Shown piece after piece: positions 1 through 37,847 of a stretch of DNA of 37,847 nt (position 1 is the first letter of the stretch; every line of letters begins with the position of its first letter). This DNA is from Candidatus Chloroploca asiatica (GTDB taxonomy: Bacteria > Chloroflexota > Chloroflexia > Chloroflexales > Chloroflexaceae). The notes beneath the pieces were generated by a model. That model saw only the letters and a program-made list of their open reading frames with translations, did not search any database and was not told where the DNA came from. Location: contig NZ_LYXE01000122.1 of assembly GCF_002532075.1 (NCBI RefSeq), positions 1-37,847 of the forward strand, in the 5' to 3' direction. Both the position numbers and the translations under genes were made by a program.

Positions 1-181
1 CCTGGCGGGTGCCCTGGCGGGTGCCCTGGCGGGTGCCCTGGCGGGTGCCCTGGCGGGTGCCCTGGCGGGTGCCCTGGTGGGTGCCCTGGCGGGTGCCCTG
101 GCGGGTGCCCTGGCGGGTGCCCTGGCGGGTGCCCTGGCGGGTGCCCTGGCGGGCTGCATACACAGAAGATTCAATCGCCCT
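1..181 (-). repeat. Dispersed repeat element, copy 1 (truncated by window start)
   Basis: Twelve full 12-bp units (CCTGGCGGGTGC on the plus strand, one with a C-to-T change near 78) plus a partial unit run to about 153. They are followed by a tail ending at 181. Read on the minus strand, the tail is AGGGCGATTGAATC followed by a TTCTGTGTATGCA-like stretch, nearly the same as the left end of the complete copy at 30147. The other end of this copy lies outside the window. The tandem part is open in several frames only because its unit length is a multiple of three. Confidence 0.9.
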
Positions 182-183
182 GC

Positions 184-354
184 AGGTTAGACCGATTTGG
201 GCAGGTACATGATACCAATATTGTCGCCACGATGCAGACAATTGGGGTCACCCGTATCCTGACGAATAATCCAGACGATTTCGCACCTTTTAGTACGTTT
301 ATCACCGTGATACCGCTAGTGTCGTTCTTCGCTCAACAGGCTGGGAGTGCGTAA
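184..354 (+). pseudogene. 3' remnant of a PIN-domain toxin gene
   Basis: The frame ending in TAA at 352-354 encodes a stretch typical of the C-terminus of VapC-type PIN ribonucleases. It contains HDTNIVATMQTIGVTRILT followed by NNPDDFAPF. In PIN domains the D of 'HD' and the later 'T-x-N-x-x-DF' are metal-binding or conserved positions. No start codon and no N-terminal PIN half (first conserved Asp) is present, because the frame runs back into repeat copy 1. No antitoxin gene is visible. I infer a truncated toxin gene, possibly cut by the repeat. The identification rests on motif recognition only. Confidence 0.6.
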
Positions 355-364
355 CGAATTGCCC

Positions 365-1186
365 TTAGCCACAGGCTCCCCACTGTGCCGGGGCTCGTAG
401 ATCGGTGAGCAGCACGGTGTCGAGGCTGACGGCGGTGGCTCCGGCATCGAGCAGGGCGCGTGCGGCGGCAAGGCTCGTGACGCCGCCGCCGGCAATGATG
501 GGCACGGTCACGGCTGCGGCGAGCGCGGTGAGCTGGCGTAGGACGATGGGGTGCAGCGCTGGCCCGTAGAGCAAGCCTTCGCGATAGCCTGTGGCACTGG
601 CGACGGCAGCGGGTACGCCGTCAGTCAGGGCCAGGCAGTCGGCCCCGGCCGCAACGACGGCCTCGGCGATGGCAAGCATCGTTGCCATTTCGCCTGACAA
701 TCTGGCAATTAATGGCAAGGGTGTTGTAGCCCGCGCTGCCGTGATCAGACTCTGTGCTGCGTGTGGTGTCAGGGCTTCAGAGGCAGCAAGGGCGAGCTCG
801 ATCCCGCGCACGGCCTCACTCGCCTCAAGTTCCGTCAGCAGACGTTCGAGTTCCGCCGGATGTTCGGCGGCGACACTCACGATGACGGGCAGATTCCAGT
901 TTCGCCAGAGCGGGGCAAAGCGCTCGCGTACTGTACGAACCCCGGGATTGGCCTGCTCATCAGTGAGCACCAGACCTGCCGGGGTCTCGTGGATCTGCGG
1001 GTGTGTACGGATCGGGCGCAGCGTCGTGGTGCGGGTGAGCAACGCACCGAGGCCGTGGGTCGGTGGTTGACTGGTCAACCCGAGTTGGCGGGCGACCTCA
1101 ACGCCATAGCCGACGCTGCCCGCCCCCGCTACGAGGGGCGTGGTCAGGCTGAGCGTATACGGATTGTGGGGCGCAAGATCATACAT
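365..1186 (-). CDS. Dihydroorotate dehydrogenase-like TIM-barrel protein, probably degenerate
   Basis: A 273-residue protein that follows the PyrD class 1 pattern: an N-terminal 'NPYTLSLTTPLVAGAGSVGYG' like region, then 'PLIARLSGE' where the family has 'P-x-x-x-K-L-S'. Near residues 215-260 it has 'GPALHPIVLRQLTAL' and 'VPIIAGGGVTSLAAA', matching the flavin-phosphate-binding 'IGVGGI' end of the barrel. The segment that should hold the Asn-x-Ser-Cys-Pro-Asn catalytic motif reads GIELALAASEAL, so the catalytic Cys/Ser and the Asn are gone. It is therefore unlikely to oxidise dihydroorotate; a non-catalytic or reassigned flavoprotein is possible. It overlaps the purN stop by one base (TGATG) and is the last gene of a three-gene minus-strand operon. 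Confidence 0.7.
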   Translation of the reverse strand: MYDLAPHNPYTLSLTTPLVAGAGSVGYGVEVARQLGLTSQPPTHGLGALLTRTTTLRPIRTHPQIHETPAGLVLTDEQANPGVRTVRERFAPLWRNWNLPVIVSVAAEHPAELERLLTELEASEAVRGIELALAASEALTPHAAQSLITAARATTPLPLIARLSGEMATMLAIAEAVVAAGADCLALTDGVPAAVASATGYREGLLYGPALHPIVLRQLTALAAAVTVPIIAGGGVTSLAAARALLDAGATAVSLDTVLLTDLRAPAQWGACG

Positions 1187-1821
1187 CAGCGTTGGGCCAG
1201 ACTGCGCACCACCTCGACAATCAGGCGGCGCTCTTCAACCTTGATCCGTTCGTGCAGACTTGCCGGGGTATCATCGGGGCGCAGGGGCACTTCGGCGCGG
1301 GCAAGCACCGGCCCATCGTCCACCCGGGGCGTCACCCGATGAATCGTACAGCCACTCACCGGCAGCCTACGTTGCACGGCCTCGTCAACCACGTGTGCGC
1401 CACGCAGGGCGGGTATGACCAGGCCCGTGCTTGTTGTTACGGTATCGCTGCTATCATCGGGCAAAAGCGCAGGATGCTGATTGATCACCCGCTGGGGGAA
1501 CCAGTTCAAGAAGGCTGGCGAAAGAATCCGCATAAAGCCCGCGAGCACCACGAGATCGGGGGTAAAGGCCGCCGTTACCCCCGCGAGGCGTTGCTCCCAC
1601 GCGGCGCGCACCATCGCCCGTTGCGGGCCACGCGGCGCGGCGGGCAACGGCACGTGCGCCGTTGCCACCCCGCGCTGCAGCGCACGTTGCAGCCCATATG
1701 CGGTAGCCTGGTCACTTACGACCAGGCTCACCTGTGCCCCCAACTGCCCGGCATCTTCGGCCTCGAAGAGCGCCTGAAGATTCGAACCTGTGCCACTAAG
1801 CAAAACCGCAACCTGATACAT
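1186..1821 (-). CDS. purN: Phosphoribosylglycinamide formyltransferase
   Basis: Transfers the formyl group of 10-formyltetrahydrofolate to GAR, the third step of purine synthesis, in the cytosol. The 211-residue protein has the phosphate-binding SGTGSN loop (9-14), GFMRILS (95-101), the catalytic pair Asn114/His116 in NQHPALLP, and Asp168 in HRVTPRVDDGP. Compared with the usual HPSLLP-x-(Y/F)-x-G junction, about 18 extra residues (roughly 122-139, DDSSDTVTTSTGLVIPAL) separate the catalytic loop from the following helix. The start is ATG at 1821, six bases after the stop of the deoxyhypusine-synthase-like gene. Its stop overlaps the next gene, so translation is probably coupled. purA lies elsewhere in the window at 19813. 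Confidence 0.93.
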   Translation of the reverse strand: MYQVAVLLSGTGSNLQALFEAEDAGQLGAQVSLVVSDQATAYGLQRALQRGVATAHVPLPAAPRGPQRAMVRAAWEQRLAGVTAAFTPDLVVLAGFMRILSPAFLNWFPQRVINQHPALLPDDSSDTVTTSTGLVIPALRGAHVVDEAVQRRLPVSGCTIHRVTPRVDDGPVLARAEVPLRPDDTPASLHERIKVEERRLIVEVVRSLAQR

Positions 1822-1827
1822 AAGGTA

Positions 1828-2892
1828 TCACTTCTGAGCGTGTGCCGTCGCCGCAGCATAGTCCAGCAGCCGCCCGCTAGCGAGTGCCCGTGCCCATGAA
1901 CGAGGTTGGCGCTCGCGCCAATTGCCCTTGTGGTACACATACCCGGCGAGCAACGGGAAGGTCACCGTCGCCTCACCAAAGACCATCTGCTCTTGGGCAA
2001 GGCTTACCTTGCCCCACGAGTTGGCCTCTTTGAGGGTTGACCCCGAGAGCGCCCCGTCACGTTCATCGGCCACGGTCAATTGTACCGCATACTGGTGCAT
2101 TGCGGCATCATAGCCAAGGAACTCGGCGGAAACGACAATATCCTGGACAAAATTCTTGGGCACACCGCCGCCGATCATCAGCAACCCGGTGGTGCCAGCC
2201 CAGACCTTGATCGCCGTGAGTTCACGGAAGTCCTTGACACTATCAATGCTCACATGGCGGTCGGGATGGACAACCTGGTGGGCAACGAGCCCGAAGCCAG
2301 CCGAGCAATCCGAGAACGCGGGCACAAAGATCGGCACGTCGCGGCGATACGCTTCGAGCACAATGCTCTCGGCGTCGGGATGGTGCTCGGCGAGATACGC
2401 GCCCATGGCCTGAATAAACTCGCGGCTCGAATAAACTCCGGGTTCCATCGTTTCCGCGATCACACGGATCGTCTCATCGCAGATCCGCAGCTCTTCCTCG
2501 TCAATATAGGTATCATAGATACGGTCAATCATCTGCTCGCGCAACGCATTATCATCGGCGAAGGGGTTGCCCTGGTAGTGCCGGAAGCCGAGCGCCTCGA
2601 AGAAATCCTGGTCAACAATATTGGCCCCAGTCGAAACAATTGCATCAACCGCATTGCAGCGCAACAGATCAAGGATCACGCCCTTTTGCCCGGCTGAAAT
2701 CAGGCTCCCAGCGAGCGTCAGAATCACGGTTGCCTCTGGATCGGCAACCATTGCATCGGCAATCTGCGCCGCACGCGCAAGATTACGGGCCTGAAACGCT
2801 GTTTGCCCCATCATCTCGATCAGCGGAACCACGTTCACGCGCTTGATATCAAGATGCTCGACCGTCGTATGTAGCAGTTCTTCTTTTGCCAT
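1828..2892 (-). CDS. Deoxyhypusine synthase-like protein (possibly homospermidine synthase)
   Basis: A 354-residue member of the deoxyhypusine synthase family, NAD-dependent enzymes that transfer the aminobutyl group of spermidine through a lysine imine. The family's active-site lysine is present in EANSWGK (Lys295), and the NAD-binding 'STGANIVDQDFFEALG' and 'GGGVPKNF' segments are intact. Bacteria lack eIF5A, so the acceptor is not known; bacterial homologues characterised as homospermidine synthases suggest putrescine. The start is well marked: GGAGG lies seven bases upstream of ATG at 2892. It is the first gene of the operon with purN and the PyrD-like gene. Annotation pipelines often call this family speY; I leave the symbol blank because the function is unproven. 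Confidence 0.85.
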   Translation of the reverse strand: MAKEELLHTTVEHLDIKRVNVVPLIEMMGQTAFQARNLARAAQIADAMVADPEATVILTLAGSLISAGQKGVILDLLRCNAVDAIVSTGANIVDQDFFEALGFRHYQGNPFADDNALREQMIDRIYDTYIDEEELRICDETIRVIAETMEPGVYSSREFIQAMGAYLAEHHPDAESIVLEAYRRDVPIFVPAFSDCSAGFGLVAHQVVHPDRHVSIDSVKDFRELTAIKVWAGTTGLLMIGGGVPKNFVQDIVVSAEFLGYDAAMHQYAVQLTVADERDGALSGSTLKEANSWGKVSLAQEQMVFGEATVTFPLLAGYVYHKGNWRERQPRSWARALASGRLLDYAAATAHAQK

Positions 2893-2993
2893 CAGAACCC
2901 TCCTTCTGGTATCTCAAGGCCATAAAAAAAGCCCCCGCTGAGGAATCTACGGTACGCCTGTGCGCCCGCCATCAATTCCCAACGTGGCTAATA

Positions 2994-3022
2994 CATATAT
3001 TATATCACATTCGTAGGGTCAA
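2994..3022 (-). promoter_or_regulatory. Putative sigma-70 promoter of the deoxyhypusine synthase-like/purN operon
   Basis: On the minus strand, TTGACC (3022-3017) is followed after 17 bases by TATATG (2999-2994), with an overlapping TATAAT at 3004-2999 at shorter spacing. It lies about 100 bases upstream of the start at 2892. Confidence 0.45.
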
Positions 3023-3047
3023 AGTACGCACTGCTGCCCCGTGCTTT

Positions 3048-3178
3048 AGGGCGATTGCATCATACGAAACCGGAGACAATAAAGACGCGCTATCAGGGCA
3101 CCCGCAAGGGGTGCCCCTACCGGTTGGGGCCGGGGCCGGTGTAGGGGCACCCCTCGCGCGTGCCCTGGCGGGGTGCCT
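3048..3178. repeat. Dispersed repeat element, copy 2 (one end only)
   Basis: Starts with AGGGCGATTGCATCATACG, the same end as the right end of the complete copy (inverted). It is followed by GGCACCCGCAAGGGGTGCC and a large imperfect hairpin, GGGGTGCCCCTAC pairing with GTAGGGGCACCCC. It ends near 3178 in degenerate 12-bp units. The opposite inverted terminus is missing. The plus-strand open frame beginning at 3173 starts inside this repeat and upstream of a promoter, which argues against that start. Confidence 0.8.
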
Positions 3179-3217
3179 ACTTCGCCCCTACGACTTTTTA
3201 TGCAAAAACCCGCAAAG

Positions 3218-3246
3218 TTTGTCTTTTTTGTCCAAAAACGTATTAT
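3218..3246 (+). promoter_or_regulatory. Putative sigma-70 promoter of the nfeD-slipin operon
   Basis: TTTGTC (3218-3223), 17-base spacer, TATTAT (3241-3246). It lies about 40 bases before the chosen ATG at 3284 and rules out an earlier start. Confidence 0.5.
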
Positions 3247-3283
3247 ACTGAAGTTGGTCTGTACATTTGAGGCAACAGCATCA

Positions 3284-4681
3284 ATGATTCGTATGAAACG
3301 TATTCTTCGTCAATGGAGGCTTGGGCGTCTTGGGCGCCTCTGTTTTTTTGGTCTCCTCCTCCTCCACTTTGTTAGCACCCTTGTGCAGCCTGTCGCCGCA
3401 CAGGCTCGTGGACCACTCTTTACCGTCGAGTTGAGTGGTGTCGTCAGTACCCACACGGTTGATTATCTCCGGCGCACCTTGCGTGAAGCCGAAGCGAATG
3501 ACGCCGAGCTCTTGCTTATTGAACTCGGTGTGACGGGTGCTGTGTTACGCGATGTACGTCTGGTTGCCGCCGATCTTGCGAATGCCAGTGTGCCCGTCGT
3601 GGTTTTTGTTCCGCCCGGGATCGCGAGCGGGGCCGCAGGTTCGTGGTTGTTAGCGGCCTCGCATGTTGCTGCCATGGCCCCGGATACCTCCTTTGGGGTT
3701 CCAGTGCCTCTGATCGAAGCCAATGCCAACCTCGGCGAGCAGGCGCGTGAGTTGTTGCTCAACGAGGCGATCCTCCAGCTTGGCTCCTGGAGCCGCGAGC
3801 GGGGACGGAACGATGGCTGGGTTGAACCGGCTGTCCGTGAGGGCATTGTGTTCAGCAATGCTCAGGCAATTGAACTTATTCCACCGGCAATCAATCTGGT
3901 TGCACGCGACCGCGAAGAGTTGTTGACCCTGCTGGAAGGGCAGGTTGTTGTGCTTGCTGATGGCGAGACTCGTACGTTGCGTACGCTTGGGCAACCCACA
4001 AAGCTCCTCGAGCCGACCCTGTGGGAAATGATCCTGATGCTTCTCGCCAATCCGACTGTGGCCTTTCTGTTGCTGATCATGGCGGGGGTTGCCGCCTATG
4101 CCGAACTCGTCACACCGACGCTCGGTGTGCTGGCAGGGCTGGCCTTGATCTTGCTCATGATGGCTTTGATTGGCCTCTTTGCCTTGCCTGTACGCTGGTT
4201 GGCCGTTTTAGGGCTCTTTCTTGCGTTCGGGCTCGTTGCCGCTGATCTCTTTTTGCCTTCCCAGGGCACTGTTACGGTGCTTGGCTTGGTCTTACTGGTG
4301 GTGAGCGCCATGATGATGTTTGACAATGCGCAGGCTCCGGGTGTGGCGGTGGCGTTCTGGGCGATTTTGCTGGTGGCGGTCTTGATTGCCGCGTTTGCGA
4401 CGGTGGGTGTTTTGCTTGCCGTACGGGCCCGCAATGCACCGGTGACAACTGGTCAGGAGGGCATGATCGGGCGTCTGGCTGAAGTCCGTAAACCCCTCGA
4501 ACCCGAGGGGATGGTGTTTGTTGAGGGTGCGCTCTGGCGTGCGCTCAGCGAAGATGGTGATGTTGAAATGGGTGAGTGGGTGCGGGTGACCGGGGTCTAT
4601 GACCTGCGCTTGACGGTGAAACGTCTTGCGTCGACGCCGACCACGGGCGAACGCCCGCACGAACCAAACCCGACCGAATAG
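3284..4681 (+). CDS. NfeD family membrane protein with ClpP-like (pseudo)protease domain
   Basis: A 465-residue long-form NfeD protein. It has a signal peptide (about 10-40, ending VAAQA), a ClpP-fold domain (about 45-240), four membrane segments (about 265-400) and a C-terminal OB-fold (about 415-465, from GQEGMIGRL). Family members with an active domain carry a catalytic Ser in an 'A-S-A-G' segment and a Lys in 'A-E-K-A-V-R'. Here these read GAAGSWLL and VEPAVREG, so both residues appear replaced (Ala, Pro) and proteolysis is doubtful. The ATG at 3284 is chosen over the in-frame start at 3173 because of the promoter at 3218-3246; ATG 3293 is also possible. The slipin gene follows 22 bases later, the classic nfeD-slipin pair, thought to act in membrane quality control. 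Confidence 0.85.
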   Translation: MIRMKRILRQWRLGRLGRLCFFGLLLLHFVSTLVQPVAAQARGPLFTVELSGVVSTHTVDYLRRTLREAEANDAELLLIELGVTGAVLRDVRLVAADLANASVPVVVFVPPGIASGAAGSWLLAASHVAAMAPDTSFGVPVPLIEANANLGEQARELLLNEAILQLGSWSRERGRNDGWVEPAVREGIVFSNAQAIELIPPAINLVARDREELLTLLEGQVVVLADGETRTLRTLGQPTKLLEPTLWEMILMLLANPTVAFLLLIMAGVAAYAELVTPTLGVLAGLALILLMMALIGLFALPVRWLAVLGLFLAFGLVAADLFLPSQGTVTVLGLVLLVVSAMMMFDNAQAPGVAVAFWAILLVAVLIAAFATVGVLLAVRARNAPVTTGQEGMIGRLAEVRKPLEPEGMVFVEGALWRALSEDGDVEMGEWVRVTGVYDLRLTVKRLASTPTTGERPHEPNPTE

Positions 4682-4703
4682 TTTAGTCTGAAGGAGTGGG
4701 ATA

Positions 4704-5483
4704 ATGAATGGTGGAAGTGGTCTTTTTTTGCTTGCCTGTCTGGGTGTCCTAGGTTTTGTCGCCCTGATGGTTTTGCTTTCGTCGATCAAGATTGTGCCTG
4801 AATACGAGCGCGGGGTGATCTTTCGCCTTGGACGTCTGGTTGGTGCCCGTGGCCCCGGCCTCTTTTTTGTGGTTCCCGTCTTCGAGCGCATGGTGCGCGT
4901 CGATACCCGTGTCATTACGATGGATGTGCCAGCGCAAGAAGTTATTACCCTGGATAACGTCACCATCAAGGTCAATGCGGTGCTCTATTTTCAGGTGATC
5001 AATCCCAATTGGGCGGTCACTAAAGTGATGGACTATATTCGTGCGACGATGCAGATTGCGCAGACAACCCTGCGCTCGGTTGTTGGCCAGGGTGAGCTTG
5101 ACGAGTTGCTGGCCAAGCGTGAATTGATTAATCAGAAGCTTCAGCAGATCATTGATGAACAGACTGAACCCTGGGGCATCAAAGTGACGATCGTCGAGGT
5201 CAAGGATGTCGAGTTGCCCCAGAATATGCAACGGGCGATGGCCAAGCAGGCCGAGGCTGAGCGTGAGAAGCGCGCTAAGTTGATCCACGCTGAGGGTGAA
5301 TTGCAGGCGAGTCGGGCCCTCGCTGATGCTGCCGCTGTCATTGCCAGTGAGCCGGTTACCCTCCAGTTGCGTTATCTCCAGACGCTCACTGAGATTGCCG
5401 TCGAGAAGAATAGTACGATTATCTTCCCGTTGCCGATCGAGACGATCAAGCAGTTTATGCCTGCCGAGGATAAGTTGCGCTAG
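4704..5483 (+). CDS. Slipin/stomatin-like SPFH domain protein
   Basis: A 259-residue SPFH (band 7) protein: one N-terminal membrane segment (about 5-28), the SPFH domain from [18 protein letters not shown] (about 32-180), and a coiled-coil rich in Glu/Lys/Ala ([19 protein letters not shown], about 178-225). The C-terminal [20 protein letters not shown] matches the end of prokaryotic slipins. It likely forms a membrane-anchored oligomer that organises lipid domains and works with the NfeD partner encoded just upstream. The ribosome site AAGGAG lies eight bases before ATG. A strong hairpin begins at its stop codon. Confidence 0.93.
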
Positions 5484-5511
5484 CAACCGGCGATCTTCGG
5501 TCGCCGGTTGC
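5483..5511 (+). terminator. Hairpin at the end of the nfeD-slipin operon
   Basis: GCAACCGGCGATC pairs with GGTCGCCGGTTGC across a TTC loop, starting at the last base of the slipin stop codon. There is no T-run after it, so termination strength is uncertain. Confidence 0.6.
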
Positions 5512-5603
5512 GCCTGTAAGGTGTGTACGTTGCGGCCTGCGATCGCCAACGGTCTTAGCTACGACGCGGAGTTTGGGGGCGCAGCCTCTAGAAAATTCGC
5601 TTG

Positions 5604-5646
5604 GGCTAGCGGAAACGACCAGTGCAGTTGGTCGTTTCCGCTGGCC
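5604..5646. terminator. Long hairpin between slipin and cruF
   Basis: AGCGGAAACGACCA (5608-5621) pairs with TGGTCGTTTCCGCT (5629-5642), and four further pairs extend it outward. It shares the core AAACGACCA/TGGTCGTTT with the hairpin at 21145. No T-run follows. A second weaker hairpin, CGGTTTTAGG with CCTAAACCG, lies at about 5654-5681. The 323 bases between the slipin and cruF genes hold only these hairpins and the promoter at 5728. Confidence 0.55.
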
Positions 5647-5727
5647 TAAGTATCGGTTTTAGGGCGTTTATCCTAAACCGAGGAAAGATCCAAGAAAAAC
5701 ACAAAATAGGAATGGAATTATGTGGCT

Positions 5728-5756
5728 TTGACAAGCAAAAAACACGAATTTATAAT
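5728..5756 (+). promoter_or_regulatory. Consensus sigma-70 promoter of cruF
   Basis: TTGACA (5728-5733), exactly 17 bases, TATAAT (5751-5756). Both boxes are perfect matches to consensus. The start codon at 5807 is about 43 bases after the expected transcription start. Confidence 0.88.
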
Positions 5757-5806
5757 GATTCTGGTGCTTGCAATGTTTTCATTCTGTCGATAGGAAGTTA
5801 TCACGT

Positions 5807-6694
5807 ATGTCACACCAGACCACGCGCCTCCGTAAGGGAGTAGCCGCGCTTTTCGCCTCGTACCTTTTTATCTATCCCTGGTCGATTGCTCTTATCGCGC
5901 TTGATCGGGTGCCTGTCTGGGGCACTTGGATGGGTGGAGTGTTGCTCTTGTTGCAGGGTTCGTTGATGGGGCTCTGGCTCATTGTCAATTTTGGGCGGTG
6001 GGGTGCGTTCGCTTCGCTTTGGATCCTCTTTCTTTCGTGGCTGGTTGAACATACGGGGGCTACAACGGGCTTTCCCTTTGGGGCATTTTCGTATACCGAG
6101 GTGTTGCAGCCCCAGATTTTCGGCGTGGTGCCGCTCGCGATCCCCTTTGCATGGCTGCTGGTGGTGACGACCGCAATGGGTGTCGGTGAATTGATCCTGG
6201 GTCGTGAAAATCGCCCGATGGCCGAGGATCAGCAGGTGAGCAGTACCAAGGTCTTGATGGCGGCAGTCTTTGCCCTCTTGCTCGATGTGACGATCGAGCC
6301 GTTTGCGGTGCATATCAATGGGTACTGGGTCTGGAGTGGGACGCCAGATGATATCTATTATGGCATTCCGCTTTCGAATTTTGTTGCCTGGTTTGTGACC
6401 AGTCTGCTGCTGAGTTGGGTGTTGTTGCGCTATCGCGCCAAGGCCGCTCGCCGACGCGAGGCGGCCTATGCGCTCGATGATGTGCAACGCGATGCGGCGC
6501 ACTTCTTCTGGCCCTGGTTGCCGGTGACCCTCTATTTGACCAATTTGACGATGTTTGTCCTCGTCAATCTGTCGCGTGGGCAAGAGTTCGCTGCGTTGGT
6601 CGGTGGTTTGATCATGCTGGCACTTGCTTTTCATTGGGCCTTGCCCCGTCTGGCTCGCCGCATGCGTGAGACCGAGCAGGAGTCGGGGGCGTAA
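5807..6694 (+). CDS. cruF: Carotenoid biosynthesis membrane protein, CruF-type 1',2'-hydratase
   Basis: A 295-residue protein with six to seven membrane segments and the signatures of the DUF422/CruF family: E(H)TGATTGFPFGAFSY, the DVTIEPFAVHINGYWVW stretch and YYGIPLSNFVAWF. CruF adds water to the psi end of gamma-carotene or lycopene, giving the 1'-hydroxy carotenoid that phototrophic Chloroflexota glucosylate and acylate. A frame open from TTG 5768 exists. The ATG at 5807 is preferred because AGGAAG lies nine bases before it. The gene faces an acyltransferase gene that could act on the same product. Family assignment is strong; the exact reaction is inferred. Confidence 0.8.
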   Translation: MSHQTTRLRKGVAALFASYLFIYPWSIALIALDRVPVWGTWMGGVLLLLQGSLMGLWLIVNFGRWGAFASLWILFLSWLVEHTGATTGFPFGAFSYTEVLQPQIFGVVPLAIPFAWLLVVTTAMGVGELILGRENRPMAEDQQVSSTKVLMAAVFALLLDVTIEPFAVHINGYWVWSGTPDDIYYGIPLSNFVAWFVTSLLLSWVLLRYRAKAARRREAAYALDDVQRDAAHFFWPWLPVTLYLTNLTMFVLVNLSRGQEFAALVGGLIMLALAFHWALPRLARRMRETEQESGA

Positions 6695-6724
6695 GCCTCC
6701 GGATGGGGCCTTGGGGGCCTCATA

Positions 6725-6758
6725 AGACCTCACAGGTCCTTCAAGACCTGTGAGGTCT
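6725..6758. terminator. Bidirectional hairpin between cruF and the acyltransferase
   Basis: AGACCTCACAGGTC pairs perfectly with GACCTGTGAGGTCT around a CTTCAA loop, between two convergent genes. No T-run on either side. Confidence 0.6.
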
Positions 6759-6771
6759 GAGCGCCGCTCTG

Positions 6772-7551
6772 CTACCTTCGGGTGCGCCGAAAGAGTTTGC
6801 GAAACCTATCGAATTGCTGGTCAATGCCGCGTTGCCCACGCAAGATGACGGCAAAGCGGTTGCGCTGCTCACCCACAACGTCGTCGCGTAAGGCATCACA
6901 CGCCTGCGTCAGCCGCTTGTTGAGGTCGCGCATCGTTGCGCGGGCTGAGTCTGCTGCGTCCGCTCGATGCACTGGCCCGATACGGATAAAGGCGTGCGGG
7001 CGCTGTTCGCCTGAAAATTCGTAGCGCAGGGCGACTGGGCAGAGGTTCACGTCGCCGTTGAGTTGCGTAATGATACGCGCAACCCCTGGATACATCACGA
7101 GCGGGCGTTGATCCTGCGGTACGATCCGCCCCTGCGGGAAGATAAAGACTGACCGCGCTTGCGACCCTTTGCGCTCGCGCAACAGCTTGACCGTGTAGGC
7201 CAGCGTACGCTCGGTCTCTGCCGGGTTGCCTCGGTCAAGCCCAAAGGCCCCTGACCAGGTGAAAAAGCGGTACGCACGCAGTTGTTTCTCTTCCATCAAC
7301 AGGTGCGCGTCGAAACGTCCCTGCAAGACGATGCGGTGGATGATATACATCAGATAGCCATCCCACCATGCGCTGTGGTTGAGATAGAGGATGAGTGGCC
7401 CGTCGTCAGGATCGGGCAGGGGGCCGTGACTCTGGAGCCAGACCCGGTCAAAGCTGCTCCAGAGCGACCAGCGCGCAAAGAACCAGTAGAGCAGTTCGTC
7501 GCCGAGCCAGTTTTTCGCGGCTGGAAACCTGGGGAGGGGCGCATCGTTCAC
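6772..7551 (-). CDS. PlsC-type lysophospholipid/carotenoid acyltransferase
   Basis: A 259-residue acyltransferase with the catalytic NHSAWWDG block (His-x4-Asp, about residues 58-65), FGLDRG (about 103-108) and FPQGRI (about 138-143, the substrate-binding block). These proteins move acyl groups onto glycerol-phosphate or other hydroxyl acceptors at the membrane. Green bacteria use a related enzyme (CruD) to acylate carotenoid glucosides. Because the gene lies opposite cruF, that role is possible here but not shown. Start is GTG at 7551, overlapping the previous gene by four bases (GTGA), with GAGG upstream. It is the last gene of the dusB transcription unit. Confidence 0.75.
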   Translation of the reverse strand: MNDAPLPRFPAAKNWLGDELLYWFFARWSLWSSFDRVWLQSHGPLPDPDDGPLILYLNHSAWWDGYLMYIIHRIVLQGRFDAHLLMEEKQLRAYRFFTWSGAFGLDRGNPAETERTLAYTVKLLRERKGSQARSVFIFPQGRIVPQDQRPLVMYPGVARIITQLNGDVNLCPVALRYEFSGEQRPHAFIRIGPVHRADAADSARATMRDLNKRLTQACDALRDDVVGEQRNRFAVILRGQRGIDQQFDRFRKLFRRTRR

Positions 7552-8063
7552 GTTAAGGCCTCGGGGTGCAAGGCGTGTGCACGTTCATAGACCATGTGCG
7601 CCAGGCTAGTGAGTTCAGGGGTCAGTTCGTCGAGGTCAGCCTCGGCGGGCGCATAGAGCTCGCTAAGCACCTCGATCGCCGCCGCATCCAGGGCATGGCG
7701 CAGCGGCCACAGCCCTTCTGTCGTGCCATCGGTGAAAGCGACGATCACCGCAAAACGCCGTCGATCGACCGGGGTGGCTTGCTCGATCTGCCGCACGAGC
7801 GCATGCATCCGCGCGGGCAATTTCCCTCCCGGCAAGGGCGTCGTAATGAGCAAGACATCGGCGTCGGCGATGTCGTTGAGCACCGGCGTAGTCAGCGGGT
7901 CGTCGAGCGAAGGCAGGTCAGTGCTGATCAGGACTTCACCGAAATAGGCCGCCCGTTTGACGGGGGCTAGGGCCGCCAGCATCAGATCGAGGCTGGCGGG
8001 AGCCGGGCCACTTGCCATCGTGCTGCCACAGATGCCGAGGGTAAAGATGTAGCCGTCGTGCAT
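7548..8063 (-). CDS. Flavodoxin-fold (NADPH-dependent FMN reductase-like) protein
   Basis: A 171-residue protein whose layout follows the NADPH-dependent FMN reductase family. An N-terminal GICGSTMASGPAPASLDLML stands where the family has 'GSPR-x-x-G-x-T/S' for FMN phosphate. ADVLLITTPLPGGKLPARMH stands where the family has 'AD-x-(I/V)-x-x-(T/S)P-x-Y-x-x-x-x-P-x-x-L/M-K'. The first loop lacks the usual arginine and threonine, so FMN binding is uncertain. It lies four bases after dusB and overlaps the acyltransferase. The specific role is unknown. Confidence 0.6.
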   Translation of the reverse strand: MHDGYIFTLGICGSTMASGPAPASLDLMLAALAPVKRAAYFGEVLISTDLPSLDDPLTTPVLNDIADADVLLITTPLPGGKLPARMHALVRQIEQATPVDRRRFAVIVAFTDGTTEGLWPLRHALDAAAIEVLSELYAPAEADLDELTPELTSLAHMVYERAHALHPEALT

Positions 8064-8067
8064 GCCC

Positions 8068-9108
8068 TTACCTTGTGCTTACCTGGTCAACCCAGCGCTC
8101 TGGGGCGGTTGCGTGGTGAAAGAAGGTCTGGATATGGCTCCGTGCTTCGTCGAGGGTGCTTGCGTGATGCACGGCGACGCGCAGGTGGCTGCTGTTGGGC
8201 ATGCCCAGGGCAAACTGGCCGATCAATTGCTTGATTTTGTTGAGCGCCAGCCGGTCGGGCAGCTCTTCTTCACACATCCCCATATAGCGCACCAGAAAAT
8301 CGAGTTTATCGTTCGGCCCTGGCTCGAAGACCGCTTCGCCCCGCCGCAACTGCGCGATTTGCACAAAGATCCAGGGGTTTTCCATCGCACCCCGCCCGAT
8401 CATCACCCCGTCTGCCCCGCTCTCATAGAGACGAACCAGGGCGTCTTCAGCGGTTTTTACGTCGCCACTGCCAATGACCGGAATCGTCACAACCTGCTTG
8501 ACGGCGGCGATCCGACGCCAATCGGCACTCCCTTTGTAGCCTTGCTCGCGGGTACGTGGGTGCAAAGCGAGTGCGGCAATGCCCGCATCCTCGGCAAGCC
8601 GGGCGGTCTCAAGAAAATTGAGATTGTGCTCGTCCCACCCGGCGCGAAATTTGAGCGTCACCGGGATCGTGACGGCTGCCGTCACCGCTCGCAAGACTCG
8701 TTGCATCTTGGGCAGGTCGCGCAGCAATGAGGCCCCGTGACCGCCACCGGTGACCTTGGGCGATGGACAGCCACAGTTGATATCGAGAATATCGGCCCCC
8801 AACCCTGCGACGGTGCGAGCCGCTTCGGCAATCAGATCGGGATCATTGCCCGAAATCTGCATCGTCAGCGGGCGCTCTTCGGGGTAAAAATCGAGCAGTT
8901 TATGGCGTTTCAAGGCCTTGGGGGTGACACTGGCCGCATTGGTCATCTCGGTGCTGACCAGGCCGCACCCACCGAGGCGCAGGATCATCCGGCGAAAGAT
9001 GCTGTCAGTCACCCCCGCCATCGGGGCAAGGGTGATATTTGGGGCGATCTTGATGTCGCGAATAGTGTAACTCGAGGGCAGTGCCTCGATGATAGTTGGC
9101 GTGAGCAT
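8068..9108 (-). CDS. dusB: tRNA-dihydrouridine synthase
   Basis: FMN- and NADPH-dependent reduction of uridines in tRNA. The 346-residue protein begins with IAPNITLAPMAGVTDSIFRR. It has the catalytic Cys114 in NCGCPSPKV, the FMN-contact LKFRAGWDE (about 157-165), HPRTREQGYKG (about 188-198) and the 'IGSGDVKTAEDA' to 'GVMIGRGAMENPWIF' barrel end. The frame stays open to 9171, but a promoter with TATAAT at 9120-9115 places the transcription start at or next to the ATG at 9108. The shorter, apparently leaderless form is therefore preferred. It is the first gene of a three-gene unit with the flavodoxin-fold and acyltransferase genes. Confidence 0.92.
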   Translation of the reverse strand: MLTPTIIEALPSSYTIRDIKIAPNITLAPMAGVTDSIFRRMILRLGGCGLVSTEMTNAASVTPKALKRHKLLDFYPEERPLTMQISGNDPDLIAEAARTVAGLGADILDINCGCPSPKVTGGGHGASLLRDLPKMQRVLRAVTAAVTIPVTLKFRAGWDEHNLNFLETARLAEDAGIAALALHPRTREQGYKGSADWRRIAAVKQVVTIPVIGSGDVKTAEDALVRLYESGADGVMIGRGAMENPWIFVQIAQLRRGEAVFEPGPNDKLDFLVRYMGMCEEELPDRLALNKIKQLIGQFALGMPNSSHLRVAVHHASTLDEARSHIQTFFHHATAPERWVDQVSTR

Positions 9109-9114
9109 AGCTAG

Positions 9115-9143
9115 ATTATAGCGCAGCCTGAACGGAATTGTAA
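9115..9143 (-). promoter_or_regulatory. dusB promoter giving an apparently leaderless mRNA
   Basis: On the minus strand TTACAA (9143-9138), 17 bases, TATAAT (9120-9115). The ATG begins six bases after the -10 box. Confidence 0.7.
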
Positions 9144-9152
9144 AGAATCGCC

Positions 9153-9191
9153 TTGACAGCATGGCTTGCACGGCGTAGCATTACACCATGC
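9153..9191 (+). promoter_or_regulatory. Promoter and possible autoregulatory operator of the ArsR gene
   Basis: TTGACA (9153-9158), 17 bases, TAGCAT (9176-9181). The inverted repeat GCATGG (9159-9164) and CCATGC (9186-9191) brackets the -10 box, a typical place for an ArsR-family operator. It lies back-to-back with the dusB promoter. Confidence 0.55.
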
Positions 9192-9213
9192 AACCTCAGC
9201 GAGGAGGTAGGGT

Positions 9214-9531
9214 ATGGGGAACAGTAATGGCTCCGATCCGTTGCACGGTCCGGATCAGCGGCTCTCACAGGCGTGCAAGGCTATGGGCAATCCGGTTCGT
9301 CTGGCGATTTTGCGGTATGTGATGCGGCATCCCGATTGCATCGGGAACGAGATCCTGCTTCATCTCCCCGATGGTGGCCCTCATGCGCAGTCAACGTTGT
9401 CACAGCATCTGCGGGTCTTGCGTGATGCCGAGTTGCTCGAAGCCTATTCAGATGGTCCCGCCGTCTGCTATCGGGTCAATGCTACCCAGATCGCTTGGCT
9501 ACGCGATCAACTCGGTGCCCTGGTTTGCTAG
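9214..9531 (+). CDS. ArsR-family winged-helix transcriptional regulator
   Basis: A 105-residue repressor-type protein. The winged-helix core runs from CKAMGNPVRLAILRYVMRHP through AQSTLSQHLRVLRDAELLEA (recognition helix about 62-80) to the wing AVCYRVN. A ribosome site GAGGAGG lies before ATG. Cysteines near residues 21, 42 and 84 are present, but the classical metal-site 'CVC' of ArsR/SmtB is absent, so the inducer cannot be named. The 3' end overlaps the convergent monoamine oxidase gene by 33 bases. It probably regulates itself through the inverted repeat in its promoter. Confidence 0.85.
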   Translation: MGNSNGSDPLHGPDQRLSQACKAMGNPVRLAILRYVMRHPDCIGNEILLHLPDGGPHAQSTLSQHLRVLRDAELLEAYSDGPAVCYRVNATQIAWLRDQLGALVC

Positions 9532-10740
9532 GATCGCCTCTGCTGCCTGATGCCCACTCTCGATGGCCCCATGCACGGTTGCCAGATGGCCGTTCGTTGC
9601 GCACGCTTCGCCTGCAAAGTAGAGCGCGTCGTCAACTGGTGCAGCGAGCATGGCGCGGGCTGCCCCCATGCCTACCGGACTGTAACTATAGGCCCCGTTG
9701 CTCCACGGATCGTTGGACCATGCGCTCATCTGGCCTCCCAGCCAGGCCTGACGTACTTCGTTGCCAAACAGGCTCGTCAGTTCGTTCAGGGCTAAGGTGA
9801 GGACTTGATCTTCGCTCATATGCGCGAGCGCGAGCGCCGCCGCCCCGCCCTGATAGCCCATAAGCGCTGGTGTGGTGGTGCTCACCACCGGCCACCAGGT
9901 GACGATCTTTCCATCGGTGCTCATGATGGTGAAAGGTTCCCAGCACTGCCGATCGAACCAGAGCACAAGCTTGGTCACGTGGCCCATGGCGATGCGTTCA
10001 AGGGCGGCCTGTTTGGTGGCGGGTAGTTCAGGGGTGAAGGTGATTGTTCCCGCCTGGAGCACCCCCAACGGCACGGTGATGATCACGCGGGGCGCGACGT
10101 GCTGGGTGCCATCTATCAGGGTCACGACGGCTTCGCCGCGTTGCCAGGTGATCTTGGTCACCGGGGCGCCGGTCTTGATGGTCAACCCAGCGGCTATGGC
10201 TGTCACCAGGGTCGCGTAGCCATCGAGCAGGTGGAAATTGCCTTGCCCGTTGGTGCTGGTGCGCCGTTCGTGGGCCAGGGCCGTCGCGCTCAAGCGGGCA
10301 GGATCAGCCCCTTCGAGATTTGTCAGCCAGCGTAGGGTCATCTGGGCCGCCGGCTCGTCAGGCTCAGCAAGGCTCGCCATCACGTCGGCCACACTTCGCT
10401 CGGGGCCCGCATATGTGGTGACGGCCTCGTAGAATTGATACGTCAGGGCGATGCACGGATCGTCGGTGGCAAGCATGGTTCCCCGGCGGGCAAAACGGCG
10501 ATCACTTCCCCAGGCTTGGGTTCGTAGCCCGGCAGCCTGCACATACTGCCAGGTTGTCGCCTGCGCACCATGAATAAACTCGGCCCCGAGCTCGACCGGC
10601 CCATAGCGGTGATCCGTCCAGATCCTGCCCCCGATGCGTTCACGTGCTTCCAGCAGCAACACTTTCCAACCGGCCTCGTAGAGACGCCGACCTGCGGCGA
10701 GCCCGGCAGCGCCTGCGCCAATAATGATCACCTCGTTCAT
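9499..10740 (-). CDS. Flavin monoamine oxidase family protein
   Basis: A 413-residue FAD enzyme. It has an N-terminal dinucleotide fold VIIIGAGAAGLAAGRRL (about 4-20) and LEARERIGGRIWT (about 34-46), then GAEFIHG. The C-terminal FAD contact DDALYFAGEACATNGHLATV (about 373-392) closes the fold. The conserved lysine near the flavin is likely in GHVTKLVLWFD. These enzymes oxidise primary, secondary or polyamines to aldehydes; the substrate cannot be read from sequence. It is the last gene of the minus-strand run, 14 bases after the ABC permease. The start ATG at 10740 directly precedes the FAD motif. Confidence 0.88.
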   Translation of the reverse strand: MNEVIIIGAGAAGLAAGRRLYEAGWKVLLLEARERIGGRIWTDHRYGPVELGAEFIHGAQATTWQYVQAAGLRTQAWGSDRRFARRGTMLATDDPCIALTYQFYEAVTTYAGPERSVADVMASLAEPDEPAAQMTLRWLTNLEGADPARLSATALAHERRTSTNGQGNFHLLDGYATLVTAIAAGLTIKTGAPVTKITWQRGEAVVTLIDGTQHVAPRVIITVPLGVLQAGTITFTPELPATKQAALERIAMGHVTKLVLWFDRQCWEPFTIMSTDGKIVTWWPVVSTTTPALMGYQGGAAALALAHMSEDQVLTLALNELTSLFGNEVRQAWLGGQMSAWSNDPWSNGAYSYSPVGMGAARAMLAAPVDDALYFAGEACATNGHLATVHGAIESGHQAAEAILANQGTELIA

Positions 10741-10754
10741 GGTCGCACCTACGC

Positions 10755-11501
10755 TTATTGTGTACTAAAGATCAGATCACGTCGGGCAAATGCGTAGATC
10801 GCAAGCCCGAGGAGCGAAATGAGGAGCGACGCCTGGGCGAAGAGATTCGCCAGGGCTGTGGCGGAACTGTAATCGCGGGTGACTGCGAGTTGAAAGCCAT
10901 AAAAGGCGGGCACCAGGGGGCCACCAAGCAGCGCTTGTAGGGCGCGGAGCAGGGCCCGCACTGCTTCGGGAAGCGCATTGAGTAGTTGCCCACCGATGAA
11001 ATTCCCTGAAAAAGCGAGCGCGATCAGGCTCAAGATAAAGAGCCGCCAGCCGGTCGGCAAGACCAGCGGTGAGAGCAAGAGCATCAAGGCGGCGAGCAGG
11101 CCAATATTGAGGAGCAACGGCAGGGTGCCGAGCAGCCAGTTGAGCAGATCAAGCTCGGTGGGAGGATTGAACAAGGCGACGATGACCGAGATAAGCCCAT
11201 ATGTTCCGGCGACAAGTGTCCACGCCGTGAAAAAGAGCCCGAGGAGAAAGGTGGCTCGTCCGATGCCCCGTGAGACAACGACATAACCCTGGGGGCGATC
11301 CCCGAGGCTGATCACGATTGCCATCGTATAGAGCGTCAACAGGGGCGTAAAGATGCCGACGACATTGAAAAAGTAGGTCACATCCATTGGGCGACGCAAA
11401 AAGATCGCATAGATCAGCAGGGCGGCAATGATCTCGATGGCAACCCGTCCCGAGCGTAGATATTCGAGTAGCGAAAAGCCGGTAAATCGTAACAGCCGCA
11501 T
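10755..11501 (-). CDS. ABC-2-type transporter permease
   Basis: A 248-residue membrane protein with about six membrane segments and the N-terminal amphipathic 'LLRFTGFSLLEYLRSGRVAIEI' start seen in ABC-2 exporter permeases. It has no recognisable substrate signature. It follows the ATPase gene by 33 bases, so the two should form one exporter. ATG at 11501 is the only good start near the first membrane segment. Confidence 0.72.
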   Translation of the reverse strand: MRLLRFTGFSLLEYLRSGRVAIEIIAALLIYAIFLRRPMDVTYFFNVVGIFTPLLTLYTMAIVISLGDRPQGYVVVSRGIGRATFLLGLFFTAWTLVAGTYGLISVIVALFNPPTELDLLNWLLGTLPLLLNIGLLAALMLLLSPLVLPTGWRLFILSLIALAFSGNFIGGQLLNALPEAVRALLRALQALLGGPLVPAFYGFQLAVTRDYSSATALANLFAQASLLISLLGLAIYAFARRDLIFSTQ

Positions 11502-11534
11502 ACCTCTGTTCGTCTCCTGTGGCTCAACGGTGCC

Positions 11535-12614
11535 TTATTTGTCTTCGGTCTTTCCGGTTTGCAACAGTTCATGCAAAAGAGGATCGCGCTCACCCTGGCG
11601 CTCGGGTGACGCCACCTTCTCGGGAGGCGTGCGGGTGAGGATGGGGCGCTGTGAGTTATTGAACATGCCCAAGGACGTGTGGAGGCCGCTCGGTAGTTTG
11701 GTGGCTTGAATGGTTTCAAGGTAGAGGCGTTCAATGGGGTTTTCCAGCGGCTCGAGCATCAGGATGACCACATTCGCATCTAGCAGGGTCCGCAAAACCG
11801 CTGCTTGCAAACGCGGTGAATTCTGGCTGATGCGCACACTCTGGCCTTCACAATGAATACCTGGCCCGAGGGTGTGCAGCGCTTCTTGGACTTGTGCCGT
11901 CATCCCTTGTACCTTGATCCGTACGCTATTTACGATGCCCTGCAGATCAGCGACCTTTCTTTCGACCGCAATGCGCCCGTTCGCCATGATCCCGACGCGA
12001 TCACAGAGTTGATCAATCTCATGCATATAATGCGTACACAGAAAGAGCGTGTGGTTGCGCTGGCGCACCTCGTTGAGCAGGTCGATTACCTCACGCTGTC
12101 CCGTAGGATCGAGCCCACTGGTCGGCTCATCAATCAGCAAGAGATCGGGATCCATCAGCAACGCCTGCGCAATGCCAAGGCGTTGCAGCATGCCCTTCGA
12201 GAAGGTTGCCAGGCGGCGGTCGGCTACCTCGGTGAGGCCCACCAGGGCCAATTCACGGTCAACCCGCTCGTGCATGGCTGCCCCGGTCAACCCACTGAAA
12301 CTTCCGAGAAAGCGCAGGTACTCACGGGCACTGTAGGCCATGTGGTAACGCTGTCGTTCGGGCAGATAGCCAACCCGTAACCGGATTTGCTCAAGCCTGG
12401 TGGTGCCAAGCAGTGCGATCTGTCCCCGGTCAGGTCGCAAAAAACCCAGCATCAAATGGATCAACGTTGATTTGCCCGCTCCGTTGGGGCCCAGCAAGCC
12501 GAAAGACTCGCCTGCTCCGACCCGCAGATTGAGCCCTTGCAACACTGACACATCGCCATAGGCCTTGTACAGATTAGCAATGTCAATAACGGCTGTCACT
12601 GAAGCTCCAAGCAT
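11535..12614 (-). CDS. ABC transporter ATP-binding protein
   Basis: A 359-residue ATPase of the NatA/CcmA export type: Walker A GPNGAGKST (about 43-51), signature FSKGMLQR (about 138-145), Walker B LLLIDEPTSGLDP (about 158-170) and H-loop CTHYMHE (about 193-199). A C-terminal polar extension of roughly 50 residues after about 305 is unusual for the family. The annotated ATG directly abuts the stop of the preceding NuoH-like gene (TAA then ATG), implying translational coupling. A GTG seven codons or fewer downstream could also serve as start. Partner permease is the next gene. Confidence 0.88.
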   Translation of the reverse strand: MLGASVTAVIDIANLYKAYGDVSVLQGLNLRVGAGESFGLLGPNGAGKSTLIHLMLGFLRPDRGQIALLGTTRLEQIRLRVGYLPERQRYHMAYSAREYLRFLGSFSGLTGAAMHERVDRELALVGLTEVADRRLATFSKGMLQRLGIAQALLMDPDLLLIDEPTSGLDPTGQREVIDLLNEVRQRNHTLFLCTHYMHEIDQLCDRVGIMANGRIAVERKVADLQGIVNSVRIKVQGMTAQVQEALHTLGPGIHCEGQSVRISQNSPRLQAAVLRTLLDANVVILMLEPLENPIERLYLETIQATKLPSGLHTSLGMFNNSQRPILTRTPPEKVASPERQGERDPLLHELLQTGKTEDK

Positions 12615-13427
12615 TTAGCGTACCACACTCAGCACCACCGTTGCGACCAGGGTCAACGGTAGGGGCCAGATCAAACAGAAGCGCAGGGCATCGGGCAGGG
12701 TCAGGCGTGCCTGGCGACCGTCAAAGTTACGCAAGAGTAGTGCCCCGATCACGATCCCGCCCACGATCAGCGGCAAGCTGATGAAGGTTGGAACCAAGCC
12801 GACTGGTAACACGGCCACGAGCACGGCTGCTAGCAACATTCCGGCGCGCAGATCACGGGCTAGTTTGTCCAAAGCCTGCCCATCGGCATCGAGCCCGGCC
12901 GCCACCCCCCCTGGGGTGATAAACTCTTCAGGACCAAAGGGACCCCACCCGATTGCTATCGGGAAGGCGATCAGGGCCCCGAGCAGGGCAAGCATATGGG
13001 CAAGTAGAGCGATTGTATCCCAGCGTTGATGCAAGGTCAAGGCCACCGCGAGGGCTCCCCACAATAAGGCCCGCGCCAAAGTGCCAAGCTGGGCTTCGCG
13101 GATTGCCGCCCGCCCGAGCGCTGGTCTTCCGGTGAGCAAGGCTGGCACAAGGGGCACCAGAAACGCTAGTTCAAAGGCGAGCCAAGCCCAGAGCCAGCTT
13201 GTCGTGGCCCCACTCGGATGCAGCGGCCAGGGCAACAACGCCAACCCCAGGCTCGCCAGCACCAGTCCAGCCAAATGGGCCCGTCCCTCCTGGCTTTGGA
13301 GTGCTGCCATGCCCTCGACACCAGGCTTCCCCCGGCGTACCACACGGTAGAGCAACCCCGCGACAAGGGCGGTCAACGCCCCGGGATACAGGAGCGCCGA
13401 GCCAATGATGAGTAGAAGAGCATTCAT
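12615..13427 (-). CDS. NuoH/HyfC-like membrane subunit of a complex I-related complex
   Basis: A 270-residue protein with about seven to eight membrane segments. The order of features recalls NuoH/HyfC: a first helix and a basic loop (LLYRVVRRGKPGVEG) where the family has 'R-x-x-x-R-x-G-P'; then IREAQLGTLARALLWGAL; then an acidic loop GPFGPEEFITPG before the last three helices. The family motifs are weak, so this assignment leans on gene order. The ATG at 13427 is preferred to an upstream in-frame ATG at 13475, which would overlap the previous gene more deeply. In related complexes this subunit joins the membrane arm to the large and small subunits. The stop is directly followed by the ABC ATPase ATG. 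Confidence 0.55.
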   Translation of the reverse strand: MNALLLIIGSALLYPGALTALVAGLLYRVVRRGKPGVEGMAALQSQEGRAHLAGLVLASLGLALLPWPLHPSGATTSWLWAWLAFELAFLVPLVPALLTGRPALGRAAIREAQLGTLARALLWGALAVALTLHQRWDTIALLAHMLALLGALIAFPIAIGWGPFGPEEFITPGGVAAGLDADGQALDKLARDLRAGMLLAAVLVAVLPVGLVPTFISLPLIVGGIVIGALLLRNFDGRQARLTLPDALRFCLIWPLPLTLVATVVLSVVR

Positions 13428-13431
13428 AAGC

Positions 13432-14883
13432 CTACAAAGCCTGGATAAAGGCGAGACCACGGATTGCCTCATCAATCACCGCGAGCAACGGTTGTGGATA
13501 GAGGCCCACGCCGAGGGTGATGAGCATCAAGAGCAACGTCAACACAGCGGCACTCGGCGGTTCGGGTTCCAGGCGACGCTGGGGCGGACGGTCGAGTTCG
13601 GTTTCACCGAGCATCAGTGGCTCGACCACCAGCGTATCTTCGCCGGGGCCTAGCAACCGTTCAGCGGCGATCCGTGCCAGGCCAAGCCCGGCGAGCAGCG
13701 TGCCGAGCAACAAAATCGACAACTCGAGCCAACCCTTCTCGGCAGCCGCCTGATAGATCAACAGATGGCTCATCGCCCCACCGAGCGGTGGTAGCCCGAG
13801 CAGCGAGAGCCCACTGACGATCAACCCGGTCGCCGCGACCGGCCAGCGCCGCAAGAGATCCCGTCTGACCACCCCTGGTGTGCGTCCATCGGGGCGTTCG
13901 AGCAACCCGAGGCTCACAAAGAGCAGCATCACGGCCAGGGTCTGATTAAAAGCCCCAAAGATCGCCCCCGCGAGTCCGAGTTCTGAGACGGCAGCCAGGC
14001 CGTAGAAGACGATCCCGCAATGGTAGAGGATCAGGTACGCGCTTGTCCGCCGCAACGATGCCGGTGCCAGGGCAAGGAGCCCCGCAACGATGACGCTGAC
14101 CAGCGCCCCGAGGCGTATCACAAAGAGCACCTCGGCACTCTCGACGAGCAGCATCGGATAGCTTTGAAACACGAGAATCAGCACGAGCAGACTCGTCGTA
14201 TTGAGCAGGGTAATCGTCACGGCCGAAACAAGCGTCTCGGCGTAATCAACCAGATCGGTGAGCCACGTATGAAACGGGATCAGCGCCAGGCGAAGGGCGA
14301 AACTGGTCGCAAGCAGGGCCAGAATGAAACGGGCAAGCGAAATCCGCCCGGGTAGTTCCCCAGGCTGGAAGACATCAGTCAGGACAAACGCAATATACAT
14401 CAAGACTGTAGCCACGACCATCAAGACGAGATACTTGAGCGCTGCGGCAATGACCCGTGTACTGACGAGCGCACTCGCGCCTACAGGCAGATCAACGATC
14501 GTCAGAACGGTGGTCAAGCTGGTTGAAGCAAGCAAAAGCGTGGTAATAAATGGATCTTGCAACAAGAGTACGCCACTGATCTGGGCGAGCGTCAGCAGCG
14601 TAATTGGCACAAAATTCTCGCCATGCGGCAAATGGCGGGCGGCAACAAAGGCAAACACCCCGATCCCGAGAAAGATCAGCAAAAAGACCTGCCCCAGCGT
14701 ACTCAGCGTCAGCGTCACCCCGAGAAAGCGGGTTGGCTGGTCAATCGGCAATTGTAGCGCGATCCAGACTTGCGTCAGTACCGTGCCGAGCGCCGCAAAA
14801 ATAACCAGTTCGCTTCTCCGTCGCAGGATAAACGTACTGATCGCCATCGTGATCGGAAAAAAGATCAAAAGCAAATAGAGCAT
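13432..14883 (-). CDS. NuoN/NuoM/HyfF-like proton-translocating antiporter subunit
   Basis: A 483-residue protein with about 13-14 membrane segments. The antiporter-type core is recognisable: KYLVLMVVATVLMYIA (TM5-6 region), LRLALIPFHTWLTDLVDY where the family has 'FK-x-x-x-x-P-x-H-x-W-L-P-D', RRTSAYLILYHCGIV and LLGLPPLGGAMSH. The lysine of TM7 that relays protons is replaced by Arg (ALRLALIP), and the later 'G-x-x-x-K' lysine by His. It lies three bases after the HyfE-like gene. It is the best-conserved membrane subunit of the cluster and supports the complex I/group 4 hydrogenase relationship. Confidence 0.78.
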   Translation of the reverse strand: MLYLLLIFFPITMAISTFILRRRSELVIFAALGTVLTQVWIALQLPIDQPTRFLGVTLTLSTLGQVFLLIFLGIGVFAFVAARHLPHGENFVPITLLTLAQISGVLLLQDPFITTLLLASTSLTTVLTIVDLPVGASALVSTRVIAAALKYLVLMVVATVLMYIAFVLTDVFQPGELPGRISLARFILALLATSFALRLALIPFHTWLTDLVDYAETLVSAVTITLLNTTSLLVLILVFQSYPMLLVESAEVLFVIRLGALVSVIVAGLLALAPASLRRTSAYLILYHCGIVFYGLAAVSELGLAGAIFGAFNQTLAVMLLFVSLGLLERPDGRTPGVVRRDLLRRWPVAATGLIVSGLSLLGLPPLGGAMSHLLIYQAAAEKGWLELSILLLGTLLAGLGLARIAAERLLGPGEDTLVVEPLMLGETELDRPPQRRLEPEPPSAAVLTLLLMLITLGVGLYPQPLLAVIDEAIRGLAFIQAL

Positions 14884-14886
14884 GGC

Positions 14887-15612
14887 CTACCGATAGAGCT
14901 CACTCAGATCAAGGGTCTTGAGTCGTCCGTAGAGGAGCCCGCTCAAATACGCTACGGCCAAGGCCAGCAGCAGATGGAACAGGCTCAAGAGCGCAAGTGG
15001 GATGACATTCAGCCCACTCGCATCAGGTGTACTAACTACTGCCATATAGAGCACGTCAACGGCACTTACACAGAGCAGCAAGCCGAGGCCGATCTTCAAC
15101 ACATCAACCGCCGTTGCGATAGTCAAAATACCCGTCAGCACCAGCCAGTACCAGACAAAATCACTGGCTACCGTGGGTGCAATCGCATAGACTCGTGGCA
15201 GGATCAGGCTGGCCAGCAGGGCGAGGACGCCAGCCCAGAAGGGCAACACATACTCACTGAACTGAAACGGTTGATTGGCGCGCTGGCGTTGCGCGGCGCG
15301 AGCGGCCCGGCGCAACTCGGCCATGCCAAACTCATCGAGATTCTCGAGGCCATACTCGCGTGAGAAGGTGAGCGCGGTAATGCCCAGGATCAGCGCGACA
15401 CTGATCCCGGTAATAACCTTGACGATGAGCAGGGTACTCACCGCGAATCCAAAGATCGGCAGATCCCCGCTAATAAACTGCTGCTCGACGAGGAAGAAGG
15501 CCTGGGCCACATAGTTGAGCAACAGAGCAGCAACGGTAATGCGCCAATCCCGAAACAGCAGGATGACTGCGGCTGTAATCCCAATTCCAAGCAGAAGCCA
15601 GTTGATACTCAT
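14887..15612 (-). CDS. HyfE/NuoK-like membrane subunit
   Basis: A 241-residue protein with six to seven membrane segments and a hydrophilic Arg-rich loop in the middle (about 92-115). The C-terminal half (DVLKIGLGLLLCVSAVDVLY, then a helix pair) resembles the NuoK-like part of HyfE. The family glutamates of NuoK are not clearly present. Length is close to HyfE (about 216). Its start overlaps the stop of the NuoL-like gene by four bases (ATGA). Assignment is by fold pattern and position. Confidence 0.55.
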   Translation of the reverse strand: MSINWLLLGIGITAAVILLFRDWRITVAALLLNYVAQAFFLVEQQFISGDLPIFGFAVSTLLIVKVITGISVALILGITALTFSREYGLENLDEFGMAELRRAARAAQRQRANQPFQFSEYVLPFWAGVLALLASLILPRVYAIAPTVASDFVWYWLVLTGILTIATAVDVLKIGLGLLLCVSAVDVLYMAVVSTPDASGLNVIPLALLSLFHLLLALAVAYLSGLLYGRLKTLDLSELYR

Positions 15613-17348
15613 TGTGCCATCAACAACATAATCGTAAGCAGCGCTGCCAACATACCCAGCAGATAGTAGCGCTGTTCAAAGAATCCAAGCACAAACCGCA
15701 ACCCTTGACTGACGCCTTGCAACGCTCGCCAGATAGTCTGCCAGCCCTGGGTTGGGTTACTCAGGTGCGCTAGAGGTTGCAACACCGTTCCTAGTCCTTC
15801 GGCAGTCAAGAAGGTGAGTTCCTCGTCAAGATCCCGTTCGAGCGTCCGTGCAATGGGGCGACGAGCAAGCATAAGTGCCAGTACGATCAAGACGCCGCCT
15901 GCGATCCCGGTCGCAAGTTGGGCCCCGAAGCTGACCGGAAAGTCCACCGGGGCAAAAGTAAGCGTGGCGAGCCACGGTTCCCACACGAGGGTAGGGATCA
16001 GCCCGAGCAGCACGACTGGGGCACCCGCCATCGCAAGCAGCAGCCGCTCAACCAAACTCATCCCCGATCCGGTGCGTTCCTTGCCCTGCCCCCAGAGCCG
16101 GGCGAGGGGCACGAGGAGGGCCAGTACCATCAGCACCATGCTTGCAATGACCAGGGCAAGCAGCCAGGGGTACTGCTCTTGGATAGCTTGGAAGAGCCAC
16201 AGACGTGGCCAGAACCCCCATAGCGGCGGCAAGCCGAGGGCGAGTGCGCCTGCAACGAGCCACGTCACCCCGACGAGCCGGGGCAACGCGAGGCCTGGCA
16301 CTGTAACGTCGTCGCTCCCCGTCATGCGTTCAAAGCTCGCCACGGCTGTCGCCCCAATGACCCCACTCAACATCAGGCTGACCAGTTGCCCTGGCGCGGC
16401 CAGCGCGGCCAGCGGCCCGGCCAGGCCGATACTAACCACAATGGCGGCCACTTGAAACGTCAGCATCAACGCAAGCAATGGACGCAGACGCCGGGTGGCA
16501 AGTGCTGCTGCGGCACATCCGAGCATGCCGAGTGTTCCGAGCAGCGCGATCGCGATCGCCCAGCGATTAGGTAAAATCGGCAAAGCACTGATGACTTGCA
16601 AGAACCAGTTGAGGCCTGCCACCGGCATAGCGAGCCCATAGATCAGGGTTGCCAGGGGCGCAGGAAAGGCAAAGGCCTCGTTGCGGCCGCCGGCCAGGGG
16701 GGGGCTTCCGGCAAAGGCAAACGCCGCGACAAGCAGCAACACGAGGGCCGGCCACATCGAGAGGCTTCCATCTTCAATCAGCGTACCAGGGGCAAGGATG
16801 GCGGCGGCTACCAGCAGACTTGCCAGCAGACCTGTGATCAAGCCGCGGGGCAACAAGGCGGGAGTCTCTGGCGCAACCGCCGTGCCAGTTGTGACCCCAC
16901 TAGCCTGAAACATCGCATAGCCACTGAGCGTCATCACGGTCCAGGCCAACGGATGGACAAGCGAAAACGGAGGGGCGGCCAGACTCATCACGGCTGCCGT
17001 CAAACAGATCAGCGCCCAGCCAAAAATCGCCCCAAACCCACGCACCCCAGGGGCGATGGCCGCAGCGAGCGAGAGGAGCATCAGCCCGCCGCTCCCCAGG
17101 AGGGTCAGTGCGAGCGCACGTTCATTTGCTAGCAAACCGGGCGTGAGGCTTGCCTGCACGGTACCCAGCAGCAACATCACGATCGGCGGTTCATCAGGTG
17201 TTGCCAACGGTGCTATGCCAAGGATGCCAACGCTGATCAGCATCATGAGCGCCGCGCCAAACCCGATCTGGCGTGCAGGCACAAGCTGTCCAAGCCCAAA
17301 GCTTAGCGCTGCAGCAAGCAGCAAAATAGTTGGTACAAGGAAAAACAT
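15609..17348 (-). CDS. NuoL/HyfB-like membrane subunit with degenerate proton-relay motifs
   Basis: A 579-residue protein with about 15-16 membrane segments. The region that should read 'G-K-S-A-Q-x-P-x-H-x-W-L-P-x-A' is instead AFAGSPPLAGGRNEAF, followed by the matching PAPLATLIYG (family: PTPVSALIH/YG). Alignment is clear, but the key Lys, His and Trp are gone. GLPPLWGFWPRLWLFQA matches the 'LPPLSGFFAK' helix with Lys changed to Arg. The C-terminal FFEQRYYLLGMLAALL tail is the extra helix seen in HyfB/Ech-type subunits. It overlaps the large-subunit stop by one base. It is probably part of the membrane arm, but its pumping ability is doubtful. Confidence 0.65.
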   Translation of the reverse strand: MFFLVPTILLLAAALSFGLGQLVPARQIGFGAALMMLISVGILGIAPLATPDEPPIVMLLLGTVQASLTPGLLANERALALTLLGSGGLMLLSLAAAIAPGVRGFGAIFGWALICLTAAVMSLAAPPFSLVHPLAWTVMTLSGYAMFQASGVTTGTAVAPETPALLPRGLITGLLASLLVAAAILAPGTLIEDGSLSMWPALVLLLVAAFAFAGSPPLAGGRNEAFAFPAPLATLIYGLAMPVAGLNWFLQVISALPILPNRWAIAIALLGTLGMLGCAAAALATRRLRPLLALMLTFQVAAIVVSIGLAGPLAALAAPGQLVSLMLSGVIGATAVASFERMTGSDDVTVPGLALPRLVGVTWLVAGALALGLPPLWGFWPRLWLFQAIQEQYPWLLALVIASMVLMVLALLVPLARLWGQGKERTGSGMSLVERLLLAMAGAPVVLLGLIPTLVWEPWLATLTFAPVDFPVSFGAQLATGIAGGVLIVLALMLARRPIARTLERDLDEELTFLTAEGLGTVLQPLAHLSNPTQGWQTIWRALQGVSQGLRFVLGFFEQRYYLLGMLAALLTIMLLMAQ

Positions 17349-18427
17349 CAGTAGCCTGTCTCCACACAGGTATCACATGGATCAGTGGAAACAAAGACCA
17401 GCGCGGCATCATCAACCTGTGCATTCACAAGCAGACTACGGGTCAACAAGCGATCAACTTGTGGCGCGAGCCGATAGCTGACACTGGTCAAACGACGGCC
17501 ATCACTCTCGACATGATAGGTAATGGGGCCACGGGCCCCTTCGACGGTTGCATTGGTGATACTTGCCGGCAAGCGTTCGGGCAACTCCCCACAAATCTCG
17601 CCGCCGGGCAACTCACGCGAAGCCCGTCCAACCAACTTGAGGCTCTCGAGCAACTCAAGCACCAGCACGACCAGCCGCGCATACACATCGCCACTCGGCT
17701 GAGTCACCCGTTCTGGTGGCAGGCTCGCATATGCTGCATAGGGCTTGTCGATCCGCAAATCGCTGGTGAGCCCCGAGGCGCGCCCGAGGGGGCCTTCGAG
17801 CCGGAACTGCGTGGCGGCGTGGGTGGTAATGACCCCGACATCCACCGTACGGGCGAGCAACGAACGCTGGCTCAGCATGCGGTCAACAACAGGGAAGAGG
17901 ATCGCAATGAGTTCAACCGAGGTCTGCTCAAGCACTTCACGTACCGAGGCATCGCTATCATAACCTACACCACCGGGGATGAGCCAGTCACCTGGTTCAG
18001 TCGCCGTCAGCGTGGTCAAGGTGGCCTGGAGGCGTGCGTCCGTGGTGGTGAAGGGTTCGGCGAGACTAGCGAGGCCCAGCGCCGTCAAGATCGCAGCGAC
18101 GGCGGCTGCATGCGAACTAGCCCGTTCAAGTTCTGCTGCGGCAACCCGTAAAAAAGCTGCCCGTGGGGGGACTTCAATGCCCGCCAGAAGTTCGATCGCT
18201 TGACAGAGCGCCAGGCCATGAGCGACCCCGCATCCCGGGGCTGATTGGGCCGCAGCCGCAATGAGTTGGGCCGGGGTAAACTGGGCAGCATGGGTCAGCG
18301 CTGTCTCGGTCGCGGTATCGGGACGATATTCGACATCCACAATCCGCTCGCCATCGATTTTGAGCAAGATGCGCTGAGGACGGGTCAAGCCCGGGGCTTG
18401 CGGTTTGAGCGTCAGCACATAGGTCAA
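17348..18427 (-). CDS. NuoD/HycE-like large subunit of an energy-converting hydrogenase-related complex
   Basis: A 359-residue protein starting at TTG 18427, where AGGAGG lies six bases upstream; an in-frame ATG at 18472 sits only 12 bases after a -10 box and is less likely. It follows group 4 hydrogenase large subunits. GCGVAHGLALCQAIE stands where catalytic forms have 'CGIC-x-x-x-H' (Cys66 kept, first Cys replaced by Ala63). IEVPPRAAFLRVAAAELERA, then LRIDKPYAAY, then DPCDTC near the end (Cys351, Cys354) are also present. Three of four Ni-ligand positions are therefore present, so normal H2 chemistry is unlikely. No NuoB-like small subunit, NuoC/NuoI-like subunit or maturation protease is encoded nearby. 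It is the first gene of the long minus-strand run. Confidence 0.72.
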   Translation of the reverse strand: MTYVLTLKPQAPGLTRPQRILLKIDGERIVDVEYRPDTATETALTHAAQFTPAQLIAAAAQSAPGCGVAHGLALCQAIELLAGIEVPPRAAFLRVAAAELERASSHAAAVAAILTALGLASLAEPFTTTDARLQATLTTLTATEPGDWLIPGGVGYDSDASVREVLEQTSVELIAILFPVVDRMLSQRSLLARTVDVGVITTHAATQFRLEGPLGRASGLTSDLRIDKPYAAYASLPPERVTQPSGDVYARLVVLVLELLESLKLVGRASRELPGGEICGELPERLPASITNATVEGARGPITYHVESDGRRLTSVSYRLAPQVDRLLTRSLLVNAQVDDAALVFVSTDPCDTCVETGY

Positions 18428-18483
18428 GCAGAGCCTCCTGCGCCCGTCGGTGCGGGACGGCACATGGTACATATTGCTGGCGC

Positions 18484-18509
18484 ATTATACCATGACAGAG
18501 TGCTATAAT
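18484..18509. promoter_or_regulatory. Divergent promoter region, hydrogenase-related operon (-) and argD (+)
   Basis: A minus-strand TATAAT (18489-18484) faces a plus-strand TATAAT (18504-18509), 14 bases apart. The -35 boxes are poor on both sides. The two transcripts would overlap at their 5' ends, so mutual interference is likely. Confidence 0.55.
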
Positions 18510-18550
18510 CGTCGTCATACATCATCCTGCCTTATTGCGAGGAGTAGCGT

Positions 18551-19750
18551 ATGTCAACTGATGCGACAACAGGGCTCATTCAGGCCGATCATGAGTACAT
18601 TTTGCAGACCTATGTCAAGCCTGATTTTGTCCTCGAGCGTGGTGAAGGGGTCTATCTTTTTGATACCGAAGGGCGGCGGTATCTCGATTTTGTGGCCGGC
18701 ATTGCGGTCAATGCGCTCGGCTATGGCGATCCTGAGGTGACCAGTGCGATCGCCGAACAGGCGGCCAGGTTGATCCATGTCTCGAATCTCTATCATACCG
18801 CCCCGGCAGGCGAGTTGGCCCGTTTGCTGGTGGAGCATAGCCCGGGTCTTGACCGGGTCTTTTTTGGCAATAGTGGGGCCGAGGTGATCGAGGGAGCCCT
18901 CAAATTTGCCCGTCGTTATGCTCGTGAGCATTATGGCGAAGGTAAAACGGCGATTGTTGCTTTTGATGGCTCATTTCATGGACGCACGATGGGTGCGCTT
19001 GCGGTGACAGCCCGCGATAAGTATCGTGAACCCTTTATGCCGGTGATGCCCGGGGCTCGCTTTGCCACCTACAATGACCTTGCCTCGGTTGAAGCGGCGA
19101 TGGGCGACGATGTCTGTGCCGTGATCCTCGAGCCGGTACAGGGCGAAGGTGGTCTGCGGGTTGCCGATGCCGCGTTTCTCCAGGGGGTGCGCGAACTCTG
19201 TGACCGCTACCATGCCCTGCTCATCTTTGATGAGATCCAGTGTGGCATGGGGCGTACCGGGACGCTCTGGGCGCACGAGCCTTCGGGCGTACGGCCTGAT
19301 CTGATGACGCTGGCCAAACCGCTTGCCGGTGGCTTGCCGATCGGGGCTATCTTGCTGGGCCAGCATGTTGCCGATGCGATCCATGTTGGCGATCATGGCA
19401 CTACCTTTGGCGGCAATCCCCTGGCGACCGCCGTTGGCAGCGTCGTCTTCAAGCGCATCAATGATCCCGCCTTTCTGAGCCATGTTCGCGAGGTGTCAAG
19501 CTACCTTGACGAGTCGCTGCAGGATCTCGCGGCCGATCTGCCTGGCCAGGTACGTGAACTTCGTGGACGTGGCCTGATGCGCGGTGTTCAACTCAATGTC
19601 CCTGCTGCGCCGGTACGGGAAATAGCCCAGCAACAGGGCTTGCTCGTTGCCACAGCGGGCGACGACATTCTTCGTCTGGTTCCCCCGTTAATTACCGAAA
19701 CAGGTCATATTGACGAAGCCCTGACCATCCTGCGACGTGCGCTCGTGTAA
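18551..19750 (+). CDS. argD: Acetylornithine aminotransferase
   Basis: A 399-residue PLP-dependent class III aminotransferase that converts N-acetylglutamate semialdehyde to N-acetylornithine in arginine synthesis. It has FFGNSGAEVIEGALKFAR (about 104-121), FDGSFHGRTMG (about 138-148), the PLP-contacting Asp227 in IFDEIQCGMGRTG, the Schiff-base Lys256 in TLAKPLAGGLPIGA, and HGTTFGGNPLA. A ribosome site GAGGAG precedes ATG. Other arg genes are not in the window. ArgD-type enzymes may also act in lysine synthesis (N-succinyl-diaminopimelate aminotransferase), so dual use is possible. Confidence 0.9.
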   Translation: MSTDATTGLIQADHEYILQTYVKPDFVLERGEGVYLFDTEGRRYLDFVAGIAVNALGYGDPEVTSAIAEQAARLIHVSNLYHTAPAGELARLLVEHSPGLDRVFFGNSGAEVIEGALKFARRYAREHYGEGKTAIVAFDGSFHGRTMGALAVTARDKYREPFMPVMPGARFATYNDLASVEAAMGDDVCAVILEPVQGEGGLRVADAAFLQGVRELCDRYHALLIFDEIQCGMGRTGTLWAHEPSGVRPDLMTLAKPLAGGLPIGAILLGQHVADAIHVGDHGTTFGGNPLATAVGSVVFKRINDPAFLSHVREVSSYLDESLQDLAADLPGQVRELRGRGLMRGVQLNVPAAPVREIAQQQGLLVATAGDDILRLVPPLITETGHIDEALTILRRALV

Positions 19751-19812
19751 GCCAGTCAAGCACCATATGGTACAATCTACCCAACGCTAGCTCAGCTTGA
19801 AAGGGAACGCAT

Positions 19813-21105
19813 ATGCCCGTTGTAGCGCTCATTGGTGCCCAGTGGGGCGATGAAGGTAAAGGACACCTGGTCGATCTCCTGGCCAACAAAGCGCGCCTGG
19901 TGATCCGTTATGGTGGAGGAAATAACGCCGGCCATACGGTCGTCAATCATCTGGGTACCTTCAAGCTACACCTCGTACCTTCGGGTATCTTTGATCCTGG
20001 CATTGTCAATGTCATTGCCTCGGGGGTTGTCATTGACCCCGAAGCGCTGATCAAAGAGATCGCCGGTCTCGAGGCGTCGGGGGTGAGTACTGCCAAGCTT
20101 TTTGTGAGCGAGCGCGCCCACGTGGTGATGCCGTACCATATGTTGCTTGACCAGTTGCAGGAAGATGCCCGTGGTATCGGCAAGATTGGCACAACCGGGC
20201 GTGGGATTGGCCCGGCCTATGCTGATAAAATGAGCCGTACCGGGATCCGCATCGGCGACCTGTTGCACGAAGAGACGCTGCTCAATCGTTTGACCGCTGT
20301 GCTTGAAGAAAAGAATCGGGTGCTGACCAGGCTCTACAATGTCAAGCCTATCTCGCTCCACGATACGTATCTGCGCTACCTCGAGTTTGGCCGTCAACTC
20401 GCCGAGCATATTACCGACGTGCATCCGATCATCCACCGTGCGCTCGAAAAGGATCTGCCGGTCTTGCTTGAAGGTGCGCAAGGGACGTTGCTCGATATTG
20501 ATCACGGCACGTACCCCTATGTCACCTCTTCGCCTCCAGGGGCCGCCGGGGCCTGCCAGGGTGCTGGCATTGGTCCAACCCAACTCGACTCGGTGATTGG
20601 GGTCTTTAAGGCCTATACGACACGGGTTGGCGAGGGTCCCTTCCCAACCGAAATTGATGGCCCTGACGCCGATATTCTGCGCCAGATTGGCACGCCCTGG
20701 GCCGAAGTTGGGGTGACGACCGGTCGTCTGCGTCGCGTCGGTTGGTTTGATGCCGTGTTGGCGCGCTATGCCACGCAGATCAATGGCATTGATACGGTCG
20801 CGATTACCAAACTTGATGTACTCGATACCGCACCGACGATCAAAATCTGTACGGGCTATCAATTGCACGAGACGCAACTCGATTATCCGCCGGCGACCGT
20901 GGCCGTGTTGGGCCAGGTCGAGCCGATCTATGAAGAGATGCCCGGCTGGATGACGCCGACAACGCACGTACGTCACTTCCACGATCTCCCCGATGCCGCG
21001 CAAGCCTATGTCTCCCGGCTCTGCCAGTTGATCGGTGCCCGCCTCGGGATCGTCTCGGTTGGCCCCGACCGCGAACAGACTATCATTGCCGCCGAAGTCT
21101 TTTAG
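19813..21105 (+). CDS. purA: Adenylosuccinate synthetase
   Basis: GTP-dependent condensation of IMP and aspartate, the first committed step to AMP. The 430-residue protein has the P-loop-like GAQWGDEGKG with catalytic Asp13, GGGNNAGHTVV with catalytic His41, GTTGRGIGPAYADKMSRTG (about 127-145), EGAQGTLLDIDHGTYPYVTS (about 222-241), TTGRLRRVGWFDA and TKLDVLD (guanine specificity). Full length, no gaps. A GGGA ribosome site lies upstream of ATG. A TACAAT at 19770-19775 may be the -10 box of its own promoter. A 49-base palindromic hairpin ends the transcript. Confidence 0.97.
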   Translation: MPVVALIGAQWGDEGKGHLVDLLANKARLVIRYGGGNNAGHTVVNHLGTFKLHLVPSGIFDPGIVNVIASGVVIDPEALIKEIAGLEASGVSTAKLFVSERAHVVMPYHMLLDQLQEDARGIGKIGTTGRGIGPAYADKMSRTGIRIGDLLHEETLLNRLTAVLEEKNRVLTRLYNVKPISLHDTYLRYLEFGRQLAEHITDVHPIIHRALEKDLPVLLEGAQGTLLDIDHGTYPYVTSSPPGAAGACQGAGIGPTQLDSVIGVFKAYTTRVGEGPFPTEIDGPDADILRQIGTPWAEVGVTTGRLRRVGWFDAVLARYATQINGIDTVAITKLDVLDTAPTIKICTGYQLHETQLDYPPATVAVLGQVEPIYEEMPGWMTPTTHVRHFHDLPDAAQAYVSRLCQLIGARLGIVSVGPDREQTIIAAEVF

Positions 21106-21144
21106 CCCTTGATGGGGGTTGACGCCAGCGCTGCTAGGTAGCTC

Positions 21145-21193
21145 GCCGGTGTGTACAAACGACCAGCCAGGCTGGTCGTTTGTACACACCGGC
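21145..21193. terminator. Perfect 24-bp hairpin after purA
   Basis: The arms 21145-21168 and 21170-21193 are exact reverse complements around one central base, so the usable loop is about five bases. Core AAACGACCAG/CTGGTCGTTT is shared with the hairpin at 5608. There is no T-run. Confidence 0.7.
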
Positions 21194-21199
21194 AAAGGT

Positions 21200-21229
21200 T
21201 TGACATCGCTTTGTGGTATATGCTACGAT
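21200..21229 (+). promoter_or_regulatory. sucC promoter
   Basis: TTGACA (21200-21205), 18 bases, TACGAT (21224-21229). Transcription would start near 21236, about 104 bases before the start codon. Confidence 0.6.
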
Positions 21230-21304
21230 AGCACGTGCAAGCGGTCAATCTGGAATGCATATTATAGATAAGCGGTATCTATACCCTAACCGCAAGCACG
21301 TGCT
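21230..21304 (+). promoter_or_regulatory. Paired GCACGTGC palindromes and hairpin in the sucC leader
   Basis: AGCACGTGC (21230-21238) and GCACGTGCT (21296-21304) are each palindromic and complementary to each other. Between them AAGCGGT occurs twice (21239-21245 and 21270-21276), and either copy can pair with ACCGC (21289-21293). TATAGATA (21263-21270) pairs with TATCTATA (21276-21283). Because transcription should start inside the first palindrome, a pair of DNA operators is at least as likely as a structured leader RNA. Confidence 0.45.
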
Positions 21305-21339
21305 TCCGATGGTCTCGCTCAGTGTCGTGGAGAATTCGT

Positions 21340-22482
21340 ATGAAATTGCACGAGTACCAGGCCCGAGCCCTGCTGGCGCAGCATGGCATTCCCGTTACCG
21401 GAGGTGGTGTCGCGACGACGGCGGCTGAGGCGCGTACGATCGCCGAAGAACTCGGTCGTCGCGTGGTGATCAAGGCCCAGGTCTTTGTGGGTGGCCGTGG
21501 CAAGGCCGGGGGCGTCAAACTTGCTGATACACCGGCTGAGGCTGAACAGATTGCCAGCCAGATTCTTGGTATGGATATCAAAGGTTTGACGGTCGAGAAG
21601 GTGCTAGTAGCTGAGGCGATTAGCTATCAGAAAGAGATCTATCTCAGTGCGATCCTTGATCGTGCCACCAAGCGCGTGGTGATGATTGCCTCGGCTGAGG
21701 GTGGGGTGGAGATCGAGGAGGTCGCCCGTACGAATCCTGAGGCGATTATCAAGATTCCGGCGCATCCACAGCTTGGCTTGCAAGAGTATCAGGCGCGTGA
21801 ACTGGCGTTTGCGATTGGCCTGACTGACGGCAAGCAGGCGCGTCAGTTTGCCCAGATCGCGACCGCGCTCTATCAGACGTTTGTCAAGAGTGATGCGTCG
21901 CTGGTCGAGATCAACCCTCTGGTGATTCGTGATGATGGCAGTCTGCTTGCCCTTGACTCAAAAGTGCTGATTGACGATAGCGCCCTCTTCCGGCATCCTG
22001 AGCTTGAAGCGATGCGTGATACCTCTGATGAGCCGGAAGCCGAACAGCTTGCTCGGGCCGCCGATATTACCTTTATCAAGCTTGATGGCTCGATCGGGTG
22101 CATGGTCAATGGGGCTGGTCTCGCGATGGCGACGATGGATGTGGTCAAGCTCTATGGCGGTGAACCGGCGAACTTTCTTGATATCGGTGGTGGTGCCGAT
22201 AAAAACAAAGTACGCACGGCGCTTGAGATCATTCTTGCCGATCCCAATGTCAAGGCGGTGATGTTCAATATCTTTGGTGGCATTACCCGTGTTGACGAAG
22301 TGGCCCGTGGCATTATTGCCGCCCTCGAAGAAGTCCCCACCTCGATCCCGCTGATTGCACGCCTGACTGGTACCAATCAAGAAGAGGGGTTGCGCCTCCT
22401 GGCCGAGTCACAGTTGATCCCGGCCACGTCGCTCGCCGAAGCAGCCCAGAAAGCTGTTGAGGCAGCCAAGGCTGCCGCGTAG
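21340..22482 (+). CDS. sucC: Succinate-CoA ligase (ADP-forming) beta subunit
   Basis: A 380-residue ATP-grasp protein, the usual length. [19 protein letters not shown] at the N-terminus, [18 protein letters not shown] (about 44-61, nucleotide binding), the [10 protein letters not shown] metal-binding stretch (about 191-200), [18 protein letters not shown] and [15 protein letters not shown] are all intact. Together with SucD it makes ATP from succinyl-CoA in the TCA cycle. A frame open from GTG 21322 exists, but the ATG at 21340 starts the family sequence exactly and has GGAG upstream. sucD is not the next gene, unlike the usual sucCD arrangement. Related malate-CoA ligase beta subunits look similar, but this one is closest to SucC. 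Confidence 0.92.
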
Positions 22483-22539
22483 ATTTTTTTGCCCAACAAA
22501 AGACCAGTGAAACTGGTCTTTTGTTGGGCAAAAAAATCT
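22481..22539. terminator. Bidirectional intrinsic terminator after sucC
   Basis: Two 28-base arms (22481-22508 and 22512-22539) are exact reverse complements around GAA. They include an outer A/T tract of seven bases on each side, so the stem is followed by U-rich RNA in both directions. It overlaps the sucC stop codon. Core AAAAGACCAGT/ACTGGTCTTTT. Confidence 0.88.
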
Positions 22540-22696
22540 ATTGTCAAGCTGATCCCTGCCACCTTCCTGGCATAGCATGTCGGCTTTTGTGGTACAATCC
22601 CTCGTGTCAGTTTGCATGTTATTGCATTGTTGCCTGTGACGCCACTACGCTGTGTGGTTGTGCAGGTTGTTTTGTGTTGTTTTAAGGAGCGTATGT

Positions 22697-22906
22697 ATGA
22701 CCCATGGCGAACAGCGGTTGTTAGAAGAGGGCTGGGACGTGCTGGTTGAGCGGCTCGGGTTGGCAGAGGCGACGCGCTTTGTCATGTTACTTGATCGGCG
22801 TACCGGTGGCGCTCTTCAGCATCTACGGATCATCTGGTCTTCTGCACCCCATCAGGCACGTCAATCAACTGCCCCTTCATCGACGTTGCAGCAGTTTGAT
22901 CGGTAA
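22697..22906 (+). CDS. Small hypothetical protein (69 aa)
   Basis: Starts at ATG 22697 with AAGGAG seven bases upstream. The N-terminal half reads LLEEGWDVLVERLGLAEATR and FVMLLDRRTGG. This '(L)xxG-x-x-x-L-x-x-x-LG-x-x-(D/E)A-x-RF-x-x-L' pattern is seen in many short bacterial proteins of unknown role, some next to toxin-antitoxin genes. The C-terminal 20 residues are low-complexity (Ser/Pro/Gln). It stands alone between terminators. Function unknown. Confidence 0.6.
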   Translation: MTHGEQRLLEEGWDVLVERLGLAEATRFVMLLDRRTGGALQHLRIIWSSAPHQARQSTAPSSTLQQFDR

Positions 22907-22927
22907 TAAAGCGGGATTTTAGAGGGC

Positions 22928-22953
22928 ATGACCGGCGTGGCCACGCCGGTCAT
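22928..22953. terminator. Perfect palindrome between the small gene and the convergent glycosyltransferase
   Basis: ATGACCGGCGTGG pairs with CCACGCCGGTCAT; on the plus strand TTATGTTTTT follows, giving a T-rich tail. It can serve both genes. Confidence 0.7.
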
Positions 22954-23999
22954 TATGTTTTTGGAGCGGTCGGGGCGTTCTCTTCGGTCAACGCGGTTTC
23001 GAGCGCATCGAGGCGGGCGCTCGCGTTCCGCCGCCATGCTTCATCATCCACCTGGATCGTACGCACGCGATAGAGCACCTCTTGTTGAATCCGGCGAACA
23101 CCCCCAACAAGATCGGCCAGCAGGCCAATCAGAAAGACAAAGAGTGCCATTAAGACGAGAATGCCGCCAACGAGCAGCGACTGGTCGTTTGAGCGCGACT
23201 GGACGAACCACTCCATCCGGCGGCCAAGGAAGATATAGAAGGCCCAGATCAGCAGCATGGCCCCGGGGGTAAAGAGAAAAGCAGCCAGATAACTAAAGAC
23301 CTTGAGCGGCTCGTGCGTGGCATAGGTACGGGCGATGATCGCGGCCTGGCGCTTGATGAAATTCCAGTTGCCGCGATGCAAACGCGAAGGTCGCTCGACA
23401 TAATTGGTCGTAATTGGCACAGCGACAATCGTCAGGCGGCGTTTACCCGCCTGAATCAGCGCTTCGACGGTGTAAGAAAAGTCAGTTGTGACAAACGTGC
23501 GCAGGGCGGCTTCACGGGTCAGCGCCCGGAACCCACTGACCGTATCGGGCACATCCGTCTCAGAGGCCCAGCGCACCACCGAACTACCGAGGTGCTGCAA
23601 GGTCTTCTTGAGCGGCGAAAAATGTTCGATATGCTGCACCTGCCGGTCGCCGACGACAATATCAGCCCGTCCTTGAATGATCGGTTGCACAAGGGTCGCG
23701 ATCTCGTGGCCCGGGTACTGATGATCGGCATCCGTATTGACAATAAGATCGGCCCCGAGACGGAGCGCCGTATCAATGCCTGTCTGATAGGCATTGGCAA
23801 GCCCCTTATTGGCCGTATGGCGCACAACGTGGTCGGCCCCGGCGCGCAGCGCCACCGCGACCGTATCATCAGTACAGCCATCATCAATGACGAGCACCTC
23901 GACCGCACTGATCCCGGGGATCGTGCGCGGCACATCGGCAATGACTGCGGCGATGGTCTCACGCTCATTCAGCGCAGGAATTTGCACAATCAACTTCAT
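22953..23999 (-). CDS. Family 2 glycosyltransferase (dolichyl-phosphate sugar synthase-like) with C-terminal membrane helices
   Basis: A 348-residue GT-A enzyme. KLIVQIPALNERETIAAVI at the N-terminus, VIDDGCTDDTVAVA (about 37-50), the DXD metal motif in NTDADHQYPG (about 88-97) and VSGFRALTREAAL (about 154-166). Two membrane segments follow at about 240-262 and 272-300, and an acidic, helical tail. Such proteins move a sugar to a polyprenyl phosphate at the inner face of the membrane. The ATG at 23999 is chosen because it begins the family sequence and lies 14 bases after the preceding stop; an upstream in-frame ATG at 24074 would overlap that gene. Confidence 0.88.
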   Translation of the reverse strand: MKLIVQIPALNERETIAAVIADVPRTIPGISAVEVLVIDDGCTDDTVAVALRAGADHVVRHTANKGLANAYQTGIDTALRLGADLIVNTDADHQYPGHEIATLVQPIIQGRADIVVGDRQVQHIEHFSPLKKTLQHLGSSVVRWASETDVPDTVSGFRALTREAALRTFVTTDFSYTVEALIQAGKRRLTIVAVPITTNYVERPSRLHRGNWNFIKRQAAIIARTYATHEPLKVFSYLAAFLFTPGAMLLIWAFYIFLGRRMEWFVQSRSNDQSLLVGGILVLMALFVFLIGLLADLVGGVRRIQQEVLYRVRTIQVDDEAWRRNASARLDALETALTEENAPTAPKT

Positions 24000-24013
24000 A
24001 GACCCACTCGTGA

Positions 24014-24622
24014 TCAATTGAGCGGCAAGGGTTCGAGAAAGACGATGCCTTCCGGCGAACCCTGGGCGACCCATCCGGTGCCGGCGGCGGCTTCAACGCG
24101 CCACCAGACATACCCATCGGCCTCAACCGGGCCTTCGACCAGTGTAACTTCGCTTCCATCAGGGAGACGTGCGACCACTTCGGTCAACCCGGGGCTTGCG
24201 CGTGCGCGCAACACTGTGCCATCGAGATTGACGATCCGCGCCATTCTTCCGACGGCCAGCACCAGTTCAGGTTCGAGGACGAGTGCTGCGGGAGGGATGG
24301 CCGTCGGTTGTGGTATAGGGCGATTGGTAGGACGTTCAACAACTGTTGCGGTAGCAATGAGGGTGGCTTCAACGCCAGCCTGACTAGGGCCCGTACTGCG
24401 TTCCGAAAACCACCAGACACCCCCAGCCACGAGACTGAGGGCGATTAACACAACAAAGACTACTACCATCGCAGGGGAGACCGTGTCCCGCGTCGTACTC
24501 TGCTTGCGGGCCTGGTTGTATCCCTGGCGATAGTAGTAGTAGTGTTGGTAATAAAAAAGATCTAGTTCATCAAACTCGGCGTCGCGGGCGCCGCGTTCAT
24601 ACATCTCGCTATTGCTCGGCAT
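24014..24622 (-). CDS. Membrane-anchored SH3-domain protein
   Basis: A 202-residue protein. It has a short acidic N-terminus with a Tyr-rich stretch (YYQHYYYYRQGYNQ, about 24-37), one membrane helix (about 49-70), a Pro/Thr-rich linker and a bacterial SH3 fold (about 122-195, including VLRARASPGLTEVVARLPDG and WWRVEAAAGTGWVA). The SH3 fold is outside the cell if the topology is N-in. Bacterial SH3 domains often bind peptidoglycan or act as adaptors. ATG 24622 was chosen because an earlier frame would run into the SCP2 gene; ATG 24604 is equally possible. It lies just before the glycosyltransferase, so a role at the envelope is inferred. Confidence 0.72.
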   Translation of the reverse strand: MPSNSEMYERGARDAEFDELDLFYYQHYYYYRQGYNQARKQSTTRDTVSPAMVVVFVVLIALSLVAGGVWWFSERSTGPSQAGVEATLIATATVVERPTNRPIPQPTAIPPAALVLEPELVLAVGRMARIVNLDGTVLRARASPGLTEVVARLPDGSEVTLVEGPVEADGYVWWRVEAAAGTGWVAQGSPEGIVFLEPLPLN

Positions 24623-24689
24623 ATGCCCGAAAGGTCGCCCGCACTGCACCGATGGGTCAGTTCCGGGACGTAAAGAAGGATTGACGCGC

Positions 24690-25121
24690 CTACTTGAGCG
24701 CGATATCCTCACGGCCGATCTCGCGTAACATCTTGGGATACATCTTGTAGACGGGTTCAACTGCCGGGAGCAGCTTCAGAATCTTGGGAATGGGCCCTTT
24801 AGCTATGATCTGCTTACGGGTGAGGGCTGCCATCAAGTTGATCTTGCCGTGCCAGAACTGGTGGGCAATGTCCGCTTTCATCGACATCATCACGTCAGGT
24901 TTGAGCTCAACCTCGCCCCAGTGAACATCACAGTAAGCCCCTGGTTGGGTGGGTGGATGGGCTGCATCAATTGTCGCTATGCCGAATGGTTCTTCATAGC
25001 GGAACTGAATAACGATTTTTCCCTCGCAGATTCGTGGCCCAACGCGGGCATCGGTCTTGACCAGATCGTACAGTTGGCCGAGAATCTGCTGCAACTCGGC
25101 TTCGTCTTTGAAGTATGTCAT
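24690..25121 (-). CDS. SCP2 sterol-binding-domain-like protein
   Basis: A 143-residue small protein with the SCP2 layout. ICEGKIVIQFRYEEPFGIATI covers the first strands, CDVHWGEVELKPDVMMSM and KADIAHQFWHGKINLMAAL (about 99-117) match the family's 'M-x-x-x-D-(A/L)-x-x-(I/L)-x-x-G-x-x-(D/N)-x-x-x-(A/L)-(F/L)-x-x-G' signature, and a short C-terminal helix follows. These domains bind lipids or act as accessory domains. GGAG lies six bases before ATG 25121; the longer open frame to 25337 has no such support and would overlap the methyltransferase. Ligand unknown. Confidence 0.78.
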   Translation of the reverse strand: MTYFKDEAELQQILGQLYDLVKTDARVGPRICEGKIVIQFRYEEPFGIATIDAAHPPTQPGAYCDVHWGEVELKPDVMMSMKADIAHQFWHGKINLMAALTRKQIIAKGPIPKILKLLPAVEPVYKMYPKMLREIGREDIALK

Positions 25122-25197
25122 CAGCCTCTCCATGGGGTAAAGATAGATAAGCTGAATCATAGCAGGAAATCGGTGCTTACGCAAGTGACGCGGTGCG

Positions 25198-25899
25198 TCA
25201 GTCAGTGATATGTTTGATCCACACACCGGTATACTCTTTGATGATGGCTTGCCGGGTGGTAAGGATCTGTTCGCGCATCTCTTCGCCAAAAAAGAAGCCC
25301 ATGATCTGCGCGGCCTCCTCCTCATCAGCAAAGGCATAATCGGTGCGGATCACGTGTTCGGCAAAGCCGTGCTGGTCACGGAGCCTGGCATAGAAGTGGG
25401 CGAGTGCGGCGAGCGGGGGGGCCGGGTCTTCGACCATGGTTCCCATTGTTTCGATCAGGATGACTGCACCACCTGGGCGCACAAGCGCCATGCACCCTGC
25501 CACGAGGCGATCAATCACGTCGTCCATCGTCTCAGGATGATCAAGCACCGTATGCCCAAAGCTCCACCCCTCGATCAGGCAGTCAACCTGGCGTTCAACC
25601 CGGTTTAGTTCCAGGTTATCGCGTTGCACAAACGTGAGTTTGTCGGCATAGGCCTGCAACTTCTGCTGGGCATACGCCAGCATATGGGGCGAACGATCAC
25701 AACAGGTGATGTGCCTGGCTTTTTCGACCAGCATGGCCGTCACTCGGCCTGTGCCAACGCCAAACTCAATCACATCTTTGTTCGTTACATCATAGAGACG
25801 ATGCAACGTCTGGGCCAACTGCCCCTGATAATCTTCATGGGTCACCAGCGCATCGTACTCGGGGGCGTACTGGGCGTAGATCTCATACATCGTCGGCAT
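25198..25899 (-). CDS. Class I SAM-dependent methyltransferase
   Basis: A 233-residue Rossmann methyltransferase. YEIYAQYAPEYDALVTHEDY at the N-terminus, motif I VIEFGVGTGRVTAML (about 42-56), motif II acidic Asp in CCDRSPHMLAYA (about 65-76), motif III around VQRDNLELN, and GGAVILIETMGT (motif post III). The Tyr/Asp-rich N-terminus resembles small-molecule or lipid methyltransferases. ATG 25899 has GAGG eight bases upstream; the longer frame to 26028 starts before the promoter found at 25941-25970. Substrate unknown. It is the first gene of a minus-strand group with the SCP2, SH3 and glycosyltransferase genes. Confidence 0.85.
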   Translation of the reverse strand: MPTMYEIYAQYAPEYDALVTHEDYQGQLAQTLHRLYDVTNKDVIEFGVGTGRVTAMLVEKARHITCCDRSPHMLAYAQQKLQAYADKLTFVQRDNLELNRVERQVDCLIEGWSFGHTVLDHPETMDDVIDRLVAGCMALVRPGGAVILIETMGTMVEDPAPPLAALAHFYARLRDQHGFAEHVIRTDYAFADEEEAAQIMGFFFGEEMREQILTTRQAIIKEYTGVWIKHITD

Positions 25900-25940
25900 T
25901 GCTTGGCCTCTGGCTCCATAGTAGGCAATTGCTGCGGGCA

Positions 25941-25970
25941 AGCATAGCATATCTCTGGGCTTTGGGGCAA
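25941..25970 (-). promoter_or_regulatory. Putative promoter of the methyltransferase gene
   Basis: On the minus strand TTGCCC (25970-25965), 18 bases, TATGCT (25946-25941), about 41 bases before ATG 25899. Confidence 0.45.
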
Positions 25971-26218
25971 GGTATAGGGTCTCGTCGCATCCATGTAAGC
26001 CCCTCCGAACTGGCTGGCGCTGAGGCAAACGCCAGTCCTAGCCAGATGACTGATCTTTTGACCTGGACGGCATCGTTCACCTGACTGATGCATTCTGCCG
26101 ATAGCCAGACTACAATATGGCTAAATGCTTACAAGCTGCGCTTGCTGCATTGCGAAGGAGGGCAGGCAAGGTACGCATGCAATCTAGCTCTTGGAGGTGG
26201 ATTGCATGAGAAAGAGCA
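25971..26218. other. Intergenic stretch between divergent transcription units
   Basis: No convincing gene. It contains a small hairpin (CTGGCG 26014-26019 with CGCCAG 26030-26035) and AGCCA/TGGCT flanking a TACAAT-like box near 26111 that may be the -10 of the ABC operon. Two very short overlapping open frames follow: 10 codons from ATG 26177 with GGAGG upstream, and 12 codons from ATG 26206 with GGAGG upstream. The second of these runs past the ABC ATPase start in another frame. They may be chance. Confidence 0.35.
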
Positions 26219-27148
26219 ATGGTTATGGATCCACTTGTCATTGACAAGATTGCGAAGTCATTTGCTACGCAAGTTGCGGTGCGTGAAGTGAGTTTTCGCG
26301 TTGGCCCTGGCGAAATCTTTGCGCTGCTTGGCCCGAATGGGGCTGGCAAGACGACGACGATCCGTATGGCGCTGGATATTTTCAAGCCTGATCGTGGCAC
26401 GATTGCGCTTTTTGGGCAGGCTCCTGGTCTCGATGCCCTTGATCGCATCGGGTACCTCCCCGAGGAACGAGGTCTCTACCGTAATCTGAATCTGCTGGAT
26501 TGCCTGATCTATCTGGCCGGGCTCAAGGGGGTGCGCACAAGCGAAGCGCGTCGTCGGCTCACGCTCTGGCTCGAGCGTTTTGATCTTGCGACCCATACGC
26601 AGAAGAAGATCAATGATTTGAGTCGTGGTATGCAGCAGAAGGCGCAGTTTATTGCGGCACTGATCCACGAACCGGACTTATTAATCGTTGATGAGCCGTT
26701 TGCGGCCCTTGATCCGGTCAATACGCGCCTTATCAAAGAAGTCCTGCGTGAATTTGCTGCCCAGGGGCGCACAGTGATCATGTCAACCCATCAGATGCAC
26801 CTGGTAGAAGAATTGGCCGAGCGCATGGTGATGATCAACCGCGGCGAGGTGGTGCTCTATGGCACAGTTGATGAGGTACGGCGCCAATTTGCCGCCAATG
26901 CCGTGCTGCTTGATGGTCACGGCCCTCTCGCTGCGCTACCTGGTGTGCTTTCGGTAGAACCACTTGGTGATACTGGCACGCTTCTGCTGCACCTTGATGA
27001 GACCACGGCGCCCCGTGAGATTTTTCAGGCCCTGGCGGCGCAGCCTGCGTATACAGTCGATCGTTTTGCGGTAGCGTTGCCGTCCCTTGATGAGATCTTT
27101 GTGCGCGTGGTGGAGGGGACGCATCTTGCCGAGGAGGTGATGGCATGA
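26219..27148 (+). CDS. ABC transporter ATP-binding protein (NatA/YhaQ type)
   Basis: A 309-residue ATPase: Walker A LLGPNGAGKTTTIR (about 37-50), signature LSRGMQQKAQF (about 139-149), Walker B LLIVDEPFAALDP (about 158-170), H-loop STHQMH (about 191-196). A C-terminal domain of about 75 residues (from GTVDEVRRQF) closes the protein as in Na+/drug exporter ATPases. ATG 26219 or ATG 26225 can be the start; neither has a good ribosome site. Overlaps the first permease by four bases (ATGA). Together with the two permeases it forms an exporter of NatAB type; the substrate is not known. Confidence 0.9.
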   Translation: MVMDPLVIDKIAKSFATQVAVREVSFRVGPGEIFALLGPNGAGKTTTIRMALDIFKPDRGTIALFGQAPGLDALDRIGYLPEERGLYRNLNLLDCLIYLAGLKGVRTSEARRRLTLWLERFDLATHTQKKINDLSRGMQQKAQFIAALIHEPDLLIVDEPFAALDPVNTRLIKEVLREFAAQGRTVIMSTHQMHLVEELAERMVMINRGEVVLYGTVDEVRRQFAANAVLLDGHGPLAALPGVLSVEPLGDTGTLLLHLDETTAPREIFQALAAQPAYTVDRFAVALPSLDEIFVRVVEGTHLAEEVMA

Positions 27149-28356
27149 TCAGGTTGCTGCACGTTGCGCATCACGAATATCTGCTCCATGTGCGTCGGCG
27201 AGGCTTTTTGTTGGCAACTTTGGGCTTGCCGCTTCTTGTGCTCGTTGGGATGGCCTTGATTGTGATCGTCAATCTTGTTCGTCCGGAAACTGCGATCGGG
27301 TATGTCGATCAGTCTGGTCTTTTCAGCGGAGCGGCCTTGACTGCTCCATCGGACAATGATGAGCAGGCTATTCAACTGGTTCGCTTTGCCGACCATGAAG
27401 CAGCCAATACGGCTCTTGCCACAGGTGCTATTGACAGCTATGTTGTGATCGCAGATGACTATGCGGCGACTGGTGCGCTTGTGCTGTATGGGGCTGAGCG
27501 GCTCTCGCCACCTGGCCAACGTCGTTTGCAGGTTGCCCTCAATCAGGGTTTGCTGGCGCGTGCTGACCTTGCTGCCGACGTGGCTATGGTGGCGCTGGAT
27601 CCCCTGGCTCATCTTGAGTCGCGCCATGTTGACGGTACACCCCTTGATCCCTCAGCGCTGGGCCAGCGCATCATTGTCGCGATCCTCGGGAGCTTGCTCT
27701 TTATGGTGACGATCTTTTCTTCGGCGAGCTATTTGCTGCAGGCACTCGTGGAGGAGAAGGAGAACCGCACGATTGAGATTATCACGACTTCAATCAGTCC
27801 TGGACAGCTGATTGGTGGCAAGGTTCTTGGTTTAGGCTTGCTTGGCCTTACGATTGCGCTCGTCTGGTTGAGCGGCGTGGCTCTTGCCTGGGGCATCGGG
27901 GCGGTTTTTGTGGATCCATTGCGCGAGGTACGCCTCAGCCTCGGCGGCTTTGTGCCGATTCTGCTCTTTTTAATTCCGGGCTACTTGCTCTTTGCCGGGC
28001 TGATGGTTGCGATCAGCGCGATTGTGCCAACAGCGCAAGAGGCACAACAGTTTGCCGGCTTGACCACAGTCGTGGCGATCTTGCCCTTGATGCTCAGCGT
28101 GATCTTTTTTACCAACCCCGATGGCCTGATTGCCGTTACCCTTAGCCTCTTTCCCCTTTCGGCACCCATAGGGATGTTGCTTCGCCTCGTGCTGGGCAAT
28201 GTGCCTGGATGGCAGATAGGGCTGAGCTTCAGCCTCCTGGTTGTCTCGGCATGGCTGGCCGTTTGGATGGCAACGCGGATCTTTCGGGTGGGAATGCTGC
28301 GTTATGGTCAACGCTTGCGCGTACGGGAGATCGTGCGCGCTGTACGCATCGGTTGA
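27145..28356 (+). CDS. ABC-2 transporter permease (NatB/YhaP type), first copy
   Basis: A 403-residue permease with an N-terminal membrane helix (about 20-44), a large extracellular region of about 130 residues and five to six C-terminal helices. VEEKENRTIEIITTSISPGQ (about 201-220) is the conserved cytoplasmic loop of this family. The following LIGGKVLGLGLLGL is also typical. ATGA overlap with the ATPase implies coupling. The second permease follows 14 bases later and is about the same length, so the pair may act as a heterodimer. Confidence 0.88.
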   Translation: MIRLLHVAHHEYLLHVRRRGFLLATLGLPLLVLVGMALIVIVNLVRPETAIGYVDQSGLFSGAALTAPSDNDEQAIQLVRFADHEAANTALATGAIDSYVVIADDYAATGALVLYGAERLSPPGQRRLQVALNQGLLARADLAADVAMVALDPLAHLESRHVDGTPLDPSALGQRIIVAILGSLLFMVTIFSSASYLLQALVEEKENRTIEIITTSISPGQLIGGKVLGLGLLGLTIALVWLSGVALAWGIGAVFVDPLREVRLSLGGFVPILLFLIPGYLLFAGLMVAISAIVPTAQEAQQFAGLTTVVAILPLMLSVIFFTNPDGLIAVTLSLFPLSAPIGMLLRLVLGNVPGWQIGLSFSLLVVSAWLAVWMATRIFRVGMLRYGQRLRVREIVRAVRIG

Positions 28357-28370
28357 TCGAGGAGGATCCT

Positions 28371-29579
28371 ATGCAACGAACTTTTCTGGTGGCAAGACAC
28401 GAGTTTCTCCGTCATGTCTTGCGCCCCAGTTTTCTGATCACGACCTTGCTCTTCCCGCTTATTCTTGGTGCCGTGATGCTCTTTATGCGTGCGAATGCAA
28501 CGACGTCTCCCGATGAACTCGCAGCTTTTACGGGCAAGCCGCTTGGCTATGTGGATGATGCGGGAGTCTTCACATTGCCTGTGCCTGCATCGCTCACGGC
28601 TCAGGTGCAGGCTTTGTCTGATGTGGCTAGTGGTGTTGAGGCCATCCAGGCGGGAGCGTTGCAGGGTTTCTACCACTTCCCAGAAGATTATTTGCAGGGA
28701 GGTACCGTTGTCTGGGTGAGTGAAGACGTGACTGGCCCTCAGGGTCAGGCATTGATTGCTACGCTTCTTCAGGCCAGCCTGCTTGCCGATCATCCTGAAC
28801 TCGTTACCCAACTTGGGCGTCCACTGGCGCTGCAACTTCCGACCGAAGACGGCCAGGCGGAACTTGCCACAGCAATGGCTGCTGAACGAGGCATGCTGAC
28901 CTTTGTGCTGCCATATGCTTTTGCAATGGTTCTCTATATTACGATCTTTTCAGCGGCAAGTTTTTTACTCCAGAGCGTGACCGAAGAGAAGGAAAATCGC
29001 ACCATCGAGCTGGTGCTCACGACCATTCGTCCCCTTGCGTTGCTGACAGGCAAAGTCCTGGGACTCGGGTTGCTTGGCTTCGTACAGGTGAGCATCTGGC
29101 TTGCGGCTGGTATGCTCTTGCTCAAGACCAGTACCGGCGCGCTTGAGCAAGCAGGTTTGGCTGTGCCGTGGACCGCAGTGGTTCTGGCGCTCGTCTATTA
29201 TCTGCTTGGCTATCTGGTGTACGGCAGTCTACTGGCTGGTGTTGGGGCTACCGTAACCCATATGCGTGAAGGTTCCCAACTGGTCGCAGTCTTGATCATC
29301 CCGTGCATTGTGCCACTCTGGTTTATGACGGCCATTATTGATCAGCCTGATAGCCTGCTGGCAAGGGGACTGAGTTTCTTCCCCATGACTGCACCAGTTA
29401 CCATGATGATCCGCGTCCCCTTGACGACGATCCCGCTGTGGGAAATCATGCTCAGTGTCAGTGTTCTGCTCGCCTCGGCAATAGCGTGTCTCTGGGTAGC
29501 GGCACGATTGTTTCGTGCCGGGACTCTGCTCGCGGGCCAACGACTTGATGCACGGGCGATTGTCAAGAGTCTAGGATGA
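28371..29579 (+). CDS. ABC-2 transporter permease (NatB/YhaP type), second copy
   Basis: A 402-residue paralogue of the first permease: N-terminal MQRTFLVARHEFLRHVLRPS, one helix (about 20-40), an extracellular part with a possible short binding fold, and the same loop TEEKENRTIELVLTTIRPLA (about 203-222). GGAGG lies six bases before ATG 28371. The frame is open back to 28209 inside the first permease, but that part does not match the family. It is the last gene of the three-gene exporter. Confidence 0.88.
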   Translation: MQRTFLVARHEFLRHVLRPSFLITTLLFPLILGAVMLFMRANATTSPDELAAFTGKPLGYVDDAGVFTLPVPASLTAQVQALSDVASGVEAIQAGALQGFYHFPEDYLQGGTVVWVSEDVTGPQGQALIATLLQASLLADHPELVTQLGRPLALQLPTEDGQAELATAMAAERGMLTFVLPYAFAMVLYITIFSAASFLLQSVTEEKENRTIELVLTTIRPLALLTGKVLGLGLLGFVQVSIWLAAGMLLLKTSTGALEQAGLAVPWTAVVLALVYYLLGYLVYGSLLAGVGATVTHMREGSQLVAVLIIPCIVPLWFMTAIIDQPDSLLARGLSFFPMTAPVTMMIRVPLTTIPLWEIMLSVSVLLASAIACLWVAARLFRAGTLLAGQRLDARAIVKSLG

Positions 29580-29624
29580 AACAGCTACGCTTGTTCGAGC
29601 GGATTGGTTTGGTCGCCCATCCTT

Positions 29625-29723
29625 CCGTATTTTGGTCTGAAAGGCGTCGCTTGGGACGAAGTCTATGAGCGTTATGCGCCGCAGGTTGCGGATGCTTCTG
29701 ACCGAGGCGCTGTTGCTGGGTAA
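29625..29723 (+). pseudogene. Possible remnant of a protease (S41/tricorn-like) domain
   Basis: After the second permease stop the same frame encodes YFGLKGVAWDEVYERYAPQV and ends at TAA 29721-29723. The pattern 'G-V-x-W-D-x-(V/L)-Y-x-(R/K)-Y-x-P-x-V' is typical of the segment linking domains in S41/tricorn-type peptidases. Only about 30 residues survive and no start is present. A 32-codon open frame in another phase (ATG 29665 to 29763) has no ribosome site. Low certainty. Confidence 0.3.
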
Positions 29724-29780
29724 AGCGCGACGGTTGGCTGTGCATACCGAGGATGAGCAGTGATGCACGCTGGCGACAAT

Positions 29781-29809
29781 TTGACATGGATAGGTGGGCA
29801 TGTTACAAT
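29781..29809 (+). promoter_or_regulatory. tRNA promoter
   Basis: TTGACA (29781-29786), 17 bases, TACAAT (29804-29809), with the tRNA-Ile 5' end 15 bases downstream. Confidence 0.85.
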
Positions 29810-29823
29810 AGCCAGCGTTGTAC

Positions 29824-29900
<77 letters not shown>

Positions 29901-29904
29901 ACAA

Positions 29905-29940
29905 AAAATGCAAAGCGCATTGAGGTGCGTTTTGCATTTT
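29905..29940 (+). terminator. Hairpin between the two tRNA genes
   Basis: AAAATGCAAAGCGCA pairs with TGCGTTTTGCATTTT (one G-T pair), ending in a T-rich 3' arm. It resembles an intrinsic terminator, so the second tRNA may depend on read-through. Confidence 0.7.
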
Positions 29941-29951
29941 CTATTGCATCT

Positions 29952-30027
29952 GGGGCGATAGCTTAGTTGGGAGAGCGCCTGCTTTGCAAGCAGGAGGTCC
30001 GGGGTTCGAGTCCCCGTCGCTCCACCA
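29952..30027 (+). tRNA. tRNA-Ala (anticodon TGC)
   Basis: Acceptor GGGGCGA/TCGCTCC includes the G3-U70 pair that defines alanine identity. Anticodon arm CCTGC-TTTGCAA-GCAGG, T arm CGGGG-TTCGAGT-CCCCG, discriminator A and encoded CCA. 76 bases. Confidence 0.98.
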
Positions 30028-30033
30028 GATTGG

Positions 30034-30068
30034 AACGCGGAATTCCTGCATCAGGGGTTCCGCGTTTT
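30034..30068 (+). terminator. Terminator after tRNA-Ala
   Basis: AACGCGGAA pairs with TTCCGCGTT, with an inner CCTG/CAGG stem and TT after the 3' arm. Confidence 0.75.
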
Positions 30069-30073
30069 GGCGT

Positions 30074-30102
30074 GTCAACTCGCGGCCACGCCGCGAGTTG
30101 AC
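30074..30102. terminator. Second hairpin after tRNA-Ala
   Basis: GTCAACTCGCGG pairs perfectly with CCGCGAGTTGAC around CCACG. No T-run; may act from either side. Confidence 0.5.
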
Positions 30103-30145
30103 CCACAACCCTTCAGAAATGATTAGCATGGCTCCCTCCTTCTCC

Positions 30146-30397
30146 TAGGGCGATTGCATCTTTCGTGTATGCACCCCGCCAAGGCACCCGCAAGGGCACC
30201 CGCAAGGGCACCCGCAAGGGCACCCGCAAGGGGCACCCGCAAGGGCACCCGCAAGGGCACCCGCAAGGGCACCCGCAAGGGCACCCGCAAGGGCACCCGC
30301 AAGGGGTGCCCCTACACCGGGCCCGGCCCCCGCCCCGGTACGGGCACCCCTTGCGGGTGCCCCGTTGTATCCGATTTCGTATGATGCAATCGCCCTA
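30146..30397. mobile_element. Complete non-autonomous repeat element with terminal inverted repeats
   Basis: The left end TAGGGCGATTGCATC (30146-30160) and right end GATGCAATCGCCCTA (30383-30397) are exact inverted repeats. The 10-bp sequence CTCCTTCTCC flanks it directly on both sides (30136-30145 and 30398-30407), as expected for a target-site duplication. Inside are a 12-bp tandem array, a G/C-rich imperfect hairpin around 30303-30352 and no credible gene. Copies 1, 2 and 4 in this window match one or the other half. The mover is not encoded here. 'Mobile' is an inference from the ends and flanks. Confidence 0.75.
30183..30303 (+). repeat. 12-bp tandem array inside the element
   Basis: Ten GGCACCCGCAAG units, four before and six after a single extra G at 30231. 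The extra base shifts the reading frame, so the open frames across it (Ala-Leu-Ala-Gly or Arg-Lys-Gly-Thr repeats) are by-products. Confidence 0.95.
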
Positions 30398-30468
30398 CTC
30401 CTTCTCCCGCGCTGTGTCAATTCAAGTTGCGCGATATGCTATGATGGATCATGACATGGGCGCATGAT

Positions 30469-30528
30469 CGCTGGCTGTTGGTTCCTCCGGTAGGCCGAGT
30501 CTCCGGTGCGCCAGCGGCCTTTTGTTTT
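30469..30528 (+). promoter_or_regulatory. Structured leader of the cation ATPase; riboswitch candidate
   Basis: CGCTGGC (30469-30475) pairs with GCCAGCG (30510-30516) and encloses CCTCCGGTAGGCCGAG and TCTCCGGTGC, in which CTCCGGT occurs twice. CCTTTTGTTTT follows directly, so the stem plus T-rich tail could act as a regulated terminator. A TATGAT at 30440-30445 would start transcription near 30453, just before it. About 130 further leader bases include GGCCTGTG/CACAGGGCC pairing. The compact CCGGT/GCCGAG/CCGGTGCGCC core reminds me, from memory only, of alkali-metal-ion riboswitches (Na+ or Li+ classes). Confidence 0.45.
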
Positions 30529-30657
30529 CCCTGGATGCCTTTTGGTTGGTGTTTGGGGGCCTGTGGTGTGTGGTGCCAAGAATCTCGCCCGGGTGGGTTG
30601 TTATACGCATAGCTCACAGGGCCAAAAGAAAGAGCAGATAGAAAGCGATGGTCGACG

Positions 30658-33399
30658 ATGTCTCCCCAACAAACAGAGGGCAACCTGCCCGTAAAGCAGC
30701 GTGATGAGGCGATCATCTGGCATACCGACGACGAGGAGCAGGTGCTGCAACGTCTTGAAACGTCGCTCCAGGGTTTGCCTCGTGAACGCATTGCTGAGTT
30801 GCAAGCTCGCTATGGTAAAAACACCTTTCCCTCGCAAGAGCCGATGCCCCTCTGGAAGATTATTCTCCACCAGTTCCTGAGTCCGCTGATCTATATTTTG
30901 CTCGCCGCCGCCGCAATTTCGCTCTTTCTGGGCGAGTATACCGATGCCGGGTTCATTATTGTCGTGCTCGCCATCAATGCCGCTCTAGGAACCTATCAAG
31001 AATGGCGCGCTGAACAAAATGCCGCCGCCCTGCAAAGCCTCTTGAAGATTTATGCGCGCGTGCGCCGCGATGGAAAAGAGGAGCGGATCGAGGCGGAAGA
31101 ACTGGTACCCGGCGATCTTATTGTGCTTGAGTCGGGCGACCGCGTGCCCGCAGATGTCCGGTTCCTCAAGGCCAATAACTTGACCGTTGACGAATCATTC
31201 CTGACTGGTGAGTCGATCGCTGCCGATAAGCGTGTCGGGCCACTTATCGAGGCCGATCTTCCCGTCAGTGACCGCGATAATATGGGCTACGCTGGCGCAA
31301 CCGTGCTCTCGGGGCGGGCGCAAGGGGTCGTCGTTGCGACTGGGCTCCAGACCGAGATTGGGAAGATCGCTGAGGCAACGACGAGCGGTGAGGCGACCAA
31401 AGCCCCGCTGGTGATCCGGATGGATCGTTTTGTCCGCTATATCAGCGTTGCGGTGCTCGTGGCGATGGTGGCAATGATCGTGATTGCGATGGCTCAGGGT
31501 GAACCCTTTGCCGAGATCTTTTTCCTGGCGGTTGCCCTTGCCGTTTCGGCGATCCCCGAGGGGTTACCAGTTGCGTTGACGGTGGCCCTCTCGATTGCGG
31601 TGAATCGGATGGCAAAACGCCGCGTCATTGTGCGCAAGATGACAGCCGTCGAGGGTCTCGGCAGTTGTACCCTGATTGCAAGCGATAAGACAGGTACGCT
31701 GACCGTCAATAAGCAGACGATTAAGGCGCTCGAGACAGTGTCGGGTGAGCAGTTTACGCTGACGGGCGAAGGCTATAGTGGCGAAGGCGAGGTGCGACGG
31801 GCCGATGAGCAACCAGTGAGTGAGGCCCAACGAACCTGGATCGAACGTCTCGCCCGTGCCGGTGTACTCTGCAATGAGGGCGATCTGCGGCGAACCGAGC
31901 AAGGCTGGACGTCGTCGGGCGATGCGGTGGATATCGCGTTTCTTGCCCTTGGTTATAAGGTCGGCTTTGAGCCTCAGGATCTCTATAATTCAGTCACCAC
32001 GCTGCACGAGATCCCCTTCGAGTCAGAGCGTCAGTATGCGGCGCGGATCTATCGCGAGGGCGACCAGACGATGATTGCGGTCAAAGGGGCCGCCGAACGG
32101 CTCTTGCCCTTCTGCCAGCAGGCCCTTGGTCTGGATAGTGAAGCACTTCCCCTCGATCATACGGCCATCGAGCAGCAGGTGATACGGATGGCCGATGCGG
32201 GCTACCGGGTGCTGGCAGTGGCGACGAGTCACGTGCCCGAGAAGCTGGATGGCACGACGATTGATGATGCGACGATGCCGCCGCTGACGCTGCTCGGTCT
32301 CGTTGGCATGATCGACCCGCTGCGGCCCGAGGTGATCGACGCGGTGCATACCTGCCAACGTGCCGGGATCAAGGTAGCGATGATTACCGGCGATCACCCG
32401 GCGACGGCCCTGGCGATTGCGCGTGAGCTCGGCATTGCCCAAGAGCGCAGCGATGTGGTGGTTGGCCGCGATCTGCCTGACGTTGAAACAGGCACCGATC
32501 TCGCCTTTGTCAAGGCCGTCCGCGAAGCCGAAGTCTTTGCCCGTGTAGCGCCACTGCAAAAACTGCGCATTGTTGAGGCAAAACGCGCCCTTGGTCATTT
32601 TGTCGCCGTGACTGGCGATGGCGTCAATGATGCGCCAGCGCTGCGGGCCGCTAATATCGGCGTCGCGATGGGCTCGGGTACCGATGTTGCCAAAGATACG
32701 GCCTCGATCATCGTGACCGATGACAACTTTGCCTCGATTGTCGAGGGGGTCGAAGAGGGGCGTTATGCCTATGACAATGTGCGGAAAGTCATCTACCTGC
32801 TCATCTCAACCGGGGCCGCCGAGATTGCGCTCTTCCTGATTGCGTTGTTGGTCGGTCTTCCCCTGCCCTTGCTCGCCGTGCAGATCCTGTGGCTCAATCT
32901 GGTCACCAACGGCATTCAGGGTGTTGCGCTCGCCTTTGAAGAGGGGGAACCTGGGGCAATGCAACGCCCGCCCCGCGATCCGAGTGAGGGCATCTTCAAC
33001 CCGCTGATGATCCAACAGACCCTGATCTCCGCTGGGGTCATGTTCGGGGCCACGCTTGCGGTCTGGTACTGGCTGCTCGAGCAGGGCGTAGACCAGGATT
33101 ACGCGCGCAATCTCTTGCTACTGTTGATGGTGCTCTTCCAGAATGTCCACGTCTTCAACTGCCGCTCTGAGTATACCTCGGCCTTCCGCATCCCGTTGCA
33201 GCGGAATCCCGTGCTGATCGTCGGCGTCTTTGCCGCCCTCGGTTTGCATGTGCTCTCGATGTACCTTCCCTTTATGCAAGGACTGCTGGGGATCGCGCCC
33301 GTGACCCTGACCGAGTTTTTTGCCCTTCTGGCAATTGCCTTGAGCATCTTGCTCGTGCTCGAGATCTTCAAACTCATCAAGCAACGCGCCATGAGATGA
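30658..33399 (+). CDS. P2-type cation-transporting ATPase
   Basis: A 913-residue P-type ATPase. It has an N-terminal cation-ATPase domain (about 20-65), the actuator TGES (183-186), the PEGLP motif of M4 (300-304), the phosphorylated Asp343 in SDKTGTLT, TGDGVNDAPALRAAN (about 656-670), and C-terminal helices with LWLNLVTNGIQGVALAFEEG (M6). The PEGLP motif and lack of Cys-Pro-Cys or heavy-metal domains exclude soft-metal pumps and point to Na+, Ca2+ or H+-type transport. The M6 'T-N-G' in place of SERCA 'T-D-G' leaves the ion open. ATG 30658 has only a weak ribosome site. A leader hairpin upstream may control it; an intrinsic terminator ends it. Confidence 0.92.
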   Translation: MSPQQTEGNLPVKQRDEAIIWHTDDEEQVLQRLETSLQGLPRERIAELQARYGKNTFPSQEPMPLWKIILHQFLSPLIYILLAAAAISLFLGEYTDAGFIIVVLAINAALGTYQEWRAEQNAAALQSLLKIYARVRRDGKEERIEAEELVPGDLIVLESGDRVPADVRFLKANNLTVDESFLTGESIAADKRVGPLIEADLPVSDRDNMGYAGATVLSGRAQGVVVATGLQTEIGKIAEATTSGEATKAPLVIRMDRFVRYISVAVLVAMVAMIVIAMAQGEPFAEIFFLAVALAVSAIPEGLPVALTVALSIAVNRMAKRRVIVRKMTAVEGLGSCTLIASDKTGTLTVNKQTIKALETVSGEQFTLTGEGYSGEGEVRRADEQPVSEAQRTWIERLARAGVLCNEGDLRRTEQGWTSSGDAVDIAFLALGYKVGFEPQDLYNSVTTLHEIPFESERQYAARIYREGDQTMIAVKGAAERLLPFCQQALGLDSEALPLDHTAIEQQVIRMADAGYRVLAVATSHVPEKLDGTTIDDATMPPLTLLGLVGMIDPLRPEVIDAVHTCQRAGIKVAMITGDHPATALAIARELGIAQERSDVVVGRDLPDVETGTDLAFVKAVREAEVFARVAPLQKLRIVEAKRALGHFVAVTGDGVNDAPALRAANIGVAMGSGTDVAKDTASIIVTDDNFASIVEGVEEGRYAYDNVRKVIYLLISTGAAEIALFLIALLVGLPLPLLAVQILWLNLVTNGIQGVALAFEEGEPGAMQRPPRDPSEGIFNPLMIQQTLISAGVMFGATLAVWYWLLEQGVDQDYARNLLLLLMVLFQNVHVFNCRSEYTSAFRIPLQRNPVLIVGVFAALGLHVLSMYLPFMQGLLGIAPVTLTEFFALLAIALSILLVLEIFKLIKQRAMR

Positions 33400-33416
33400 G
33401 AGACTTCTCATCTTTT
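33394..33416 (+). terminator. Intrinsic terminator of the cation ATPase
   Basis: AGATGAG pairs with CTCATCT around AGACTT and is followed by TTT. It overlaps the stop codon. Confidence 0.8.
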
Positions 33417-33426
33417 AGCAACGGTC

Positions 33427-33489
33427 TAGCCAAAGCTGTGCAAATATGGTACAAATAGGTGTGCATTATGCACACCTATTGCACAGCTT
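33427..33489 (+). promoter_or_regulatory. SDR gene promoter with nested palindromic operator
   Basis: A weak -35 TAGCCA (33427-33432) and -10 TACAAA (33450-33455) are 17 bases apart. AAGCTGTGCA (33433-33442) pairs with TGCACAGCTT (33480-33489), and ATAGGTGTGCA (33455-33465) with TGCACACCTAT (33469-33479). This places four TGTGCA half-sites around the promoter. An AAAGGA ribosome site follows. Confidence 0.65.
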
Positions 33490-33502
33490 AAAGGAATGAC
33501 CA

Positions 33503-34231
33503 ATGCAATTAGCCCAGCAGATAGCCTTGGTGACAGGCGGCGGGCGGGGGCTTGGCCGGTCGATGGCTCTGGCCCTGGCGCACGAGGGTGCGATGGTTGT
33601 CGTGGCCGCACGCACGGCTGATGAGATCACCGAGACAGTGTGGCTCATCGAAGAGCAAGGCGGCAAAGGTTTCGCCCTACCCGTTGATGTGCGCGACTCT
33701 GCACAGGTTTCAGGTCTCGTTGCACAGGTTTACGAGCAACTCGGGCCAATCAAGATCCTGATCAACAGCGCAGGCGTTGGTCTGCGTGCGCCCATCACCG
33801 AGACAAGTGAGGCGCAGTGGGATCTCGTCGTCGATACCTTGCTCAAAGGCACCTTTCTGGTGGCGAGCGCGGTGCTCCCGCAGATGATCGCATCTGGTGG
33901 CGGCAATATTATTAATCTCGGGGCGCCGCTTGAACGGATCGTGACCCCGGGTTTTGCGGCTTATTACGCGGCAAAATGTGGGGTCGACGGGCTGACGCGC
34001 ATTATGGCGAAGGATCTCCGTCGTCACGGGGTAAATGTCAATACCCTGCACCCCGGCGGTTTTGTCGATACCCAGATGGTACGTTCAACCGTGCCTGAAG
34101 TCCGTACTGGTCTGCTGTCACCCGACGAAATTGGTCGGGTTGCCGTGGCCCTGGCGAGCCTGCCTCCCCGTAGCCAGACGGGGCAGACAGTCGACGCACA
34201 TACCTGGCAAACCGAAAAAGATGAAAATTAG
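33503..34231 (+). CDS. Short-chain dehydrogenase/reductase
   Basis: A 242-residue SDR with a cofactor-binding TGGGRGLGRS (about 11-20), AARTADE (favouring NADP), the structural INSAGVG (about 89-95) and the active-site YYAAKCG (Tyr and Lys about 154-158). The Ser that should sit about 13-14 residues before the Tyr ('I-N-x-S-S') is replaced: NIINLGAPLERIV. The classical Ser-Tyr-Lys triad is thus incomplete. Best described as an SDR-fold oxidoreductase of unknown substrate. The promoter contains an unusual double palindrome with TGTGCA half-sites, implying regulated expression. Confidence 0.85.
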   Translation: MQLAQQIALVTGGGRGLGRSMALALAHEGAMVVVAARTADEITETVWLIEEQGGKGFALPVDVRDSAQVSGLVAQVYEQLGPIKILINSAGVGLRAPITETSEAQWDLVVDTLLKGTFLVASAVLPQMIASGGGNIINLGAPLERIVTPGFAAYYAAKCGVDGLTRIMAKDLRRHGVNVNTLHPGGFVDTQMVRSTVPEVRTGLLSPDEIGRVAVALASLPPRSQTGQTVDAHTWQTEKDEN

Positions 34232-34244
34232 GGCAGACAAAGGC

Positions 34245-34272
34245 TTGACAAATCCTGTGCAAAGTATAGAAT
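34245..34272 (+). promoter_or_regulatory. Promoter of the sigma factor transcription unit
   Basis: TTGACA (34245-34250), 16 bases, TAGAAT (34267-34272). The spacer contains CCTGTGCA (34254-34261) three bases after the -35 box, as in the tpx promoter. Confidence 0.7.
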
Positions 34273-34339
34273 AGATGGTATACCAATTGTTGAAACCCCG
34301 ATATCACGCACATCAACCAACCAGGGGGTGACAACAAAC

Positions 34340-34423
34340 ATGAACGCACCAGATAGCACCAGGATGTATAAGCTCCGCCCATTGACTCAGGAGAAGAAGC
34401 CGTGGGTACCTTCCAAAAAATGA
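34340..34423 (+). CDS. Upstream ORF (27 codons) overlapping the sigma factor start
   Basis: ATG 34340 is preceded by AGGGGGTG about ten bases upstream. The peptide is basic and polar (ends in QEKKPWVPSKK) with no known motif. Its TGA stop (34421-34423) overlaps an in-frame ATG of the sigma gene (34420-34422) as ATGA. This fits a short coupled leader peptide, but chance cannot be excluded. Confidence 0.4.
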   Translation: MNAPDSTRMYKLRPLTQEKKPWVPSKK

Positions 34424-35466
34424 ATGAGCGTACAGAAGTTCTTGAGCAGAACTTTTCCGAAGATGTGCAGGAAGATGGCGGGGCATGGGGAAGCGAGCCA
34501 GAAGAGCTCGAACTCGAAGAGCTTGAAGTCGAAGAAGTCGAGAGTAGTGATAACGAGCCTGTCGAAGACTCGGTTCAACTGTATCTGCACGAGATCGGCC
34601 AGGTTGCTCTGTTGACTGCGACCGAAGAGCGTGAACTTGCCATGCAAATTACCCGGGGCAAAGAGGCCCGGATGCGCATTAATAATGAAGATTATCGCAA
34701 TGGACGTGAACGTTTTCAACTTGAGCAGGACGTTGCGCGTGGCGAAGATGCCCGCCGTAAGCTGATCCAGGCTAATTTGCGCCTCGTGGTCAGTGTGGCG
34801 AAAAAATATATTGGGAGTCCGATGGCCTTTATGGATCTTGTCCAGGAGGGCAACATCGGGTTGATGCGGGCCGTCGAAAAGTTTGATTATACCAAGGGGA
34901 ACCGCTTCAGCACCTACGCAACCTGGTGGATCCGCCAGGCCGTAACCCGCTCGATCGCCGAGCAGAGCAGGCTCATTCGCCTGCCCGTCCACCTGAGTGA
35001 GTCGATTGTCCATCTGCGGCGGGCGATCTACCGGCTTGAACAGCAACTCGAGCGCGAGCCAACCGCCGAGGAACTGGCCCATGCTCTGGGGATGAGCCTG
35101 CGCAAGGTCAAGCGCCTGCTCCAGGCTTCCACGCAGCCAGTCTCACTGGAACAACCGTTGAATAACGAGAGCGAGGGCCGCGTCAGTGAAGTGCTGGCTG
35201 ACGAAAGCCTTGAGACACCAATGGAGATTGCGGCGCAAAATATGCTGCACGCAGAACTCAATGCAGCCCTGAACGACCTGCCCGAACGCGAGCGCAAGAT
35301 CCTCCAGTTGCGGTATGGCCTCCTTGATGGGCAGCGACGCACGCTGGAAGAGGTCGGGGTCGCCTTTGGTATCACCCGCGAACGCACGCGCCAGATCGAA
35401 GCCGAAGCAATGCGCCGCCTCCGCCACCCCAGTGTTGGGATGCGCCTCCACGGCTACCTCGATTAG
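34402..35466 (+). CDS. Sigma-70 family RNA polymerase sigma factor (primary type)
   Basis: A 354-residue sigma factor of group 1/2 type. An acidic N-terminus (about 13-55) is followed by region 1.2 (DSVQLYLHEIGQVALLTATE, about 57-76), and region 2 with the core-binding and -10 contacts from ANLRLVVSVAKKYIGS to FSTYATWWIRQAVTRSI. Region 3 is present, and region 4 (LPERERKILQLRYGL to ITRERTRQIEAEAMRRLRHP) ends the protein. Region 1.1 is absent or much shortened, as in many Chloroflexota primary-like sigmas. The start may be GTG 34402 (AGGAG eight bases upstream) or ATG 34420, which overlaps the stop of the upstream ORF. It may be the housekeeping sigma (sigA) or a paralogue, so no symbol is given. 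Confidence 0.92.
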   Translation: MGTFQKMNERTEVLEQNFSEDVQEDGGAWGSEPEELELEELEVEEVESSDNEPVEDSVQLYLHEIGQVALLTATEERELAMQITRGKEARMRINNEDYRNGRERFQLEQDVARGEDARRKLIQANLRLVVSVAKKYIGSPMAFMDLVQEGNIGLMRAVEKFDYTKGNRFSTYATWWIRQAVTRSIAEQSRLIRLPVHLSESIVHLRRAIYRLEQQLEREPTAEELAHALGMSLRKVKRLLQASTQPVSLEQPLNNESEGRVSEVLADESLETPMEIAAQNMLHAELNAALNDLPERERKILQLRYGLLDGQRRTLEEVGVAFGITRERTRQIEAEAMRRLRHPSVGMRLHGYLD

Positions 35467-35472
35467 GGATTT

Positions 35473-35530
35473 GACGCAAAGGCGCAAAGGTTTGATGGAT
35501 GTGGATCCACAATCTTTGCGCCTTTGCGTC
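35473..35530 (+). terminator. Long hairpin after the sigma factor gene
   Basis: GACGCAAAGGCGCAAAG (35473-35489) pairs exactly with CTTTGCGCCTTTGCGTC (35514-35530). The loop itself holds the palindrome TGTGGATCCACA. No T-run follows. Confidence 0.65.
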
Positions 35531-35619
35531 TTTGCGTCAATAAGGTTGGGCGTAGCAGCGATGGGGACTACGTTGCGACCAACAGATGCACAGGGGCTGC
35601 TGCGCCCCTACTTGCGCCC

Positions 35620-36096
35620 CTACGTTTTTGCTTGGCATGTTGCACAGAGGCCAAATAGCTCAACAATATGGCCTTGTACCTGAAACCCCTGGGCTTCCAA
35701 CATGCTGGTCAAGCTTTCGATCATGGCGCAGCCTTCAAACATCAAGAGAGCGCCACAACGGGTACAGACGGCATGGTGGTGGTGGCCCGGCAGGGTGCGC
35801 GCATAGGTATAATCGCCTCGCTCAGTCTGAACGCGCGCCAACCAGCCCTGGTCGCGCAGCCATTCGACCGCGCGATAGGCGGTCGCACGACCAACGCTGG
35901 CCGGTTGGGGACTCAGCGCTGCTGTCAGAGCCTCGGCGCTAAACGGCGTATGCTGCGCGGCAATCCACCGCACAATGGCCTGACGCGGCGCAGTCAGACG
36001 TTGCCCATCAAGCTGCAACGCTGCCAGCACCTGTTGCTGCCACTCGCGCTCACTCAACTCAATGACGGCACCATCCTCATGGCAAGGCTCACTCAT
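35620..36096 (-). CDS. Fur-family transcriptional regulator
   Basis: A 158-residue regulator of the Fur/Zur/PerR superfamily. The winged-helix is about 20-90 (LDGQRLTAPRQAIVRWIAAQ, then GRATAYRAVEWLRDQGWLA). The metal-binding and dimer domain follows, with PGHHHHAVCTRCGAL (four His, Cys-x2-Cys) and a C-terminal CATC. The two Cys pairs suggest a structural zinc site. Whether it senses iron, zinc or peroxide cannot be read. The start is ATG 36096; an upstream in-frame ATG at 36156 would overlap the FmdB gene by 34 bases. Its location next to tpx would fit peroxide or metal stress, but this is only context. Confidence 0.88.
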   Translation of the reverse strand: MSEPCHEDGAVIELSEREWQQQVLAALQLDGQRLTAPRQAIVRWIAAQHTPFSAEALTAALSPQPASVGRATAYRAVEWLRDQGWLARVQTERGDYTYARTLPGHHHHAVCTRCGALLMFEGCAMIESLTSMLEAQGFQVQGHIVELFGLCATCQAKT

Positions 36097-36122
36097 CGTG
36101 GTACGCTTGTCGCATCCCTGGC

Positions 36123-36368
36123 CTACGAGCGGCGACGTGGACGACAGCAACTGCACGCGGGACCGTGCATTGCCCGTGCAACCTGCTCAGGCGAGGCATA
36201 GCGGATAGGGGCTGGATCTTGGCGGGCAGGGGAAGCAATGTTTGCGACCTGACGCAGACACAACCCATGACAGATAGGGCACTCAACAGGATCGTCGGCG
36301 CGCCATGCAGCGCGTAGTTCTTCGAGTTCGATATCACATTCGGGGCAGAGGTAGATGTACAGTGGCAT
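36123..36368 (-). CDS. FmdB-family zinc ribbon protein
   Basis: An 81-residue protein beginning MPLYIYLCPECDIELEELRA with a second pair CPIC about 22 residues later, the Cys-x2-Cys/Cys-x2-Cys zinc ribbon of the FmdB family. The C-terminal CSCCRPRRRS is Cys- and Arg-rich. Such small proteins are common, often of unknown function. No ribosome site is clear before ATG 36368. It lies between tpx and the Fur-family gene in the same direction and could be cotranscribed. Confidence 0.85.
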   Translation of the reverse strand: MPLYIYLCPECDIELEELRAAWRADDPVECPICHGLCLRQVANIASPARQDPAPIRYASPEQVARAMHGPACSCCRPRRRS

Positions 36369-36402
36369 ATTTTTGTTGGGGTAGGCCCCACACCCTGTTT
36401 TT

Positions 36403-36439
36403 TGTTCTGCGCTGGCGGCTCTGCCGCCAACACAGAACA
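36403..36439. terminator. Hairpin between tpx and the FmdB gene
   Basis: TGTTCTG and TGGCGGC pair with GCCGCCA and CAGAACA around TCT. The 3' side on the minus strand is A-rich rather than T-rich, so it would not be a standard terminator of tpx. Confidence 0.45.
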
Positions 36440-36458
36440 AGCAAGCGTCCTTGAAAGA

Positions 36459-36974
36459 TTACGCGACGAGCTTGTGAAGTGCTGCAAGGGCGGCGTCGTA
36501 GTCGGGCTCGGTGCCGGCAGCCGGTACATATTCAACATACTGGATCACGCCAGCGCTGTCAACGACAAATACGGCCCGACTCTCAAGGCGAAAGGCTTTC
36601 AGGTAGGTGCCGTAGCTCTGCGCGAAGCTCATCGCTTGGTGATCCGAGAGGGTCTGGATCGTCTCAGCACCAGCACTGCTGCACCAGCGCGCCTGGGCAA
36701 ACGGAAGATCGGCGCTGACGGTAATGAAACTGACCTTGTCCCCTAGGGTGGCTGCTGCCTCGTTGAAGCGTAGCGTCTGCTTGTTGCAGACACCGGTATC
36801 AAGCGAAGGCACGACACTGATGACAAGGGGCTTGCCAGCAAAAGCGGCCATGGTCACCGGCTTGAGTTTCGCACTGAGCAACGTGAAATCAGGAGCGGCA
36901 TCACCCGGCTTCAACTCGGGGCCAAACAGACTTTGCAAACCAAAAAAATTAAAGGTTTCGGGGCGTTCGATCAT
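36459..36974 (-). CDS. tpx: Thiol peroxidase (Tpx-type peroxiredoxin)
   Basis: A 171-residue atypical 2-Cys peroxiredoxin that reduces hydrogen and lipid peroxides. The peroxidatic Cys63 lies in VPSLDTGVCNKQT and the resolving Cys98 in ARWCSSAGAE, the spacing typical of Tpx. GDAAPDF at 24-30 and VVDSAGVIQYVEYVP in the C-terminal half match the family. AAGGAG lies eight bases before ATG 36974. Its promoter carries the CCTGTGCA box shared with the sigma gene. Confidence 0.95.
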   Translation of the reverse strand: MIERPETFNFFGLQSLFGPELKPGDAAPDFTLLSAKLKPVTMAAFAGKPLVISVVPSLDTGVCNKQTLRFNEAAATLGDKVSFITVSADLPFAQARWCSSAGAETIQTLSDHQAMSFAQSYGTYLKAFRLESRAVFVVDSAGVIQYVEYVPAAGTEPDYDAALAALHKLVA

Positions 36975-37021
36975 GAAGGTGCTCCTTATATAGACAACTC
37001 ATAACTATCGCTACTCTACTG

Positions 37022-37051
37022 ATTGTAGACGCTATGCACAGGTTTTGTCAA
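37022..37051 (-). promoter_or_regulatory. tpx promoter
   Basis: On the minus strand TTGACA (37051-37046), 18 bases, TACAAT (37027-37022). CCTGTGCA (37042-37035) starts three bases after the -35 box. Confidence 0.78.
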
Positions 37052-37057
37052 CTAAAC

Positions 37058-37711
37058 ATGATGAACACATCAGAGGCAACAGTAACGGCAGTTGTGCTGG
37101 CCGGGGGAGTGAGCAGACGGCTGGGGATCGACAAGCGGCGTTTGCGGTTGTGGGGTAACGCTGGGCCAACCCTGCTCGGGCATACGCTCGCGGTGGTGGC
37201 ACCGTTGTGTGCCGAGGTTGTCGTGGTGTTGAATGATGCCTCGGCCTGGCCCGACCTGAAGGTCCGCACGGCACCCGACATCTATCCTGATGGTGGTGCG
37301 CTGGGTGGCATCTACAGTGGCCTGCAGGCCATCACCACACCTTATGCGCTTGTTGTGGCCTGTGATATGCCGTTGCTCAACCAGTCACTGCTTGCCGCCA
37401 TGCTGGACTGGCCGCGCAATTATGACCTGCTCGTGCCGCGCCACGCCCTCCCGTCCACGACGCGCAACCAGGCTGGCTTCGAACCACTCCACGCGATCTA
37501 CCGCGATACCTGCCTTGAGCCAATGCGCCAGGTACTGGAAGCAGGTCAACGGCGCATTATTGATGTCTATCCTCGGCTTGACGTTACCTGCATCGAACCA
37601 GAAGTCTGGCAACGCTACGATCCCGCTGGACATAGCCTGCGGAGCCTCAATACGCCAAGCGACCTGGCCGAGCTTCAGGCCCTTATATCATTTTACATCA
37701 ATACCAGTTGA
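37058..37711 (+). CDS. mobA: Molybdenum cofactor guanylyltransferase
   Basis: A 217-residue nucleotidyltransferase that attaches GMP to molybdopterin for certain molybdoenzymes. VVLAGGVSRRLGIDKRRL (GTP-binding Gly-rich loop and Lys), a Gly-rich DGGALGGIYSGL (about 77-88), and ACDMPLL (metal-binding Asp, about 101-107) are present, and the C-terminal 'NTPSDLAE' matches 'N-(T/I)-(P/N)-x-x-(D/E)'. ATG 37058 or 37061 are both possible; the open frame back to 37034 lies within the tpx promoter. No ribosome site is clear. No other molybdenum genes are in view. Related MobA-like nucleotidyltransferases exist, so function is likely but not certain. Confidence 0.85.
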   Translation: MMNTSEATVTAVVLAGGVSRRLGIDKRRLRLWGNAGPTLLGHTLAVVAPLCAEVVVVLNDASAWPDLKVRTAPDIYPDGGALGGIYSGLQAITTPYALVVACDMPLLNQSLLAAMLDWPRNYDLLVPRHALPSTTRNQAGFEPLHAIYRDTCLEPMRQVLEAGQRRIIDVYPRLDVTCIEPEVWQRYDPAGHSLRSLNTPSDLAELQALISFYINTS

Positions 37712-37743
37712 TTTTATGGATGCTCCCAGCAAGTCAAGCAAAC

Positions 37744-37847
37744 AGGGCGATTGCATCTTTCGTGCATGCACCCCACCAGGGCACCCGCCAGGGGTGCCCG
37801 TACACCGGGGTACACCAGGCCCGGCCCCCGGCCCTGTCCCCCACCAG
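37744..37847 (+). repeat. Dispersed repeat element, copy 4 (truncated by window end)
   Basis: Begins AGGGCGATTGCATCTTTCG and continues with GCACCCCACCAGGGCACC, like the left end of the complete copy at 30147, then a G/C-rich stretch to the window end. The array variant is CCCGCCAGGG, as in copy 1, rather than CCCGCAAGGG. The preceding 32 bases after mobA show nothing. Confidence 0.88.

Follow-up and report, generated by a model that had tools for sequence, protein, structure and literature searches.

An order-wide complex I-superfamily gene cluster of Chloroflexales, related to group 4 hydrogenases and Ehr complexes, without a small subunit gene in Candidatus Chloroploca asiatica

The locus and its conservation

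The window, by which we mean the whole stretch of 37,847 nucleotides that was analysed, carries a cluster of five minus-strand genes at 12615-18427, for which the original prediction had proposed an energy-converting hydrogenase-related complex devoid of a small subunit (SSU). All five open reading frames are present at this place, and neighbouring frames overlap or lie no more than 4 bases apart. The observation as a whole is confirmed, while its interpretation is supported in part. The ABC pair at 10755-12614 and the defined SSU site in relatives, both included below, did not figure in that prediction.

17348..18427, minus strand: LSU, HycE/NuoD-like large subunit; its TTG start at 18427 matches the starts of relatives, and the open reading frame extends to 18472
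15609..17348, minus strand: AntB, degenerate antiporter-like subunit of the NuoL/MrpA/HyfB type; family profile matches MrpA
14887..15612, minus strand: K, HyfE/NuoK-like membrane subunit; weak C-terminal profile match to 6u8y_G
13432..14883, minus strand: AntF, antiporter-like subunit of the NuoM/N, MrpD, HyfF type; PF00361
13428..13431, minus strand: AntF-H junction of 4 bp, between the AntF stop at 13432 and the H start at 13427; site of the SSU gene in relatives
12615..13427, minus strand: H, very divergent membrane anchor with a predicted NuoH/HycD fold; open reading frame 12615-13475, likely start ATG 13427
11535..12614, minus strand: ABC transporter ATPase (PF00005), starting at the base adjoining the H stop
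10755..11501, minus strand: ABCm, membrane partner of the ATPase, taken as its permease; follows H in relatives

The LSU matches PF00346 (E 9.2e-27), and the best PDB match of its family profile is HycE, 7z0s_E (1.1e-71). It shows full-length homology and the HycE/MbhL fold, its predicted model (pLDDT 92) reaching Z 45.0 to 7z0s_E, with a complex I NuoD a close second in fold at 43.7. The AntB family profile matches MrpA 7qru_A (3e-22) and 6cfw_H (8.6e-22), and AntF matches PF00361 (7.4e-17). The C-terminal part of K weakly matches 6u8y_G (E 0.0021, family profile), and by its length and place K is presumably HyfE-like. For H no Pfam or PDB sequence match was found, and its likeness appeared only from the predicted fold (pLDDT 90.8; Z 21.8 and rmsd 3.1 over 257 residues to 7z0s_D, which we take to be HycD). 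The cluster therefore contains the Mrp/complex I-type membrane subunits that are a trait of Ehr complexes. The NuoB/C/D/I connecting module of complex I is absent, the NuoD-like protein standing alone, and no SSU or Fe-S gene lies inside the cluster.

Of 40 Chloroflexales genomes, 39 encode the LSU and all encode the HyfE-like K subunit, and both Chloroflexus and Roseiflexus carry the cluster. As the conservation check proposed with the original prediction revealed, the gene order is the same across the order, except for a split in Herpetosiphonaceae. Within Chloroploca, dN/dS of 0.06-0.22 for seven genes indicates purifying selection. The Pfam score of the LSU (E 9e-27), dN/dS well below 1 and order-wide conservation in the same gene order together exclude chance. 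We read the cluster as encoding a complex I-superfamily complex that is spread throughout Chloroflexales and has group 4 hydrogenases and Ehr complexes as relatives. Pseudogene decay is rejected on dN/dS, and it is very improbable that the cluster is a decaying relic without function: the loss of the SSU, of one Cys ligand and of the canonical proton-path residues would fit a relic, as would dN/dS of 0.21-0.22 for AntB, the highest of ten genes measured, but every gene of the measured set lies below 0.23, K occurs in every genome of the order and the reading frames are intact. The presence of the genes in Herpetosiphonaceae speaks against a photosynthesis-specific role, Herpetosiphon being described as nonphototrophic (PMC5826079). 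Judged from titles, in a search that left most subscription journals outside, we did not find the cluster described; nor does it appear to be described in the accessible parts of two Chloroflexus electron-transport papers.

The small subunit and its site

In many relatives the SSU gene occupies exactly the site between AntF and the NuoH-like H gene, which in the window measures 4 bp; most relatives have an AntF-H gap of 389-539 bp that holds it. When 41 genomes were searched with an SSU profile, counting matches of 96 bits or more as orthologues, an SSU was present in all 17 genomes from the other families of the order (nine of nine in f3, seven of seven in f2 and the single one in f4) and in the outgroup genome G281 (1/1). 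Of the 23 Chloroflexaceae genomes (f1), just two have an orthologue. The assembly to which the window belongs has none by this profile, its only matches being its two complex I NuoB proteins (53.4 and 44.3 bits). The relatives' SSU belongs to the group 4 type (best match MbhJ, 4.5e-23) and is clearly different from NuoB. It is also divergent: the positions of the PF01058 proteins among the matches listed had suggested that no relative has an SSU beside the cluster, which proved wrong when tblastn with the window genome's own NuoB exposed it. Four PF01058 proteins are encoded in the window genome, none of them on this contig; judged from their neighbours (BLAST and inspection by eye), two would belong to complex I clusters and two to NiFe hydrogenases, an inventory that fits those given for Chloroflexus (PMC3150298, PMC8004040).

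An SSU with a proximal [4Fe-4S] cluster, as in group 4 hydrogenases, was accordingly not found in the window's assembly. Ehr complexes usually retain a small subunit, and this trait, which the original prediction had invoked, is missing from the window and present in relatives. The claim of an Ehr- or group 4-related complex without an SSU in the window is supported. That prediction had named as evidence against itself an SSU gene next to the cluster in relatives together with a loss confined to this genome; the gene does adjoin the cluster in many relatives, but 21 of the 23 Chloroflexaceae genomes, among them three single-contig assemblies, share the loss, and local loss or assembly error is rejected on this ground. 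Of the two readings it had offered, that of a small subunit encoded at a distance is the weaker, the assembly having yielded no SSU orthologue, and that of a membrane machine with another partner is the better fit.

On the tree, SSU loss requires at least three changes; with so few, a test on independent pairs does not reach significance (two-sided p 0.25-1). Herpetosiphon keeps an SSU without any Cys, which indicates that an SSU can persist without an Fe-S cluster. The loci L069 and L130 pair a Cys-less LSU with an SSU that has four Cys, and G281 shows the reverse, so that the combinations form no simple stepwise series of loss. Relatives differ in their redox equipment, having SSU and LSU both four-Cys, a Cys-less SSU, or no SSU.

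Active-site and ion-path residues

The four-Cys Ni site of group 4 hydrogenases, RxCGxC ... DPCxxC, is absent from the window LSU, which reads QSAPGCGVAH ... DPCDTC and thus has three of the four Cys, no R and no G. In the numbering of the original prediction, Cys66, Cys351 and Cys354 are indeed there, with Ala at the first ligand position (63). This Ala is limited to the three Chloroploca rows of 61, and 44 of the 61 rows have a four-Cys LSU; the missing Cys is therefore a genus-level change and not a defining trait. Ehr complexes are defined as group 4-related, without the full metal ligand set and with Mrp/complex I-type membrane subunits (PMC6349859). The window LSU is such a group 4 homologue without the full Ni/Fe ligand set, although most of its relatives are four-Cys. 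The proton-reducing Glu, E21 of MbhL (PMC7684303), is Arg in the window and is missing from 60 of the 61 rows; the one row that has it, L058, does not belong to the order. For members of the order this speaks against hydrogenase activity.

The main SSU-less clade (25 rows) has lost the motifs GPxHP, NERG and RxCG. In GPxHP, the G and the H occur in 0/25 rows of this clade versus 20/20 and 18/20 SSU-bearing rows, and the Gly of RxCGxC is missing from 27/27 SSU-less rows and kept in 21/25 SSU-bearing rows. The LSU has 98 columns that are conserved across 20 SSU-bearing rows; the 25-row clade has lost 22 of them, and 14 of these 22 fall in residues 1-66 or the C-terminal Cys motif (Fisher p 3e-4, for segments picked post hoc). 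At one locus (L103) the SSU is gone and GPHHP is kept. All four Cys are kept in 20 of the 25 LSUs of the clade, and with the intact fold they make some chemistry at the site possible.

These patterns bear on two ways in which the complex might still be a redox enzyme. It could borrow NuoB from complex I, for which the two NuoB proteins of the genome and the retained LSU fold would speak; yet both NuoB genes lie inside complex I clusters, relatives retain a dedicated and clearly different SSU, and the LSUs of the SSU-less clade have lost several motifs at the active and substrate sites, which leaves such borrowing improbable. Alternatively, an unrelated electron-carrying protein could have replaced the SSU. 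The CPxC...DPCxxC or similar four-Cys arrangement in most of the clade means that a metal site could remain, but the clade no longer has the Gly, GPxHP or NERG and, besides the ABC pair, no outside family among the locus neighbours occurs in more than 14 of 63 loci, so we regard a replacement carrier as unlikely.

The antiporter-like subunits lack the TM5 Glu and TM7 Lys typical of their proton-pumping counterparts. Across the order the canonical TM5 Glu occurs in 0/59 AntF and 0/60 AntB rows, and the TM7 Lys likewise in 0/59 AntF (Arg in all 59) and 0/60 AntB rows, against 8/8 and 7/8, respectively, of the reference antiporter-like subunits. The TM8 Lys ("middle lysine", PMC11496545) was left out of this comparison, the reference subunits being unaligned at TM8. 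In AntF the TM6 position is basic in 59/59 rows, Asp131 is invariant and TM12 is often basic; together with the TM7 Arg, these residues make it conceivable that AntF may have an altered ion path. In complex I modules, substitution of the ion-pair Glu raised proton conduction (PMC11496545).

The ABC pair, the proposed role and known systems

The ATPase (PF00005, 2.9e-29) follows H in 37 of 39 loci, 30 of them at 300 bits or more, and so does ABCm, which has no Pfam match, with 30 at 200 bits or more. At 7 of the 37 loci the pair has diverged much further, and in the Kallotenue-like L066 it is missing from the locus. In the split cluster of Herpetosiphon, ABCm stays with H and the SSU, and the ABC linkage survives the split. 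The ATPase also matches GldA, below the cutoff (183 of 402.6 bits), which makes a gliding role only a lead. From this adjacency alone, and with low confidence, we infer that the ABC pair may work with the complex as a regulator, docking platform or ion path. It is doubtful that the SSU-less form is itself an ion or solute transporter powered or gated by the ATPase: the linkage would suit it, also after the Herpetosiphon split, but the canonical antiporter residues are missing, there is no substrate hint, the pair is divergent at 7 loci, and the linkage of H, SSU and ABC genes may be operon inheritance only. We likewise hold little expectation for the broader version, a complex I-like machine without electron transfer that acts as an ABC ATPase-driven or -gated transporter or regulator, with relatives that differ in redox equipment.

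The reading that we favour, at a probability of about 0.5, is that of an Ehr-like, non-redox derivative of group 4 complexes, perhaps working with the ABC transporter. Known from genes, sequences and models, the complex is a putative assembly. Its older form was likely LSU-AntB-K-AntF-SSU-H, followed by the ABC ATPase and its membrane partner. Most Chloroflexaceae, this genome among them, have no SSU orthologue by the profile search, and the LSU of that clade has lost several motifs near the redox and substrate site, the remaining genes staying under purifying selection (within Chloroploca) despite these losses. Such a complex would no longer take up electrons via the proximal [4Fe-4S] cluster or pump protons by the known route; it may persist as a membrane assembly without redox function, with the LSU capping the NuoH-like anchor and its usual four Cys (CPxC...DPCxxC) able, perhaps, to hold a structural metal. 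In the branch with this genome, the complex probably now serves something other than respiration.

Among known systems, Ehr complexes share a group 4-related LSU without full metal ligands and Mrp/complex I-type membrane subunits (PMC6349859). In contrast to them, the window cluster has no SSU, no ferredoxin-type gene and no canonical antiporter residues, and it is ABC-linked. Pyrococcus MBH and MBS share the core, and the relatives' SSU is closest to MbhJ. The MBS LSU has also lost two Cys and the proton-reducing Glu, but MBS and MBH keep the small subunit and three clusters, and the antiporter-like subunits of MBS are described as proton pumps (PMC7684303). With E. coli formate hydrogenlyase (HycCDEFG) and Hyf the cluster shares an LSU closest to HycE, an H closest to 7z0s_D and a presumably HyfE-like K; however, it has no counterparts of HycG, HycF or HycB, its motifs are lost and its LSU has no NuoC-like domain. 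Respiratory complex I has parts of the same NuoD, NuoH, NuoL/M/N and NuoK types, whereas the cluster has no NuoB, NuoI or NuoC-type gene and no TM5 Glu or TM7 Lys; of the Ni-ligand Cys, all are lost in complex I and one in Chloroploca. Mrp antiporters have MrpA/D-like subunits in common with the cluster, which adds an LSU and a NuoH-like subunit and lacks the canonical antiporter residues. To our knowledge, all characterised members of the complex I superfamily that have an LSU also have the electron-wiring SSU, and Mrp antiporters have neither. An LSU without its SSU wire, if this is true, would show what a membrane arm and its cap do without redox chemistry, and the living relatives that keep the SSU would offer a genetic test of the coupling between the two halves.

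We show here that the cluster encodes an order-wide complex resembling the energy-converting hydrogenase-related (Ehr) complexes, and that one large branch has lost the electron-carrying subunit together with several redox-site motifs while keeping the rest.

Composition and distribution of the complex

The cluster and other features of the window are:

12615-18427, minus strand: five genes head to tail, for a HycE/NuoD-like large subunit (LSU), an antiporter-like subunit (AntB), a HyfE/NuoK-like membrane subunit (K), a second antiporter-like subunit (AntF) and a NuoH/HycD-fold anchor (H)
ABC ATPase gene, its start adjoining the last base of H, followed by the gene for its membrane partner (ABCm)
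26219-29579: a separate ABC ATPase and two ABC2-type permeases, outside the cluster
1828-2892: a bacterial member of the deoxyhypusine synthase family (PF01916, E 2.5e-95)
30658-33399: P-type cation ATPase

The LSU family profile matched HycE (1.1e-71) and MbhL, the MBH large subunit, over its own full length, and complex I NuoD across about 280 residues; the predicted structure of the LSU (pLDDT 92) gave Z 45.0 to HycE and Z 43.7 to a complex I NuoD. AntF and AntB are antiporter-like by profile and sequence comparison, and K is HyfE-like, with a weak NuoK-type match. Sequence searches with H returned no match; its predicted model (pLDDT 90.8) folds like NuoH/HycD, with a best Z of 21.8.

Of 40 Chloroflexales genomes, 39 carry an LSU orthologue (E 2e-59 or better); in the remaining one, G330, where no LSU was seen, the contig carrying K, AntF, the small subunit (SSU) gene and H stops before the LSU. 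K is found in 40/40 of these genomes and, among 14 additional members of the class, in G281 alone; in 18 other genomes of the phylum its matches are far weaker and mostly partial. Scanning the genome collection for K yielded 58 loci. Two of the loci recovered, L117 and L120, are metagenome-assembled records named Singulisphaera and Thermoflexus hugenholtzii, which group in the tree with Roseiflexaceae-named rows; these record names look wrong. A protein of about 640 aa (L043:912-2852) is encoded close to the cluster in 14 loci.

The small subunit and the redox site

When the window genome's own NuoB proteins were used as tblastn queries, many relatives showed a weak hit in the AntF-H interval. 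The SSU gene at this position, mostly of 117-133 codons, was recognized by motif in 32 loci, duplicates counted, and in most reads NTGSCGGCD ... GRC ... GCPP. The SSU profile matched MbhJ, the MBH small subunit (4.5e-23), and across 41 genomes found an orthologue in 9/9 of the Roseiflexus group, 7/7 of the Herpetosiphon group, the one Kallotenue-like genome (1/1) and G281 (1/1), but in only 2 of 23 of the Chloroploca/Oscillochloris group. As originally noted, the cluster itself has no SSU gene, AntF and H being 4 bp apart; the loss is not confined to this genome, as 21 of those 23 lack the orthologue. In SSU-less L091 the AntF-H gap is 465 bp, and no SSU gene was found inside it.

Four PF01058 small subunits are encoded in the window genome, all outside the window contig, with NuoD-, NuoH- and antiporter-like genes or NiFe large subunits as neighbours. 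Both these neighbours and excerpts of published inventories (PMC3150298, PMC8004040) are consistent with a pair of complex I clusters plus a pair of NiFe hydrogenases. In this genome the SSU profile found no orthologue, its sole hits being the NuoB proteins of the two complex I clusters, in line with the original reading of an Ehr-related complex without a small subunit.

LSU and K occur together in 82 rows (81 loci plus the window). A quick tree of the 61 distinct LSUs left 52 rows with a usable SSU state, 25 present and 27 absent, after nine were excluded for contig ends or the Herpetosiphonaceae split. Absence comprises one 25-row clade (SH-aLRT 100), L057 and L103, and the SSU state has therefore changed at least three times; it refers to the locus for 10 of the 25 clade rows and L103, and to the whole genome for L057 (G347) and the Chloroploca/Oscillochloris group. 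The Gly of RxCGxC is missing in 27/27 SSU-less rows and kept in 21 of 25 SSU-bearing ones, the exceptions being two Herpetosiphonaceae rows with a Cys-less SSU and the L069/L130 pair. Since the events are so few, the correlation is not significant (p 0.25-1).

Columns were compared between 20 SSU-bearing rows and the 25-row clade, leaving out L058, L069, L130 and the Herpetosiphonaceae rows. Of 98 LSU columns conserved in the former, 22 are lost in the clade, 14 of them in residues 1-66 or the C-terminal Cys motif (14/29 versus 8/69 elsewhere; Fisher p 3e-4, for segments picked after the list was seen). The GPxHP loop, NERG, RxCG and residues following the last Cys are among the losses; outside the clade, SSU-less L057 has also lost GPxHP, and L103 keeps GPHHP. 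Four Cys are retained in 20/25 clade rows, mostly as CPxC ... DPCxxC. The Chloroploca LSU has lost the first of the four, and the residues originally read there (Cys66, Cys351 and Cys354, with Ala at the first position) are correct provided that translation starts at the TTG at 18427, a position that agrees with the starts of relatives.

Unusual pairings also occur. In Herpetosiphon the cluster lies in two places, LSU-AntB-K-AntF and SSU-H-ABC ATPase-ABCm, and H, the SSU and the ABC pair therefore remain together there; this SSU has 0 Cys at the four ligand positions. L069 shows the reverse, its LSU (L069:10273-11388) having lost all four Cys and its SSU (L069:15389-15769) having kept all four. 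Outside the order, L058:5193-10871 (G281) has an LSU with CGKC/CMAC and an E21-like Glu and an SSU lacking the four ligand Cys; a search of the G281 genome gave no H gene.

A candidate partner and the ion path

In 39 loci the sequence extends 2.2 kb or more beyond H; an ATPase lies there in 37 and an ABCm-like protein likewise in 37, with neither in L066. The pair scores high in 30 loci, and its orthology is unsure in seven related loci (L064, L068, L111, L117-L119 and L121) because scores there are much lower; in these loci the pair may have been replaced or may have changed fast. Neighbour counts across 63 loci were 43 for the ATPase, 36 for ABCm and 14 for the next family outside the complex. 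Judged by linkage alone, the ABC pair, the sole neighbour present in most loci, is the best candidate partner of the complex.

The cluster and the ABC genes are maintained, with dN/dS against two Chloroploca species of 0.10 and 0.17 (LSU), 0.21 and 0.22 (AntB), 0.07 and 0.07 (K), 0.08 and 0.06 (AntF), 0.07 and 0.15 (H), 0.16 and 0.10 (ABC ATPase) and 0.10 and 0.10 (ABCm).

With the SSU and several redox-site motifs lost in the large branch, a non-redox role is the simplest reading. Order-wide features concern other residues. At the position of MbhL E21, a glutamate termed key for proton reduction in an excerpt of PMC7684303, 60 of 61 rows have a different residue; L058 alone has Glu. In the antiporter-like subunits the TM5 Glu is missing throughout (59/59 AntF and 60/60 AntB rows; L058 has a Glu three positions from the aligned site), and the TM7 Lys position is Arg in 59/59 AntF rows and non-basic in 60/60 AntB rows. 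The AntF TM6 position is basic in 59/59 (K 44, H 10, R 5), AntF Asp131 is invariant, and TM12 is often basic (K 25, R 11, H 9 of 59 in AntF; R 49, K 1 of 60 in AntB); these residues count against a full loss of the ion path. In engineered complex I modules, according to an excerpt of PMC11496545, proton conduction rose when the ion-pair glutamate was substituted and was blocked when the middle lysine was replaced.
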